The notes beneath the pieces are model-generated. The model saw nothing but the letters and a program-made list of their open reading frames with translations, ran no database searches and was not told where the DNA came from. Position numbers and translations under genes: made by a program. From positions 372,001 to 436,000 of the forward strand of contig NZ_LN831051.1 in the NCBI RefSeq assembly GCF_001457635.1: a DNA stretch of 64,000 nt. The letters are read 5' to 3'. Source of the DNA: Streptococcus pneumoniae. Its GTDB lineage: Bacteria > Bacillota > Bacilli > Lactobacillales > Streptococcaceae. Below, piece by piece: positions 1 through 64,000 of the stretch (position 1 is its first letter; each line of letters opens with the position of its first letter).

Positions 1-1233
1 TTCTTTCTTAGAATTTTCGATTTGTTGGTCTGTAACGTTTTCGTTGATGTAAAGGATCCAGTTGTTACCAGTGTTCCATCCACCCATGTGAGTGTTTCCT
101 TTGTAGCCATCAAGAACGCGAACACGGTTTTCTTTACCTTCAATTTTTTCCCAGTTCTTGCCTTCTGGACCGTAAACAAGACCGTTCAAGAGTTCTGGAT
201 TCGTATTCAAGAGGTTCAAGATTTCCATTGATTTTTCTTTGTTCTTAGAGTTGTTTGAGATGACAAAGTTAGCAACTTGTGTTGTTTGGTTTTTCTTGAT
301 GAAGTTAGTAATTGGTTTGATTTGGATATCTTTGTTGGCAACACGTGAAAGCAAGCTGTTACCGTAGTCAGCTGGTCCTACTGTTTCTTCACGAACGAAC
401 CAAGTATCTTGTTGAAGGTCAAAGGAAGTATCGCTTGTTGCGACGTCTTTTGGAATGTAGCCAGCTTCATAGAATTTGTGAAGAGTCTTCAAGTGTTCTT
501 TGAAACGAGGCACTTCGTAACGGTTTACAACTTTAGTAGTATCGCCTTCAAGGTCGATAACGAATGGAAGACCGTTTGCTACTGGGTAGTCAAAGTTATC
601 AGATGGGATGAAAACTTTACCAATAGCAAATGGTACTACGTCTGGAGCTTTTTCTTTAATTTGTTTCAAGACTGGCTCAAGAGTTTCGTAAGAAGTAACA
701 CCTGAAATATCGATACCATATTTAGCAAGGAGAGTTCCGTTGAAGGCAAAGTTTTGAGATGATGCAACGTTGGCTGCAACTGGAACAGCGTAAATCTTAC
801 CATTTACAGTATTACCCTTGATGTAAGCTGGGTCAAGTGCTTTGTAAAGGTCTTTACCTTCTTTTTTGTACAATTCTGTCAAGTCAGCGTAAGCACCTTT
901 TTGAGCATTTACAATATAGTTATCTGCAAAGGCAATATCATAGTTTTCACCAGATGATGTGATAACTGACATTTTCTTACCATAGTCACCCCAGCCAAGG
1001 TATTGGATATCCAATTTGGCACCAACTTTTTCTTCAATGATTTTGTTGGCATTTGCTAACAATTCATCCAAGTTGTCTGGTTTGTCACCGATTTGGTACA
1101 TTTTGATAACAGGTTTGTCACCTGAATCAGCAGCTTTTTTGCTGTTACCTGTCAAGTTGCCACAAGCAGCAAGACCTGCAGCCAAAGCGACTACACTAGC
1201 AGATGCAAAAGCATATTTTTTCCAGTTTTTCAT
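1..1233 (-). CDS. Carbohydrate ABC transporter substrate-binding lipoprotein, C-terminus cut by window edge
   Basis: 411 codons are visible and the frame is still open at base 1, so the C-terminus lies outside the window. The protein starts MKNWKKYAFAS, has a hydrophobic signal segment and a lipobox LAACG at about residues 22-26, so it should be a lipid-anchored extracellular solute receptor. The body has the look of an extracellular solute-binding family 1 protein of the LplA type (aromatic and Gly-rich patches such as YLGWGDYGKKM and NTGNNWILY). The ATG has a GGAG-type ribosome site just upstream. It is the last visible gene of an operon after two LplB/YtcP-type permeases, so it most likely captures an oligosaccharide for them. 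No ATPase gene is present; such systems commonly share MsmK in streptococci (family knowledge). The substrate cannot be told from sequence. Confidence 0.9.
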   Translation of the reverse strand, partial: MKNWKKYAFASASVVALAAGLAACGNLTGNSKKAADSGDKPVIKMYQIGDKPDNLDELLANANKIIEEKVGAKLDIQYLGWGDYGKKMSVITSSGENYDIAFADNYIVNAQKGAYADLTELYKKEGKDLYKALDPAYIKGNTVNGKIYAVPVAANVASSQNFAFNGTLLAKYGIDISGVTSYETLEPVLKQIKEKAPDVVPFAIGKVFIPSDNFDYPVANGLPFVIDLEGDTTKVVNRYEVPRFKEHLKTLHKFYEAGYIPKDVATSDTSFDLQQDTWFVREETVGPADYGNSLLSRVANKDIQIKPITNFIKKNQTTQVANFVISNNSKNKEKSMEILNLLNTNPELLNGLVYGPEGKNWEKIEGKENRVRVLDGYKGNTHMGGWNTGNNWILYINENVTDQQIENSKKE

Positions 1234-1316
1234 GATAAAAACTCCTTTTTTTATTTTTAAACTTATAAACAATGTAATGATCTTAACTTCACGCAAGGGA
1301 AGTTTGGAAACAAGTG

Positions 1317-2240
1317 CTATTCTTTCACACCACCGATAGTCAAACCTTTTACAAAGTAGCGTTGGAAGAATGGATACAAAATCGCGATTGGAAGGGTTGC
1401 TACCACAACCATGGCCATACGACCTGTTTCTTTCGGTAGAGCAACTCCCAGTTGACCAGTCAAGCCGACCGCTTTGGCAATGTAGTCCATATTTTGTTGG
1501 ATTTGCATGAGCAAATATTGCAATGGATACAAGTTGTCACTCTTGATGTAAAGAAGGGCGTTGAACCAGTCATTCCAGAAACCAAGAGCTGTCAAAAGCG
1601 TGATGGTTGCGATACCTGGTAGTGACAATGGCAAACAGATTTGGAAGAAAATCCGGGCCTCACTGGCACCATCGATACGAGCCGATTCGAGAATGGCTTC
1701 TGGAATGGTCTTCTTGAAGAAGGAACGCATCAAGATGATATTGAATGGTGAGAGAAGCATTGGAACAATCAAGGCCCAAACAGTGTCACCAAGCTGAAGT
1801 ACACGGGTCACCATGATATAACCTGGTACCAAACCAGCGTTGAACAACATACTGAGAAGGACGAAGATGGTAAAAAATCTGCGATACTTAAAGGTTGTCC
1901 GTGAAATAGCGTAGGCATAGGTTGTTGTGATAAAGACATTTGTCAATGTCCCAACTACGGTTACAAAGACAGAGATGAAGAGGGCTTGTAGGATTTTATC
2001 CTTAAACTGTGCCAAAAACTCAAAACCGTCTAAGCCAAATTGGGATGGGAAGAAGCTATAGCCGTATTGGAGGAGGCTTTTCTCGTCTGTCACTGAAATA
2101 ATGATAACGAATACAAAAGGTAGGATACAAGAGAGGGCAATCAAACCCGAAATGATACTGAAGAAGATATCTGCTTTCTTACTGAAGGAGTGAATGCCGA
2201 CATTATCAATTTTTTCTTTTTTAATTTTCTTTTTTGCCAT
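1317..2240 (-). CDS. ABC sugar transporter permease, CUT1 family (YtcP/CarB-like)
   Basis: 307-residue inner-membrane permease with about six hydrophobic helices. The binding-protein-dependent transport signature (EAA loop) is visible as ESARIDGASEARIFFQICLPLSLPG around residues 195-219, the site that docks the ATPase. The frame opens 17 codons further upstream, but the start MAKKKIKK is chosen because a strong AGGAGG-type site lies just before it; the upstream part would run into the preceding permease gene. It follows that permease after 13 bp and precedes the lipoprotein gene, so the three are one operon. Together the two permeases should form the channel for a carbohydrate taken up via the lipoprotein. 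Confidence 0.92.
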   Translation of the reverse strand: MAKKKIKKEKIDNVGIHSFSKKADIFFSIISGLIALSCILPFVFVIIISVTDEKSLLQYGYSFFPSQFGLDGFEFLAQFKDKILQALFISVFVTVVGTLTNVFITTTYAYAISRTTFKYRRFFTIFVLLSMLFNAGLVPGYIMVTRVLQLGDTVWALIVPMLLSPFNIILMRSFFKKTIPEAILESARIDGASEARIFFQICLPLSLPGIATITLLTALGFWNDWFNALLYIKSDNLYPLQYLLMQIQQNMDYIAKAVGLTGQLGVALPKETGRMAMVVVATLPIAILYPFFQRYFVKGLTIGGVKE

Positions 2241-2253
2241 ATTCTCCTCCTTT

Positions 2254-3183
2254 CTAGAACAAAGCTGAGTTTGGATCGACTCGTCTTGCAAGCAAGTTTG
2301 ATAGGATAACCAGAATCAAACCAACAACGGATTGGTAAAGACCGGCTGCTGCAGCCATACCGATATCTGCTGTCTGAGTCAAACCATTAAAAACATATAC
2401 GTCCAAAACGTTGGTTACATTGTAAAGCTGACCAGCATTGTGTGGGATTTGATAGAAGAGACCGAAGTCTGCGCGGAAGATATTTCCGACTGCAAGGATA
2501 GTCAATACAGTTACAAGCGGAGTCAACTGAGGAATGGTTACGTTGCGAATACGTTGCCACTTGCTAGCTCCGTCCACTGTCGCTGCTTCGTAGTAGGTTG
2601 GATCAATTCCCATGATCGTCGCATAGTACATGACACTGCTATATCCAAAACCTTTCCAAATACCTAGGAAAAGTAGGAGATAGGGCCAGATGCCCAGGTC
2701 AGCGTAGAAATTGACTTCTTTGAGACCAAGACTTTCCAATAGATGATTGAACACCCCTTTATCAATATTTAGGAAGGCATCTGTAAAGAAACTGATGATA
2801 ACCCAAGACAAGAAGTAAGGGAACAACATAGAAGTTTGAAAAATCTTCACCATTCTCTTAGAACGGAGCTCGCTGAGGATAATGGCAATCCCTACAGATA
2901 CAACTAAACCTAGAAAGATAAAGCCAAGATTGTAGAGGACAGTATTTCGTGTGATAATAAAGGCGTCTCTTGAACTAAATAAGAATCTGAAATTATCGAG
3001 TCCGACCCATTTACTATTTATGATACTATCTATGAAACCATTACTGGTCATGTGGTAGTCTTTGAAGGCAACCACGTTCCCAAATACTGGAATGTAAAAG
3101 AATAGAATCAACCAGAGTGCCCCTGGCAAAACCATCAAGAGAAAGATCCAGTTGTCTCTCAATGTTTTTGAAAACTTTTTCAT
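2254..3183 (-). CDS. ABC sugar transporter permease, CUT1 family (LplB-like)
   Basis: 309-residue polytopic membrane protein starting MKKFSKTLRDNW, chosen over a Met ten codons upstream because a GGGAGG ribosome site lies directly before it. The N-terminal LMVLPGALWLILFFYIPVFG helix and the EAA-type loop EAATVDGASKWQRIRNVTIPQ (around residues 205-226) mark it as an LplB-type transmembrane subunit. It is the first gene of the operon, behind a promoter that carries a CcpA operator. It should pair with the second permease to form the translocation pore. Confidence 0.92.
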   Translation of the reverse strand: MKKFSKTLRDNWIFLLMVLPGALWLILFFYIPVFGNVVAFKDYHMTSNGFIDSIINSKWVGLDNFRFLFSSRDAFIITRNTVLYNLGFIFLGLVVSVGIAIILSELRSKRMVKIFQTSMLFPYFLSWVIISFFTDAFLNIDKGVFNHLLESLGLKEVNFYADLGIWPYLLLFLGIWKGFGYSSVMYYATIMGIDPTYYEAATVDGASKWQRIRNVTIPQLTPLVTVLTILAVGNIFRADFGLFYQIPHNAGQLYNVTNVLDVYVFNGLTQTADIGMAAAAGLYQSVVGLILVILSNLLARRVDPNSALF

Positions 3184-3235
3184 AATTTCCTCCCTTTTTA
3201 TTTTGATATCCATCTAAAAATTCTTTTTTAGACTT

Positions 3236-3261
3236 TTGATAACGATTACATTATTAGTATA
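3236..3261 (-). promoter_or_regulatory. Promoter -10 and cre (CcpA) operator of the ABC operon
   Basis: On the minus strand a -10 hexamer TATACT lies at 3256-3261. Directly downstream, over the expected start point, ATGTAATCGTTATCA (3237-3251) fits the cre consensus WTGNAANCGNWNNCW at every position. A cre over the start site is the usual arrangement for repression by CcpA in the presence of glucose. The -35 is weak (TTTAAC at spacing 18). Confidence 0.72.
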
Positions 3262-3440
3262 CTCCTATTTGCAGGTTAGGTTAAACTCCTAATTATAGAA
3301 AAAACTCCACAAATTATGTAGCAGATTTAAAACTTTATCACCACTATCAAACAAATGTCCTAAATCAATTGTTTATTTTATCTCTATTAGCCCAGTGATG
3401 GCGTCACTCTGTTATAAGCATCCAACAACGGGGTATACTG

Positions 3441-3493
3441 AAAAATCTCCAGACTAGGGAACTCAGCGATAGTTCCTAATCTGGAGATTTTTA
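3441..3493. terminator. Bidirectional stem-loop terminator
   Basis: AAAAATCTCCAGA and TCTGGAGATTTTT form a long near-perfect stem, extended by AGGGAACT/AGTTCCT, with A and T runs at both ends. It sits directly 3' of the truncated gene at 3502-3894 and separates it from the ABC operon. Confidence 0.8.
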
Positions 3494-3501
3494 ATATGTT
3501 A

Positions 3502-3894
3502 TTAGGCATTTGCTTTCAACTTAGCAATAACCTCTTTAAGATTATCAATCAACTCTGCTTCAGTATGCTCAGAGCCTTTTTCATCTGCCAAGAACAAAAC
3601 TGCTTTTTGAAGTTCTTCTTGAGAGTTTTCAAGGACATCCTTATCTGCTGTTTCTTTGCCCGCTGTTTGTCCTCCATCCTTAGTTGCTGACTGGCTTTCC
3701 TTAATGGACTCTAGGGAAGCAATGGCATCTTTGACTGTTTGCAAGATATCACGTAAACCTTGCTCTGTCAAACTATCATCTGCAAAAGCTTTCTTAGCCT
3801 CTGCCAAAACCAGACGTGCTGAATCTGTGGTAGGATTCGATACACCTGTCAATGATCTCAAAAGATTTTCTAAAGTTTGAGTCTGCTTACTAAT
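3502..3894 (-). pseudogene. C-terminal remnant of an unidentified protein
   Basis: An open frame of about 130 codons ends in VIAKLKANA, but no ATG or ribosome site begins it. The only start-like codon is an internal TTG at 3861, and the frame continues upstream of it as SKQTQTLENLL to a stop at about 3895, exactly where IS630 debris begins. The piece is rich in Ala, Glu and Lys with predicted helices (AEAKKAFADDSLTEQGL, NLKEVIAKL) and a Thr/Asp/Gly-rich linker. This resembles the helical C-terminal modules of streptococcal surface proteins, but I do not recognise the parent. Most likely the 5' part was lost on insertion-sequence activity. Confidence 0.6.
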
Positions 3895-3931
3895 ACTAGA
3901 CTAAAATCAAAAAGCATTATATAACAGTGAT

Positions 3932-4072
3932 ATGAAATCAACTAAAGAAGAAATCCAAACTATCAAAACACTTTTAAAAGACTCTCGTACAGCTAAATAT
4001 CATAAACGCCTTCAAATCGTTCTATTTCGTCTGATGGGCAAATCTTATAAAGAGATTATAGAACTTTTATAG
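3932..4072 (+). pseudogene. IS630-type transposase N-terminal fragment
   Basis: 46 codons beginning MKSTKEEIQTIKTLLKDSRTAKYHKRLQ, a helix-turn-helix-like start typical of IS630-family transposases (MGKSYKEII looks like the recognition region). The frame is cut by the RUP element, whose first bases supply the TAG stop. No DDE catalytic part follows, so it cannot be active. Confidence 0.6.
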
Positions 4073-4174
4073 TAGTTTGAAATAAGATGTGAACAACTCT
4101 ATCAGGAAAGTCAAATTAATTTATAGAAATATTTTAGCAGCTAAGGTGTACTGTTATAGATTCAATACACTATA
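4068..4174. repeat. RUP element (107 bp), copy 1
   Basis: The 107-bp stretch from TATAGTAG to CACTATA recurs, inverted, at 58502-58608, also 107 bp, with only scattered differences. Length, TATA-type termini and association with IS630-Spn1-like remnants match the RUP element of pneumococcus, a non-autonomous element thought to be mobilised by IS630-Spn1 (established knowledge). It lies between two convergent IS630 fragments. Confidence 0.85.
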
Positions 4175-4328
4175 CTTGGTGGTTTAGCTCTCCTGTTTTC
4201 TCTTTTAGCTTTAACCAGCCATAAATGGTATTACGTGAGATTTGGAAAACGTGTGATGCTTCTGTTATACTACCTGTTCGCTCACAATAAGAGAGAACTT
4301 TTTTACGAAAATCTATTGAATATGCCAT
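4173..4328 (-). pseudogene. IS630-Spn1-like transposase ORF A fragment
   Basis: 51 codons reading MAYSIDFRKKVLSYCERTG, then ITEASHVFQISRNTIYGW, a classic helix-turn-helix of the IS630 ORF A type. The frame ends at a TAG built from the RUP boundary. The catalytic part is missing. It faces the plus-strand IS630 fragment on the other side of the RUP. Confidence 0.75.
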
Positions 4329-4437
4329 AAAAGGATTATACCACATTGTGTACTATTTTTGGTTCATTTTACTATATCACTTTGGACTATATCGGTCTAG
4401 TTATGTCTAAACGATTATAGCTGGATACTAAGAGAAA

Positions 4438-4474
4438 TCAAAAAAGCACTAAAGGAGAACGTCCCAAAGTGCTT
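4438..4474 (-). terminator. rpsD terminator
   Basis: On the minus strand AAGCACT and AGTGCTT form a stem, extended inside by GGGA/TCTCC-type pairs, followed by a T run (TTTTTTGATTT). It starts about 40 bp after the rpsD stop. Confidence 0.85.
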
Positions 4475-4513
4475 AATATCAAGGCCTCAAAGCCTGTCTT
4501 ATTCAATAAAATA

Positions 4514-5125
4514 TTACAACATCTTGTTGTAGAATTCAACGACAAGTGCTTCGTTGATTTCTGGGTTGATTTCGTCGCGTTCTGGCAAGCGAGTCAATGA
4601 ACCTTCCAATTTTTCAGCGTCGAATGATACGAATGCTGGACGTCCAAGAGTAGCTTCTACTGCTTCAAGGATTGCTGGAACTTTCAATGATTTTTCACGA
4701 ACTGAGATCACTTGACCTGGAGTTACGCGGTATGATGGGATATCAACGCGTTTCCCGTCAACAAGGATGTGACCGTGGTTTACGAATTGACGAGCTTGAC
4801 GACGAGTAGTCGCGAGACCAAGACGGTAAACAACGTTATCCAAACGACGTTCCAAAAGAAGCATAAAGTTGAAACCTAGGATTCCGCCTTTGATTTTTGT
4901 AGCTTGTACGAACAAGTTACGGAATTGTTTTTCACCTACACCGTAAGTGAAACGAAGTTTTTGTTTTTCAGCCAATTGCAAACCGTATTCTGACAATTTA
5001 GAACGGTTGTTTGGTCCGTGTTGTCCTGGTACGTAGTTACGACGTGCCAATTCTTTACCTGTACCTGTAAGTGAAAGGCCAAGGCGACGAGCTTGTTTCC
5101 AAGATGGTCCTGTATAACGTGACAT
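4514..5125 (-). CDS. rpsD: Small ribosomal subunit protein uS4
   Basis: 203-residue S4, the normal length, starting [17 protein letters not shown]4 binds 16S rRNA early in 30S assembly. The N-terminal S4 domain and the C-terminal RNA-binding S4 fold are visible ([33 protein letters not shown] around residues 90-123). The zinc-binding cysteines found in some S4 proteins are absent, as in other streptococci. A GGAGG site lies 7 bp before the ATG. The gene is monocistronic: a strong promoter upstream, a terminator downstream. Its roughly 150-nt leader is long enough for S4 autoregulation, known in other Firmicutes, but I did not model it. Confidence 0.98.
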
Positions 5126-5284
5126 ATGAATGTCCTCCTGATATAAATAATATTTCGGTGGAAATAGTCACTTAGAAAGCCCTGATTCGTGCAGATGCCC
5201 TTCGCCTAAACAGCCAAGGTTACTTATCATAAGACACCTGTTGACGAGCTTCATGCTTTCCTGCTGATATTTCACACAAAATCC

Positions 5285-5313
5285 ATTCTACCATGAATAG
5301 CTGGATTTGTAAA
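5285..5313 (-). promoter_or_regulatory. rpsD promoter
   Basis: TTTACA (5308-5313), a 17-bp spacer, then TAGAAT (5285-5290) on the minus strand, predicting a start near 5278 and an untranslated leader of about 150 nt before rpsD. The promoter begins only a few bases after the stop codon of the histidine kinase gene. Confidence 0.85.
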
Positions 5314-5319
5314 GGGGTT

Positions 5320-6372
5320 TTAGGCTTTATTTTCACTACCAGAGAGGTTGAGAACGAGGGTAAAGGTACTTCCTAGACCGTACTGGCTGCTGACTGTGAT
5401 TTCCCCACCCAATTGATGGGCCAATTCACGCGCAATCGCAAGTCCTAATCCATGACCACCTGTCTTCATGTTACGCGAAGTTTCGACACGATAAAGGCGT
5501 TTGAAAATATTTTCCAAATCCTCTGGGGCAATGCCCTGCCCTTCATCGGTCACACTGATTGAAAGCTGGTCCTTCTCCAGCTTAGCCACCACTTCCAGCT
5601 TGGTTCCTGGAGCAGAATATTTAAAAGCGTTATCGACCAGATTCACCAAGATACGAGAAAGCTTAGCATAATCTCCCTCAATCCGGGCAGACTCTGGGAT
5701 TACCTGCAAGTGGACATCTCTTCTCTCCTGCTCAATCAAAAACTGAAATTCACTCATGCACTCAATTAAGAGCTTGTCCAGAAAAATACTGTCTTTACTG
5801 GTAGTTTCCACCTGATTTCTAGCTGTGTTTAGGGTCAAAAAATTCAACTCCTCAACCAGTTTATTGAGCCTCTCCGTCTGGCGTCCAATGGTTGCTAGAT
5901 AATGAGCTTGCTCCGACTCCTTGATAATCCCATCCAAAATCCCTTCTACCGTCGCTTGGATCGAAGTGATAGGAGTCTTAATATCATGCGACAACTGAGC
6001 AATCATCAAGCCCTTTTCTCGTTCGCTTTCTTCCAAGGAATCAAAGCTTACCTGCAAATCATGGGACATCTCATTAAAAGTTTGCCCTAATTGCTGAAAT
6101 TCTACAGGACCTTGAACCTCCAAATTTGAAGGAAAATCCTTGGCCGCTACCCGCTTGGCATGCTCCTTGAGTTTGCCCAACGACGTAAAGACTGGCAATA
6201 GGAGAAAGAGACTAATCCCAGCACCGACAAGGCTGGCAACGATGGTCATCCCAAGCAAAAAGTAAATCTCGCCTTTCGCAATCAGCATTTTTTGAACAGC
6301 CCAAAAAACAACCAAAATGGTTAAGAGGGTTGAAATAATATATCCAACCAAAATATAACTTTTTAGTTTCAT
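5320..6372 (-). CDS. hk08: Sensor histidine kinase of two-component system 08
   Basis: 350 residues. Two transmembrane helices (about 5-27 and 36-60) are joined by a very short loop, so the protein has almost no extracellular sensor domain. A HAMP-like linker follows (61-112), then the dimerisation box with H129 in LSHDIKTPITSIQ as the phosphoacceptor, the N box VNLVDNAFKYS (N248), and glycine boxes DEGQGI and GHGLGLA that bind ATP. This architecture is that of the SaeS-like intramembrane-sensing kinases. Its ATG overlaps the stop of the response regulator gene by 4 bp (ATGA), so translation is coupled. In pneumococcus this system (TCS08) is linked to control of adhesins including the adjacent PavB (established knowledge). 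Confidence 0.93.
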   Translation of the reverse strand: MKLKSYILVGYIISTLLTILVVFWAVQKMLIAKGEIYFLLGMTIVASLVGAGISLFLLLPVFTSLGKLKEHAKRVAAKDFPSNLEVQGPVEFQQLGQTFNEMSHDLQVSFDSLEESEREKGLMIAQLSHDIKTPITSIQATVEGILDGIIKESEQAHYLATIGRQTERLNKLVEELNFLTLNTARNQVETTSKDSIFLDKLLIECMSEFQFLIEQERRDVHLQVIPESARIEGDYAKLSRILVNLVDNAFKYSAPGTKLEVVAKLEKDQLSISVTDEGQGIAPEDLENIFKRLYRVETSRNMKTGGHGLGLAIARELAHQLGGEITVSSQYGLGSTFTLVLNLSGSENKA

Positions 6373-7067
6373 GTTTGTCCTCTCGGTTTCTCTATCTTAT
6401 ATCCCAACCCCCAAACTGTCTTAATAGTGGGCGTTTGGTCACTACTATATTTTGCCAGCTCCTGTCGAAGAGCATGGATATGCACATTCAAGGTATTGGT
6501 GTCATCCACGTAGTCTTCTTTCCAGATCTTTTCATAGAGGTCTGTCTTGGAGAAAACTCGCTCTGGATTGCTAGCTAAAATCCACAGCAATTCAAATGAT
6601 TTAACAGTTAAATCCAGCATTTCTTCTCCTATTTGAACTTCATGACTACTATGATTCATTTTTAGATTGCCAAGGGAAATCAGCTCTGTTTCGCCCCCAC
6701 GATGAAGGCGGCGCAAAATATTGTGGACACGCAAAACCAGTTCACGTGGGCTAAAAGGCTTAGCAATAAAATCATCTGCTCCCAAGCTCAGGCCGTAAAT
6801 CTTGTCCTGTTCACTGGTCTTAGCAGTAATAAATAGGAAAGGCTGCTCTGGTGATAAGTATTGAACCTCACTGATTAAATCATAACCATCCATCCGAGGC
6901 ATCATGACATCTGTGATAATCAAATCAATCGGTTTTTTCTTGAACAGCTCTAGCGCTTCCAGTCCATCATGGGCTACCAAGACCTGATAACCTGCCTGAA
7001 TTAAGTATCTCTGATGAATATCTGTGATTTCTACCTCGTCGTCAACGAGTAAAATTGTCTTTCCCAT
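6369..7067 (-). CDS. rr08: Response regulator of two-component system 08 (OmpR family)
   Basis: 232 residues. The receiver domain (1-120) has the acidic pair D9-D10, phosphoacceptor D53 in ITDVMMPRMDGYDL, T81 and K103, all intact. The C-terminal winged helix (about 130-228) is of the OmpR/PhoB type, with the recognition region DDTNTLNVHIHALRQEL. It is transcribed first and overlaps the kinase start by 4 bp. An inverted repeat ending about 17 bp upstream serves as the PavB terminator, so expression by read-through from pavB seems limited; a TATACT within that hairpin could be its own -10. Confidence 0.94.
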   Translation of the reverse strand: MGKTILLVDDEVEITDIHQRYLIQAGYQVLVAHDGLEALELFKKKPIDLIITDVMMPRMDGYDLISEVQYLSPEQPFLFITAKTSEQDKIYGLSLGADDFIAKPFSPRELVLRVHNILRRLHRGGETELISLGNLKMNHSSHEVQIGEEMLDLTVKSFELLWILASNPERVFSKTDLYEKIWKEDYVDDTNTLNVHIHALRQELAKYSSDQTPTIKTVWGLGYKIEKPRGQT

Positions 7068-7083
7068 CTGTCTCTCCTTTGAT

Positions 7084-7124
7084 AAAAACAGTGCTATACT
7101 GCTTTAAGTATAACACTATTTTTA
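7084..7124 (-). terminator. Terminator after pavB, in front of rr08
   Basis: AAAATAGTGTTATACTT and its near-complement GTATAGCACTGTTTTT form a stem with a T tail on the minus strand. It lies just before the rr08 ATG, so it both ends pavB and shapes the rr08 leader. Confidence 0.65.
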
Positions 7125-7233
7125 TTGTTTTACGATGATTTTAATCTGCTATTGAAAGAAAGTCCTGATTGCTGATTGAGTTGTTAAACTAATCTTAGTC
7201 AGCCCACTATCCATCATTTATTTCCTTAGCTGA

Positions 7234-10200
7234 TTAGTTTTCTTCTTTTTTGTTTTTCAAACCTAGACCACCGAGTAAACCTGCAAGCGCAAGCCCAAGT
7301 AAACCAATACTTGCCATTGATGTTTGAGTCTCACCAGTATTTGGTAGCATAGCTTTATCCTCTGACATCATCGTATCAGACATCTTGTTAGCAGAAGCAG
7401 CCATGTTTTCACCTGCCATCGTGTTGGTAGAACTTGTCATGGTGTCAGCAGGCATGCTATCTGTAGTACCTGTAGCATGATTGTGATTCATCGGAGTCAC
7501 GCCAGAACCAGAGTTAGAAGGTGATAATGAACCATTTGCTGTGTCTGATGTTTCTTTAACATTTATCTTAATAGTGACTTTTTTAGTTGCTACGATGTTG
7601 TCCAAGTCTGGTTTACCGTCTTTGTTACCATAGACATTGACTGTAGCGCTGTAAGTTTGAGTGCCGTTTGCTCGGAACTGGTCAATGAGCGCTTGTTTTT
7701 CTTTGCCAGCTACATTTCCGTCCAAGGCTACTTGATAGAAGTATTGACCTTTGGTCTTCACGTTTTCGCCTAGTGGAGATAGGGCTGGGTTTTTAGCGTC
7801 GCCGTTATCTGACCATGGTGCCTTGTCAGATGCCTTGAGCAAGAGACGAGTCAACATGCCATCACCTGCGAAGAGTTCGTATGGAATCACATGGTTGACA
7901 CCTGCTGTGAATGGACCTTCACCCTTGGCTTTTTCTAGGTAGGCTGCTGGAACATCGATACTGTCTTTAACGTTGTCTGCAACGGCTTTTTGAACTGTTT
8001 CTTTAGAAATTAAACCGTTTATGTTAATAGTGACTTTTTTAGTTGCTACGATGTTGTCCAAGTCCGGTTTACCATCTTTGTTACCATAGACATTGACTGT
8101 AGCGCTGTAAGTTTGAGTACCATTTGCTCGGAACTGGTCAATGAGCGCTTGTTTTTCTTTGCCAGCTACATTTCCGTCCAAGGCTACTTGATAGAAGTAT
8201 TGACCTTTGGTCTTCACGTTTTCGCCTAGTGGAGATAGGGCTGGGTTTTTAGCCTCACCGTTATCTGACCATGGTGCCTTGTCAGATGCCTTGAGCAAGA
8301 GACGAGTCAACATGCCATCACCTGCGAAGAGTTCGTATGGAATCACATGGTTGACACCTGCTGTGAATGGACCTTCACCCTTGGCTTTTTCTAGGTAGGC
8401 TGCTGGAACATCGATACTGTCTTTAACGTTGTCTGCAACGGCTTTTTGAACTGTTTCTTTAGAAATTAAACCGTTTATGTTAATAGTGACTTTTTTAGTT
8501 GCTACGATGTTGTCCAAGTCCGGTTTACCATCTTTGTTACCATAGACATTGACTGTAGCGCTGTAAGTTTGAGTACCATTTGCTCGGAACTGGTCAATGA
8601 GCGCTTGTTTTTCTTTGCCAGCTACATTTCCGTCCAAGGCTACTTGATAGAAGTATTGACCTTTGGTCTTCACGTTTTCACCTAGTGGAGATAGGGCTGG
8701 GTTTTTAGCCTCACCGTTATCTGACCATGGTGCCTTGTCAGATGCCTTGAGCAAGAGACGAGTCAACATGCCATCACCTGCGAAGAGTTCGTATGGAATC
8801 ACATGGTTGACACCTGCTGTGAATGGACCTTCACCCTTGGCTTTTTCTAGGTAGGCTGCTGGAACATCGATACTGTCCTTAACGTTGTCTGCAACGGCTT
8901 TTTGAACTGTTTCTTTAGAAATTAAACCGTTTATGTTAATAGTGACTTTTTTAGTTGCTACGATGTTGTCCAAGTCTGGTTTACCGTCTTTGTTACCATA
9001 GACATTGACTGTAGCGCTGTAAGTTTGAGTACCATTTGCTCGGAACTGGTCAATGAGCGCTTGTTTTTCTTTGCCAGCTACATTTCCGTCCAAGGCTACT
9101 TGATAGAAGTATTGACCTTTGGTCTTCACGTTTTCACCTAGTGGAGATAGGGCTGGGTTTTTAGCGTCGCCGTTATCTGACCATGGTGCCTTGTCAGATG
9201 CCTTGAGCAAGAGACGAGTCAACATGCCATCACCTGCGAAGAGTTCGTATGGAATCACATGGTTGACACCTGCTGTGAATGGACCTTCACCCTTGGCTTT
9301 TTCTAGGTAGGCTGCTGGAACATCGATACTGTCCTTAACGTTGTCTGCAACGGCTTTTTGAACTGTTTCTTTAGAAATTAAACCGTTTATGTTAATAGTG
9401 ACTTTTTTAGTTGCTACGATGTTGTCCAAGTCTGGTTTACCGTCTTTGTTACCATAGACATTGACTGTAGCGCTGTAAGTTTGAGTACCATTTGCTCGGA
9501 ACTGGTCAATGAGCGCTTGTTTTTCTTTGCCAGCTACATTTCCGTCCAAGGCTACTTGATAGAAGTATTGACCTTTGGTCTTCACGTTTTCACCTAGTGG
9601 AGATAGGGCTGGGTTTTTAGCGTCACCGTTATCTGACCATGGTGCCTTGTCAGATGCCTTGAGCAAGAGACGAGTCAACATGCCATCACCTGCGAAGAGT
9701 TCGTATGGAATCACATGGTTGACACCTGCTGTGAATGGACCTTCACCCTTGGCTTTTTCTAGGTAGGCTGCTGGAACATCGATACTGTCTTTAACGTTAT
9801 CTTTAACAGCTTTTTCGACAGTTTCTTTAGCAACTAATCCATTGATGTTGATGTCTACACTTTTAGTAGCAACTAGATTAGTCAAGTCAGCTTTACCGTC
9901 TTTATTTCCGTAAACTTTAACAGTAGCTTTATAAGTTTGAGTACCATTAGCGCGAAGTTGATCAATTAAAGCTTGACCTTGTTTACCAACAGTATTGCCA
10001 TTTAAGTCTACTTCATAGAAGTATTTCCCTTTTGTTAATCCTTCAAGAGGAGGTAAAGCAGGATTTTTAGCAGTACCATTGTCAGACCAAGGAGCATTAT
10101 CCGAAGCTTTTAGTAATAGACGAGTTAACATACCATCACCAGCGAATAGTTCATAAGGAATTACTTGGTTTACACCGGCAGTGAAAGGACCTTTCCCTTC

Positions 10201-10719
10201 AGCTTTTTCAAGATAAGCAGCAGGAACATCGATGCTGTCTTTTGTATTTTCTTTCACTCCACCTTTTACTTGTTCAGGAGTAGTTTCTGCTGGACTTGCT
10301 TGTGTCCCATCCACATCAGCTGTATCTACAGTTTCTTTTAAGACATCTGTTAGCTCTGGATTTTTTTGAGCTTCTTCATCTTTTTCAAAAAGTGTATCCA
10401 GACTAGAAGAGTTTGTTTCCTCGCTCACTTCAGTTCTTTCTGTAGGTGTCGGAAGTGAATTCGTATTTCCAGTAACGCCCTCAGGTTTCGCTTGAGTGAG
10501 AACGGTGTCTCCTGGTTTTTCTGATAAGTCACCCTCTTTCGTTCCCGATGTCTCTTCAGGTAAGACTTGACCTGGGGTCGGATTGACCACATCGGCACGT
10601 ACAGAACTTGGCTGACCAACTAGGACAAAGAAGCCACTAGCCACAACAACTGAGGCAACACCGACACTGAGACGGCGAATAGACCAACGAGTATATCTTT
10701 GATTTGGATTGAATTTCAT
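7234..10719 (-). CDS. pavB: PavB/PfbB: cell-wall-anchored adhesin with SSURE repeats
   Basis: 1161 residues. The signal peptide contains RWSIRRLSVGVASVVV (YSIRK/GXXS-like export signal) and ends near residue 42. A Thr/Glu/Pro-rich stretch follows to about 155. Six SSURE repeats of about 152 residues come next, each starting KDSIDVPAAYLEKA and including YELFAGDGMLTRLLLKASD; the first is divergent and the other five almost identical. Then comes a short His/Met/Thr/Ser-rich stalk (about 1073-1120), an LPNTG sortase signal near 1124, a hydrophobic helix and KNKKEEN. SSURE repeats bind fibronectin and plasminogen (established knowledge). The protein is surface-exposed and used in attachment to host tissue. 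A GGAG-type site precedes the ATG. It sits directly upstream of the TCS08 genes that regulate it. Confidence 0.95.
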   Translation of the reverse strand: MKFNPNQRYTRWSIRRLSVGVASVVVASGFFVLVGQPSSVRADVVNPTPGQVLPEETSGTKEGDLSEKPGDTVLTQAKPEGVTGNTNSLPTPTERTEVSEETNSSSLDTLFEKDEEAQKNPELTDVLKETVDTADVDGTQASPAETTPEQVKGGVKENTKDSIDVPAAYLEKAEGKGPFTAGVNQVIPYELFAGDGMLTRLLLKASDNAPWSDNGTAKNPALPPLEGLTKGKYFYEVDLNGNTVGKQGQALIDQLRANGTQTYKATVKVYGNKDGKADLTNLVATKSVDININGLVAKETVEKAVKDNVKDSIDVPAAYLEKAKGEGPFTAGVNHVIPYELFAGDGMLTRLLLKASDKAPWSDNGDAKNPALSPLGENVKTKGQYFYQVALDGNVAGKEKQALIDQFRANGTQTYSATVNVYGNKDGKPDLDNIVATKKVTININGLISKETVQKAVADNVKDSIDVPAAYLEKAKGEGPFTAGVNHVIPYELFAGDGMLTRLLLKASDKAPWSDNGDAKNPALSPLGENVKTKGQYFYQVALDGNVAGKEKQALIDQFRANGTQTYSATVNVYGNKDGKPDLDNIVATKKVTININGLISKETVQKAVADNVKDSIDVPAAYLEKAKGEGPFTAGVNHVIPYELFAGDGMLTRLLLKASDKAPWSDNGEAKNPALSPLGENVKTKGQYFYQVALDGNVAGKEKQALIDQFRANGTQTYSATVNVYGNKDGKPDLDNIVATKKVTININGLISKETVQKAVADNVKDSIDVPAAYLEKAKGEGPFTAGVNHVIPYELFAGDGMLTRLLLKASDKAPWSDNGEAKNPALSPLGENVKTKGQYFYQVALDGNVAGKEKQALIDQFRANGTQTYSATVNVYGNKDGKPDLDNIVATKKVTININGLISKETVQKAVADNVKDSIDVPAAYLEKAKGEGPFTAGVNHVIPYELFAGDGMLTRLLLKASDKAPWSDNGDAKNPALSPLGENVKTKGQYFYQVALDGNVAGKEKQALIDQFRANGTQTYSATVNVYGNKDGKPDLDNIVATKKVTIKINVKETSDTANGSLSPSNSGSGVTPMNHNHATGTTDSMPADTMTSSTNTMAGENMAASANKMSDTMMSEDKAMLPNTGETQTSMASIGLLGLALAGLLGGLGLKNKKEEN
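7570..10250 (-). repeat. 456-bp tandem repeat array encoding SSURE units
   Basis: Identical landmarks recur at exact 456-bp steps, five times (7751, 8207, 8663, 9119, 9575), with differences limited to a few bases such as the Asp/Glu codon before AKNPALS. A sixth unit at about 9790-10250 encodes the same domain with clearly different codons. This pattern points to recent homogenisation of five units and predicts copy-number variation between strains. Confidence 0.95.
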
Positions 10720-10757
10720 AGGATTCTCCTTAGAGTCTTTCTTTATTTGATGACTCT

Positions 10758-10763
10758 AGTATA
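10758..10763 (-). promoter_or_regulatory. Probable -10 of pavB
   Basis: TATACT on the minus strand, about 40 bp before the pavB ATG. No good -35 is visible at 16-18 bp; instead the upstream DNA carries T-rich repeats (TTTTAACTTT and TTTTTAATTT, about 20 bp apart). That fits a promoter needing an activator, but the assignment to RR08 is inference. Confidence 0.5.
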
Positions 10764-10834
10764 ATCTCCTGAAATTAAAAAGGACTAAGAAAAAGTTAAA
10801 ATTTTTCTTAAATCCCTCTTATAAAACACTTATA

Positions 10835-11851
10835 TTAATTAAATCCATAAACAGATTTGGTGATTTGATAGACGACATTGGACAGTTTGCGATCTGGCAA
10901 GACAGAATGTTTGGTCAAACGGCTCAACATGGTCTTACGAATAGCCTGAAAGACTTCTGGATTTTTCTGCTGAATATAGGTCCACAATTGGCGTTTTTTT
11001 GCCAGATGCTCCGCTGTTCCAGATCGGTTGAGCAGGGTACTGGAAATCACCGTCGTGATTTCAATATGATTCAGCAGATATTCTCGCATTTTGGGATGAC
11101 TCACTTGGGACAAATCAAGTTGGTCTACCAAGAGTCGATTGACCTTGAGTTGCTGGTCAATGCACTTAATCATCACTTGCTCATTGACAGACTGGTCCTC
11201 ACGCCCAATCAAATAACGATAGAAATCGACAGGCAGATAGTACATGGTCTTGACCTGCTGAAGGGGCGTAAAGACAAAGAGATTATCGACATAAAAAGTA
11301 TGTTCAGGCAGTTAGAACTGGCTAGCACGCAACAAAGCTGTCCGATAAATCAGCGAGTGCATCATGGTATACTGGCCTTTGGAGAAATTTCCGACCTGGT
11401 CCCAGCCAAAAATCTGCCGAACAGGCAAGACTGAATCGTAACTCATACTCTTCTTACGAGATTGCCCTTCCTTTTCATAGACAAAATTGGTCACAAAGAC
11501 ATCCACCTCTTGACCCTTGCTCTCAAGTTCCTGCAAGGTTTCAAGAATTTTCAAGTAGGCACGAGGATCCACCCAGTCATCACTGTCAACTACTTTAAAA
11601 TAGCGCCCAGAAGCCTCTGCCAAGCCACGATTGACCGCACCGCCATGGCATTTATTTTCCTGATAGATGGCTCTAACGATATTAGGATACTTGCTAGCTA
11701 AACACTCAGCGATTTCCTGAGTCTGATCCTGAGACCCGTCATTGATAATCAAAATCCCAACTTGCTCACCACCAATCACTAGCGACTCCACACAGTAATG
11801 AAGATAGGCTGCTGCATTATAGCTAGAAATGGCGATAGACAATAACTTCAT
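10835..11851 (-). pseudogene. Family 2 glycosyltransferase interrupted by one in-frame stop
   Basis: The 5' part (11312-11851) starts MKLLSIAISSYNAAAYLHYC and contains the GT-A nucleotide-binding region INDGSQDQT and the metal-binding VVDSDDWVD. It stops at TAA (11312-11314) after LLRASQF. The same frame then continues without a break: LPEHTFYVDNLFVF followed by TMYYLPVDFYRYLIGREDQS, to 10835. A total of 338 codons would be intact if this single TAA were sense (one substitution from AAA, CAA or GAA). The family transfers sugars from nucleotide donors to surface glycans. As it stands only the N-terminal catalytic half is made. The start ATG has AAGGAG upstream. Confidence 0.88.
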
Positions 11852-11883
11852 AATCTGCTCCTTTAGGGGACTGATTTTTTCTT

Positions 11884-12080
11884 ATACTCTTCGAAAATCT
11901 CTTCAAACCGCGTCAACGTCGCCTTGCCGTATAGATGTTACTGACTTCGTCAGTTCTATCTGCAACCTCAAAACAGTGTTTTGAGCTGACTTCGTCAGTT
12001 CTATCCACAACCTCAAAACAGTGTTTTGAGCAGCCCGCAGCTAGTTTCCTAGTTTGATCTTTGATTTTCATTGAGTATTA
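11884..12080 (+). repeat. BOX element, A-B-B-C
   Basis: boxA begins ATACTCTTCGAAAATC and includes CGTCGCCTTGCCGTA. Two boxB units of about 45 bp (GACTTCGTCAGTTCTATC and CCTCAAAACAGTGTTTTGAG) follow, then boxC ending TTTTCATTGAGTATTA. It lies between the glycosyltransferase start and the cabP terminator. Confidence 0.95.
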
Positions 12081-12183
12081 CTCTCTCTTGTCACTTCCTT
12101 CTATTTTACCATAAAGTCCAGCCTTTGAAGAACTTTTACTAGAAGACAAGGGGCTTCTGTCTCTATTTGCCATCTTGGGCATC

Positions 12184-12207
12184 AAAAAAGAGGGGTCATC
12201 CCTCTTT
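12184..12207 (-). terminator. cabP terminator
   Basis: AAAGAGGG and CCCTCTTT with a 5-base loop, followed by a T run on the minus strand. The stem overlaps the cabP stop codon. Confidence 0.9.
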
Positions 12208-12871
12208 ACGAATTCAATGCTACTAGGGTATCCAAATACTGGTTGTTGATGACTGCCAAAATATAGGTATCTGCTTTCAAGAGGTCATCTGGTCCAAATT
12301 CAACATCCAATGGGGAATTTTCCTGCTCTCGGAAACCCAAAATATTCAGATTGTATTTGCCACGGAGGTCTAATTTACTCAGACTTTGACCTGCCCAAGA
12401 CTGAGGAATTTTCATCTCCACGATAGACACATTTTTATCCAACTGAAAGACATCAACACTATTATGGAAAAGAATGGTCTGTGCTAGAGACTGCCCCATT
12501 TCATACTCTGGCGAGATAACCGAGTCACCTCCAATCTTTTCTAGCACTTTCTTAGCGGTCTGACTTTTGACCTTAGCAATAACAGTCGGTACCCCCAAAC
12601 TCTTACAGTGCATAACCGCAAGCACACTCGACTCCAGATTTTCACCTGTCGCGACTACAACGGTATCGCAGGTATCAATCCCTGCTGATCTCAATAATTC
12701 TTCATCTGTGATGTCACCAATCACTCCACGCGCCAAAACTGGCTCAAACTGATTGATGCGCTCTGCGTGGTCATCAATAGCGATAATATTCATATCCTGC
12801 TTGGCTAGGGCAGCTAGGACACTGCTCCCAAAAATTCCCAAGCCCAAAATTCCAATCGTACGATCTGACAT
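12206..12871 (-). CDS. cabP: CabP: cytoplasmic K+ channel regulator (TrkA/KtrA type), c-di-AMP binding
   Basis: 221 residues with the start MSDRTIGILG. A longer frame to 12892 is rejected because AAGGAAAG lies just before this ATG and 221 residues is the normal length. RCK_N domain: Rossmann motif GLGIFG near residues 9-14, and acidic DD near 35 for NAD(H)/ATP. RCK_C domain from about 135 (VEMKIPQSWAGQSLSKL), where c-di-AMP binds in the pneumococcal protein (established knowledge). It gates the TrkH channel. The gene begins 13 bp after trkH in the same operon, and a terminator follows. Confidence 0.93.
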   Translation of the reverse strand: MSDRTIGILGLGIFGSSVLAALAKQDMNIIAIDDHAERINQFEPVLARGVIGDITDEELLRSAGIDTCDTVVVATGENLESSVLAVMHCKSLGVPTVIAKVKSQTAKKVLEKIGGDSVISPEYEMGQSLAQTILFHNSVDVFQLDKNVSIVEMKIPQSWAGQSLSKLDLRGKYNLNILGFREQENSPLDVEFGPDDLLKADTYILAVINNQYLDTLVALNS

Positions 12872-12884
12872 GCTCTTTCCTTTC

Positions 12885-14264
12885 TTAACCAATACTAATA
12901 TCTGCTTTCATATAGTGAATCATATCTTTCTTTTCTGGATGGTAATCTGCCAAGCTAACAAACAAGGTCAAGGGACCAATTCGTCCCATAAACATAAGTG
13001 GCATGATAACACTGAGAGCCAATTTCCCAAGGTCAGGAGTCAGATTTGCCGTTACACCAACTGTACTAAGAGCTGAAATGGTTTCAAATATGAGGTGGAT
13101 AAAGGGAGGATTGCCTTTGGCTGTTATCCCTAGCAGAATCAATCCTATCAAGAAGCTCATCAAAAAGATAATAAAGACACTAAAGGATTTTTGAACCGTT
13201 CGCGGCGCAATCGTTCGTCTCGCAACATTGGCATGAGGCAAGCCTAGAAGCTCACTTCGTGCAAAGACCAAGAGGACAAAAAATGTCGTAATCTTGAGTC
13301 CCCCAGCTGTTCCTCCAGGTGCCCCACCTAGAAACATCTGTAAGATATAAATCAAAAGAGTCACAGGATGAGCCTGAGTATAATCTATCGTAGAAAAGCC
13401 AGCTGTTCGCATCGTCACTGTTTGAAAAAAGCTAACTAAAACCTTATCGGCAACAGGGAGATTGCCAATCGTTCCAGCATTGTTCCACTCAAGAAAGAGA
13501 GTAGTTGCCGTTCCAAATAACAACAAACCTATAGTCAACAATAGTACAAGCTTCGTATGAAAGTGCAGACGTCCTTTTTTCTTTCTTCCTACATGACCAG
13601 CCAAATCAAACCAGACCATAAAACCAAGGCCGCCTGTAATAATCAAGCCTGCAATCACCAGATTGACCAGTAAATCGGTCTGAAAAGCAAATAAACTGGT
13701 GCTCCCTAAATTATCAAAACCGGCATTACAGAAGGCTGAGATCGCTAGAAAAATGGAACTAAAAAGACCACGTCCCCAGCCAAGTTGAGGAATAAGGCGA
13801 AAACTAAGCAAAATAGCTCCCAAGCTCTCAACCAAAAAGGTCGTGAGAAAAATAGAATAGACAAACTTTCTCAAAGATCGAGTTTCTCCATAACTAAAAC
13901 TATCCTGAATAGTTGCACGGCTACGAAGACTAAGCTTTTGCTTGCTCTGGATATAGAAAACCCCAATAAAGGTCATGAGCCCTAGACCACCGATCTGAAT
14001 CAAGAGCAAACAGATTATTTGGCCCCATATATTATAGGTGTGAGCTACTGGAAGGGTTGAGAGACCTGTCACACAGACTGCAGAGACAGCAGTGAAAAGA
14101 TGATCAAAATAAGTCGCTCGTGAGCTTTCAACTTGGACAAAGGGCAAGCTCAAAAGAAGAGAGCCTAGTAAAATGACCAAGGCAAAACTCAAAAAAATAC
14201 GACGGGCTGGCGATAAACGAGATAAGCCTAGCTCTATTTTTTCCTTAGATAATTTGAATAACAT
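12885..14264 (-). CDS. trkH: TrkH/KtrB family potassium uptake channel subunit
   Basis: 459-residue membrane protein with about ten helices arranged as four pore repeats. The four selectivity-filter loops are visible: SAVCVTGLS, SAFCNAGFDN, TVTMRTAGFST and SALSTVGVTAN, each with the central glycine that coordinates K+. It forms the K+ channel gated by CabP, transcribed downstream. No ribosome-binding site precedes the ATG; instead an extended -10 promoter abuts it, so the mRNA may be leaderless. Confidence 0.93.
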   Translation of the reverse strand: MLFKLSKEKIELGLSRLSPARRIFLSFALVILLGSLLLSLPFVQVESSRATYFDHLFTAVSAVCVTGLSTLPVAHTYNIWGQIICLLLIQIGGLGLMTFIGVFYIQSKQKLSLRSRATIQDSFSYGETRSLRKFVYSIFLTTFLVESLGAILLSFRLIPQLGWGRGLFSSIFLAISAFCNAGFDNLGSTSLFAFQTDLLVNLVIAGLIITGGLGFMVWFDLAGHVGRKKKGRLHFHTKLVLLLTIGLLLFGTATTLFLEWNNAGTIGNLPVADKVLVSFFQTVTMRTAGFSTIDYTQAHPVTLLIYILQMFLGGAPGGTAGGLKITTFFVLLVFARSELLGLPHANVARRTIAPRTVQKSFSVFIIFLMSFLIGLILLGITAKGNPPFIHLIFETISALSTVGVTANLTPDLGKLALSVIMPLMFMGRIGPLTLFVSLADYHPEKKDMIHYMKADISIG

Positions 14265-14270
14265 GTTTCC

Positions 14271-14279
14271 ATTGTACCA
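14271..14279 (-). promoter_or_regulatory. Extended -10 promoter abutting the trkH start
   Basis: TGGTACAAT on the minus strand (extended -10, hexamer at 14271-14276) is followed by six bases and then the trkH ATG. A normal start 6-7 bases after the -10 would put +1 on or next to the A of ATG. Confidence 0.6.
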
Positions 14280-14499
14280 TAAAAAGTTCGAAATGACTTA
14301 GATAGGATAAGGCAAAATCTACTAACACCAAGCCTAAAAAATGCCACCTTTTTATTGATAGCTTAGGCAAGAACAATACTTGATAGATGTGACTATAGGT
14401 CAAAAAAGCAAGACAGGAGCTTTTAACGCCAGCTACTCTATATGCTTTTCAGGAGAAAATTTCTCTTTTTGATTATAGGCAATGAGAACCAAGGCATCG

Positions 14500-14670
14500 C
14501 TTAGAAAGCTAGTCACAGGTTGCTCAAAACACTGTTTTGAGGTTGTGGATAGAACTGACGAAGTCAGCTCAAAACACTGTTTTGAGGTTGCAGATAGAAC
14601 TGACGAAGTCAGTAACATCTATACGGCAAGGTGAAGCTGACCTGGTTTGAAGAGATTTTCGAAGAGTATC
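14500..14670 (-). repeat. BOX element, degenerate boxC, two boxB, boxA
   Basis: Read on the minus strand it runs ATACTCTTCGAAAATC (boxA), two boxB units with CCTCAAAACAGTGTTTTGAG, then a worn boxC (CAACCTGTGACTAGCTTTC) that lacks its distal end. The weak match at 14790-14830 may be a more decayed boxA. An ORF of 61 codons over this repeat is not a gene. Confidence 0.9.
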
Positions 14671-14697
14671 ATTTCATCTCACTCTAAATCTTACCAA

Positions 14698-14750
14698 CAT
14701 AAAACGCATAGTATCAAAGTTTTCATCACCTGATATGATACGTTTTTCTG
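14698..14750. repeat. Terminator-like repeat (SPRITE-like), copy 1
   Basis: AAAACGCATAGTATCA pairs with TGATATGATACGTTTTT around a loop containing TTTTCATCACC. The same sequence recurs at 16411 and 18000. All three lie 3' of minus-strand genes. Form and repetition fit the SPRITE class described in pneumococcus; exact membership is inference. The 14265-14500 stretch next to it holds no gene that I can see. Confidence 0.65.
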
Positions 14751-14873
14751 ATTTTAAAGATTTTTCCCAACCTCAACATGCCTAGGACAAGAGGAAGGTG
14801 ACCTCGTTTAAACATATTTTTGAAAAGTATGAGCTAGACATTTTATGATAAAACAAATCCTTTGCCAGTACAA

Positions 14874-15638
14874 CTAAAGGTGGTGAACACTTGCTAAACT
14901 CAGTTCTAGCGCCTTATTAAAAGCTTCCGAGCCCCAGTCACGACTGTCGTACTGGTCCAAGTCCGCTAGAGAATCTGCTGTGAACAACAATTCACCCCAG
15001 AGAACCCCACGCAATTGAGCTACTGCCGCAAGAGCAGAACACTCCATCTCCACAACAGCACAGCCTTCTTCCTTACGATAAGCCACCTTTTCAGCCGTTT
15101 CTCGGTAAAAACCGTCTGTCGTCCAGGTCATGACTTCTTCATAAGGAATCCCTCTGTCTTCCAAAACTTCCTCAATAGCAGCAATAGCCTCTGGCTGCAT
15201 TTCCATATAACGACAAGGTGCCACATAGTGGTAACTGGCTCCCTCATCTCGCAAAGCGCGAACAGGGACTAGAAAGGCATTTTCCTCTATATCAGCTAGG
15301 ACACCACAGGTCCCAGTAGAGATAATCTGCTCCACACCATAGCCAATCAACCAATCCATAAACTGGGCTGCTGGAGCTGAACCGACAGGAGCCTGAACCA
15401 GACAAATCTCCTCGTCCTTGTAGTTCACGACATAAACTGGATAGGTCTTGGTGGCAGAAACGAATTCGCCGACACAATCCGCCCCTACTTCCCTTGCATA
15501 GCGGTCAATCTCCTCACCTAAAAATGCATAAACACACTTCTTTGGCAACTGCAAGTCCAGCCCCTCGTGATTGGGCATGATAACCGCCTGAGGATTGTCA
15601 TCAAACTCTAAAATAGGAATCGCATGTTTCTGAATCAT
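14874..15638 (-). CDS. Nucleoside phosphorylase, PNP/UDP family
   Basis: 254 residues. The family signatures are visible: phosphate-binding loop VQAPVGSAPAAQFMDWLIGYGVEQII, then STGTCGVLADI (about 107-118), and the purine/pyrimidine-pocket segment VVEMECSALAAVAQ (about 195-208) with the ribose-binding Glu of the MEC motif. It should split a nucleoside with phosphate to base and ribose-1-phosphate in the cytoplasm; the exact base is not decided by sequence (uridine-type is my best guess). A clean TTGACA/TACAAT promoter with a palindrome precedes it, and the ATG has an AGGAGG site. Monocistronic. Confidence 0.88.
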   Translation of the reverse strand: MIQKHAIPILEFDDNPQAVIMPNHEGLDLQLPKKCVYAFLGEEIDRYAREVGADCVGEFVSATKTYPVYVVNYKDEEICLVQAPVGSAPAAQFMDWLIGYGVEQIISTGTCGVLADIEENAFLVPVRALRDEGASYHYVAPCRYMEMQPEAIAAIEEVLEDRGIPYEEVMTWTTDGFYRETAEKVAYRKEEGCAVVEMECSALAAVAQLRGVLWGELLFTADSLADLDQYDSRDWGSEAFNKALELSLASVHHL

Positions 15639-15663
15639 AGCCTGCCTCCTCTAATTTTGTACT

Positions 15664-15691
15664 ATTGTATCAAAAACTGACAAAGTGTCAA
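15664..15691 (-). promoter_or_regulatory. Promoter of the nucleoside phosphorylase with palindrome at -35
   Basis: TTGACA (15686-15691), 16-bp spacer, TACAAT (15664-15669). The inverted repeat TGACAAAGTGTCA (15678-15690) overlaps the -35 and could be a repressor site. Confidence 0.8.
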
Positions 15692-15869
15692 GGAGGAAGC
15701 TGATGAACTGGACAAAAAACAAGCCTACATCGTCAGCTGCCACAGTGGTTTGCGCAGCTATATCGCAGAGCCTATCCTCAAGCAAGCAGGATTTACCGTC
15801 CAAAACCTTGACGGCGCTTATTCACTATACAAAATGGCTAACCCAGAAGGAGTAGAATATGGAAACTAG
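15690..15869 (+). pseudogene. C-terminal rhodanese-domain remnant (CoA-disulfide reductase type)
   Basis: An open frame without a start encodes EADELDKKQAYIVSCHSG, then LRSYIAEPILKQAGF and NLDGAYSLYKM, ending at TAG 15867-15869. CHSGLR is a rhodanese active-site loop (Cys plus downstream Arg). This tail, and its position just before a stand-alone rhodanese, match the end of the NADH-dependent CoA-disulfide reductase/rhodanese fusion proteins (family knowledge). Everything upstream has been deleted; the remnant runs straight into the phosphorylase promoter. It overlaps the ATG of the intact rhodanese by 11 bp, suggesting the two were once translationally coupled. Confidence 0.7.
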
Positions 15870-16155
15870 TATCAGCATGGCTGACTTTTATGGAAAATAC
15901 CAAAATGAAAATCTAGAACTTATCGATGTCCGTGAAGCACATGAATTCCAAGCAGGACATGCACCAGGTGCCAAAAATCTTCCATTAAGTACCTTAGAGC
16001 AAGGCTACAAAGAACTCAAACCTGACCATGAATACTATGTCATTTGTCAAGGAGGAGTCCGCTCTGCATCTACCTGCCAATTTCTCAGCTCCCAAGGCCT
16101 CACCGTTACCAACGTAGAAGGTGGTATGAATGCTTGGCCCGGTCAAGTAGAATAA
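15859..16155 (+). CDS. Single-domain rhodanese-like sulfurtransferase
   Basis: 98 residues, one rhodanese domain. The N-terminal LIDVREAHEFQAGHAPGAKNLPLS and the active-site loop CQGGVRS (catalytic Cys near residue 63, followed by the Arg that binds the sulfur anion) are intact. It should carry persulfide sulfur in the cytoplasm. An AGGAG lies 9-10 bases before the ATG, inside the upstream remnant. With that remnant truncated, no obvious promoter of its own is visible, so expression may be low. The nearby CstR-like regulator fits a sulfide or persulfide role. Confidence 0.85.
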   Translation: METSISMADFYGKYQNENLELIDVREAHEFQAGHAPGAKNLPLSTLEQGYKELKPDHEYYVICQGGVRSASTCQFLSSQGLTVTNVEGGMNAWPGQVE

Positions 16156-16200
16156 TCAAGAGGAGCTGGGCAAAAACTCAATTTCATGAGAAGATGAAGT

Positions 16201-16398
16201 AATACTCAATGAAAATTAAAGTGCAAACTAGGAAGTTAGCCGCAGGCTGCTCAAAACACTGTTTTAAGGTTGTGGATGGAACTGACAAAGTCAGCTCAAA
16301 ACACTGTTTTGAGGTTGTGGATAGAACTGACGAAGTCAGTAACCATATCTACGGCAAGGTGAAGCTGACGTGGTTTGAAGAGATTTTCGAAGAGTATA
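16201..16398 (-). repeat. BOX element, A-B-B-C
   Basis: On the plus strand: AATACTCAATGAAAATTAAAG (boxC end), two boxB units with AAAACACTGTTTT, and the boxA end with AGATTTTCGAAGAGTAT. The element is complete. It lies 46 bp after the rhodanese stop. A 120-codon ORF drawn through it is spurious. Confidence 0.95.
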
Positions 16399-16410
16399 AG
16401 TCTCTACATA

Positions 16411-16521
16411 ATAAAACGCATATTACCAAGGTTCTTATGAACTGCACCCCAAAAGTTAGACAGAAAAAATCTAACTTTTGGGGGTCAGTACATTCAACAC
16501 CTGATACTATGCGTTTTTTTA
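16411..16521. repeat. SPRITE-like repeat, copy 2, split by a nested inverted-repeat insertion
   Basis: The outer arms ATAAAACGCATATTA and ATACTATGCGTTTTTT match the other two copies. The loop is interrupted by about 60 bp (16437-16497): TGAACTGCACCCCAAAAGTT at one end and AACTTTTGGGGGTCAGTACA at the other, forming a 14-bp stem (CCCCAAAAGTTAGA/TCTAACTTTTGGGG) with almost nothing between. These look like the two ends of an IS3-family (IS150-like) element with its interior deleted. Confidence 0.7.
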
Positions 16522-16612
16522 ATTTTAAAGATTTTTTACAACTTCTTTTGACTCACATTAAACTATTCTAATAGTTAATAGACCTTTGCACATATCGTCT
16601 CAAAACATTCAT

Positions 16613-16870
16613 TTATTTCCGTTTAATCAAGTATCGGATAGCCTTTTCTAGGCGTTCCTTTTGAGCTTCAGAATCATCTAGTGGCTGATTGATACATTCA
16701 GTAAGATTTTCGGTAATTATCATCTCAATCACGCGCTCTACACTAGATCTCACTGCTGTCAGTTGCGTCACAATATCAGCACAGTCACGATCTCCTTCAA
16801 TCATCTTTTGAATCCCACACAACTGGCCCTCTGAACGTTTCAAACAAGTAATATACTTTGAATTTGTCAT
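16613..16870 (-). CDS. CsoR-family repressor, CstR-like (persulfide-sensing type)
   Basis: 85 residues, all-helical DUF156/CsoR protein. Copper-sensing CsoR proteins use Cys-His-Cys spaced 25 and 4 residues. Here the equivalents are C30, N55 and C59: both cysteines are kept but the histidine is Asn. That is the pattern of CstR, which senses reactive sulfur through a Cys pair 29 apart. Two further Cys (C9, C18) are present. The protein should bind DNA as a tetramer and repress sulfur-handling genes. The rhodanese and the CoA-disulfide-reductase remnant lie less than 1 kb away, which supports this over copper. Promoter TTGACA/TATAAT upstream. What it now represses is not clear from this window. 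Confidence 0.8.
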   Translation of the reverse strand: MTNSKYITCLKRSEGQLCGIQKMIEGDRDCADIVTQLTAVRSSVERVIEMIITENLTECINQPLDDSEAQKERLEKAIRYLIKRK

Positions 16871-16897
16871 TTCTTTTTCCTTGCTCGATTTTTCTTC

Positions 16898-16926
16898 ATT
16901 ATATCTCTAATCAGCTTCTTTGTCAA
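16898..16926 (-). promoter_or_regulatory. Consensus promoter of the CstR-like gene
   Basis: TTGACA (16921-16926), exactly 17 bp, TATAAT (16898-16903): a perfect sigma-A promoter with a start near 16891, about 20 bp before the ATG. Confidence 0.9.
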
Positions 16927-17019
16927 AATTCTCGCCCATCCAGCTCACGCAGTTCTGTTACCAAAGACCGTTCAAAAAGCAAACTAGCAATACTTATAAC
17001 TTATTAAAAATTCCTAATT

Positions 17020-17874
17020 TTACCTTGCTAAACGAATACGGGTCACGATGCCATCTGAGTCTGTGATTTCCAATTGGCTCGATGTCATCCATTTGATTGG
17101 TGCGTCAACTTCTTGTGCTCGTTGGGCAATCGTTAATAGTTCTTTTTTGTGTGCGACTTCGATGACATAGTAGGCTAAACCTGGTAAGCCTTGCTTACGC
17201 GAAGCCAGACCTTTTCCTCCCCATTCGTTAACTGCTAAATGATGATGGTAATCTCCAGCCGCAATCCAACTAGCGCTAGGCACACTGAATTTATCCTCTA
17301 GCCCTAACACCTTTTGATAAAACTGGCTGGACTTTCGACTATCCTTGACGGAAAGATGAATATGCCCCATTCTCGTACCTTCTGCCAGGATAAAGGGCTC
17401 TACTCTTTCCCCCAACTCATAAATGTCCTGCGCCGCAAGAGCCTCCGTCACTCCGATAATGCGTCCATCTTCTCGAATATCCCATGTGGAAACTGGCTTA
17501 TCTCGATAGAGTTCAATGCCATTTCCCTCCAAATCTTCCAAGTAAATAGCTTCACTGTAACCATGGTCTGCACCGCCGACAAGAGGAATCTGTAAATCTG
17601 TCAGGTGTTTCAAGACATCAGCCAAAGCCTTGCGTGTGGGCAAGAGAATGGCCAAATGGTAAAGACCATAATGTTCCCTCACTTCTCCGCTCTCTTGTGC
17701 TTGAATCAGCTGTACCAAGACTTTTCCACCAAGGCCTAGAATGGACTCTGTCTCAGTTTGAGATAAGATTTCTAAACCAATAACTTGCTGATAAAAGGCT
17801 GTTTGACTGGCCAAATCCTTTATATTTAAAACTGTCTCTGCCAAATAAATGTGACTCTTGTATTCATAGGTCAT
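17020..17874 (-). CDS. Two-domain VOC (glyoxalase/extradiol dioxygenase) family protein, CatE-like
   Basis: 284 residues made of two vicinal-oxygen-chelate halves (about 7-125 and 165-282). Metal-ligand candidates are H9 (SHIYLAETVLNI), H73 in GLYHLAILLP, E118 (GNGIELYRD), and in the second half H171/H173 (MGHIHLSVKD) and H210-H212 (YHHHLAVNEW). The fold matches CatE-type catechol-2,3-dioxygenases and thiol-conjugate glyoxalases; true substrate unknown. It starts at a Met with AGAGGAC upstream and is monocistronic. A perfect palindrome between its -10 and the gene implies control by a dimeric repressor, as for MarR-controlled quinone- and aldehyde-responsive VOC genes in Bacillus (inference). 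Confidence 0.85.
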   Translation of the reverse strand: MTYEYKSHIYLAETVLNIKDLASQTAFYQQVIGLEILSQTETESILGLGGKVLVQLIQAQESGEVREHYGLYHLAILLPTRKALADVLKHLTDLQIPLVGGADHGYSEAIYLEDLEGNGIELYRDKPVSTWDIREDGRIIGVTEALAAQDIYELGERVEPFILAEGTRMGHIHLSVKDSRKSSQFYQKVLGLEDKFSVPSASWIAAGDYHHHLAVNEWGGKGLASRKQGLPGLAYYVIEVAHKKELLTIAQRAQEVDAPIKWMTSSQLEITDSDGIVTRIRLAR

Positions 17875-17890
17875 AAATGGTCCTCTTTTC

Positions 17891-17944
17891 TAGTTGTAAT
17901 TATTATTGTTACAACTATTATATAATTTCCATCAAGAAAGTCAA
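17891..17944 (-). promoter_or_regulatory. Promoter and palindromic operator of the VOC gene
   Basis: TTGACT (17939-17944), 16 bp, TATAAT (17917-17922). Directly downstream TAGTTGTAA (17891-17899) and TTACAACTA (17909-17917) form a perfect 9-bp inverted repeat with a 9-bp spacer, over the start point. Confidence 0.82.
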
Positions 17945-17999
17945 GCCAGATAACTCAAAAATAACACCATTTCAGGATAATATAAAGTAAATCATTTCA

Positions 18000-18062
18000 T
18001 AATAAAACGCATATTATCGAACTTTTCATCACCTGACAATATGCATTATTTTAATTTTAAAG
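18000..18062. repeat. SPRITE-like terminator repeat, copy 3
   Basis: ATAAAACGCATATTATCGA and its complement ACAATATGCATTATTTT enclose TTTTCATCACCTG. It begins about 20 bp after the galM stop and so should end the bgaC-galM operon. Confidence 0.7.
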
Positions 18063-18081
18063 ACTTTTTGACCAGCTTTTT

Positions 18082-19119
18082 TTATTTCACAACAAGTTCA
18101 TAACGTGTCTTACTGGTGAAGGTTTGACCAGCTTTAAGAATGACTTGGCCTTTAAGGTCACTGTGAATGGCATCTGGTAAAGCTTGCGCTTCAAGAGCAA
18201 TCCCATTGTGCTGTAGCATTGGCTGACCTCCTATGATGACACTTTCATCCACAAAGTTTGCTGTGTAGACCACAAAGCAAGGAGCTTCTGTCTTGAAAAG
18301 CAGGAAGCGACCTGAATTTTGGTCATAAAGGAATCCAGCATTGTCATGGCCTGCAGGAAGGGCAAATGGATGATCCAAACCTGATGCCAGCTGGATTTGC
18401 TCATCTTCTTCTGCAAAGATATCCTTCAACAAGGCACCATTGTAGATGTGTTTGACCACATCACGGTTGGCTTCTGGAGTTTTGGCAGGAACACCGTCAG
18501 GAGCGATTGAGTAAATGCCCTCTGTGTTTAGTTGGAAGACATGACGGTCAATCGTCTGCGTGAAATCACCAGACAAGTTGAAATAGCTGTGGTTGGTTGG
18601 ATTGACCAGCGTATCCTGATCGGTCGTTACCTTGTAGCTGATTTCATAGGCACCAGTTTCTTCCAAGTGATAACTGATCCAAATCTTGAGATTTCCAGGG
18701 AACCCTCCTGTCCCATCTGTACGCTCTGTGTAGAGAGTCAAGCCATGATCGCTTACTTCTTCAACTTCAAACAAGCTGGAATCCCAACCAGTTGAACCAC
18801 TGTGATTACAGTTGCTAGCATTATTAACCTCAAGGTCATAGGTCTTACCATTGAGCTCAAAGGTCGCACCTGCAATACGACCCGCTACAGGACCTACACT
18901 TGCTCCATGCTTGGGACTATTGCCTACATAACTATCAAAGTCATCAAATCCCAAGATAACATTGGCAAAATTTCCAGCCTTGTCAGGTGCGACATAGCGC
19001 AAGATGGTCGCGCCATAAGTCATAACCTCAAGTTGGTAGCCACCGTCTGTCTCAAATCGATAGGCCAAGACATCCTCGCCCTCAACATTTCCAAATACAC
19101 GCTCTGTGTATGCTTTCAT
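18082..19119 (-). CDS. galM: Aldose 1-epimerase (mutarotase)
   Basis: 345 residues, normal length. GalM interconverts alpha and beta anomers of galactose and related sugars. Visible motifs: VGRI-like PVAGRIAGATFELNGKTYDLE, the NHSG region near residue 95, NPTNHSYFNLSG near 170-181 (catalytic His), and GIALEAQALPDAIH near 300-313 (catalytic Glu). It starts at an ATG with AAGGAG upstream. It is the last gene of the bgaC-PTS-agaS operon, 115 bp after agaS, where it prepares released galactose for catabolism. Confidence 0.95.
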   Translation of the reverse strand: MKAYTERVFGNVEGEDVLAYRFETDGGYQLEVMTYGATILRYVAPDKAGNFANVILGFDDFDSYVGNSPKHGASVGPVAGRIAGATFELNGKTYDLEVNNASNCNHSGSTGWDSSLFEVEEVSDHGLTLYTERTDGTGGFPGNLKIWISYHLEETGAYEISYKVTTDQDTLVNPTNHSYFNLSGDFTQTIDRHVFQLNTEGIYSIAPDGVPAKTPEANRDVVKHIYNGALLKDIFAEEDEQIQLASGLDHPFALPAGHDNAGFLYDQNSGRFLLFKTEAPCFVVYTANFVDESVIIGGQPMLQHNGIALEAQALPDAIHSDLKGQVILKAGQTFTSKTRYELVVK

Positions 19120-19153
19120 TCTGTTCTCCTTTTACTATTTCTCTCAAGCAAAC

Positions 19154-19187
19154 AAACCATAGAAAGCGTACTGACAATCTATGGTTT
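19154..19187 (-). other. Intra-operon stem-loop between agaS and galM
   Basis: AAACCATAGA and TCTATGGTTT, a perfect 10-bp stem with a 14-base loop. The trailing sequence (TTTGTTTGC) is not a clean T tract, so it may be a weak terminator or RNA-processing site that lowers galM expression. Confidence 0.55.
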
Positions 19188-19234
19188 ATCTGATAATTTA
19201 CAAATCCTCTTGTCAAGAATTCATAAACACTGTC

Positions 19235-20401
19235 TTACTTTTGATATTCGTGAATTATGACACCTTGTACTACACGGTTTACTGTACCTGTAGGAGACGG
19301 TGTATCTGGTTTATTTTCTACCTTGAGTGAAGTCAATAGGGCAAAGAGTTGGGCATAAACGATGTAAGGGAAGACACGGTAAATATCATTCAAGACACCG
19401 CCACAACCAAGGGCCACTTCTTTGACATTTTCAAGACCAAAAGCTTGATCACTCAAAAGCACAACACGACGAGCAATCTGGTCACCAGCAACTTCACGAA
19501 CCAAGTCCAAGTCATACTTACGAGTGTAGTCTGTCGTTGTACCAAAGACCAAAACAACTGTATTGTCGTTGATAAGAGATTTTGGACCGTGACGGAAGCC
19601 AACTGGGCTTTCATACATGGTCGCAACTTGACCAGCAGTTAATTCCAAAATCTTGAGCTGAGCTTCATGAGCAAGTCCAAAGAAAGGACCAGCGCCTAGA
19701 TAGATGACACGGTTAAAGTCTAAATCAACAAGCTCTTTGACATCTTCTGCCTTGTCTAAAACTTTACGGGCAAGACTAGATACAACTTCAAAACGTTCAG
19801 ACTTAACAGCAAATTCTGTAGGATCAAAGACCAAGAGAGCTGTCAACATCATAGACGTAAAGCTAGAAGTCATGGCAAATCCAGCATCATTAGAGACAGC
19901 TGGTTGCAAGAGCAAGAGATTACGGTCATCACCGTGAGCTTGAAGAGCCAATTTACCATCTGCTGCACAAGTAATCGTCACTTGATAAAGCTCATCCACC
20001 AAGGATTTGGCCAAATCAACAGTCGCCACACTTTCAGGCGAGTTCCCACTACGAGCAAAAGACACAAGGACAGTTGCCACATCTTTTTTCAAATAGGTTG
20101 CTGGATTGGCAACGATATCTGTTGTCGCAATAGCATTGAAATTCCATTTGCGTTCGTCATAGACTTCCTTAAAATAAGGTAGCAAGGTATCTCCCACATA
20201 AGCAGAAGTCCCAGCACCTGTCAAGATAACCTTAATATAGTCATGTTTATCAGCGATTTCTTGTAGGAAGGCTGCAATTTCTTCACGTTTTGCTTGATAA
20301 AATTCAAAAGCTTCTCTCCATACATCAGGCTGTTGGTAGATTTCACGCGTAGTGATTTCTGCACCCAATTCGAGCAAGTCTTCTTTTGTATAATGTAGCA
20401 T
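19235..20401 (-). CDS. agaS: SIS-domain sugar-phosphate isomerase/deaminase (AgaS)
   Basis: 388 residues with two SIS domains. The phosphosugar-binding segments ILTGAGTSAYVGDTL (about 60-74), VSFARSGNSPESVAT (about 112-126) and YESPVGFRHGPKSLI (about 242-256) are the AgaS/GlmS-isomerase type. It should act on a phosphorylated amino sugar (galactosamine-6-P or similar) delivered by the adjacent PTS, giving a ketose phosphate. A GAGGA site precedes the ATG. It is separated from the upstream EIIA gene by 298 bp holding a BOX element and a hairpin. Confidence 0.92.
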   Translation of the reverse strand: MLHYTKEDLLELGAEITTREIYQQPDVWREAFEFYQAKREEIAAFLQEIADKHDYIKVILTGAGTSAYVGDTLLPYFKEVYDERKWNFNAIATTDIVANPATYLKKDVATVLVSFARSGNSPESVATVDLAKSLVDELYQVTITCAADGKLALQAHGDDRNLLLLQPAVSNDAGFAMTSSFTSMMLTALLVFDPTEFAVKSERFEVVSSLARKVLDKAEDVKELVDLDFNRVIYLGAGPFFGLAHEAQLKILELTAGQVATMYESPVGFRHGPKSLINDNTVVLVFGTTTDYTRKYDLDLVREVAGDQIARRVVLLSDQAFGLENVKEVALGCGGVLNDIYRVFPYIVYAQLFALLTSLKVENKPDTPSPTGTVNRVVQGVIIHEYQK

Positions 20402-20425
20402 TGAGTTCCTCTTTTTCTATTAAAT

Positions 20426-20454
20426 ATGGGAATGGGAGTAAGCTACATTCCCAT
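20426..20454 (-). other. Perfect hairpin just upstream of agaS
   Basis: ATGGGAATG and CATTCCCAT, 9-bp perfect inverted repeat with an 11-base loop, ending about 25 bp before the agaS ATG. Together with the BOX it forms a structured spacer inside the operon. Confidence 0.6.
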
Positions 20455-20526
20455 GTATATTCTATATAAAATGCTCTAACGATTTTCACGTTGTCACATG
20501 AATTGAATCGAGTTCCAACTAAAATC

Positions 20527-20700
20527 TGTAGGAAACTAGCCGCAGGCTGCTCAAAGCACTGCTTTGAGGTTGCCGGATAAGACTGACGAAGTCAGCTCAA
20601 AACACCGTTTTGAGGTTGCCGGATAAGACTGACGAAGTCAGTAACATATACCTACGGCAAGGCGACGTTGACGTAGTTTGAAGAGATTTTCGAAGAGTAT
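20527..20700 (-). repeat. BOX element between PTS EIIA and agaS
   Basis: Minus strand: boxA (ATACTCTTCGAAAATC), two boxB units with an unusual core (AGTCTTATCCGGCAACCTC), and boxC (GCAGCCTGCGGCTAGTTTCC), whose distal end is missing. Its first base is also the third base of the EIIA stop codon (TAATACTC). Confidence 0.92.
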
Positions 20701-21104
20701 TATTCATCTTCGTCATCATCGAAGCCCGCTAACAGGTCATTAACTTTCACAATGCTTTCTGCAGCACGGCTCTTGTAGTCCGCATCTGCGCCTGTAAGGC
20801 TCGCATTGATAAATTCAATCACCATTGGAAGATTCATCCCTGCGTAAAGGTCAATATCACGACCTTCCATGATCAAGCGACTCACCACATTACAAGGTGT
20901 CCCACCGAGAAGATCCGCAAAGACTAGGAAATCATCCAATCCTTCAATAACAGCTTCAAATTTAGCAGTAAATTCTTCTGGGCCATCTTCTGGAAGAAGA
21001 GCTACTGTGTAAATGTTGTCTTGTGGGCCCATAATCATTTCTGTGCTACCTCTAAGCTCCTCACAGAAGCGACCATGGCTCACCAAAATTAATGATTTAG
21101 TCAT
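20700..21104 (-). CDS. PTS EIIA component, mannose family
   Basis: 134 residues. H10 in LILVSHGRFCEEL is the residue phosphorylated by HPr. DLLGGTPCNVVSRL (about 82-95) is the conserved mannose-family EIIA loop. The tail is acidic (DDDEDE). It passes phosphate to EIIB of the same operon in the cytoplasm. The gene starts 6 bp after EIID. Its TAA stop is shared with the end of a BOX element. Confidence 0.95.
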   Translation of the reverse strand: MTKSLILVSHGRFCEELRGSTEMIMGPQDNIYTVALLPEDGPEEFTAKFEAVIEGLDDFLVFADLLGGTPCNVVSRLIMEGRDIDLYAGMNLPMVIEFINASLTGADADYKSRAAESIVKVNDLLAGFDDDEDE

Positions 21105-21110
21105 AAGGAA

Positions 21111-21926
21111 TTACATTCCAAGTGCAAAGTGACCAAGGGCAGAAAGAGCCAAAGCAAGTACGATAATAATACCGATAGCTTTAGTAGAGTTCATACCTTT
21201 CTTACCAAGCAACCAGAAGATAAAGGCAGTAAAGATTGCTGGAAGCAAACGTGGGAAGATTTGGTTCAAGATGTCTTGGAAATCAATCATCTTTTCACCG
21301 ATTGGCAACTTGTAAGAAATTTCAAAGTTAATCACTGTTGCTACAAGAGCACCCATCATGAAGACACCAAGTACAGATGCAGCGTCAATCAAAGCTGTCA
21401 AGGTACTTTGCATGTTGTTGATAAGGTTAACCCCTTCTTTGTAAGCAAATTCCAACTGTTTCCAACGGAAGATGTCATACGCTACTGCAACTGCAATCCA
21501 AAGGAAGATCCCCCAAGGTTGGCCAGCGATAGCCATAGTTGCTGCGACTGACCCCATGATAGCAGGTACAAGTGAACCAAAGATTGTATCCCCAAGAGGA
21601 GCGAATGGTCCCATCAAACCTGTCTTGATACCGTTAACGGCGTCTTTTGAACCTACACCATCTTTTTCTTCCATGGCAAGGTCAAAACCAGCGATAATGG
21701 TATGGAAGAATGGTGAAGTATTGAAGAATTGAGTATGAACTTTCATCATTTCTTTCAATTCAGGAGTTCCATCACCATACATTTTACGCAACTGAGGCAA
21801 GATCATGTAAAGGTAACCAGAAGCTTGCATACGTTCGTAGTTCCAACCTAATTGGAAAGTAAACAAGCTACGTTTGTTGATTTGATTAAAATCTTCTTTT
21901 GTAAGTTTGTAATTAGAATTCGTCAT
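21111..21926 (-). CDS. PTS EIID component, mannose family
   Basis: 271 residues from MTNSNYKLTKEDF, chosen over an upstream TTG/GTG-type start because a GGGG-containing site precedes this ATG; it overlaps the end of EIIC by 14 bp. The family signature is present: RSLFTFQLGWNYERMQASGYL (about 18-38), then FFNTSPFFHTIIAGF and GIKTGLMGPFAPLGDTIFGS. EIID forms the membrane permease with EIIC. Confidence 0.94.
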   Translation of the reverse strand: MTNSNYKLTKEDFNQINKRSLFTFQLGWNYERMQASGYLYMILPQLRKMYGDGTPELKEMMKVHTQFFNTSPFFHTIIAGFDLAMEEKDGVGSKDAVNGIKTGLMGPFAPLGDTIFGSLVPAIMGSVAATMAIAGQPWGIFLWIAVAVAYDIFRWKQLEFAYKEGVNLINNMQSTLTALIDAASVLGVFMMGALVATVINFEISYKLPIGEKMIDFQDILNQIFPRLLPAIFTAFIFWLLGKKGMNSTKAIGIIIVLALALSALGHFALGM

Positions 21927-22818
21927 CTTCGATTTCCCCACTTTCTGATGGTGTAGAAGGTGCTGCTACAGCTACTTTTTGGCTATTTTTGAAGTGAAGC
22001 ACTGCAAGGAAAATACCTACGATAGAAATACCAATCATAGACAAACCTTTGAAGTTGTTCACGAAACCAATTTTTTCAGCAACTTCAGCAGGAAGAGTAC
22101 CTACGATACCAGCAACAGCGCCACCAAGACCTGTTACATATGAGTAAAGAACAGTCAACATAGCTGTCAAACCAAATCCCATAGCAAGGTAGTGAAGGTT
22201 ACGTTTAACTGGAAGGTAACGAAGCAAGATTGCAAATCCAAGACCTGGAAGCATACGTCCTGCAAGTGTCAAGCCATCTGCAACCCATTTGTAGGCTTCA
22301 ACGAAGTCTACTACTGATTGTACAAAGGCACCACCAAAAGCAAGGGCAAAGAAGACTGGAAGGGCACGAGATAGAGCCCACGGAATCGCACCAAGCAAGT
22401 AGTTGCGTTCAATACCTTTATAGTCAAAGCGTTCGATTGCAGCATCCACACGGTGAGCGAAGAAGGTAGTAGTCATACGACCAAGAACGTCGAAGTAAGT
22501 CAAGAGAGCTGCTACTGGTACAGCGATTGTAGTAATGGCAAGCGGTGCATCAATTCCTTGTGAAACAGAGAAGGCTGTCGCAAGAACCGCACCAGAAGTT
22601 GCGTCGATACGAGAAGCACCACCGAAGGTACCAACCCCAAGAACGAACAGTTGCAAGTTACCACCGATAAGTAAACCAGTAGTCACATCTCCCATGATTA
22701 AACCAGTAATGAAACCAGCAAATACAGGGGAACCTGCAGATGAAACGATCGTCAACTCATCACAGATTTGATAAGCTGAGTACAAAGTGAGAAGTAAAAT
22801 TTGCCACCATTGTATCAT
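21913..22818 (-). CDS. PTS EIIC component, mannose family
   Basis: 301 residues, start MIQWWQILLLTLYSAYQICDE with AGGAGG upstream. Polytopic membrane protein; GLIMGDVTTGLLIGGNLQLFVLG (about 37-60) is the conserved sugar-channel region. The acidic end (SGEIEDDEF) overlaps the EIID start. In pneumococcus this PTS is linked to galactose/N-acetylgalactosamine-type sugars (established knowledge for the locus); specificity is not provable from sequence. Confidence 0.94.
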   Translation of the reverse strand: MIQWWQILLLTLYSAYQICDELTIVSSAGSPVFAGFITGLIMGDVTTGLLIGGNLQLFVLGVGTFGGASRIDATSGAVLATAFSVSQGIDAPLAITTIAVPVAALLTYFDVLGRMTTTFFAHRVDAAIERFDYKGIERNYLLGAIPWALSRALPVFFALAFGGAFVQSVVDFVEAYKWVADGLTLAGRMLPGLGFAILLRYLPVKRNLHYLAMGFGLTAMLTVLYSYVTGLGGAVAGIVGTLPAEVAEKIGFVNNFKGLSMIGISIVGIFLAVLHFKNSQKVAVAAPSTPSESGEIEDDEF

Positions 22819-22845
22819 AACAATGACCTCCTAAAAATTTTTTTC

Positions 22846-23322
22846 CTATTTTAATAAGCTCAAAAAGTCTGAAATTGGATCATTTGGAACCATCTGAGCA
22901 GTAAGTTTAACACCTTTTTCTGCCAGTTTGTGGAAGTCTTCCACATCCTTGTCTACTACGTTGATAGAACGTGTAATAGAACGAGTTTCTGGTGTTTGAG
23001 ACATATTCCCAACATTAAGGGTTTCAAGTGGTACACCTGCTTCTACCAAACCAAGGAAGCGGTCTGGTTTACGAGCCACGATAAAGAGACGTTGGCTATC
23101 GTATTTGCCAGCAAGAATATTGGCTGCAGCTTTCTCAACTGGCAAAATACTCAATTTCACACCTGGTGGTGTCGCAAGTTTCAAACCACTCTTTTCAATA
23201 TCGTTGTTGACAACTTCGTCGTCTACAACCATAATGCGTGAAACATTTAGTTTTCCAGCCCAAAGATTGGCTACTTGTCCGTGGATCAAACGTCCATCAA
23301 TACGGCATCCTACAATTGTCAT
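22846..23322 (-). CDS. PTS EIIB component, mannose family
   Basis: 158 residues. H14 in RIDGRLIHGQVANLW is the phosphorylated residue, and VGNMSQTPETRSI is a typical EIIB segment. Cytoplasmic protein that hands phosphate from EIIA to the incoming sugar. Its ATG overlaps the bgaC stop by 4 bp (ATGA), so it is translationally coupled to the galactosidase that releases the sugar. Confidence 0.95.
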   Translation of the reverse strand: MTIVGCRIDGRLIHGQVANLWAGKLNVSRIMVVDDEVVNNDIEKSGLKLATPPGVKLSILPVEKAAANILAGKYDSQRLFIVARKPDRFLGLVEAGVPLETLNVGNMSQTPETRSITRSINVVDKDVEDFHKLAEKGVKLTAQMVPNDPISDFLSLLK

Positions 23323-25106
23323 AAGTTTTCCCCCTTTATATGTTTTAGTGTAGGTTTACGAGTTAAATGAATCTCTTCTTTATATTGACCTTCTGTTTCA
23401 AAGATAATGATGCGGTTGGCACCTTCCTTGAGATAGCTATGAGGGATATAAAGTGAGAGAGTTGGGCCAACGTTCCAAAAACGTCCTAGATTCTGCCCAT
23501 TGACAAAGGCAACCCCCTTACCAAACTCAGACAAGTCTAGGTAAGTATCTTTTGGCTCTTCGACTGTAAAGTCATAAGCGTAAAAGGCTGGTTGTCCTTG
23601 AGTCCATCCTTTTGAAAAATCAATTTTCTCAGGATTGTCTAGTGGGAGTGGATAGTGTTTCCAGTTTAGTAAGAAATGCAGATCCTTACAGACCCCTGTC
23701 CGAATTCCCTTACGTTGCGTATCCGCTAAGAACTTATGCCCATAGTTGACACGCCCCATATTTTCTATCAAGATATCTAACCTAGATAGCCCTTTCTTTT
23801 TACCTTGATAAAAAATATCTTCCCCAATCTCTGTCTGATATTGAGTTTTAACCCACTGACCATCGACATACAGCTGGGCCCTATCTCGACCATCAATGAT
23901 ACGAAGTCTTTCTTCTTCTGCATCCCAGTTTGTTTCTGTTCGATAAAGTAGGTAGCCATAACTTTGTCCCAGCTCCTCCATCTTTTGAGGATAGAGACTT
24001 TCTACAGGACTTGACAAGCTATCTAAGGTTTCAAACAAAGAAACTTTTTCAACTAGTGGAATAGCATCCAACTCCATACTCTCTTTGTAGAGTGGTTCCA
24101 ACTGCGGATACTCTGAAAAATGTGTTGCCATCATCTTCTTGACTGCAAGATATTTAGCAGTTGGATTTCCTTCTTCATCCAGAAGGGCATCGTAATCATA
24201 AGACGTAACTTGTGGCAGGTCCAAAGTTCCTCGAGCTGAGCAACCATTCATGAAACCAAAGTTTGTACCACCGTGGAACATGTAAAGATTGATAGAGCCT
24301 TGTTCCAAAACCTCTCGAACTGCATCTGCCAATTCCTTAGGATCCCGTGTGATAATCGGTTCTTTCCAGCGATTGAACCAACCATCCCAGAACTCCATAC
24401 ACATGAGTGGCCATTTCTTACCATGTTCATCAAAGAATTCCTGCATCTGCGAAAAGTTGTAAGGTGCCTTAGAACCAAAGTTTCCTGTTACAAAGAGGTC
24501 CTCTTCAATTAAGGTTCCAGCTTTCAGAGTAGCTCGCCATGGACCATCTGATGTAAAGAGGGGACAGGTTACGCCACACTCTTCCATTAGCTGTCGAATC
24601 GCTCTCAGGTAAGCCTTATCTTCTCCGTAAGAACCATACTCATTTTCAACCTGCATCATGAGAATATTGCCACCATTGTCCAACAAACGAGGCACCAGTC
24701 TTGGCAATAACTGATCATAGTAGCGACCAACTGCCTCGATATATGCTGGGTCAGATGAGCGAATTCGCATGTTCTTGGTCAAGAGCCAAGCTGGTAAGCC
24801 ACCGAATTCCCATTCCGCACAGATAAATGGAGACGGACGCACAATTGCGTAGAGACCCAAATCCTGCGCTATTTGGAGAAATTTCTCTAAATCCAGATCA
24901 CCTTCAAAATGAAACTCACCTTCACGAGGCTCGTGTAAATTCCAAGCAACATAAGTCTCTACCGTATTAAAACCAAGAGCCTTCAAGTTATAGAGCGAAT
25001 GATACCAATCCTCTGGAGGAACCCTAAAATAATGAATGGCACCAGATAAAATCTTAAATGATTTTCCATCGAGATAGAAATCATCTCGTATCTCAAATCG
25101 TGTCAT
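23319..25106 (-). CDS. bgaC: Beta-galactosidase BgaC (GH35)
   Basis: 595 residues, a full GH35 enzyme. The acid/base Glu lies in MMQVENEYGSYG (about residue 156) and the nucleophile Glu in LMCMEFWDGWFN (about 235). C-terminal beta-sandwich domains carry the jelly-roll motif FGKGVAFVNGQNLGRFWNVGP. No signal peptide is visible. Known pneumococcal BgaC is specific for Gal-beta-1,3-GlcNAc (established knowledge) and has been found at the surface despite lacking a signal. First gene of the operon with the PTS, agaS and galM. It is transcribed from a consensus promoter with a cre site between promoter and ATG. Confidence 0.95.
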   Translation of the reverse strand: MTRFEIRDDFYLDGKSFKILSGAIHYFRVPPEDWYHSLYNLKALGFNTVETYVAWNLHEPREGEFHFEGDLDLEKFLQIAQDLGLYAIVRPSPFICAEWEFGGLPAWLLTKNMRIRSSDPAYIEAVGRYYDQLLPRLVPRLLDNGGNILMMQVENEYGSYGEDKAYLRAIRQLMEECGVTCPLFTSDGPWRATLKAGTLIEEDLFVTGNFGSKAPYNFSQMQEFFDEHGKKWPLMCMEFWDGWFNRWKEPIITRDPKELADAVREVLEQGSINLYMFHGGTNFGFMNGCSARGTLDLPQVTSYDYDALLDEEGNPTAKYLAVKKMMATHFSEYPQLEPLYKESMELDAIPLVEKVSLFETLDSLSSPVESLYPQKMEELGQSYGYLLYRTETNWDAEEERLRIIDGRDRAQLYVDGQWVKTQYQTEIGEDIFYQGKKKGLSRLDILIENMGRVNYGHKFLADTQRKGIRTGVCKDLHFLLNWKHYPLPLDNPEKIDFSKGWTQGQPAFYAYDFTVEEPKDTYLDLSEFGKGVAFVNGQNLGRFWNVGPTLSLYIPHSYLKEGANRIIIFETEGQYKEEIHLTRKPTLKHIKGENL

Positions 25107-25127
25107 AAAACTACCTTCCGACCGCGA

Positions 25128-25186
25128 AAGTTTGCGCTTTCATTTGTTGTTATATTAATTATAAACCAATCTGTTTGAACTGTCAA
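25128..25186 (-). promoter_or_regulatory. bgaC operon promoter with downstream cre site
   Basis: TTGACA (25181-25186), 17 bp, TATAAT (25158-25163): perfect consensus. About 8 bp past the expected start lies ATGAAAGCGCAAACTT (25128-25143), a full match to the cre consensus. CcpA there would block elongation when glucose is present. The spacer contains ACCAATCTG, also found upstream of strH. The remaining 25187-25410 is AT-rich and holds no gene that I can see. Confidence 0.87.
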
Positions 25187-25415
25187 TAGAAATTGTCGGG
25201 ATATTTACTGCATTTTTACTATTATACACACATTCAATTAGTTTCAAACATTTTTAGACCCATTTCAAACGCTCTTTAAATTTGGAATATAGGACCTAAA
25301 ATAATTTTGTATAGAATACATTTATAAAATATGATCAATCCCTATATAGCTTAATTTTTCAAACTATTATTCTAATTTTTTATTCAAAAGACTACTATTT
25401 TTTTCGCTTTTATGG

Positions 25416-25421
25416 TAAAAT
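25416..25421 (+). promoter_or_regulatory. Probable -10 of the GntR gene
   Basis: TGGTAAAAT (extended -10; hexamer 25416-25421). A start near 25428 excludes the two upstream in-frame start codons and supports 25454 as the first codon. Confidence 0.55.
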
Positions 25422-25453
25422 TTTCTATGGAGAAGGAAAATAGAGGTAAAAAT

Positions 25454-26170
25454 ATGGCAATTCCCAAATATCAATACATAAAAGACGAATTAAAAAATAA
25501 AATCATCTCTGGGCAGTTTAGCAGTGGAGATAAATTTTATACTGAAGCAGAACTCATTTCAATGTACGATGTCAGCTCTATCACAGTTGTTCGCGCCTTA
25601 AACGACCTTGCCAAAGATGGCTATATTGTCCGCCAACAAGGAAAAGGAACCTTCGTTTCACGTGCACGCAAACACAAGCTTGTAGAGTTTTCAGATATTG
25701 AACTCTTCAATGCTAAAGATGATAAGGTAACTGTTCTTTCAATTGAACGCGGAAACAAGCTTGTTTACTTGGAAAAATTGGGTCTACGCGGCGATCAATT
25801 CTACTACAAGATTGAACGTATCCGCGAATCAAACGGTGTCGTTTATATCTACCATACATCCTACATCCCAGAACAATATATCAACGCAAATTATCCAAAC
25901 CTTGAATACTATAGTTCTATCTATAATCGTTTCAAGTTAGACTACCACATTCACATGAATGATGAACACTTTGAAGAAATCAACGAAATAGTCTTTCCAA
26001 CTCCAGAACATGCGGCTTCAGTCCTCGGAGTCGATGAACAATTCCCTACTGTCCTACAAACTAAAATCACCAAACTCGAATCAACTGGCCAAGTTTTAGA
26101 ATACAGTGAAACTTACAAACGATCTGATTACTACAAGATTAAATTCATCTCATGTGACCGTGATCACTAA
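25454..26170 (+). CDS. GntR-family (HutC/UTRA) regulator of the glycan locus
   Basis: 238 residues from MAIPKYQYIKDEL. AGAGG lies 8 bases before this ATG. An N-terminal winged helix-turn-helix (about 5-70) includes TEAELISMYDVSSITVVRALNDLAKDGYIVR and the wing QQGKGTFVS. The C-terminal UTRA ligand domain (about 85-235) should bind a phosphorylated sugar. It is divergent from bgaC and upstream of strH, so control of one or both is likely. A terminator follows directly. Confidence 0.9.
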   Translation: MAIPKYQYIKDELKNKIISGQFSSGDKFYTEAELISMYDVSSITVVRALNDLAKDGYIVRQQGKGTFVSRARKHKLVEFSDIELFNAKDDKVTVLSIERGNKLVYLEKLGLRGDQFYYKIERIRESNGVVYIYHTSYIPEQYINANYPNLEYYSSIYNRFKLDYHIHMNDEHFEEINEIVFPTPEHAASVLGVDEQFPTVLQTKITKLESTGQVLEYSETYKRSDYYKIKFISCDRDH

Positions 26171-26176
26171 GAAGAA

Positions 26177-26204
26177 AGCCTGAGCCTAATCGCTCGGGCT
26201 TTTT
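26177..26204 (+). terminator. Terminator of the GntR gene
   Basis: AGCCTGAGC and GCTCGGGCT (one G-T pair) with a 6-base loop, followed by TTTTTCT. Confidence 0.9.
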
Positions 26205-26353
26205 CTATGCTTATTATACCACACCAAAAAGGTAGCGCTTACCTATTTTTGGAAGATTCTATAATTTGTGGAATATTTTATAGAAATAGAACCAAAAATT
26301 ATACTAGATATATATACGTATTTTTTCCGACCAATCTGAAATCTTAAGCTTAA

Positions 26354-30421
<4,068 letters not shown>

Positions 30422-30432
30422 GTCTTTTCGAT

Positions 30433-30473
30433 AAAAAATAAACAGCGAGATTGAAGCTCGCTGTTTATTTTTT
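30433..30473. terminator. Bidirectional terminator between strH and purB
   Basis: A 17-bp perfect stem (AAAAAATAAACAGCGAG and CTCGCTGTTTATTTTTT) with a 7-base loop. A/T flanks make it effective for both convergent genes. Confidence 0.95.
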
Positions 30474-30475
30474 AA

Positions 30476-31774
30476 TTAATCACCTAGTCCAAGACGTTCA
30501 AAGATATCATCCACTCGTTTGGTGTAATAAACTGGGTTGAAGATTTCATCGATTTCTTCTTGAGTGAGACGTGATGTTACTTCTGAATCTGCCTCAAGAA
30601 GTGGTTTAAAGTCTACTTGGTTGTCCCAAGAGTAGGCTGTTTTTGGTTGCACCAAGTCATAGGCTTGCTCACGGGTCATGCCTTTTTCAATCAATGTCAA
30701 CATAGCCCGTTGGCTAAAGATAAGACCAAAAGTCGAGTTCATGTTTCGGATCATATTTTCTGGGAAGACTGTCAAGTTCTTGACGATATTTCCAAAACGG
30801 TTGAGCATGTAGTCAATCAAAATGGTCGTATCTGGTGTGATGATACGCTCAGCTGATGAGTGAGAAATATCGCGTTCGTGCCAGAGAGCGACGTTTTCAT
30901 AAGCCGTAATCATGTGACCACGAATGACACGCGCCAGACCAGTCATATTTTCAGAACCGATTGGGTTGCGTTTGTGAGGCATTGCTGAAGACCCTTTTTG
31001 CCCTTTAGCAAAGAACTCTTCTACTTCGCGTTGCTCAGATTTTTGTAGACCACGAATCTCAGTCGCCATACGTTCGATTGAAGTCGCAATGCTGGCAAGA
31101 ACCGCAAAGTACTCAGCGTGAAGGTCACGAGGAAGGACTTGTGTAGAGATTTCTTGGGCACGGATGCCAAGTTTATCGCAGACATACTCCTCTACAAATG
31201 GTGGGATATTGGCAAAGTTCCCAACCGCACCAGAAATCTTACCAGCTTCTACACCAGCAGCCGCATGCTCGAAGCGCTCGATATTGCGTTTCATTTCGCT
31301 ATACCAAGTTGCCAATTTAAGACCAAAAGTTGTCGGCTCAGCGTGCACACCATGAGTACGCCCCATCATGATGGTGAACTTGTGCTCCTTGGCCTTGTCA
31401 GCGATGATATTAGTGAAGTTTTCAAGGTCACGACGGATGATGTCGTTGGCCTGCTTGTAGAGGTAACCATAGGCAGTATCCACCACGTCGGTAGAAGTTA
31501 ACCCATAGTGAACCCACTTGCGCTCTTCACCAAGAGTCTCAGAAACCGCACGCGTGAAAGCCACCACATCGTGGCGCGTCTCCTGCTCAATTTCCAAAAT
31601 ACGGTCGATGTCAAAGTCCGCCTTCTTGCGAATCAAAGCCACATCTTCCTTAGGGATTTCCCCCAACTCAGCCCATGCCTCGTCAGAGAGGATTTCCACC
31701 TCAAGCCAAGCACGGTATTTATTTTCTTCACTCCAAATATTCGCCATCTCAGGGCGAGAGTAACGGTTGATCAT
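30476..31774 (-). CDS. purB: Adenylosuccinate lyase
   Basis: 432 residues. PurB acts twice in purine synthesis (SAICAR to AICAR, and adenylosuccinate to AMP). The fumarase-superfamily signature [17 protein letters not shown] (about 262-278) contains the flexible catalytic Ser loop. [11 protein letters not shown] (about 139-149) and [13 protein letters not shown] (about 89-101) supply the catalytic His residues. Last gene of the pur cluster. An AAGGAAAG site precedes the ATG, which lies 62 bp after the small upstream gene. Confidence 0.97.
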
Positions 31775-31836
31775 GTGTTAATCTTTCCTTTCTTCTTAAG
31801 CTGTTGGGAATAAGCTATCTAGGTAAACCAAGATTT

Positions 31837-32064
31837 CTACTCAAACTCCTCTTTTCCAATAAACACAGACGGGTAATGATCTAGTGTATTCAAATCCGTA
31901 TCCAGCGGTACATCATAGATAGCTAAATAATTTTCGGGGTATTGTGCAGCTAGTTCTTCATATTTAGCTTGTACCTTATCTTGGTCAGCACTAGCATACA
32001 ACACTTCAACAACTGCTCCAGTCTTATCCTTTTCAATAAATGCATTAACGATAATTTGTATCAT
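31837..32064 (-). CDS. Small conserved hypothetical protein in the pur operon
   Basis: 75 residues, soluble, mixed alpha/beta (MIQIIVNAFIEKDK, ending FIGKEEFE). No motif recognised. It starts 9 bp after purK with an AGGAC just upstream, so it is cotranscribed between purK and purB. Function unknown; conservation of position in pneumococci suggests a real gene. Confidence 0.7.
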   Translation of the reverse strand: MIQIIVNAFIEKDKTGAVVEVLYASADQDKVQAKYEELAAQYPENYLAIYDVPLDTDLNTLDHYPSVFIGKEEFE

Positions 32065-32073
32065 AGACTTGTC

Positions 32074-33165
32074 CTAAAAATCAATCCCTTCCCCAAACTC
32101 TTCCACACTATCCGGTACATCACTAAACAAAGTCACATGTCCCATCTTACGATTATGCTTTGCTTCTATTTTACCATACATGTGGAGGTGGGTGCTTGGA
32201 TTTTCTGTGACATATTTTTCAGCGGCCTCAACATGCTGGCCGAGAACGTTAAGCATGACGGCAGGCGCATGTAGTTTGATGGCTGGCAATGGTGCTCCCA
32301 GAACACCTAATATATGCGTGTCAAATTGTGAAAAGTCACAGGCTTCAATAGAGTAGTGGCCTGAGTTGTGTGGTCGTGGAGCAATCTCATTGACAATGAT
32401 GTCATCAGCTGTCGCAAACATTTCCACACAGAGAGTTCCAGACAAGTTGAGTTGTTCTGCGATTCGCACTGCCATAGCTTTAGCCTTGTCTGCTAGACTT
32501 TCAGAAATACGGGCTGGTACGATGGTCTTAGACAGGATATTGTTGCGGTGGATATTTTCCTGAACTGGGAAAAACGTCACCTCCTTCCCATTTCCTGACA
32601 CGATGACAGAAATCTCAAGGTCAAAATTGACAAATTCTTCCAAGACACAAGCTGCTGAGTCGGCTAATGCATAGGCTTCTTCCAAATCGTCTGCTGAACG
32701 AATGACATTTTGCCCGTGTCCATCATAACCACCTGTTGCGATCTTAAGGACATAGTTTTTCGACAAGTCGATATCTGCCAAGTCTAGGCTAGAAGTCACG
32801 ACCTTGTAGGGTGCCACAGTGACTTGAGCCTTGTTTGACAAAAAGTCCTTTTCAAAAATACGATTTTGCGAAATGCGGAGCAGATCTGTTCCTTGAGGGA
32901 GTTGTCCATCCTTGATAACGACATCCAAACCGTCAGCGTCGACATTTTCAAACTCGTAAGTGAGGACATCGCAACGGTCTGCCAACTGACGGAGGGCGTC
33001 CACATCGTTATAAGGTGCCACAATGATTTCCGCCACGCGAGAGGCCGGGCAATCCGCCGCAGGATCCAGCGCGATAACCTTGTGCCCCATGTAGATAGCA
33101 GAAATGGCCATCATCTGACCCAGTTGACCGCCACCGATAATTCCGATTGTTTTAGATGAGCTCAT
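32074..33165 (-). CDS. purK: N5-carboxyaminoimidazole ribonucleotide synthetase
   Basis: 363 residues, ATP-grasp enzyme converting AIR, bicarbonate and ATP to N5-CAIR. N-terminal [17 protein letters not shown] (about 7-23). ATP-grasp motifs include [13 protein letters not shown] (about 143-155), [18 protein letters not shown] and [17 protein letters not shown] (about 264-280). The ATG overlaps purE by 14 bp, the usual purEK coupling. Confidence 0.97.
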
Positions 33166-33640
33166 TTGACGACTCCTCTGCGATTTTTCCTTGTTCTTCT
33201 GCGAAATCTGCCAATGCTGTCGCGATAGACTGATCCTCTACTGAGAGGAGACGGAGAGCGAAGAGGGCCGCATTTGTCGCACCTGCTTCACCGATAGCCA
33301 TGGTCGCAACAGGCACCCCACCCGGCATCTGAACGATAGAATAGAGTGAATCCACTCCACTAAGAGCACGAGAGTTGACTGGCACACCAATGACTGGAAG
33401 GATTGTTTTAGCAGCGACCATACCTGGCAAATGGGCTGCGCCACCAGCACCTGCGATGATGATCTTGATGCCACGGCTACGGGCTTCTTCTGCATGTTTG
33501 AACATGAGGTCTGGTGTACGGTGTGCGGAAACAACTTTCTTTTCGTAGGCTACACCGAAGCGGTCTAGGACTTCTGCTGTTTTTTGCATGGTTGCCCAGT
33601 CGGATTTTGAGCCCATGATGATGGAAATTACTGGTTTCAT
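33152..33640 (-). CDS. purE: N5-CAIR mutase (PurE, class I)
   Basis: 162 residues from [15 protein letters not shown], with AAGGAG upstream; 11 extra codons of open frame upstream are rejected. It converts N5-CAIR to CAIR. Class I motifs: GSKSDWATM (about 9-17), SAHRTPD (about 40-46), [12 protein letters not shown] (about 66-77). The gene begins 26 nt after the second of two structured elements that fill the purD-purE gap. Confidence 0.97.
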
Positions 33641-33666
33641 TTCTTCTCCTTTTTCCTCTTTTTCAA

Positions 33667-33800
33667 CAATCACCTTAGCTTGTGAGGGACGGCAGCAGCC
33701 ACCAAAGGTGTCTCATGCCTAAATTGGAAACCCAAGGTCTTCCAATTTCCCTGAACGATTGGATTATCATCCAATCGTTCTTTCACAACGGCGGTAATTG
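33667..33800 (-). ncRNA. Structured RNA candidate, purE-proximal module of a tandem pair
   Basis: 134 nt. Outer stem 33793-33800 with 33667-33674 (minus-strand CAATTACC/GGTGATTG; one G-U pair on the minus strand would be a C-A mismatch on plus). Inner stem TTGTGA/TCACAA (33783-33788 with 33680-33685). A 12-bp perfect hairpin (33753-33780) follows, then a 9-bp hairpin (33721-33748) with loop GACCTTGGG, and a small CACC/GGTG hairpin (33700-33710). Linkers AGGGAAA and TTTAGGCATGAGAC are shared with the upstream module. The 3' edge is about 12 nt from the purE ribosome site. Not a riboswitch class I recognise. Confidence 0.65.
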
Positions 33801-33874
33801 CTCCATATTAGCTCGCTAACGCTCGCAAACCATACGACCATTAACGTATTTTGTGAATTTTTATTTTTCTTTTT

Positions 33875-34007
33875 GATAATGGTCTTAGGTGATGGAGGCG
33901 GAAGCAAACCTTCGGTTTCATTCCTAAACTTTGAGCCTAAGGTCTCAAAGTTTCCCCCTGACCAGAACATTCACTGTTCTGGTCTTTTCACCACGACGAC
34001 CATTATC
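33875..34007 (-). ncRNA. Structured RNA candidate, purD-proximal module of a tandem pair
   Basis: 133 nt with the same plan as the other module but different stems. Outer 10-bp stem GATAATGGTC/GACCATTATC (33998-34007 with 33875-33884). Inner GGTGA/TCACC. A 9-bp hairpin GACCAGAAC/GTTCTGGTC (33960-33984), a 10-bp hairpin (33926-33953) with loop ACCTTAGG, and a small AAACC/GGTTT hairpin. Shared linkers are AGGGGGAAA and TTTAGGAATGAAAC. Further small hairpins (GCGAC/GTCGC at 34015-34027) lie towards purD. The 33801-33874 spacer holds an A/T-rich stretch and an ATACG/CGTAT hairpin. Confidence 0.65.
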
Positions 34008-34042
34008 GTGTTTGGCGACTGCGTCGCGTTATTCTTATATCT

Positions 34043-35305
34043 TTACTTAATTGCCTTGCTTCCGATATCTGTTCGGTAGAAGAGTCCTTCTATTTTTTGT
34101 TGGGATAGTTCTTGGTAGATGCTGGCTTGGGCTTCTTTGACGGTATCTGCTGTGGTAACGAGCATATAAACTCGTCCGCCGTTTGAGAGCAGCGCTCTGC
34201 TATTTTCCGCAAACTTAGCCCCTGCATAGTAGGTAATGATGTCACCATCGGTTTTGACTGGCAACTCAACACCCTTTGAATAATCTAGCGGGTAGCCCTT
34301 GGATGCGACAACCACACCCAGAGTCACACCCTTGTCCGTCCACGTGATATTTGGCTCCTTGCTATCCAGGATATCTGTGATATTTTGAGCAAAGTCAGAG
34401 GTCAAGCGAGGCAAGATAATCTGAGTTTCTGGATCTCCGAACCGAGCGTTGAACTCGATGACTTTCGGTCCATCAGCTGTCAGGATAAGCCCTGCGTAAA
34501 GAACTCCCAGATAAGGGCGACCTTCTTTAATCATCCCTTCTAGAACTGGCTTGACAATGGTGTCAACCGCTGTATCAACTACACTCTGTGGTAAGTGTGG
34601 AACTGGCGCATAGGCACCCATACCACCCGTGTTAGGCCCTTTGTCGCCATCGTAGGCACGTTTGTGGTCCTGAGCCGTTGGCATGATGTAGAACTTATCA
34701 CCATTGACAAAGGCAAAGAGTGAAAATTCCTCTCCTTCAAGGAATTCCTCAATAACCACGCGCGCACCTGAGTCACCAAATTTATTGTCCAAAAGCATCT
34801 CATGAGCGGCTTCGACCGCTTGCTCAACCGTCTCAGCAACGACGACACCCTTCCCAAGCGCCAAGCCATCCGCCTTGACTACGATAGGCGCACCATGCTT
34901 TTCGATATAGGCCTTTGCTTCCTCAAAATCTGAAAATGTGCCATAGGCTGCTGTCGAAACACCATATTTGACCATGATTTCCTTGGCAAAATCCTTGGAC
35001 CACTCCAGCTCCGCTGCAGCCCTAGTCGGACCAAAGGCCTTAAGCCCAGCTTGGTTAAAATCATCCACGATACCAGCAGCAAGGGCATCATCTGGGCCGA
35101 TAAAGGTCCAAGCAACATCATTGGTCTTTGCGAAGTCAATCAATTTAGAATGTTCGGAAATAGAGATATTTACCAATTCCAAACCATCCAGAGTCATCCC
35201 ATCATTCCCAGGAGCTACAAAGACTTTTTCCACGTCTTTTGATTCAAGTAACTTTTTAGCAATCGCATGCTCACGACCACCAGAACCGACAACAAGCAGT
35301 TTCAT
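34043..35305 (-). CDS. purD: Phosphoribosylamine-glycine ligase (GARS)
   Basis: 420 residues, normal single-domain bacterial GARS, ATP-grasp. N-terminal MKLLVVGSGGREHAIAKKL; IVKADGLALGKGVVVA (about 140-155) and RFGDPETQIILPRL (about 288-301) are the family signature. It joins glycine to phosphoribosylamine. GAGG lies before the ATG. It has its own probable promoter after a terminator-like stem that follows purH. Confidence 0.97.
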   Translation of the reverse strand: MKLLVVGSGGREHAIAKKLLESKDVEKVFVAPGNDGMTLDGLELVNISISEHSKLIDFAKTNDVAWTFIGPDDALAAGIVDDFNQAGLKAFGPTRAAAELEWSKDFAKEIMVKYGVSTAAYGTFSDFEEAKAYIEKHGAPIVVKADGLALGKGVVVAETVEQAVEAAHEMLLDNKFGDSGARVVIEEFLEGEEFSLFAFVNGDKFYIMPTAQDHKRAYDGDKGPNTGGMGAYAPVPHLPQSVVDTAVDTIVKPVLEGMIKEGRPYLGVLYAGLILTADGPKVIEFNARFGDPETQIILPRLTSDFAQNITDILDSKEPNITWTDKGVTLGVVVASKGYPLDYSKGVELPVKTDGDIITYYAGAKFAENSRALLSNGGRVYMLVTTADTVKEAQASIYQELSQQKIEGLFYRTDIGSKAIK

Positions 35306-35340
35306 TCCTCAACCTCTTTTGCGAATTATTTACCAACATT

Positions 35341-35422
35341 ATATCAAAAAAGTTCGTTTTAATCTTGTTTCAGTTAGCATTTTAAGCCAAAAAAGGAAAG
35401 AAACTGTTTTCTTCCCTTTTAT
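35341..35422 (-). promoter_or_regulatory. Terminator-like stem after purH, then purD promoter with PurBox-like site
   Basis: Minus strand: AAAAGGGAAGAAA and TTTCTTTCCTTTTTT form a stem with T run (about 35388-35421), a probable partial terminator. Next comes AAAACGAACTTT (11-12 of 13 positions of the PurR box AWWWCCGAACWWT), then TATAAT near 35340. This suggests separate PurR-activated transcription of purD onward. Confidence 0.55.
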
Positions 35423-35426
35423 CTTC

Positions 35427-36974
35427 TTAATGTCTAAAATGTCTCACTCCTGTGAAGACCATGGTCAAGCCATACTTGTCAGCGGCTTCGATAGATTCTT
35501 GGTCACGGACTGAGCCACCGGGCTGGATGATGGCCTTAATTCCTGCTTTGGCGATTTCTTCCACGTTATCCGCAAATGGGAAGAAGGCATCTGAAGCAAG
35601 GACCGCCCCGTCCAGACGATCTTTGGCTTGGTCAATGGCAAGGCGAACAGAAGCCACACGGTTGGTTTGACCTGGACCAACACCAAGTGTCATGTGGTCG
35701 TTGGTCACGATAATGCCATTTGATTTGACGTACTTGATAGCCTTCCAAGCGAACTCAAGAGCAGTCGCTTCTGTCTCGGTTGGCTGACGTTTGGTCACCA
35801 CTTGCCAGTCAGCTGGGCTTTCCTTGACCACGTCTTGATTTTGCACGAGAAGTCCACCGACTACACCTGTGTATTCTGCTTCCACTTCGCTAGCCTCTTG
35901 AGCATTAAATGGCAAGGCAAGGATACGCAAGTTTTTCTTTTTATTGATCAAAATGGCTAGCGCTTCATCCGTATAGCTTGGTGCAATGATGATTTCGAGG
36001 AAAACGCCGTGCATCTTCTCAGCTGTCGCAGCATCCACCTCACGGTTGAGGACGACAATTCCACCAAAGATAGACACTGGGTCAGACTCATAAGCGTATT
36101 CCCAAGCAGTCTCGATGTCATCAGCTTGACCAATTCCACATGGATTCATGTGTTTGAGAGCCACAACGGTTGGACTATCTTTGAAGTCACGGATGATACG
36201 GATAGCAGCATCTGCATCACGGATATTATTAAATGACAATTCTTTCCCGTTGAGCTGTTTGGCTGAAGCAATGGAGTAATCTGTAGGCAAAGCTTTCTGG
36301 TAAAAGTCCGCGTCTTGTTGAGGATTCTCACCGTAACGCATTGGTTGCTTGAGGTCATAAGTCAAAGTGAGTTTTTCAGGCTTGCTTTCACCCACTTGAG
36401 CTGTGAAGTATTCTGCAATCAAGGCGTCATAAGCCGCTGTGTGACGAAATACTTTGGCTGCTAAACGTTGGCGAGTTTCATAAGAGGTTTCGCCGTTTGC
36501 TGCCAATTCGTCCAAAACCACAGCGTAGTCAGCAGGATCTACCACAACTGTAACACTGGCATGATTTTTCGCTGCTGAACGAAGCATAGATGGCCCACCA
36601 ATATCGATATTTTCAACTGCATCAGCATAAGTCACATCTGGTTTAAGGATAGTTTCCTTAAATGGGTAAAGGTTGACCACCACAAGGTCAATGAGCTCAA
36701 TCTTGTTGTCCTTAGCCGCTTCCAAGTGGCTATCCAAGTCACGACGAGCGAGAAGCCCTCCGTGGATATTTGGGTGGAGGGTCTTCACACGACCGTCCAT
36801 CATTTCTGGGAAACCAGTCACATCATCGATAGCAATGGTATCCACCCCAGCATTATCAAGGGCAACCTTAGTTCCACCTGTTGAGATAATCTCCCAACCA
36901 AGTTTTTTGAGTTCTTGGGCAAATTCAACAATGCCCGCTTTGTCTGAGACGCTGATTAAGACGCGTTTAGTCAT
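35427..36974 (-). CDS. purH: Bifunctional AICAR formyltransferase/IMP cyclohydrolase
   Basis: 515 residues from [21 protein letters not shown] just before, and seven upstream codons rejected. The N-terminal MGS-like cyclohydrolase domain (1-about 195) includes [13 protein letters not shown] and [15 protein letters not shown]. The C-terminal transformylase domain includes [11 protein letters not shown] and [19 protein letters not shown] with the catalytic Lys-His region. It completes IMP. It is preceded by vanZ in the same operon. Confidence 0.98.
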
Positions 36975-36998
36975 TATATTCTCCTTTTTAATCATTAG

Positions 36999-37508
36999 TT
37001 AAACACCAATTAAATGCAGTAACAGTAAAACAAGATAAGCAAAACCAAGGCTAAGCATACCTAAGATATTGATCCATTTTCTAGTCTGTGATTTGAACAC
37101 TCTTATAAAAATTTGATAAATCAGTAAGCCTACACAGACACCTAGCGTATTTAAAGTCAAATCCGTTATATCTGTTATACCTATTGCTAAAATATACTGT
37201 AAGCACTCAAACAATAAACTAATCAAGAAACCTGTCCCGACTATTCTTAAACTAGATAAATTAGTTTTTATCAAAGGGAAACAAACACCTAATGGAATAA
37301 AGGAAATCAGATTAAATAACATTTCAGCAAAAACAATTTTTCCATCGACTATTAGTGGTTCTGAAAATGGAATCCAATTGATATACCTTGGAGCTAAGAA
37401 AAATGCTATAAATTCAGGATTTGTTTCAAACTTAAATAAGATTCCCCAAGTTAATAACATCAGATAGACATAAAATACATATCGAGTTGTTTTTTTAGAT
37501 TCTAACAT
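36999..37508 (-). CDS. VanZ-like family membrane protein
   Basis: 169 residues with four to five hydrophobic helices. The VanZ pattern is present: NWIPFSEPL near residue 44, EMLFNLISFIPLGVCFPL (about 61-78), LLFECLQYILAIGITDITDLTLNTLGVCVGLLI (about 98-130). VanZ-type proteins are linked to teicoplanin and lipoglycopeptide resistance in some bacteria; here the role is unknown. A strong GGAGG precedes the ATG. It sits inside the pur operon between purN and purH, an odd place for a membrane protein but the known pneumococcal order. Confidence 0.88.
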   Translation of the reverse strand: MLESKKTTRYVFYVYLMLLTWGILFKFETNPEFIAFFLAPRYINWIPFSEPLIVDGKIVFAEMLFNLISFIPLGVCFPLIKTNLSSLRIVGTGFLISLLFECLQYILAIGITDITDLTLNTLGVCVGLLIYQIFIRVFKSQTRKWINILGMLSLGFAYLVLLLLHLIGV

Positions 37509-37591
37509 TACAAATACCTCCGTTTGAAGCCGTCTTCAACAAACACTGACTCCAATTTAAAATCAAAGATATCATATGAATCATCAAAAAG

Positions 37592-38137
37592 TCAATCTGT
37601 AAATAGAGCCTTCACTACTTCCAGATACAACCTGTACTCTGCTTCATGGATGCGAGCTTCAAATCTGTCAATGGTATCATCAGCTAGTCGTGGCACACGA
37701 ACCTGTTTGATGACCTGGCCTGTATCCACACCCGAATCCACCCAGTGAATGGTCACACCAGACTGACCCACGCCAGCATTCCAAGCATCCTCAATCCCAT
37801 GAGCTCCTGGAAATTCTGGCAAGTAGGCTGGATGAATATTGACAATCCGACCTTCATAAGCCGACAATAAGGTTGGTCCAACGATTTTTATGTAGCCTGC
37901 TAGGCAAACCAAGTCAATCTGGTGTTCTTCCAAGAGTTCGACAAGGGCTGCTTCGTAGTCTGCCTTGCTCTCAAACTCCTTGAGTTCAAAAGCATAGGAC
38001 AGAACGCCGAGCTGCTTTGCACGCTCAAGCACATAGGCATCACGATGGTCTGAAAAGACAAACTCCACTGGAAATTCTTCGGCAATCACCTGAAAATTTG
38101 AGCCATTACCAGAGGCAAAAACCGCTATTTTTTTCAT
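37592..38137 (-). CDS. purN: Phosphoribosylglycinamide formyltransferase
   Basis: 181 residues. It transfers a formyl group from 10-formyl-THF to GAR. Motifs: [15 protein letters not shown] (about 5-19), [14 protein letters not shown] (about 79-92), [23 protein letters not shown] (about 99-121; catalytic Asn-His), and [17 protein letters not shown] (Asp). Overlaps the purM stop by 4 bp. Confidence 0.97.
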
Positions 38138-39156
38138 TTGATAATGACACTTTCGTTTTCTTTCTTGACGATGCGACCAATTTCATAGACTGCTTCATCC
38201 AACAATTCTTTTACACGCTCTACATTTTCAGGGCTGACCGCCAACATAAGTCCCACACCCATATTGAAGATTTCAAACATTTCTTCGTGTTTAATCTGAC
38301 CATATTTTTCAAGGGCTTTGAAAATTGGAAGCACTGGAACTTTGCTTTCATCAATTTCAGCAGCTAGGTCATCTGCAAACATACGAGGGACATTTTCGAT
38401 AAAGCCACCACCTGTGATGTGGGCAATGCCGTTGACCAACTCTTCTTTGATGAGCGGCAAGACAGCCTTGACATAGATACGAGTCGGCTCAAGTAGAACT
38501 TCCTTAAGTTTCTTGCCTTCCAATTCTGGTAGGACTTCCTCACCTGTGTAATCCGCAAAGACACGACGAACCAAAGAGTAACCATTTGAGTGAATCCCAC
38601 TTGAAGCAAGTCCGAGAAGAACATCTCCCTCTACCACCTTTGAACCGTCAATGATTTGAGATTTTTCAGCCACACCGACCGCAAAACCAGCCAAGTCATA
38701 GTCGTCTTCGCCGTACATGCCCGGCATTTCAGCCGTTTCCCCACCGATGAGGGCAGCACCAGCCTGCACACAACCTTCTGCCACACCAGCAACCACTTGT
38801 TCTAGCTTAGCTGGTTCATTCTTCCCTGTCGCTACGTAGTCGAGAAAATAGAGGGGTTCCGCACCTGCAGCAATGATGTCGTTGACACACATGGCCACAC
38901 AGTCCTGCCCGATGGTATCGTGCTTGTCGTACTTGATAGCCAACATGAGCTTGGTTCCGACACCGTCAGTCCCTGAAATCAAGACGGGTTCTTTAACCCC
39001 AGTCTTGGAAAGATCAAACATACCACCAAAGCCACCAAGAGCTCCCATGACACCTGCACTCTCCGTACGGGCCACGTGCTTTTTAATCCGTTCAACAACT
39101 TCATAACCCGCTTCAACATCCACACCCGACTGGGCATATGCATTTTTATTTGTCAT
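38134..39156 (-). CDS. purM: Phosphoribosylaminoimidazole synthetase (AIR synthetase)
   Basis: 340 residues. It cyclises FGAM to AIR. Family motifs [13 protein letters not shown] (about 62-74), [12 protein letters not shown] (about 82-93), [11 protein letters not shown] (about 138-148) and [13 protein letters not shown] (about 246-258) are all intact. The start lies 36 bp after purF. Overlaps purN by ATGA. Confidence 0.97.
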
Positions 39157-39192
39157 TTATTTTTTCCTTTTCTTTAATGGAGAATCTGTCGC

Positions 39193-40635
39193 CTACTTGT
39201 AAAAACTGGTCTTTTCTTCCAAACTTCTACGATAGTCTTCTTCGTAGTCATAGAGAGGCGTTGGGTAGTCACCGTCAAAGTAAGCGACACAGAGACCACC
39301 GTTCGGCGCATCTGTTTCGATACCAATCGACTCAATCAAGCCATCAATTGAAAGATAAGTCAGACTGTCCGCACCAATGATTTGGCGAGTTTCTTCGACC
39401 GTATGATTGGCTGCAATCAGCTCCTGACGGGTCTGGATATCAATCCCGTAGAAACATGGATACGCTAGTGCAGGACTTCCAATGGCAACGTGAACCTCAG
39501 TCGCACCCGCTTCTTTCAAGAGCTGAACGATACGACGAGAGGTTGTTCCACGTACAATGGAATCATCCACCATGACCACACGTTTGCCTTTGACAACACC
39601 CGAAACAGCAGACAGTTTCATCCGCACTCCTTGCTCCCGCAATTCTTGAGTCGGTTGGATAAAAGTTCGCTGGGTGTATTGGTTTTTGATCAGACCCATT
39701 TCATTTGGTAAGCCTGATTCTTCCGCAAATCCCATAGCCGCGCTTAGGGAAGAATTGGGCACACCAACTACAATATCTGCCTCATGCTTAAATTCTCGCG
39801 CCAATTGCGCTCCCATTCTCTTACGTGCCGTATGGACATTGACACCGTGGATATTAGAATCAGGGCGGGCAAAGTAGATATACTCCATAGAACAAATCGC
39901 CAACTGGGTATCATCTGTATAGCTGTCATACTGAATGCCCTCGTCATCAATGATCACAATCTCACCTGGCTTCAAATCACAAATCCACTCGGCACCAATG
40001 ACCTCAAAAGCACAGGTTTCAGAGGAAACAACCACCGCTCCGTTGGCCATTTTCCCGATAGAAAGCGGACGAAAGCCATTAGGGTCAAGAGCCGCAATCA
40101 ACTTGTCCTCAAACAGCAAGATATAGGCAAAACCACCTTTGACAAGGCTGAGCGCTTCCTTGATTTTGCCCATCAGGCTAGGATTATGACTGCGACGAAT
40201 GAGGTGAGCCAAGATTTCAGAGTCCGAAGTCGCGCTGAAAATTGCTCCTCTTTGTTCCAGTTCTTTCTTGAGAGAGGCTGCATTGGTCAGATTTCCATTA
40301 TGAGCCAAACCAAACTGCATATCGTGAAAACGGAAGAGGAAGGGTTGGATGTTATCAACAGAAGCTTCGCCAGCAGTCGCATAACGCACATGCCCAATCG
40401 CACCAGCTCCTGTCAATTTATCCAAATTAGATGGATTTCTGAAAACTTCTGATAAAAGCCCCATGTCACGATGGCGCTTCAGTTGTCCTTGATCGTTGGA
40501 GAGGATTCCTGCCCCCTCCTGACCACGGTGTTGAAGACTGTGGAGTCCAAAGTAGGTCAACTTAGCAGCATCTGGATGTCCCCAAATACCGAAAACACCA
40601 CATTCTTCATTAAGAGATTTTACTTCGTATGTCAT
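39193..40635 (-). CDS. purF: Amidophosphoribosyltransferase
   Basis: 480 residues. First committed step: PRPP plus glutamine to phosphoribosylamine. The sequence begins MTYEVKSLNEECGVFG: an 11-residue propeptide is expected to be cleaved to expose Cys12 as the N-terminal nucleophile. The PRPP-binding loop VVMVDDSIVRGTTSRRIV (about 345-362) marks the transferase domain. Cysteines typical of the Fe-S cluster type are partly present near the C-terminus. It follows purL by 92 bp. Confidence 0.97.
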   Translation of the reverse strand: MTYEVKSLNEECGVFGIWGHPDAAKLTYFGLHSLQHRGQEGAGILSNDQGQLKRHRDMGLLSEVFRNPSNLDKLTGAGAIGHVRYATAGEASVDNIQPFLFRFHDMQFGLAHNGNLTNAASLKKELEQRGAIFSATSDSEILAHLIRRSHNPSLMGKIKEALSLVKGGFAYILLFEDKLIAALDPNGFRPLSIGKMANGAVVVSSETCAFEVIGAEWICDLKPGEIVIIDDEGIQYDSYTDDTQLAICSMEYIYFARPDSNIHGVNVHTARKRMGAQLAREFKHEADIVVGVPNSSLSAAMGFAEESGLPNEMGLIKNQYTQRTFIQPTQELREQGVRMKLSAVSGVVKGKRVVMVDDSIVRGTTSRRIVQLLKEAGATEVHVAIGSPALAYPCFYGIDIQTRQELIAANHTVEETRQIIGADSLTYLSIDGLIESIGIETDAPNGGLCVAYFDGDYPTPLYDYEEDYRRSLEEKTSFYK

Positions 40636-40727
40636 TTTTTATACCTAATTTTCATTTGTAATCATCAAGAGCTAGATTTACATGACTTTTACATTACTGA
40701 TACTATCTATTAGAAAATCTGTAAGTC

Positions 40728-43700
40728 TTATTTTCCAGTGAAATGTTTAACCGCTGATGCGAACAGGTGTTGGTCTTTATTGCCTGGGATATTTTGGAAA
40801 AGACCATCCTCATAACGTTCTGAGTGGCCCATCTTACCGATGATTTGACCATTCTTGCTGGTAATTCCTTCGATGGCATGGACAGAACCATTCGGATTGT
40901 ACTTAGAATCCATACTTGGTTTACCGTTAAAGTCAACGTATTGGCTGAAAATTTGTCCATTGTCACGGAGCTCTGCAAATTCCTCAGCCGTCACGACAAA
41001 CTTCCCTTCACCGTGCGAAACAGGAATAGCGTGGATATCGCCCACTTGCACACCAGCCAACCATGGTGAGTTGGTATTGGCAATGCGAGTTTCCACCATC
41101 TTGGCCACGTGTTGGTTGGCATCATTGTAGAAGAGGGTTGGACTAGTACTGTTAGCATCTTCAAAGTTTCCGTATGGTAGGAGACCCGATTTGACTAAGG
41201 CTTGGAATCCATTACAAATACCGATAATCAAGCCACCACGGGCGATAAAGCTATCAATAGCCACACGCACTTTTTCATTAAGCAGGATATTGACGATAAA
41301 CTTAGCTGAACCATCTGGTTCATCCGCAGCCGAGAATCCACCGGCAAAGAAGAGAATATTAGTCTTGTCGATATTGTCAACCATAGTTTCAACTGACTTG
41401 ACAATAGCTTCTTCATTCAAGGTCACGAATGGCACCAAATTGACCTCTGCACCTTCTTTTTCGAAGGCCTTAGCTGAATCATATTCTGAGTTGGTTCCTG
41501 GAAAGACTGGGATGTAAACCACAGGTTTTTCAACCTTTTCTTTGGCTTTAATCACAACATCTGATGCCACAGCTGGTACTTCTTCTAGTTCTTTCGCTTG
41601 GGTAAATTCTGTTGGGTAAACTTCTTCCAATGTCCCTTGAAATGCACTGTCAAGCTTGTGTCCATCTAGCTTCACACCGTTGACAGTCAGTGTAAAGTCT
41701 GCTTTCGTTTGTCCAATCTTCTCTACTCCAGCAATTTCTTCAGGAGATGTGAAGACAAAGCCGCCTAATTGAGCTGTCAAAGCTGTTTTAAGTTCAGGCA
41801 AGGTCACCTCTGCACCAATATAGTTTCCAAAGGTAGCAAGAGCCAAACTTTCAACTACACCACCGTATTTGACAGCTGATGCAGATGTCACTTTATGGTC
41901 AGCTTGGCTTGCTTCAAACTGAGCAAAATTTTTCTTAATCAAGTCAAAATCAATCTCTGCAGAGAGGGCTTGACCTGGGATGTAGTAGATATTTTCCCCA
42001 ACAGCTTTAAATTCTGGAGAGAGCACCTTACGGCTATCTGCCGTCGTCACCCCAAAGGCAACCAAGGTTGGCGGAACGGTCAATTCTTCAAAGGTACCAG
42101 ACATGGAGTCCTTACCACCGATAGATGGCAAGCCAAGTTGAATCTGAGCTTCAATAGAGCCTAGAAGGGCGGCTACTGGCTGACCAAAACGCTCTGCTTG
42201 CTTGTCCATCCGCTCGAAATATTCTTGGTAAGAGAAACGAGCCTTAGACCAGTTGGCACCAGCAGCCACCAAACGAGCAGTTGCTTCGATAACCGCATAA
42301 GCAGCACCGTGGTATGGAGACCATTCAGCTACATATGAGTTGAAACCTTGAGCAATGACCGACGCAGTATGAGTCACACCGTGTTGAACTGGCAATTTCT
42401 GCACAGATGCCTCAGTTGGTGTGAGTTGGTAACGACCACCAAGTGGGTGATTAACCGTTGAGCGTCCAACAGAGCAGTCAAAGACAGTCTGTAATCCTTT
42501 TTGACTTGCATGGTTGAGGTCAGATAGAACCGTAAGGGTATCTGATTCCAGTGTTTCAGCAGATGTTTGACGCTCTTCTGGGAGTTTGACATCCTTGTCC
42601 ACAACTTTGGCATCGACAACCACGCGCACACCATTGGTGTCAAGGAAACGACGCTCCAAGTCAACGATTGTCTCACCATTCCAGTTCATGACAAGATTTG
42701 GTTTTTCAGTTACTGTCGCCACCACAACAGCATCAATATTTTCTTTGTTACATTCGGCAACGAAGGCATCCACATCTTCAGGACGAACCACGACCGCCAT
42801 CCGTTCTTGTGATTCAGAGATGGCAATTTCTGTACCATTCAAGCCCTGGTATTTAAGAGGCACCTTGTTGAGGTCGATTTCAAGACCGTCTGCCAATTCA
42901 CCGATAGCCACACAGACGCCGCCTGCCCCAAAGTCATTGGACTTCTTGATCAGACGAGTGACATTGCCATTACGGAAGAGGCGCTGAATCTTGCGTTCTT
43001 CGATGGCATTTCCTTTTTGAACCTCAGCACCAGCAGTCTCTACAGACTCAACTGTTTGAACCTTAGAAGAGCCCGTCGCACCACCGACACCATCACGACC
43101 TGTTTTGCCTCCGAGAAGGATGATCACATCACCTGCTTCAGGTTTTTCACGGACAACATTGCCCTTGGGAGCCGCACCAACAACGGCACCAAGTTCCATA
43201 CGTTTAGCTACAAAGCCTGGGTGGAAGTATTCACGAACGTAGGTTGTGGCAAGCCCAATCTGGTTACCATATGAAGAATAACCATGAGCTGCTGTTTTAG
43301 AAATGACTTGTTGTGGCAATTTCCCAGCACGAGTTTCCGAAATCGGTGCTGTAATATCACCAGCACCTGAAATACGCATGGCTTGGTAAACATAGGAACG
43401 GCCTGACAACGGATCACGAATAGCTCCACCGATACAGGTAGCCGCTCCACCAAATGGCTCAATTTCTGTTGGATGGTTGTGGGTTTCATTTTTAAACATG
43501 AGGAGCCAAGGTTCCTTGACACCATCAACGTCCACTTCAATTTCAACTGAGCAGGCATTGATTTCGTCAGAGACTTCCATATCATCCAATCGTCCATTAG
43601 CACGCTCATAACGACCGAAAATAGTCGCCATATCCATCAAGGTTTGTGGTTTTTCAGACCGACCTAATTCCTCGCGCATGGCAATATACTTGTCATAGGT

Positions 43701-44453
43701 TGACTGCAATTGCTTTTGAAATTTAGAAGCTGAAAAGTCGATGTGTTTCAACTCTGTCTCAAAAGTCGTATGACGGCAGTGGTCAGACCAGTAAGTGTCC
43801 AAAACCTTGAGTTCAGTCTCAGTTGGCACGCGCCCGATTGACTTAAAGTAGTCTTGGATAAAGAGCAAATCATCCACTTCCATGGCCATCCCTTGTTCGG
43901 CCTTGTAGCGAGCAAAGTCTTCTGCTGTATAGCTTTCAAAGAAAGTCAATTTTGGAATGGTCTTGTCTGACTCTGAAAACTCCTGCTTGGCAATCCCTGT
44001 CGTGATATCCTTGAAACGAGAATCAACTGGATTGAGCAGGTAGTTTTTGACAGCTTCCAACTCAGTCACATCAATATCTTTATTCACCAAGTAAAGTTGG
44101 GCTGTGTTGACTGTCACGTCACTCGAACTTCCCAACAAAAGCAAGGCTTCCTGTGACGAAGCTGCACGCTGGTCAAACTGCCCTGGTAGACTTTCAATGG
44201 CAAAGAAAGCATAGTTAGCAAGATCCGCCTGCACAGATACTTCATCTAAAACATGGTCGGTTACCTGCTCAGAGAAAATGTGCTTCTCTGCAGGTGCAAA
44301 CAAGTCCTCAGCCAAGTCAAATACATCATATACTTGCACAATACGAATACTTTTCAAGCTTGACAGTCCCAAGTTGTGCTGGAGCTCTCTAACCAAACTC
44401 TCTGACTTGACCTGAAAATCAGCCTTTTTTTCAACAAAAATACGTTTATCCAT
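40728..44453 (-). CDS. purL: Phosphoribosylformylglycinamidine synthase, large fused form
   Basis: 1241 residues: a single polypeptide combining PurL and PurQ functions. Start at ATG 44453 (MDKRIF); the TTG just before it is rejected. An N-terminal PurS-like segment comes first, then two AIRS-type halves (FKNETHNHPTEIEPFGGAATCIGG near 325-348; GGKTGRDGVGGATGSS near 450-465; SIGGKDSMSGTFEELTVPP near 790). A C-terminal glutamine amidotransferase (about 985-1241) has the nucleophile Cys in GLIIGICNGFQAL and His in PVSHGEGKF. AAAGGA precedes the start. Confidence 0.97.
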   Translation of the reverse strand: MDKRIFVEKKADFQVKSESLVRELQHNLGLSSLKSIRIVQVYDVFDLAEDLFAPAEKHIFSEQVTDHVLDEVSVQADLANYAFFAIESLPGQFDQRAASSQEALLLLGSSSDVTVNTAQLYLVNKDIDVTELEAVKNYLLNPVDSRFKDITTGIAKQEFSESDKTIPKLTFFESYTAEDFARYKAEQGMAMEVDDLLFIQDYFKSIGRVPTETELKVLDTYWSDHCRHTTFETELKHIDFSASKFQKQLQSTYDKYIAMREELGRSEKPQTLMDMATIFGRYERANGRLDDMEVSDEINACSVEIEVDVDGVKEPWLLMFKNETHNHPTEIEPFGGAATCIGGAIRDPLSGRSYVYQAMRISGAGDITAPISETRAGKLPQQVISKTAAHGYSSYGNQIGLATTYVREYFHPGFVAKRMELGAVVGAAPKGNVVREKPEAGDVIILLGGKTGRDGVGGATGSSKVQTVESVETAGAEVQKGNAIEERKIQRLFRNGNVTRLIKKSNDFGAGGVCVAIGELADGLEIDLNKVPLKYQGLNGTEIAISESQERMAVVVRPEDVDAFVAECNKENIDAVVVATVTEKPNLVMNWNGETIVDLERRFLDTNGVRVVVDAKVVDKDVKLPEERQTSAETLESDTLTVLSDLNHASQKGLQTVFDCSVGRSTVNHPLGGRYQLTPTEASVQKLPVQHGVTHTASVIAQGFNSYVAEWSPYHGAAYAVIEATARLVAAGANWSKARFSYQEYFERMDKQAERFGQPVAALLGSIEAQIQLGLPSIGGKDSMSGTFEELTVPPTLVAFGVTTADSRKVLSPEFKAVGENIYYIPGQALSAEIDFDLIKKNFAQFEASQADHKVTSASAVKYGGVVESLALATFGNYIGAEVTLPELKTALTAQLGGFVFTSPEEIAGVEKIGQTKADFTLTVNGVKLDGHKLDSAFQGTLEEVYPTEFTQAKELEEVPAVASDVVIKAKEKVEKPVVYIPVFPGTNSEYDSAKAFEKEGAEVNLVPFVTLNEEAIVKSVETMVDNIDKTNILFFAGGFSAADEPDGSAKFIVNILLNEKVRVAIDSFIARGGLIIGICNGFQALVKSGLLPYGNFEDANSTSPTLFYNDANQHVAKMVETRIANTNSPWLAGVQVGDIHAIPVSHGEGKFVVTAEEFAELRDNGQIFSQYVDFNGKPSMDSKYNPNGSVHAIEGITSKNGQIIGKMGHSERYEDGLFQNIPGNKDQHLFASAVKHFTGK

Positions 44454-44475
44454 CAATTCTTATTCCTTTATTTCA

Positions 44476-44605
44476 GCTCTTGCAATATTCCCAAACAGCC
44501 TTGAGGTTGTTATTTTAAACCCTGCAACTTTTCCTAGACAATTTCGTAAACATCGGTTAGTTCACCTAGTTCTCTACAGAGTGAAAAGGTCTGGGGGACC
44601 TTTTC
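44476..44605 (-). repeat. Decayed duplicate copies of the purC 3' end, plus a hairpin
   Basis: 44521-44579 repeats the last codons of purC (44666-44724, 145 bp away): its minus strand still reads [12 protein letters not shown], then a stop, then EKLQ. A third, shorter copy (44476-44499, TTGCAATATTCCCAAACAG) resembles the purC tail again. Between them and purC sits a perfect 9-bp stem (GAAAAGGTC/GACCTTTTC, 44583-44605). This fills the unusually long 201-bp purC-purL gap. Confidence 0.8.
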
Positions 44606-44654
44606 AGCCTGAGTCCTTTTAGTTGAGAGACGAAGGTTTTCCATTGCAAACAGA

Positions 44655-45362
44655 TTATTTCAATTCCTGCAACTTTTCCCAAACAATCTCATAAACGTCG
44701 GTTAGTTCTCCCAATCCTCTACGGAAAACATCCTTATCCATGTGGTTGCCATCAGCATCCCACAAGCGGCAGTTATCTGGTGAAAATTCGTCTGCCAAGA
44801 TAATCTTGCCATCCTTGTCAAAACCGAACTCTAGCTTAAAGTCAATCAATTTAAGCCCAATCTCAGCAAACCAGACTTTCAATAGTTCATTGATACGACG
44901 CGTTTCTTCCTTCAAGTAGGCAATCTGCTGGTCATCCGCAATCTGTAGGAATTTCACATGCTCATCATTGATAAATGGATCATCCAAATCATCATTTTTG
45001 TAGTAAAATTCGACAATCGGAGTCTCCAAGGCGATTCCTTCATCCACACCAAAACGTTTTGAAAAGGAACCAGCAGTATAGTTGCGGAGCACGACTTCCA
45101 AAGGAATAATCTTAACCTTTTTATTGAGTTGTTCCGTGTCTGAAAGTTTCTCCACAAAGTGAGTCGCCACACCAGCCGCATTTAATTTCTCAAAAATAAA
45201 AGATGAGATCTGATTATTCAAGACTCCCTTACCTGCAATCTGCTCCTTCTTGACACCATTGAAAGCAGTCGCCTGGTCCTTGTAAGTTGAAATAATAAGA
45301 TTTTCATCCTCAGTTGTATAGATATCTTTAGCTTTTCCCGAATAGATCAATTGTTTTGACAT
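44655..45362 (-). CDS. purC: SAICAR synthetase
   Basis: 235 residues from [16 protein letters not shown] start 14 codons upstream would lie before the predicted transcription start, so it is rejected. It joins aspartate to CAIR. Signature motifs [13 protein letters not shown] (about 85-97) and [11 protein letters not shown] (about 175-185) are present, then [19 protein letters not shown] residues near 190-205. First gene of the pur cluster, directly after the comAB terminator, with its own promoter. Confidence 0.97.
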
Positions 45363-45394
45363 TTTAAAGTTCGCCTTTCGTATTACTTGAGCAC

Positions 45395-45441
45395 ATTTTA
45401 CCACAAAAAACCAAAAAACACAAGAATTTAACCGAATAAAT
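45395..45441 (-). promoter_or_regulatory. purC promoter with PurBox
   Basis: TTGTGT (45418-45423), 17 bp, TAAAAT (45395-45400) with TG before it. TTTAACCGAATAAAT (45427-45441, plus strand) is close to the PurR box AWWWCCGAACWWT and sits just upstream of -35, fitting activation by PurR with PRPP. A weaker box-like CGAACTTT lies at 45363-45373. Confidence 0.7.
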
Positions 45442-45467
45442 AGTAGATATTTTTCAAAAATTGTAAA

Positions 45468-45503
45468 GAAAAAACTGCAAGAAGAATCTTTCTCACAGTT
45501 TAA
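45468..45503 (-). terminator. comAB terminator
   Basis: AAACTG and CAGTTTTTT enclose GAGAA/TTCTT pairs, ending in a T run about 30 bp after comB. Confidence 0.8.
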
Positions 45504-45531
45504 AAATTATTTAACTCTAAAAACACGAACA

Positions 45532-46881
45532 TTACTCTTTGTTCAAAAATTGATCCAAATAATAACGTAGATAACTTTTCTTGCCCGTAATCATCTGTAA
45601 ACGGCCTTCCACCCCATACCTAAGTTTTTCAGCCTGCTCCGAAGTTAGATTAGTCTCCGCCTCAATTTTAAAGAAATTCCCTTTCTCAGTCTTAGTAGCT
45701 GTCGCATCAATACTTGTAATAGTAGAATCTAGGAAAAGTTGATTCCCGGCATCATGAGTCGTAGTATAGCGAACAGAATCACCGACCTTGATTCTTGCTA
45801 CATCTTTTGAACTTAGATAAGCTGTGAGTTTGGCTTTCCCTTCTCTTTCCAAAGATGGATAAAGTTGGGCTAGTAGGGCACCTTCTGCAACCATGCTAGA
45901 ATCACTGGTCTCAGGATTAAGATGAAGCACCCCATCCTCACTCGCCGTAATTTTCCCCTTGTCTAAAAGATTTCCCTGTACCTTCTTACCTGACTCTGCC
46001 TCCAAGATTTTCTGGGCTAGAAGGGTCAATTCCTGACCAACCTTTGCCAAGTGTTGGGATTTAAGGGATTCCAATTGACTGCTTAACCCTGACGCATAGG
46101 CTTGCTGGGTACCTGAACCTGCATACTGGACACGGTAAGTAGCAAGACTAGATTCTAACTGAGAAATCTGTGCTTCAACCTGTGCAACTGCCTGAACCTT
46201 AGTTTGGGGATTTTCCTCGCCCTGAGACTTGTAGGACTGGTAAAGAGAGTAGGCTAGATTCTGACCGGCCAAGGAAGCACCTGTTTCAATAGCTGACTTA
46301 GCTGTCTGGTAATCGCGAATTTTAGCCTCTGTTTGACTGATGAGGTTGCCGATTTCGGATTGGGTTTGGCTAGCTGCTGCATTCTGGGACGCGATGGTCT
46401 CATTTTGTTGCGATGTACTAGCCCTAATACTGCCTGCTTGACTGATGTAGTCGCGAAAGGTGGCTTGGTGGCCAAACTTATCCTCCTCTGGAAAGTGGTT
46501 CTCCCCTTCTTGCAGGCTCTTTTGCAGATACTCCAATTGCTTTTTTTGATCCTTTAGCATGTCCAACTGACTGGCATAGGACTCCGCTTGGACACCCTCT
46601 GCCCCTTCTTGGTATTGAACCAAAAGATCCCCCTTCTTAACCAGCTTATTTTCTTCCAAATGATTGACAAGAATACGATTGTTGCTAGTTGACTGGATAT
46701 TTGCAAGGATACGACTGGGTTCGACAGTAGCTCTAGTGGACAAACTCATCTCCTTCTCTGCAACAGTTGCAAAGCCAAGTAAAAACACGAGCAGAAGGGC
46801 CATGGGTACAATCACACTACTGGAAAAATTATGGTAACGACGATTATAAAACTCCGCACTTTCTAAAAATTCTGGTTTCAT
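45532..46881 (-). CDS. comB: ComB: accessory protein of the competence-peptide exporter
   Basis: 449 residues. One transmembrane helix (about 20-42, [19 protein letters not shown]) is followed by an extracellular membrane-fusion-type protein: a biotinyl-lipoyl-like segment (about 60-95, [21 protein letters not shown]), long coiled coils rich in Gln/Ala/Ser (about 100-300), a returning hairpin domain, and a beta-barrel ([12 protein letters not shown]). It works with ComA to export and mature CSP, and also Blp peptides (established knowledge). It begins 12 bp after comA. Confidence 0.97.
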
Positions 46882-46893
46882 CCTCTCCTCTTT

Positions 46894-49047
46894 CTAGCTA
46901 TTGACCAAATGGGCGTAAAAGCCTCCCTGTGCAAGCAAATCAGCATGCTTTCCTTCTTCGACAATCTTGCCCTGATCCAAGACAACCACCTTCTCTGTCC
47001 GCTCAGCAATAGTCAAGCGGTGAGCAATGAAAATCAAGGTCTTGTCCAAAGCCATGAGATTATCGACAATCCGCTTCTCTGTCAAAATATCCAAACTGCT
47101 AGTCGCCTCATCCAAAATCAAGACCGGCGCATCTGTCAAGAGAGCACGCGCCAAAGCGATTCTCTGACGTTGACCACCTGAAATTCCTGCCCCATCCGAA
47201 GTCAATTCTGTCTGGTAATTCAGTGGCATGCGCTCGATATCCTCTCGAAGCTCTGCCAATTCGACCGCCCGTAAGATATCTTCCTGTGTCGTCCCCTCCT
47301 TGGCTCCCAAAAGAAGATTCTCCAAAATCGTTCCGTTAAAGACATAGGGCTGTTGAGGCAGATAGTTGATGTACTGGCGCAGGGCTTTTTTATCAATCTG
47401 ATTGAGATTGACACCACCCAGACTAATCTCCCCTTGACTTGGGTCGTAAAAATTAACCATCATCTTGGCCAAAGTCGTCTTACCTGACCCTGAAATCCCC
47501 ACAAAAGCCACCTTAGACCCTTGGGGAACGGTTAAATTGATATCCGACAAGACGTCTCGACCATAGCCATACTTGTAATGAACCTGCTTGAAAGTCATCT
47601 CTCCCTTCATCAAGCTCAAATCCTCAACCGTTTTCTTCTCCTCAAACTCAGAAGCTACTAGATACACTTCATTTAGACGGTTATTGGCAACCTGCGCTGT
47701 CTGAAGCTTGGTTTGCAGATTGATGATATTTTCCAAAGGATTGGTAAAGTAAACCAGCAAGGTATTATAGGTAATCAACTGCCCCAAACTCATCTTGCCA
47801 TCCATGACCAGAACAGCCCCCATCCAGAGAATGCCGACATTAAGCAAGAGATGGGCAACCTTTTTCAGAGCCTTTTGCTGACTCTCTGCTCGACTATAGG
47901 TAAAGGATTTCTTCAGATAATCCACAAATTCCTTGTCAATTTTTTGGTAACGCTGACTTTCACTGGTCAAGGACTTGATAGTCTCAATACCGTTGATGTC
48001 CTCAATGATAGAAGAAGACAGAACCGCATTGGCTTCCATGGTGTCCCGATTCATATTTTCAAACGGCTTCATAAAGGCAAAGATAATCACTGTGTAGATA
48101 GGAAGCGCCAATAAAGTCATGAAAAAGAGATTGGTATTTTGTGAAAATAAAACAAGGGAAATAATGACAACCGTTGACACATCTAGGAAAATCGAAAGGA
48201 TTGTCGAAGCCAGCGCATCGATGATACTGTTAGCATCTGTAAAACGAGACACGATCTCCCCTGTCCTGCGTGTCGCAAAGAAGGACATAGGGAGGTGAAA
48301 AACATGCTTGATATAGGACAAAATCACGTCAATCGACAAGCGTTGCCCCAAAACAAGCAAGAGATACTCCTGAGCGTAAGACAAGATTTGCTGGAGGATG
48401 TAGACGATGACCAGCCCAATAGAAATAATCCCCAACGTCGAACGCATCTGATCTGGCACATAGGTATCAATGATAGACTGCAGATAATAAGAACCCACAA
48501 TGTTAATCACGGTTACCAAGAGTGTTGCCAAAACGATATTGGCAATCAAGCCACGCTGCTTCACTAATATAGGGATGAAAGAGAGCAGACCATTTTTTTG
48601 TTCCTTATGAGGCTTATAGTCTGGACTAGGTGCCATAAAAAGAGTCACTCCTGTCCATTCTTCCTCAAAACGCTCACGTGGCAGTTTGGTCAATTTCACC
48701 CCAGGATCTGGGTCGGCAATATGAATGCTATCCTTATCCTGCCCAGTCACCACATAGTAGTGGAGCAATTTCCCTTCCTTAAGCACATGGGCAACAAAAG
48801 GAAAAGTCAAATCCGGCAAGTCAAAAAGCGTCATATCCGCCTTAATGGCTCGCGTCTCAAAACCCATCTCCTCTGCCACCTTGACCAAGCCCAAAGCCGT
48901 CGTCCCATCCATGGTCGTCTTAGCCAATTCTCGCAAGTGAGCCAAAAAATAATAACTACCATAGTAGCCAAAAACCATGGCTAATGAAGCTACACCGCAG
49001 TCCATCTGATCCACTTGCGGACGATAGTGACGTTTCCCAAATTTCAT
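46894..49047 (-). CDS. comA: ComA: peptidase-containing ABC exporter of CSP
   Basis: 717 residues from MKFGKRHYR; GGAG is 6 bases before this ATG, while the ATG two codons earlier overlaps the ribosome site. The N-terminal C39 peptidase (1-about 130) has catalytic Cys17 in QMDCGVASLAM and His in LLHYYVVTG (about 96), which cleaves after the double-glycine leader. A six-helix transmembrane domain runs about 160-440. The nucleotide-binding domain has Walker A GISGSGKTT, signature ISGGQRQRIALARALL and Walker B VLILDEATSSLD. It secretes CSP and double-glycine bacteriocins. Its mRNA leader carries a BOX element. Confidence 0.98.
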   Translation of the reverse strand: MKFGKRHYRPQVDQMDCGVASLAMVFGYYGSYYFLAHLRELAKTTMDGTTALGLVKVAEEMGFETRAIKADMTLFDLPDLTFPFVAHVLKEGKLLHYYVVTGQDKDSIHIADPDPGVKLTKLPRERFEEEWTGVTLFMAPSPDYKPHKEQKNGLLSFIPILVKQRGLIANIVLATLLVTVINIVGSYYLQSIIDTYVPDQMRSTLGIISIGLVIVYILQQILSYAQEYLLLVLGQRLSIDVILSYIKHVFHLPMSFFATRRTGEIVSRFTDANSIIDALASTILSIFLDVSTVVIISLVLFSQNTNLFFMTLLALPIYTVIIFAFMKPFENMNRDTMEANAVLSSSIIEDINGIETIKSLTSESQRYQKIDKEFVDYLKKSFTYSRAESQQKALKKVAHLLLNVGILWMGAVLVMDGKMSLGQLITYNTLLVYFTNPLENIINLQTKLQTAQVANNRLNEVYLVASEFEEKKTVEDLSLMKGEMTFKQVHYKYGYGRDVLSDINLTVPQGSKVAFVGISGSGKTTLAKMMVNFYDPSQGEISLGGVNLNQIDKKALRQYINYLPQQPYVFNGTILENLLLGAKEGTTQEDILRAVELAELREDIERMPLNYQTELTSDGAGISGGQRQRIALARALLTDAPVLILDEATSSLDILTEKRIVDNLMALDKTLIFIAHRLTIAERTEKVVVLDQGKIVEEGKHADLLAQGGFYAHLVNS

Positions 49048-49065
49048 ATTCATCTCCTTTTCCTA

Positions 49066-49216
49066 AACTCAATGAAAATCAAAGAGCAAACTAGGAAACT
49101 AGCCGCAGGCTGCTCAAAACACTGTTTTGAGGTTGTATATAAAACTGACGAAGTCAGTCACATATATACGGCAAGGCGACGTTGACGTGGTTTGAATTTG
49201 ATTTTCGAAGAGTATA
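49066..49216 (-). repeat. BOX element (A-B-C) in the comAB leader
   Basis: Plus strand: CTCAATGAAAATCAAAG and GGAAACTAGCCGCAGGC (boxC), one boxB (CAAAACACTGTTTTGAGG and ACTGACGAAGTCAGT), then boxA ending TTTTCGAAGAGTAT. It lies wholly between the -10 and the comA ribosome site, so it is transcribed as the comAB 5' UTR. Confidence 0.95.
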
Positions 49217-49236
49217 AACTCATCTGATAACAACTA

Positions 49237-49302
49237 TCTTACCCCAATCACTAAACAAAAACTGGACTTCCTTCCCAAATGAGCCTATCTCCCTCCCAAC
49301 TG
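49237..49302 (-). promoter_or_regulatory. ComE binding site and -10 of comAB
   Basis: Direct repeats CAGTTGGGA (49294-49302) and CATTTGGGA (49273-49281) with 21-bp periodicity, then 30 bp to a -10 TAAGAT (49237-49242). This is the known ComE-box arrangement; no -35 is needed. Confidence 0.9.
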
Positions 49303-49429
49303 CACTTTTTGGATAAAAAAATAGGCAGAACAAGAGTACTGCCCACTAAAAATATGCTATTGAAAGGAAATTGATTTTTTACTGTCACCCTAGACAAGCT
49401 TGAAACAAATAAATCATTGATAGTAACAC

Positions 49430-49543
49430 TTACGACATCCTATTTATTACTTCAATTTCTAATGTCTCTGCTATTTCTAAGCTACCTCTGGTATGATCTA
49501 TTCCTAGTCAGAATAGATAACACCGTTCTAAATTACGATTCAT
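49430..49543 (-). pseudogene. Small ORF with good ribosome site but in-frame TGA
   Basis: AAAAAAGGAGTAACT precedes ATG 49543. The frame reads MNRNLERCYLF, then TGA (49508-49510), then LGIDHTRGSLEIAETLEIE and VINRMS to TAA at 49430. Downstream of the blpU genes on the same strand, it looks like a 36-residue peptide gene killed by one substitution. Function unknown. Confidence 0.4.
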
Positions 49544-49631
49544 AGTTACTCCTTTTTTGACTCGTTACTATAAGACTCCTATTTACATGCGCAAAATAAT
49601 TTTGATTCAGATTCATCATTTATAGTTTTGA

Positions 49632-49757
49632 TTATTTTTTAACAGATTTTTCTGTTTTCTTCTCCGAAGACTTTAAAAATTTTTTTCTAATTAAATCATC
49701 CATATAAGGACCAAATATACCAACTACTAAACCAATAATAAAACTTTTAAAATCCAT
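49632..49757 (-). CDS. Small single-helix protein after blpU, possible immunity peptide
   Basis: 41 residues: MDFKSFIIGLVVGIFGPYMDDLIRKK then a Lys/Ser/Glu-rich tail. One hydrophobic helix with a cationic cytoplasmic tail, typical of small bacteriocin immunity proteins. The ATG lies 2 bp after the blpU stop, and GGTGG from the blpU end serves as ribosome site. A longer upstream start overlapping blpU has no such site. Immunity is inferred from position and topology only. Confidence 0.65.
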   Translation of the reverse strand: MDFKSFIIGLVVGIFGPYMDDLIRKKFLKSSEKKTEKSVKK

Positions 49758-49759
49758 AA

Positions 49760-49990
49760 TTACCACCAACATGTCGCTGCATAGGCCACACCTCCAAGTA
49801 TAGCTCCTCCCGCAGCACCAGTTGCTGCACCTTGCCATGTTCTTGTTTTAATTCCTAGCTGAAGACCTCGTACTGCTCCTCCTCCAACACCTGCTTTGGC
49901 AAAATCTCCCCAATTGCATCCGCCACCTTCAACGCAAGCAAGCATCTCAGTATCCATAATTTCAAATTGTGACATCTTTTTTGTATTCAT
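49760..49990 (-). CDS. blpU: BlpU: double-glycine class II bacteriocin precursor
   Basis: 76 residues. Leader MNTKKMSQFEIMDTEMLACVEGG ends in Gly-Gly, the cut site of ComA/BlpA-type C39 exporters. The mature part begins GCNWGDFAKAG, is rich in Gly and Ala with GxxxG-like spacing (GAATGAAGGAILGG) and ends CWW; the two Cys could form a disulfide. AGAGG precedes the ATG. It is separate from the main blp locus and next to comAB, and a ComE/BlpR-type site lies upstream. Confidence 0.93.
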   Translation of the reverse strand: MNTKKMSQFEIMDTEMLACVEGGGCNWGDFAKAGVGGGAVRGLQLGIKTRTWQGAATGAAGGAILGGVAYAATCWW

Positions 49991-50046
49991 AACGAATACC
50001 TCTTTTTTATTTTTAATATTTGTCTTGTTACAAACTTGACAAGTTT

Positions 50047-50111
50047 AGTATAACAGTATCTATTAATTTTTTTCATCCAAATCTTGAATTGGCATAGAAA
50101 CGTCTTGAATT
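50047..50111 (-). promoter_or_regulatory. ComE/BlpR-type direct repeat and -10 of blpU
   Basis: AATTCAAGA occurs twice (50103-50111 and 50082-50090), exactly 21 bp apart, then 29 bp to TATACT (50047-50052). Same geometry as the comAB promoter. The TTCAAGA half-sites look closer to BlpR than ComE targets. Confidence 0.85.
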
Positions 50112-50177
50112 AGCTTTTTTGTTTCAAAATCATCTCTATTTTTAAAAAAGATGTTTTCTAATCACTTTTTTACTATT

Positions 50178-50513
50178 AGACTTCCTGCAAAACTAGAATC
50201 CTAGTTCATGATTGATAATACCAGCAATCAAATTCATTCGTAATCCGAAGCGTTTACGATGATTTCGATAGGTTGTTGAAAACATTTTAAACGTTTTTAC
50301 TTTGGCAAAGATATTCTCAACCTTGCTTCTCTCCTTAGATAGCGCATGATTACAGGCTTTATCTTCAACTGTTAGCGGCTTGAGTTTGCTGGATTTACGT
50401 GGAGTTTGTGCTTGAGGATATATCTTCATGAGCCCTTGATAACCACTGTCAGCCAAGATTTTACCAGCTTGTCCGATATTTCTCATTTCTAAAAACCATC
50501 TACTTCCGTTGAC
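50178..50513 (-). pseudogene. IS1381 (IS5 family) transposase 3' fragment
   Basis: The frame from 50486 reads MRNIGQAGKILADSGYQGLMK, then VEDKACNHALSKERSKVENIF and FGLRMNLIAGIINHELGF: the C-terminal catalytic half (DSGYQG and the E-containing ERSKVE region) of the IS1381 transposase. The 5' half is missing. The outer end AGACTTCCTGCAAAACTAG (about 50178) looks like the IS terminal repeat. Confidence 0.85.
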
Positions 50514-50528
50514 TTGGAACTCCGATTG

Positions 50529-50762
50529 CTATTTTCCTTGAATGATTTTAACCACATCTCCTACGTTTTGGAGTTGGTCAATTTCTTCATCGCTGATTTC
50601 GATACTAAATTCATCTTCCAGAGTCAAGATAAACTCCATCAAGTCAACAGAATCCGCATCCAAATCGTCTTTCAGACTCAAGGATTCTGTCACGACAAAG
50701 TCCTCTCCCTGTCGCTCTTGGATAATGGTCACAATACGGTCAAAAATTTCTTTTTCTGTCAT
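50529..50762 (-). CDS. acpP: Acyl carrier protein homologue
   Basis: 77 residues, acidic. The 4'-phosphopantetheine Ser is in DLDADSVDLMEFIL (about residue 37). Directly after plsX, with which it should work in phospholipid synthesis. It is probably the second ACP of the organism, since the fab cluster has its own (inference). Confidence 0.93.
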   Translation of the reverse strand: MTEKEIFDRIVTIIQERQGEDFVVTESLSLKDDLDADSVDLMEFILTLEDEFSIEISDEEIDQLQNVGDVVKIIQGK

Positions 50763-50767
50763 CTCTT

Positions 50768-51760
50768 TTATTCTCCTGAAAATTCACGCGCAGTCTGGGC
50801 AACCACGTCTGTTTCTAGCATGGTACGGATCTGACGAATCGTACTATAAACAGCCTTGGCATCGCTTGAGCCATGAGTCTTGACAACAGGTGCCTTAACA
50901 CCAAACAAGACCGCTCCACCAATATCTGAATAATTGAGTTGTTTTTTCAAACCTCTGAGGCTGTCCTTGAGAAGGAGGGCACCTAGTTTCGCTCGAAGAC
51001 CACCACCTGTAATAGCTGTCTTGAGCAAGCCCATGATTCCCATAGCTGTCCCTTCGATGGATTTGAGCACAGCGTTTCCCGTGAAACCATCTGCCACAAC
51101 AACATCTGCAACGCCATTCATCAAATCACGCGCTTCCACATTTCCGATAAAGTTCAAACTTTCATCAGCCACTAGTAATTCATAAGTTTCCTTACGAAGC
51201 GGATCGCCCTTGCTACTCTCTGTTCCGTTATTGAGCAAGCCAACACGTGGTTGCGCAATGCCACGAACATTTTTAGCATAGAAGGATCCTAGAACCGCGT
51301 ATTGATGGAGGTGCTGGGCTGTATTTTCCGCATTGGCACCGAGGTCTAGCATGTCAAATCCCTTCCCATCTACAGTCGGCAAAGTCGACATAAGCCCAGG
51401 ACGGTCGATATTCTTGATACGACCCACGATGAAGAATCCAGCAGCCAACAAGGCACCTGTATTCCCAGCCGAAAGGACAGCGTCTGCTTCACCATCTTTG
51501 ACAGCCTTGGCTGCCAATACCATACTGGCATTTTTCTTATTCCTAATAGCTCTCGTAGGTTCATCATCCGAATCAATCTTCTCATCCGTATGGATAATGC
51601 TGACGCGCTCTGTCGCTGTCAGATATTGCTTGATTTTAGCTTCATCTCCGTAAAGTTGAACCTCGATATCTGAAAAGTCAGATAGGGCTTGATTGACACC
51701 CTCAACAATGGCCTGAGGTGCGTAATCGCCCCCCATGGCATCTACTGCGATTTTTTTCAT
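50768..51760 (-). CDS. plsX: Phosphate acyltransferase PlsX
   Basis: 330 residues. It makes acyl-phosphate from acyl-ACP for phosphatidic acid synthesis. Starts [37 protein letters not shown] (about 97-111), [15 protein letters not shown] (about 137-151) and [13 protein letters not shown] (about 221-233) are family motifs. Overlaps recO by ATGA, and acpP follows 5 bp later. Confidence 0.97.
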
Positions 51761-52527
51761 TTCTTTTCCTCTTTTAGTAATTGTCCCCAGTCTGCTAGGG
51801 AATCAATAAATTTCTTTGATTTTAGGTGAATCCCAACGTACTCTTCATATAATTGATCCATAAATTGGCGTAGCTCTTGCTTGATTCCAGGCTTGAGCGA
51901 AATGGTCTCCAAAGTCTCAAAATCAATAGCTTGAAATTGATTGAGCAGATAGGGGATATTGGGATTGAGATGACAACGTCTCTTATCCTCATGATAATGC
52001 TCTGGACAGAGGCAGGCTCCATATTTGAAAGAAAAGTCAAAAGCCTGACCAACCCGATGGCAGAAGACACACTCATTAAAATTGAGGCTGATTCCAAATC
52101 GAGTCAAAATTTGAATTTCAAAAATATTGGTCAAAACCTGATAATCCAAGCCTGCTTCCATCAACTCCAAAGTCTTTTGCAAAAAAGCAAACAAGGGAGC
52201 ATCCTGCTGATTGTCCTGCAAACTAGCATCTGCAAGAGCTGCCACATAGGTCGCATAGGCCATGACAAAGAGGTCACTATTAATCTTGGGAAAAGTCATG
52301 ACCTCATGATAGTCTTCGATGTAACTGAGTCCGTCATCATTGATTCGCAAGAGAAATCGTGCCAGCACCAAGGGCTGAATAACAGGCGCCAGCTTAGACT
52401 GACCAGCGTGTTTGACAAAAAACATGCGTTTGCCAACCTGCTCTGTAAAAATTTTGACGAGCTTGTCATCCTCACGAAAATTGCGATTGTAAAGCACCAA
52501 GCCTTGACTCGTGATAGACTGAATCAT
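51757..52527 (-). CDS. recO: RecO, recombination mediator
   Basis: 256 residues. N-terminal OB fold ([27 protein letters not shown]) and a C-terminal helical zinc-type domain ([15 protein letters not shown] and ACLCPEH: four Cys). It loads RecA on SSB-coated DNA in the RecFOR pathway. Overlaps araT and plsX by 4 bp each, so the three are coupled. Confidence 0.95.
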
Positions 52528-53693
52528 GCTTCTCTCATGTACTCCTCAAGTCGTTTCATGGCTTCTTTGATAGTCTCCATGCTGGCTGCATAAGATAGGC
52601 GGACGTAGCCTTCCCCGTAACGTCCAAAGGCTGCACCAGGGATAAAGGCAACGGCCTTCTTCTGAGCAAAATCCTTCAGAAAAGCAAAGGAGTCTTGATT
52701 GTAGCCCGCTGGAATTTTAGCAAAAATATAGAAGGCACCGTCTGGTTTGATAATCTCAAAACCAAGAGCAGTCATTTTTTCGATGATATAGTCCCGACGT
52801 TGGATATATTCCTTCTTCATGGGCTCCGCATCGTTTTTACCAGCCGTCAAGGCTTCTACCGCAGCATGTTGCGCCATGGTATTTGCGGCAGTGACCAAGT
52901 ACTGGTGACTCTTGATTAACTGGGCTGTGAAGGTCGCAGGAGCGAAAATCAGCCCCAAACGCCAACCTGTCATGGCATGCGATTTAGACAAACCATTGAT
53001 AATAATAGCCTGGTCTCTCAACATCGTTCCTAGAGACACATGGGCTTCGCCTGTGTAGGTCAATTCTGAGTAAACCTCATCACAGACAACAAAAATTTCA
53101 TACTTGCGTAAAACAGCTGCCAAGGTCTCTAACTGCTCTCGACTGTAGGTAATTCCTGTCGGATTGGCTGGATAGTTGAGAATAACCACCTTGAGCTTAT
53201 CACCCTGCTCCAAAATGGCCTTCTCCAACATCTCAGGAGTCAAGACAAAACCATTTTCAGTCGTATCAATCTCAACAATTTCTGCCCCAACTAAGTTAAC
53301 AATCGGTTCATAGCCTGGATAAGCAGGAGCTGGCAAAAGTACCTTGTCTCCCTCTTCCAAAATAGCCGTCAAAGTCGCAGATAAAGCCTCTGTCGCCCCA
53401 ATTGTAACCAAGATTTCATTTTCAGGAGCATAGTCCAGTTGGTACTTTTCCTTAACAAAGTCACTAGCTGCCTGACGTAGAGTCAGCAGACCACTCATCC
53501 CTGTATAGTAGGATTGGTTCTGATCAATCGCTCGCTTGGCCGCCTCCTTGACATGGTCTGGCGTTGTAAAATCAGGTTCCCCCAAGGTCAAACGCAAGAC
53601 CCCAGGAATCTCCGAAATAGCCTGGTCAAACTGACGAATCAACGAAACTTGAATTTTATCTAACTGTTTATTAAAGCGCTTAGTTAAGTCCAT
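52524..53693 (-). CDS. araT: PLP-dependent aromatic aminotransferase
   Basis: 389 residues, fold type I. The Schiff-base Lys lies in [16 protein letters not shown] (about residue 233). [12 protein letters not shown] (about 173-184) and the phosphate-binding [11 protein letters not shown] (about 203-213) are visible. It converts aromatic amino acids and their oxoacids. First gene of the araT-recO-plsX-acpP operon. Confidence 0.93.
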
Positions 53694-53723
53694 AGATACC
53701 TCCTACTTTCAAAACGTATCTCT

Positions 53724-53752
53724 ATTATACTACAAAAGCCTCCCGACCGCAA
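53724..53752 (-). promoter_or_regulatory. araT operon promoter
   Basis: TTGCGG (53747-53752), 17 bp, TATAAT (53724-53729), about 25 bp before the ATG. Confidence 0.75.
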
Positions 53753-53785
53753 AAATACATTAGAGAATAGCTTTCCACTTTCTAT

Positions 53786-53814
53786 TTTACTTTTCCTCTT
53801 TACAGGTCTATAAT
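53786..53814 (+). promoter_or_regulatory. Promoter of the YeiH-type gene
   Basis: TTTACT (53786-53791), 17 bp, TATAAT (53809-53814). Divergent from araT within the same 148-bp gap. Confidence 0.8.
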
Positions 53815-53841
53815 GGTAACAGATTCTATTTGGAGGTTTTT

Positions 53842-54852
53842 ATGTCATTTCTATCAAAAAATGGAGCAGGCATCTTGGTCTGCCTTCTCATTTCTATCGT
53901 ATCTTGGTACTTAGGAGGATTCTTCCCTGTGATTGGCGCACCCGTTTTTGCGATTTTTATGGGCATGCTCCTACATCCCTTTCTCTCGTCTTATAAACAA
54001 CTGGATGCTGGATTGACCTTTAGTTCCAAGAAATTGCTCCAGTATGCCGTTATCTTGCTTGGTTTTGGTCTCAATATCTCTCAAGTCTTCGCAGTTGGGC
54101 AATCTTCACTCCCTGTCATCCTTTCCACCATTTCAATAGCCTTGATTGTTGCCTACCTCTTCCAGCGCTTCTTTGCCCTGGATACAAAACTGGCTACCTT
54201 GATTGGAGTAGGTTCTTCTATCTGTGGGGGTTCTGCCATTGCAGCGACAGCGCCTGTTATCCATGCTAAGGAAAAGGAAGTAGCCCAAGCCATCTCCGTT
54301 ATCTTTTTCTTCAATGTCTTGGCTGCGCTCATCTTTCCAACCCTCGGCACCTGGCTTCATCTATCCAATGACGGCTTCGCCCTCTTTGCAGGAACTGCGG
54401 TCAATGATACTTCCTCTGTAACCGCCACAGCTAGCGCTTGGGACAGTCTCTACCAGACCAATGCCCTCGAATCCGCAACCATTGTCAAACTCACGCGCAC
54501 CCTAGCTATCATCCCCATCACTATCTTTCTCTCCTACTGGCAAAGTCGCGAGCAAAAAAATAAGCAAGGCTTACAACTGAAAAAAGTCTTCCCACTTTTT
54601 ATCCTTTACTTCATCCTTGCATCGCTCCTAACCACCCTTCTGACCTCTCTCGGTGTGTCTAGTAGTTTCTTTACCCCTCTCAAACAACTCTCTAAATTCC
54701 TCATTATCATGGCCATGAGTGCCATCGGTCTCAAAACTAATCTGGTCGCTATGGTCAAATCCAGTGGAAAATCCATTGTTCTCGGAGCCGTCTGCTGGAT
54801 TGCCATCATCCTCACCAGCCTTGGTATGCAGACCCTTATCGGCATTTTCTAA
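53842..54852 (+). CDS. YeiH/UPF0324 family membrane protein, putative anion exporter
   Basis: 336 residues from [10 protein letters not shown] with GGAGG 7 bases upstream; an earlier start is rejected. About ten transmembrane helices. Family motifs: [41 protein letters not shown] (about 117-134) and [17 protein letters not shown] (about 184-200). Related proteins are annotated as putative sulfate exporters, but no function is firmly known. The stop codon coincides with the first base of a BOX element. Confidence 0.9.
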
Positions 54853-55181
54853 TACTCTTCGAAAATCTCTTCAAACCACGTCAACGTCGCCTTGCCGTAT
54901 ATATGTTACTGACTTCGTCAGTTCTATCTGCAACCTCAAAACGGTGTTTTGAGCTGACTTCGTCAGTTCTATCTACAACCTCAAAACGGTGTTTTGAGCT
55001 GACTTCGTCAGTTCTATCTACAACCTCAAAACGGTGTTTTGAGCTGACTTCGTCAGTTCTATCTACAACCTCAAAACAGTGTTTTGAGCTGACTTCGTCA
55101 GTTCTATCTACAACCTCAAAACAGTGTTTTGAGCAGCCCGCGGCTAGTTTCCTAGTTTGCTCTTTGATTTTCATTGAGTAT
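54852..55181 (+). repeat. Expanded BOX element, A-B5-C
   Basis: boxA (ATACTCTTCGAAAATC), five tandem boxB units of 45 bp (three with AAAACGGTGTTTT, two with AAAACAGTGTTTT), and boxC ending TTTTCATTGAGTAT. At 330 bp it is the longest BOX in the window. ORFs read through it (115 and 136 codons) are artefacts of the repeat. Confidence 0.97.
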
Positions 55182-55186
55182 AACAC

Positions 55187-55213
55187 AAAAGGTAGCCCAT
55201 CAGCTACCTTTTT
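55187..55213. terminator. Bidirectional terminator
   Basis: AAAGGTAGC and GCTACCTTT with a 6-base loop, T run on the plus side and A run on the other. Ends both the YeiH-type gene (via the BOX) and the CoA-binding gene. Confidence 0.9.
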
Positions 55214-55214
55214 C

Positions 55215-55652
55215 TTATGCTTCCTCAATCAAGCGAGTATGTTCTCTCTTGATACAGCGATTCATCACGATATCATCACATCCACCATCACGCAAAATCT
55301 CTTTCGCTTTTAAACTTTCAAGTCCTAGCTGTGCCCAAAAAATCTTGGCATCAGCTTTGAGAAAATCACGCGCCACATCGGGCAGAAATTCACTGCGACG
55401 ATAAACATTGACAATATCTACAGGAAAAGGAATTTCAGCGAGGCTAGCATAAGCCTTTTCACCCAAGATTTCGCCACCTGCCGCCTTGGGATTGACTGGG
55501 ATGATTTTATAGCCCCGAGCCTGCATTTCCTTTGTCACTCGATTGCTGGTTGTTTCTTCACGGTCAGACAAACCCACCACAGCAAGGGTTTTACTCGTTG
55601 CGAGATACTGACGAATCACGCCATCACTTGGATTGATAAATTCTTGACTCAT
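55215..55652 (-). CDS. CoA-binding domain protein (YccU/YneT family)
   Basis: 145 residues, one Rossmann-like CoA_binding_2 domain: TLAVVGLSDREETTSNRVTKEMQARGYKIIPVNP (about 23-56) and KIFWAQLGLESLKAKEILRDGGCDDIVMNRCIKREH (about 104-139). Probably binds CoA; cellular role unknown. AAGGAGG before the ATG. A terminator directly follows. Confidence 0.9.
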   Translation of the reverse strand: MSQEFINPSDGVIRQYLATSKTLAVVGLSDREETTSNRVTKEMQARGYKIIPVNPKAAGGEILGEKAYASLAEIPFPVDIVNVYRRSEFLPDVARDFLKADAKIFWAQLGLESLKAKEILRDGGCDDIVMNRCIKREHTRLIEEA

Positions 55653-55736
55653 AGAAAACCTCCTTTTTCATCAGTATAGCACATTTTGAAAAGGTTTGCA
55701 GAATTCTACTACAAAAAAGGAGGACTAGCCCCCTTT

Positions 55737-58370
55737 TTATTTAGCCTCGTACCAGGTTGCCCCTTCATTCTCATCTGCGATAAGAGGAACACTGAGTTGA
55801 ATGGCTTCTTCCATGGTTTGTTTCACCAATTTTTTCATCTCTACCAATTCAGATTTAGGCACTTCAAGGACGATTTCATCGTGCACTTGTAACAGCATCT
55901 TAGTCTGATAACCACCTGCAACCAAGGCTTTATCCAGCTGAATCATGGCAATCTTGAGAATATCTGCTGCCGAACCCTGGATAGGTGAGTTGATAGCAGT
56001 TCGCTCCGCAAAACCACGAATATTGAAGTTGCGCGAATTGATATCTGGCAACTCACGGCGACGCTTAAAGAGGGTCTCTACATAGCCCTTATCACGCGCC
56101 TCCCGCACCACTTCATCCATGTAGTTTTTAATACCTGGAAAACGTTCAAAGTAGGTATCAATGTAGGCTTTGGCTTCCTTACGACTAATTCCCAAATTAT
56201 TAGACAAGCCAAAGTCTGAAATCCCATAAACCACTCCAAAGTTAACTGCCTTGGCATTGCGACGATCATTTGCAGTCACATTATCAGGACGCTCAATGCC
56301 AAAGACCCGCATGGCTGTCGAAGTATGGATATCTGCCCCCTCTTGGAAGGCCTTAATCAAGTGCTCATCCTTAGAAATATGCGCCAAAACGCGCAATTCA
56401 ATCTGTGAATAGTCAGAGCTGAGTAGCACACTATCCTCCCACTCTGGCACAAAAGCCTTCCGAATCAAGCGCCCTTGTTCCAATCGGGCAGGAATATTTT
56501 GCAAGTTTGGATCCACACTAGACAAACGCCCGGTCTGGGTCAAATCCTGCATATAGCGAGTATGAATCTTTCCATCAGCCAAAATCCAGTCCTGCAAGCC
56601 AATTACATAAGTAGATTGAATCTTAGCAATTTGACGGTAATCCAGGATTTTCTTAACAATCGGAGCAATAGGAGCGAGACGCTCCAACACATCCACTGCT
56701 GTCGAATAACCTGTCTTGGTTTTCTTAGTGTATTCTAGAGGAAGTCCCAATTTCTCAAAGAGAAGCACGCCCAACTGCTTAGGCGAGTTGACATTAAACT
56801 CCTCACCAGCCAGCTCGTAAATCTCTTGAGTCAGTTTTTCAATGACAAGCTCATTTTCAGCCTGCATCTCAAGCAAGGTCTCTTTCTTGACCATAATCCC
56901 AGCAATTTCCATCTTGGCAAGGACAAAAGCCAGAGGTTGCTCCATATCATAAAGAAGCTCTAATTGCCCATTTTCGCTGAGTTTTTCAAGTAAAATAGGC
57001 TCTGTTTCTACCAAAACAGCAAGTTTACAAGCTAAGTGTTCCAAGAATTTCTCACGTTCAGGAATGGCCTTTTTAACACCCTTACCGTAGAAAGTTTCAT
57101 CATCAACCAAGTAAGTCTGACCATAAAGACTAGCGATGGTCGCAATTTCATTGTCCTCCACAGTCGAAAGGAGGTATTTAGCCAAACGGATGTCAAAAGC
57201 AGGCGCCTGCAAATCCACACCAAAACGTTGCAAAAGAACTTTAACCTTCTTAAAGTCATAAACTCTCAGAGATGTTTTTTCTAAGAAATCCTTGAAAATC
57301 GGGTCTTGCAACAGCTCAAGCTTGTCTGTGGCATAGAGCTTATCCCCACAAGACCAGGCAAATCCAACCAAATTATCCGTATGGTAATTCTCACCAAAAA
57401 GCTCAAAGTGGAAGATAGACTCTTCACTCAGCATATCTTGACTGATTTGGTCAACAATAGTAAAATCCAAACTCTCAGACACATCAGCTGACGACACATT
57501 TAAAGCCTGCTTTAGCTGTTTGAAGCCCATCTCATCGTAGAATTTCCCAAGATTTTCAACATCTGGACCACTATAGACCAAGTCCTCTAAACCAATCGCA
57601 ATCGGTGCCTTGGTATCAATGGTCGCTAGTGTTTTAGATAAAAAGGCCTGTTCCTTGTCATTGATGAGATTTTCCTTCATCTTAGAAGTCTTCATTCCAT
57701 CAATATTTTCATAAATCCCCTCAAGCGAACCATGCTCCAGCAAGAGCTTAATACCCGTCTTTTCACCGACTTTGGTCACCCCAGGGATATTATCCGACTT
57801 ATCACCCATGAGCGCCTTGAGATCGATAAACTGAGCTGGTGTGAGGCCCATTTCTTCCATGAGGTAATCTGGCGTAAAGGCCTCAAACTCAGCCACACCT
57901 TTCTTGGAAATTTCAACCACCGTATGCTCATCCGTCAGCTGAATCAAATCCTTGTCCCCACTGACAATGGTAATATCAAAACCATCCTGCTCTGCTAGCT
58001 TATCCAGCGTCCCAATGATGTCATCCGCCTCATACTGAGCCAGCTCATAGTGACGAATCCCCATATGATCCAGCAACTCACGAATGAAAGGAAATTGCTC
58101 ACGAAACTCATCAGGAGTCTTGGCCCGACCACCCTTATAGTCCGCATACATCTCTGTCCGGAAGGTCGTCTTTCCCGCATCAAAAGCCACCAAAATATGA
58201 CTCGGCTCAACCCGCTCCAACAAATGACTCAACATCAACTGAAAACCATAAATCGCATTGGTATGCAAACCAGCCGCATTCTTAAAACGGTCCAACTGCT
58301 GATACAGCGCAAAAAACGCCCGAAAAGCTACAGAAGACCCATCAATCAATAATAATTTTTTCTTATCCAT
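55737..58370 (-). CDS. polA: DNA polymerase I
   Basis: 877 residues, the known size for pneumococcal Pol I, from MDKKKLLLIDG. The N-terminal 5' nuclease (1-about 300) has DGSSVAFRAFF, EADDIIGTL and GDKDLIQLT. The middle 3'-5' exonuclease-like domain (about 310-465) lacks the acidic DxE pattern, so proofreading is presumed lost, as in Taq. The polymerase domain (about 490-877) has DYSQIELRVLAHIS (motif A), RRNAKAVNFGVVYG (motif B) and QVHDEIVLEVP (motif C). No clear ribosome site precedes the ATG. Confidence 0.97.
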   Translation of the reverse strand: MDKKKLLLIDGSSVAFRAFFALYQQLDRFKNAAGLHTNAIYGFQLMLSHLLERVEPSHILVAFDAGKTTFRTEMYADYKGGRAKTPDEFREQFPFIRELLDHMGIRHYELAQYEADDIIGTLDKLAEQDGFDITIVSGDKDLIQLTDEHTVVEISKKGVAEFEAFTPDYLMEEMGLTPAQFIDLKALMGDKSDNIPGVTKVGEKTGIKLLLEHGSLEGIYENIDGMKTSKMKENLINDKEQAFLSKTLATIDTKAPIAIGLEDLVYSGPDVENLGKFYDEMGFKQLKQALNVSSADVSESLDFTIVDQISQDMLSEESIFHFELFGENYHTDNLVGFAWSCGDKLYATDKLELLQDPIFKDFLEKTSLRVYDFKKVKVLLQRFGVDLQAPAFDIRLAKYLLSTVEDNEIATIASLYGQTYLVDDETFYGKGVKKAIPEREKFLEHLACKLAVLVETEPILLEKLSENGQLELLYDMEQPLAFVLAKMEIAGIMVKKETLLEMQAENELVIEKLTQEIYELAGEEFNVNSPKQLGVLLFEKLGLPLEYTKKTKTGYSTAVDVLERLAPIAPIVKKILDYRQIAKIQSTYVIGLQDWILADGKIHTRYMQDLTQTGRLSSVDPNLQNIPARLEQGRLIRKAFVPEWEDSVLLSSDYSQIELRVLAHISKDEHLIKAFQEGADIHTSTAMRVFGIERPDNVTANDRRNAKAVNFGVVYGISDFGLSNNLGISRKEAKAYIDTYFERFPGIKNYMDEVVREARDKGYVETLFKRRRELPDINSRNFNIRGFAERTAINSPIQGSAADILKIAMIQLDKALVAGGYQTKMLLQVHDEIVLEVPKSELVEMKKLVKQTMEEAIQLSVPLIADENEGATWYEAK

Positions 58371-58376
58371 ACACCC

Positions 58377-58382
58377 ATTATA
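58377..58382 (-). promoter_or_regulatory. TATAAT abutting the polA start
   Basis: A perfect -10 hexamer is followed by six bases and the polA ATG. If used, the polA mRNA would start at or next to its ATG. The -35 region is weak. Confidence 0.4.
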
Positions 58383-58501
58383 AAGGAAAGAATCAAAAAA
58401 TACCATTGGGAAGAGCTAGAGCAAGTATTTTTCAAACTTTTTCCGAATAAATAGATAGAGCCAGAGAATTTAGTAAACCTAGATTTAAAAATGTGCTATA
58501 A

Positions 58502-58608
58502 TATAGTATATTGAATCTATAATAGTACACCTTGACTGCTAAAATATTTCTATAAATTAATTTGACTTTCCTGATAGAGTTATTCACATCTTATTTCAAC
58601 TCACTATA
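58502..58608. repeat. RUP element (107 bp), copy 2
   Basis: Inverse of the copy at 4068-4174, same length, ending CACTATA. It lies between polA and a broken nuclease gene and abuts the 5' end of the latter. Confidence 0.87.
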
Positions 58609-58610
58609 GA

Positions 58611-59533
58611 AGGAGGAATAGGAGGATTCTCAGACATCCGGGCATCAGCCCAACTAATGATTTGATTGCTAAGAAAATATTCAGCAATCCAGAAATCACT
58701 TGTCAATTTATTCGCGATATGCTGGACTTGCCAGCAAAAAATGTGACCATTTTGGAGGGAAGCGATATTCACGTATTACTCTCCATGCCTTACTCGGTGC
58801 AGGATTTTTATACCAGTATAGACGTCTTGGCGGAGTTGGATAACGGTACTCAAGTAATTATTGAGATTCAAGTCCATCATCAGAATTTTTTCATCAATCA
58901 CTTGTGGGCTTACCTGTGCAGTCAGGTTAATCAAAATCTTGAAAAAATTCGTCAGCGAGAAGGTGATACTCACTAGATCTACAAACACATCGCTCCTGTT
59001 TACGTCATTGCTATCGTGGATAGTAATTATTTCTCAGATGACCTGGCTTTTCATAGCTTTAGTATGCGCGAAGACACAACAGGTGAGGTATTGGCGATTA
59101 CCAACAATGGACAGGAAAACCATCTGGTTAAGATGGCATTCTTGGAATTAAAAAATACAGAGAAACCAGCAAAGACAAGGTTCGCAAGCCATGGTTGGAG
59201 TTTTTCGGCAACAAGCCCTTTACCCAGCAACCGCAACGAGCCATTACCCAAGCAAATCAACTGCTGGACTACAAGAGCTGGTCCGAGGAGGATAGGAAAA
59301 TGTTTAGTCAACTACGTATGCGAGAAGAACAAGCCTTGTTAGCGCAGGACTATGCCTTGGAAACTGCTAGGGCGGGAGGTATTGAACAAGGCTTAGAGCG
59401 TGGGAAAGTTGAAGGAAGGGAAGAAAGGAAACTTTTTGCCTTCCTAGACATAGTACGCCAAGATCTTCTGACTTCTGAGGTTGCCAGCCAGCAATTAGGT
59501 ATGTCAGTATCTGAATTTGAGGCACTGTTGTAA
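58611..59533 (+). pseudogene. Rpn/PD-(D/E)XK family transposase-like nuclease, broken
   Basis: The first frame reads HPGISPTNDLIAKKIFSNP and on through DVLAELDNGTQVIIEIQVHH (the nuclease core) and LRQREGDTH-type sequence to a TAG at 58974-58976. The same frame resumes as IYKHIAPVYVIAIVDSNYF. It then shifts at a run of six A (59150-59155): adding one A would restore KKYRETSKDKVRKPWLEFFG and the tail EQGLERGKVEGREERK. So one nonsense and one frameshift mutation are present, and the start codon is also lost at the RUP edge. Confidence 0.85.
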
Positions 59534-59536
59534 AAT

Positions 59537-59585
59537 GGCTCCATAATATCCATAGTGGGTAAATCCCCTATGGATATTATGGAGC
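59537..59585. repeat. 19-bp perfect inverted repeat at the end of an ISL3-type element
   Basis: GGCTCCATAATATCCATAG and CTATGGATATTATGGAGCC with an 11-base loop. It lies between the broken nuclease gene and the transposase fragment. It could be the terminal region of the insertion sequence and can also act as a terminator (TATTTTG follows). Confidence 0.7.
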
Positions 59586-59659
59586 CTATTTTGTGTAGAA
59601 AAAAAGTCCCATATGACCTATAATGAAAAGCGACAAAACAACTCATTAGAAAGAATCAT

Positions 59660-59941
59660 ATGGAACAATTACATTTTATCACAAAATTACTAGACATTAA
59701 AGACCCTAATGTCCAGATTTTAAACATCATCAATAAGGATACACACAAGGAAATCATCGCCAAACTGGACTACGACGCCCCATCTTGCCCTGAGTGCGGA
59801 AACCAATTGAAGAAATATGACTTTCAAAAACCTTCTAAAATTCCTTATCTTGAAACGACTGGTATGCCTACTAGAATTCTCCTTAGAAAGCGTCGATTCA
59901 AGTGCTATCACTGTTCAAAAATGATGGTCGCTGAAACTTCT
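59660..59941 (+). pseudogene. ISL3-family (IS1167-like) transposase N-terminal fragment
   Basis: MEQLHFITKLLDIKDPNVQ begins a typical ISL3 transposase. The zinc-finger-like CPECGNQLKKYDF and KRRFKCYHCSKMMVAE are intact. After about 94 residues the similarity ends in unrelated sequence (DDVQSYFFSF), so the catalytic part is missing. Confidence 0.85.
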
Positions 59942-60040
59942 GATGACGTACAGTCATATTTCTTCTCTTTTTATTATATCACAGTTTTAAATCTAGCTTT
60001 ACTAGATTCACCGCTACTATCTATTTATTCGGAAAAAAGA

Positions 60041-60068
60041 CGAAAAAACCTGAGAATCATCTCAGGCT
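60041..60068 (-). terminator. prs terminator
   Basis: CCTGAGA and TCTCAGG with a 4-base loop, followed by TTTTTTCG on the minus strand, just after the prs stop. Confidence 0.9.
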
Positions 60069-60074
60069 TGGTCA

Positions 60075-61043
60075 TTAAATTTTTTTCTCAATATCGAAAA
60101 GTGGAGAAAGTGGTCGTTTTTCATGAATACGTACGATAGCATCCCCTAGGAGATGAGCGATTGAAATCTGCTCAATCTTATCAATCAAACGCTCTTCTGG
60201 CAGATAGATGGTATCCAAAACAACCAATTTCTTAATAGCTGATTTTTGGATATTGTCCGTAGCAGGACCAGAAAGAACTGGGTGCGTACAGCTTGCATAG
60301 ACTTCAACAGCACCAGCTTCCGCAAGAGCATCTGCCGCATGACAAATCGTTCCAGCGGTATCAATCATATCATCAATCAAGATACAAGTCTTGCCTTCAA
60401 CCTTACCGATGATATTCATAACTTCACTAGTATTCATCTTATCAACGCTACGACGTTTATCAATAATAGCGATAGATGTTTTCAAAAATTCTGCCAACTT
60501 ACGAGCACGAGTCACCCCTCCATGGTCCGGGCTGACAACCACATAGTCAGAACCAACCATACCACGACGCTCAAAATAATCTGCAATCAGAGGAGCACCC
60601 ATCAAATGATCCACAGGAATATCAAAGAATCCTTGAATTTGCGCAGCATGCAAGTCGATGGTCAATAAACGATCCACTCCAGCTACTTCAAGCATATTTG
60701 CGACAAGTTTTGAAGTGATTGGCTCACGCGCTCTCGCCTTTCTATCCTGACGTGCATACCCATAGTAAGGCATGACAACATTGACAGATTCTGCACTCGC
60801 ACGCTTCAAAGCATCTACCATAATCAAAATTTCAAGCAGATTGTCATTTACAGGCGAACTAGTTGATTGTAAGATAAAGACGTGTTTCCCACGGATTGAT
60901 TCTTCAATGTTGACCTGAATCTCTCCATCTGAAAATTGGCGAACACTTGATTTCCCCAACTCTATCCCAATCTCCTGCGCCACACGTTCTGCCAATTCTT
61001 TATTAGAAGAAAGGGCAAACAGCTTTAAATCAGAAAAAGACAT
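60075..61043 (-). CDS. prs: Ribose-phosphate pyrophosphokinase (PRPP synthase)
   Basis: 322 residues from [28 protein letters not shown] lies 6 bases before; 17 upstream codons are rejected. It makes PRPP, the substrate for the purine, pyrimidine, His and Trp pathways and the co-ligand of PurR. Motifs: the PRPP loop [17 protein letters not shown] (about 220-236), the ATP-binding region [16 protein letters not shown] (about 95-110) and the signature [18 protein letters not shown] (about 130-147). Monocistronic. Confidence 0.97.
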
Positions 61044-61099
61044 GATTTCCTCCGGTATATATGTATAACTTGTGCCTTTCACAAGATTTTCCATCTACC

Positions 61100-61128
61100 A
61101 TTGTAGCGCTTTTTGCACTATTTTTCAA
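61100..61128 (-). promoter_or_regulatory. prs promoter
   Basis: TTGAAA (61123-61128), 17 bp, TACAAT (61100-61105), about 55 bp before the ATG. Confidence 0.8.
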
Positions 61129-61140
61129 TCAAAAATAAAA

Positions 61141-61164
61141 GAAGGGCACCATATTTGTACCCTT
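61141..61164 (-). terminator. Terminator after prsW
   Basis: Minus strand AAGGGTAC and GTGCCCTT pair over 8 bp (one T-G pair valid on this strand only), followed by CTTTTATTTTT. Confidence 0.7.
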
Positions 61165-61187
61165 GCATCATTCTTTTGAAAAATATT

Positions 61188-61987
61188 CTAGGTCATCAAC
61201 TCATTGTGTTTCTCAACAAAGCAATAAGCATGATAAAAACCATAGAGAGCAATAGCCGTAACCACTGGAATCGCTAAAGGCAACTCTGTTTCCAACTCCA
61301 CAAAAGGAGAGTTAAACAAGAAGTGAGTTCCCAAGGCTAAACCTAGAAAAATAAGGCCCTGTTTCTTGCCAACCTTCTGTCCTTTATAGGCTCTGTAAAG
61401 CAAGTAAACACCTACTACAGCTAGACCTGAAAAAGTCCAGTGAGAGGCAATTCCTGAGATGATACGCTCTAAAATTCGCGAAATAGTAAAGTCAAAGCCC
61501 TCTGGCAAATCCGTACGAATATAACCAATATCCTCAATCATTTGGAATCCCAAACCGGAAGCAATTCCAAGTAAAAACAAAGATTTTAATTTTCGCACAG
61601 GAATCAAAGCCAAAACAAAAACAAGTGGCAATAATTTCAAGGGTTCTTCTACCAAAGGAGCCACAATAGCACTTTCAAAGGCATTTAAAAATGTACTATC
61701 TGGGAAAAGAACCCCCAGTAAATCATGGATATAAGTATTAGCAAAACTAGACAACCAGCCTGAAAGGAACATCCCTCCCAATAAAGACAGAATCAAAACC
61801 TTCTTTGGCAATTCCCATTTTTCCCAATACGGAAGAGAAAATAAAGAGCCGGAATCATGTAAAAGAGAGCTAGAAAGATAGAAATTCCCATTAGTCCATA
61901 TTCCGCACCTGACCTCGAACCGTCCGTATAGTAGATGGTTTCATACTGTAAACCAATACATAGCAATAAAATACTGCTTTTCTTCAT
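61188..61987 (-). pseudogene. PrsW-family intramembrane protease, split by a frameshift
   Basis: The 5' piece (61793-61987) starts MKKSSILLLCIGLQYETIYY and ends ALYFLFRIGKNGNCQRRF. The 3' piece (61188-61811) reads MPKKVLILSLLGGMFLSG onward. One extra A in the five-A run at 61818-61822 would join them as RIGKKWELPKKVLIL, giving one polytopic protein of about 266 residues. PrsW hallmarks are in the second piece: VAPLVEEPLKLLPLV (EExxK), then SHWTFSGLAVVGVY and LGTHFLFNSP. PrsW cleaves anti-sigma factors in Bacillus (family knowledge). The 207-residue piece might still be made from its own ATG, but lacks the first helices. Confidence 0.8.
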
Positions 61988-62011
61988 ACACTTTCTTTCT
62001 AAATGAAGTAT

Positions 62012-62509
62012 TTATAATTCTACGACTGTCATACTTCCTGTATCAACATTGTAAATGGCACCAGAGATAATGACATCGTCTGGTATTAGGGGAGACTCGA
62101 TAAGCAGTTGCATATCCTCGCGTACACTCTCTTCTATATCTTGGAAGGGCAAGAAATCCTGGTCTGACACATCTACACCTAATTCCTCTTTTAAATACTC
62201 CTGAAAAGGTTCATTTTCAAAGGTCTGAGCACCACAGTCTGTATGGTGCAATACCACAATCTCTCTTGTCCCCATTTGTTGCTGGGAAATAACTAGCGAA
62301 CGAATCATGTCTTCAGTCACTCGACCACCTGCATTCCGCAAGATATGAGCATCCCCAAGTGCCAAGCCCAGAGCTTGCGCAACGTGCAGACGAGAGTCCA
62401 TACAGGTCACAATAGCTACTCTTGTTTTGGGTTTAAGTGGCAGATTTAACTGCCCATGTAGGGCAACATAAGCCTGATTGGCTTGCATAAACTGTTCAAA
62501 ATACGACAC
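62012..62509 (-). CDS. Beta-class carbonic anhydrase
   Basis: 165 residues starting at GTG 62509 (SYFEQFMQANQAY); AAGGAGG lies 5 bases before. The frame is open further upstream but with no ribosome site. Zinc ligands C36 (VTCMDSR), H89 and C92 (HHTDCG) and the D38-R40 dyad are intact. It hydrates CO2 to bicarbonate, needed for purine, pyrimidine and fatty-acid synthesis at low CO2 (known for pneumococcus). Downstream of radA on the same strand. Confidence 0.93.
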   Translation of the reverse strand: MSYFEQFMQANQAYVALHGQLNLPLKPKTRVAIVTCMDSRLHVAQALGLALGDAHILRNAGGRVTEDMIRSLVISQQQMGTREIVVLHHTDCGAQTFENEPFQEYLKEELGVDVSDQDFLPFQDIEESVREDMQLLIESPLIPDDVIISGAIYNVDTGSMTVVEL

Positions 62510-62581
62510 GATTCCCTCCTTGAAAATTTGATAGTCAAATATTTCTCCTATCTTATCATTTTTAAGAGAATTTGTCACGGA

Positions 62582-63943
62582 TTATGCAAAGACCTTTTTC
62601 AAAACTTCCTGAATCGTTGTCACGCCAATGACCTGAATTTCCTTAGGCAGAGTGATTCCTGTCAAGGAATTCTTAGGTACATAAATCTTAGTAAAGCCCA
62701 GTTTAGCAGCTTCGTTGATGCGTTGCTCAATACGATTCACGCGCCGAATCTCTCCTGTCAAGCCCAGTTCTCCGACAAAACATTCCTGAGGATTAGTTGG
62801 TTTGTCTTTGTAGCTCGAAGCAATAGCAACTGCAACAGCCAAGTCAATGGCAGGTTCATCCAATTTAACACCACCAGCAGATTTGAGATAGGCATCCTGA
62901 TTTTGCAAGAGAAGCCCTGCCCGTTTTTCCAAAACAGCCATAATCAAGCTAGCACGGTTAAAATCAAGTCCTGTCGTAGTACGCTTGGCATTTCCAAACA
63001 TGGTCGGTGTTACTAAAGCCTGAACCTCCGCCAAAATCGGACGCGTCCCTTCCATGGTTACAACGATGGAGGAACCAGTCGCCCCATCCAAACGCTCTTC
63101 TAGGAAAACTTGACTCGGATTGAGTACCTCAACCAAGCCGCCCGACTGCATCTCAAAAATCCCAATCTCATTAGTGGAACCAAAACGATTTTTGACCGCT
63201 CTCAAAATACGAAAGGTGTGGTGACGCTCCCCTTCAAAGTAAAGCACCGTATCCACCATATGCTCCAACATACGAGGCCCAGCCAAGGTTCCTTCTTTGG
63301 TCACATGACCTACGATAAAGATGGCAATGTTATTGGTCTTGGCCAACTGCATGAGTTCAGCGGTCACTTCACGCACCTGAGAAACAGACCCCTGCACCCC
63401 TGAAATCTCAGGAGACATAATGGTCTGGATAGAGTCAATAATGAAGAAGTCTGGCTGGATACGCTCCACTTCTGCACGAACACTCTGCATATTGGTCTCT
63501 GCATAGAGATAAAACTCACTATCAATATCACCTAAGCGCTCTGCACGTAATTTAATCTGCTGGGCAGACTCCTCCCCACTGACATAGAGAACTGTCCCCA
63601 CTTGGGACAACTGGGTTGAGACTTGTAGGAGAAGAGTTGATTTCCCAATCCCAGGATCCCCACCGATGAGGACGAGACTTCCTGGTACCACTCCGCCTCC
63701 AAGCACACGGTTGAATTCCTCCATCTCCGTCTTGGTTCGATTGACATTGATGGAAGTCACCTCAGCTAGTTTCATGGGCTTGGTTTTCTCACCTGTCAAG
63801 GACACACGCGCATTCTTGACCTCGGCAACCTCAACCTCTTCCACAAAAGAAGACCAAGACCCACAGTTGGGGCAACGTCCCAGATATTTAGGGGAATTAT
63901 ACCCACAATTTTGACATACAAATGTCGCTTTTTTCTTTGCGAT
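62582..63943 (-). CDS. radA: RadA, branch-migration helicase/recombination protein
   Basis: 453 residues if translation begins at ATC 63941-63943. Conserved RadA N-termini read M-AKKK-TFVCQ, and here [19 protein letters not shown] continues the frame; the zinc finger C10/C13/C24/C27 would be lost with the GTG at 63844. No ATG, GTG or TTG exists between the upstream stop (63965-63967) and the finger. AAAGAGG lies 6 bases before the ATC. Walker [13 protein letters not shown], the RadA KNRFGS motif and a C-terminal Lon-like domain are present. RadA extends D-loops in transformation (established knowledge). Confidence 0.93.
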
Positions 63944-63956
63944 GACAAACCTCTTT

Positions 63957-64000
63957 CTATATCTCTAACTCACACTCAATCACTTGGCAAAAATCAATCT
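63957..64000 (-). CDS. C-terminal end of an upstream gene, cut by window edge
   Basis: The minus strand reads [13 protein letters not shown] then TAG (63957-63959), open to the window end. It ends 13 bp before the proposed radA ATC, consistent with an operon. Too short to identify. Confidence 0.35.

Follow-up and report, generated by a model that had tools for sequence, protein, structure and literature searches.

In Streptococcus pneumoniae, the BOX, RUP and SPRITE sequences are small, dispersed, intergenic and foldable, and they are thought to be mobile and non-autonomous (PMC3049150). SPRITE resembles terminators and consists of an 18-bp stem with a U-rich tract, at 28% GC. The consulted portion of that source describes all three as almost absent outside the pneumococcus and S. 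mitis, with relatives of BOX in S. suis. Insertion sequences of the IS1202 family, which has streptococcal members, generate long target duplications of 27 bp for IS1202 and 28 bp for ISSeq2 (PMC10132070). A structured-RNA screen counted 250 mobile or repeat candidates, among them candidates of the MRSC-65-2 type, which occur in many copies per genome, covary, are inconsistent in orientation and are possibly relevant as DNA (PMC11109978). SSRC8 of S. pyogenes has been described as a small RNA with Northern signals and RACE-mapped ends (PMC3675131). Rfam lists the corresponding family, RF02616 (SSRC8_2), under sRNA genes and not under repeats, and the consulted part of the source paper likewise treats it as an sRNA gene.

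The present analysis concerns a window of 64,000 nt of S. pneumoniae in which the gap between purD and purE holds two structured sequences, copies A and B. These are probably tandem, resident short-form copies of a streptococcal family of non-autonomous mobile elements that is defined by its conserved fold, about 136 nt long. The family shares the size, dispersal, intergenic placement and foldability of BOX, RUP and SPRITE. It is set apart from them, by their descriptions, through its six to seven helices and its genus-wide occurrence, and from MRSC-65-2, which has a single long stem with UYCCGG (PMC11109978). It may nevertheless be among the 250 candidates of that screen, and so possibly has been seen before. 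No description of it as a dispersed element was found in the literature searched, which covered few subscription papers and no supplements.

Two structured domains between purD and purE

The minus-strand genes of the window read, from their translations, as purH, purD, purE, purK and purB. The gap between the purD and purE reading frames is 369 nt as listed, or 402 nt to the purE ATG, and is mostly taken up by copies A and B, which are co-directional with both genes. The features of the region are as follows, from the purD side to the purE side.

34043-35305, minus strand: purD, the upstream gene, named from its translation
34015-34027, minus strand: P0, a small hairpin GCGAC-GCA-GTCGC directly upstream of copy A
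33875-34007, minus strand: core domain of copy A, on the purD side, read from the sequence, the fold and a six-copy alignment; P1 GATAATGGTC/GACCATTATC, internal loop GTC/CTAA, P2, hairpin P3, P4 of 3 bp, hairpin P5 with ACC-TTA-GG, then hairpin P6
33830-33849, minus strand: stretch TACGTTAATGGTCG, similar to an A-type unit's 5' arm, ahead of the copy B leader
33811-33826, minus strand: P0 of copy B, the leader motif GCGAGCGTTAGCGAGC on its upstream side
33667-33800, minus strand: copy B, on the purE side, with the fold of copy A and other stems; P1 CAATTACC/GGTGATTG
33152-33640, minus strand: purE from the ATG at 33640, 26 nt from copy B to the ATG

The list of open reading frames puts the purE start at a GTG at 33673, and copy B overlaps this longer frame by 7 nt. 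Elsewhere in the window, positions 59537-59647 and 4433-4512, both on the minus strand, match the streptococcal sRNAs Srn266 and SpF01 in Rfam, and positions 26399-30421 of the plus strand encode a large protein with an LPETG-like end and, by eye, two similar glycosidase-like halves.

With short flanks, copy A reaches a minimum free energy of -64.7 kcal/mol (z -7.67) and copy B one of -62.1 kcal/mol (z -6.91), none of 200 shuffles being as good in either case. The whole gap folds into two separate domains, A and B. The preliminary description of this DNA had reported two sequences with one fold here, whose outer and inner stems vary on both strands, and that observation of a tandem, structured and compensating fold is confirmed; its interpretation is partly supported. 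Two details differ. The segments AGGG and TTTAGGMATGARAC, taken there for single-stranded linkers, are mostly paired: AGGG pairs with a later CCC/CCT as the 3-bp helix P4, and TTTAGGMATGARAC comprises the end of one hairpin and the start of the next. The inner stem drawn for copy A, GGTGA/TCACC, is present in the minimum free energy fold, whereas the family alignment favors GTGGTG/CATCAC, which leaves the internal loop GTC/CTAA.

A conserved fold with compensating changes

The consensus was drawn from six copies of the same genome, the structure was then refined, and these six copies became the training rows of the covariance model R1. P1 spans 8-10 bp and is unlike in sequence in all six. It is followed by an internal loop of GCC (GTC in copy A) opposite YUAA, the latter side being one base shorter in copy D, and by P2, a helix of 6-7 bp with mostly GU at its start and AC at its end. 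P3, a hairpin with no fixed sequence, is absent from copies E and G, and P4 has 3 bp. The tip of P5 is near-constant (GAGACC-YTA-GGCTC), and P6 mostly carries GGNATG...GCTNCC. Similar constant spots appear in a weighted consensus of 43 clusters, from which the reverse-strand matches of L116 and L118 and the recombinant row L097:834-968 were left out. Copies G, H and I carry long inserts within P5 or P6.

The family alignment was built from 90 sources, with overlapping own-genome loci, repeat or near-repeat loci and L100 left out, and the covariation count covers 113 rows, 102 of them distinct and one a reverse-strand match. Over the distinct rows, standard pairs fill 94.8% of cells against 68.5% after shuffling, both sides change in 45 of 50 pairs, and none of 500 shuffles reaches any of the five measures; because the alignment was fitted to the model, these figures lean towards structure. 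Shifting the partner by one column lowers pairing to 48-49%. An arm-swap test, which depends less on the alignment and omits the reverse-strand matches of L116 and L118, gave a similar picture for 14 P1 types differing at four or more of nine positions. Own arms paired at 8.86 of 9 positions on average and swapped arms at 4.59, with single swapped pairs reaching 9 of 9. Within the set of purE upstream regions alone (24 rows, one of them, from L096, on the reverse strand), 30 of 50 pairs change on both sides.

Compensating change, which two sequences could suggest weakly, is thus strong across 102 rows. Chance or decay is rejected on the fold z-scores together with the covariation. The alternative offered in the preliminary description, a decayed mobile hairpin pair, came close in its mobile part; "decayed" does not fit, because 89-99% of cells are paired in each of the seven helices.

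Relation to the SSRC8_2 family

At gathering thresholds, Rfam reports neither window copy. At a loose threshold, copies A and B match RF02616 with E-values of 5.7e-11 and 3.5e-8; their scores, 44.0 bits for model positions 138-242 and 35.2 bits for positions 152-209, lie below the cut-off of 72. Of five full-length units scanned, all of the terminator type, three pass the cut-off over positions 1-281 (L064 with 75.5, L230 with 74.9 and L227 with 72.7 bits), and the other two fall below it (L042 with 64.1 bits over positions 134-246, and L007 with 50.0). Copies G (L022) and H (L029) of the own genome gave no RF02616 match at E<=0.01. The window copies match the P5-P6 part of RF02616 below the cut-off, and three of the five full-length units match the model end to end. 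RF02616 is the same family as the element between purD and purE.

Dispersal in Streptococcus and Granulicatella

Model R1 finds the core at nine places in the own genome, with 150 of 229 candidates scored and six of the nine being training rows. Copy A is the best match at 131.9 bits and copy B scores 113.2 bits, both as training rows. The places outside the window lie as follows, with gene names given by eye.

897 kb: own-genome copy
1008 kb: copy before a yhbY-like gene
1034 kb: copy between convergent genes
1248 kb: copy between glyQ-like and glyS-like genes
2070 kb: copy antisense between infB-like and rbfA-like genes
2092 kb: copy beside repeats that we take to be BOX
2096 kb: copy before a dnaK-like gene

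The 1248 kb copy is the weakest with R1 (E 0.0055 over 28 positions), yet gave a full-length match of 59 bits in another search.

Within Streptococcus, 256 of 284 genomes match at E<=0.01, with at most 11 candidates scored per genome. Ten genomes picked by choice were counted fully: six chosen as high-copy hold 48, 47, 46, 41, 37 and 35 copies, and four others searched alike hold 8, 6, 6 and 4. Across the order, 71 of 395 genomes match, in three of 80 genera, the third genus with one or two weak matches per genome only. In Granulicatella, at least 47 and at least 118 matches were found in two genomes with 150 candidates scored, and a single weak match in a third. The richest of these, identified by identical 60-mers, is Granulicatella elegans ATCC 700633, where some copies follow one another head to tail and recur about every 180 nt. 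The family therefore has multiple dispersed copies per genome, as mobile interspersed elements do.

Orientation relative to neighboring genes is variable, with gene directions taken from the longest nearby open reading frame; such calls are fallible, the left gene at the dnaK-like copy having been called on the strand opposite to that suggested by its place. In a set of 38 rows (Granulicatella loci L101-L130, with three rows from the third genus), 16 begin 7-13 nt past the stop codon of the neighboring gene, antisense to the modelled strand. This position suggests a role in the 3'-UTR or a landing rule.

This distribution bears directly on one reading that the preliminary description found attractive, a riboswitch-like tandem sensor, which here would respond to a ligand of the purine pathway. 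The tandem arrangement, the complex fold, the conserved internal loop GCC/YUAA and the place in a pur operon all speak for such a sensor. Against it, the core lies at nine places in its own genome; the fold stands before dnaK-, glyS- and yhbY-like genes, antisense between infB-like and rbfA-like genes, and between duplicated terminators; G. elegans alone has at least 118 copies. Moreover, Rfam gives no riboswitch match at E<=10 for positions 33500-34200, in agreement with the earlier statement that the motifs match no purine, ZTP, glycine, TPP, SAM, PRPP or T-box consensus. A purine riboswitch is rejected, since copies also lie beside unrelated genes and show no consistent link to purine genes, and we regard a tandem sensor of purines or PRPP as very improbable. 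The same description had named a known repeat family scattered genome-wide as an outcome that would count against it; the copies are scattered and RF02616 matches them, although Rfam files that family as an sRNA. An origin from phages or viruses was also rejected on limited tests, with no match of the window region to phage records and none of one exact pattern to viral contigs.

Full-length units and flanking terminators

In the high-copy genomes, the full-length unit is about 250 bp long and comprises a leader of about 90 nt, the core and a further 25 nt or so ending near TTTGTCTTCAATCTG. No gene was seen in it. The unit ends are imperfect inverted repeats, read by eye as TG[TA]AGACAAA and its complement, and in genome G136 they are about AGGTTGAAGACAAAC and GACTTTGTCTATACTCTG. 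A terminator marks the end of many full-length units.

For 24 units, picked by choice and including some loci shared by several species, the match between the two flanks was scored against swapped partners. In 12 of the 24, a local intrinsic-terminator hairpin stands on both sides, the own flanks ranking first against 23 swapped partners with a score of at least 13; the other 12 have no clear duplication. Own flanks score 12.9 on average and swapped flanks 7.6, the largest swapped score being 20. The repeats of the 12 duplicated units measure 13-33 bp; between the end of the left copy and P1 there are 84-100 nt, and the right copy starts 22-32 nt past P1'. The repeat is perfect over 26 bp at L060 and matches at 29 of 30 positions at the 1034 kb copy of the own genome. 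The hairpin copies of six units (L064, L068, L069, L230, L232 and L233) match better inverted than direct, which counts against a simple target-site duplication because such a duplication does not predict inversion.

The leader of one unit, sought in 13 genomes, was found in G136 only, at seven places with 84-100% identity. Of these loci, five have the hairpin on both sides, one on the right side only, and one is interrupted. No transposase-sized version was seen in the stretches of about 420 nt read around the G136 copies, the insert at L231 aside. At L231 (G136:C18:175813-175899), unrelated sequence that carries another hairpin interrupts P3 of the core, and at L232 a longer P6 replaces the usual one. 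One locus offers an empty site: it holds a single terminator in G066 and is occupied in G078. Among 23 other genomes matched there, the same single terminator was found in G066 only, and the rest have other terminators or inserts.

The duplication is absent from window copies A and B, with flank scores of 7 and 9, and from five other own-genome copies. Among the eight own-genome control copies (A, B and D to I), a repeat occurs only at D; it is not a terminator and is presumably BOX on both sides. None of 17 Granulicatella copies examined has the duplication. The window copies are short forms without unit ends or flanking duplication.

These flanks also bear on an sRNA reading. The copies could spread otherwise than by transposition, for example as sRNA genes, and the family might be one of trans-acting small RNAs as SSRC8 was described, each paralogue with its own terminator. 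Its identity with RF02616, the Northern and RACE data for SSRC8 (consulted part of PMC3675131) and the many full-length units that terminate at a terminator are in line with this. However, at 12 of 24 loci the two terminators beside the unit are more similar to one another than to the terminators of other loci, which paralogous sRNA genes would not produce, and copies also lie inside operons and antisense. We therefore consider a family of sRNA paralogues unlikely.

Sites of this kind also harbor another dispersed sequence (GAGGCTGGGACAAAAGTCCTAGCCTCTCAATT...), the ends of which are terminator-like. It was seen at L132 and L133 (genomes G006 and G165), downstream of the gene used in the empty-site comparison, and in the downstream flank of L065 and L066; two of these cases are at the locus where another species has an SSRC8_2-like element.

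Comparison with IS1202-type insertion sequences

No transposase or other parent was found for the element. An IS1202-type parent, or an origin as an IS1202-family MITE, was examined and rejected. The family NF033594, which presumably covers IS1202, a reading with which the 28-bp duplication agrees, has a transposase above cut-off in four of 197 Streptococcus genomes, one of them with an internal stop. Of five copies read together with their flanks, three are bordered by direct repeats (28, 23 and 19 bp), and the other two lack convincing ones. The copies of G038 and G012 have ends and duplicated targets unlike those of the SSRC8_2-like unit, which itself shows no transposase; the G038 insertion sequences begin TGTTATCATTCGAAAG, while full-length units begin near TGTAGACAAA. 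At L206 (G038:C1:396794-397960), an IS1202-type insertion sequence lies inside a sequence that carries GACCATTATC and CCTAAGGCTCAA and that resembles, by eye, scrambled parts of the family.

The purD-purE site in other Streptococcus genomes

A PurE match was found in 268 of 279 Streptococcus genomes. The regions upstream of purE were taken from 20 other genomes, chosen among the best-scoring matches, so that the counts below describe this choice and not the genus. At least one copy is present in 19 of the 20, always co-directional with purE, and two of the 19 hold tandem copies, as the window does. The nearest copy ends 15-30 nt before the purE start in 18 regions and 168 nt before it in L099. 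The one region without a copy, L100, has an upstream gene that is not clearly purD. L099 and L100 have in common a hairpin-rich looking stretch (GGGACTAAATCCCTAGG...) in the last 250 nt before purE, which gave no Rfam match at E<=0.01.

Copies at this site fall into three unlike types. Near variants of the copy A P0 hairpin precede the copy in eight of ten A-type regions (by eye), and the motif GCGAGCGTTAGCGAGC also stands ahead of the B-type copies of L082, L083 and L085. Upstream of B-type copies lies a stretch resembling the start of an A-type unit, read by eye in the window and in the related regions L082, L083, L086 and L098; as judged from the sequence, it is possibly a sign of unit-by-unit turnover. 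In row L097, a B-type 5' arm is joined to an A-type 3' arm and P1 is broken. Given the three unlike types, the A-like stretches and the hybrid row, the site is old and its units have been exchanged.

SP0051 of S. pneumoniae TIGR4 is presumably purD. A transcript of 122 nt, SN47, is placed between SP0051 and SP0052 of that strain, and is known here by its listed position (PMC2887815). Such a transcript is in line with copies that act in cis as RNA of the purine operon, as domains kept by selection that would tune mRNA stability, processing or purE translation. The presence of a copy in the direction of purE in 19 of 20 upstream regions points the same way. On the other side stand the three unlike types, the broken P1 of the L097 hybrid and the missing copy of L100. 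Elsewhere, the fold has no common gene theme, and the regions were chosen by hand. Taken with the wobble counts below, a selected cis-acting role is doubtful, although it has some evidence behind it.

Selection at the RNA or the DNA level

If RNA pairing is selected, the transcribed strand should show more G-U than A-C. Forty of the 50 pairs are at least 93% paired; in these, wobble and A-C events number 43 to 38 (p 0.66), and over all 50 pairs 66 to 46 (p 0.07). The SRP RNA of the genus, used as a control over 12 pairs with 27 of 30 loci aligned (L161, L173 and L176 out), gave 21 to 0 cells. The wobble counts exclude the reverse-strand matches of L116 and L118, and the split by orientation also excludes L097:834-968.

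By likely direction of transcription, sense copies have 19 to 6, antisense copies 13 to 13, copies with both kinds of neighbor 9 to 7, and copies with no near gene 2 to 9. The comparison of sense and antisense gives a Fisher p of 0.083 on small numbers, with the split made after the total had been seen. Among the sense copies, those between purD and purE contribute 13 to 4 (p 0.049), as expected if the RNA strand matters there, and other sense copies 6 to 2; this division by site was likewise post hoc. Keeping L097 changes the purD-purE figure to 15 to 7 (p 0.13). Granulicatella copies have 14 to 24.

The flat total, set beside the SRP RNA, invites the reading that the fold is maintained at the DNA level only, without a function as RNA, for instance as a hairpin or cruciform for a recombinase, or through templated correction from arm to arm. 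The excess of wobble in sense copies and its absence from antisense ones run counter to it. We do not take the flat total as a sign of DNA, because mixed strands may explain the flatness. Maintenance as DNA alone is accordingly a possibility to be taken seriously, though we lean against it.

A probable non-autonomous mobile element

The family is best read as a mobile, non-autonomous element, given that its copies are dispersed, vary in orientation, include near-identical ones at separate loci and in many cases lie between duplicated hairpins. For the window copies, mobility is deduced from their relatives, because these short forms have neither unit ends nor flanking duplication.

Under the mechanism we propose, the unit would spread by insertion at intrinsic terminators, and the cut may span the terminator hairpin so as to leave a hairpin on both sides. 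The fold, either as single-stranded DNA or as a transcript, would be recognized by the mobilizing machinery. The copies between purD and purE are presumably transcribed with the operon and would form two compact domains ahead of the purE ribosome-binding site. They are probably old, with units that turn over, and any putative effect on purE expression would be secondary.

A bolder version, which we consider improbable but worth stating, is a transposing element without genes whose ticket is a complex fold in place of a terminal sequence. Its target would also be a fold, the intrinsic terminator, with a stagger that spans the hairpin, so that a hairpin of any length would come to flank the unit on each side. 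Both in Granulicatella and in streptococcal operons, the element would have been kept as a standard RNA domain at 3' ends or between genes.

Implications

In the searches made, Rfam covers the family through the sRNA family SSRC8_2 alone, despite its presence in 256 of 284 Streptococcus genomes. Some genomes hold dozens to more than 100 copies of this structured non-coding family. Since it touches the 3' ends of many genes and the gaps of operons, it bears on the annotation of termination and read-through in commensals and pathogens of humans. Insertion at terminators under the direction of structure, if true, would be an unusual form of transposition, and the size and variability of the family suffice for a test of it.
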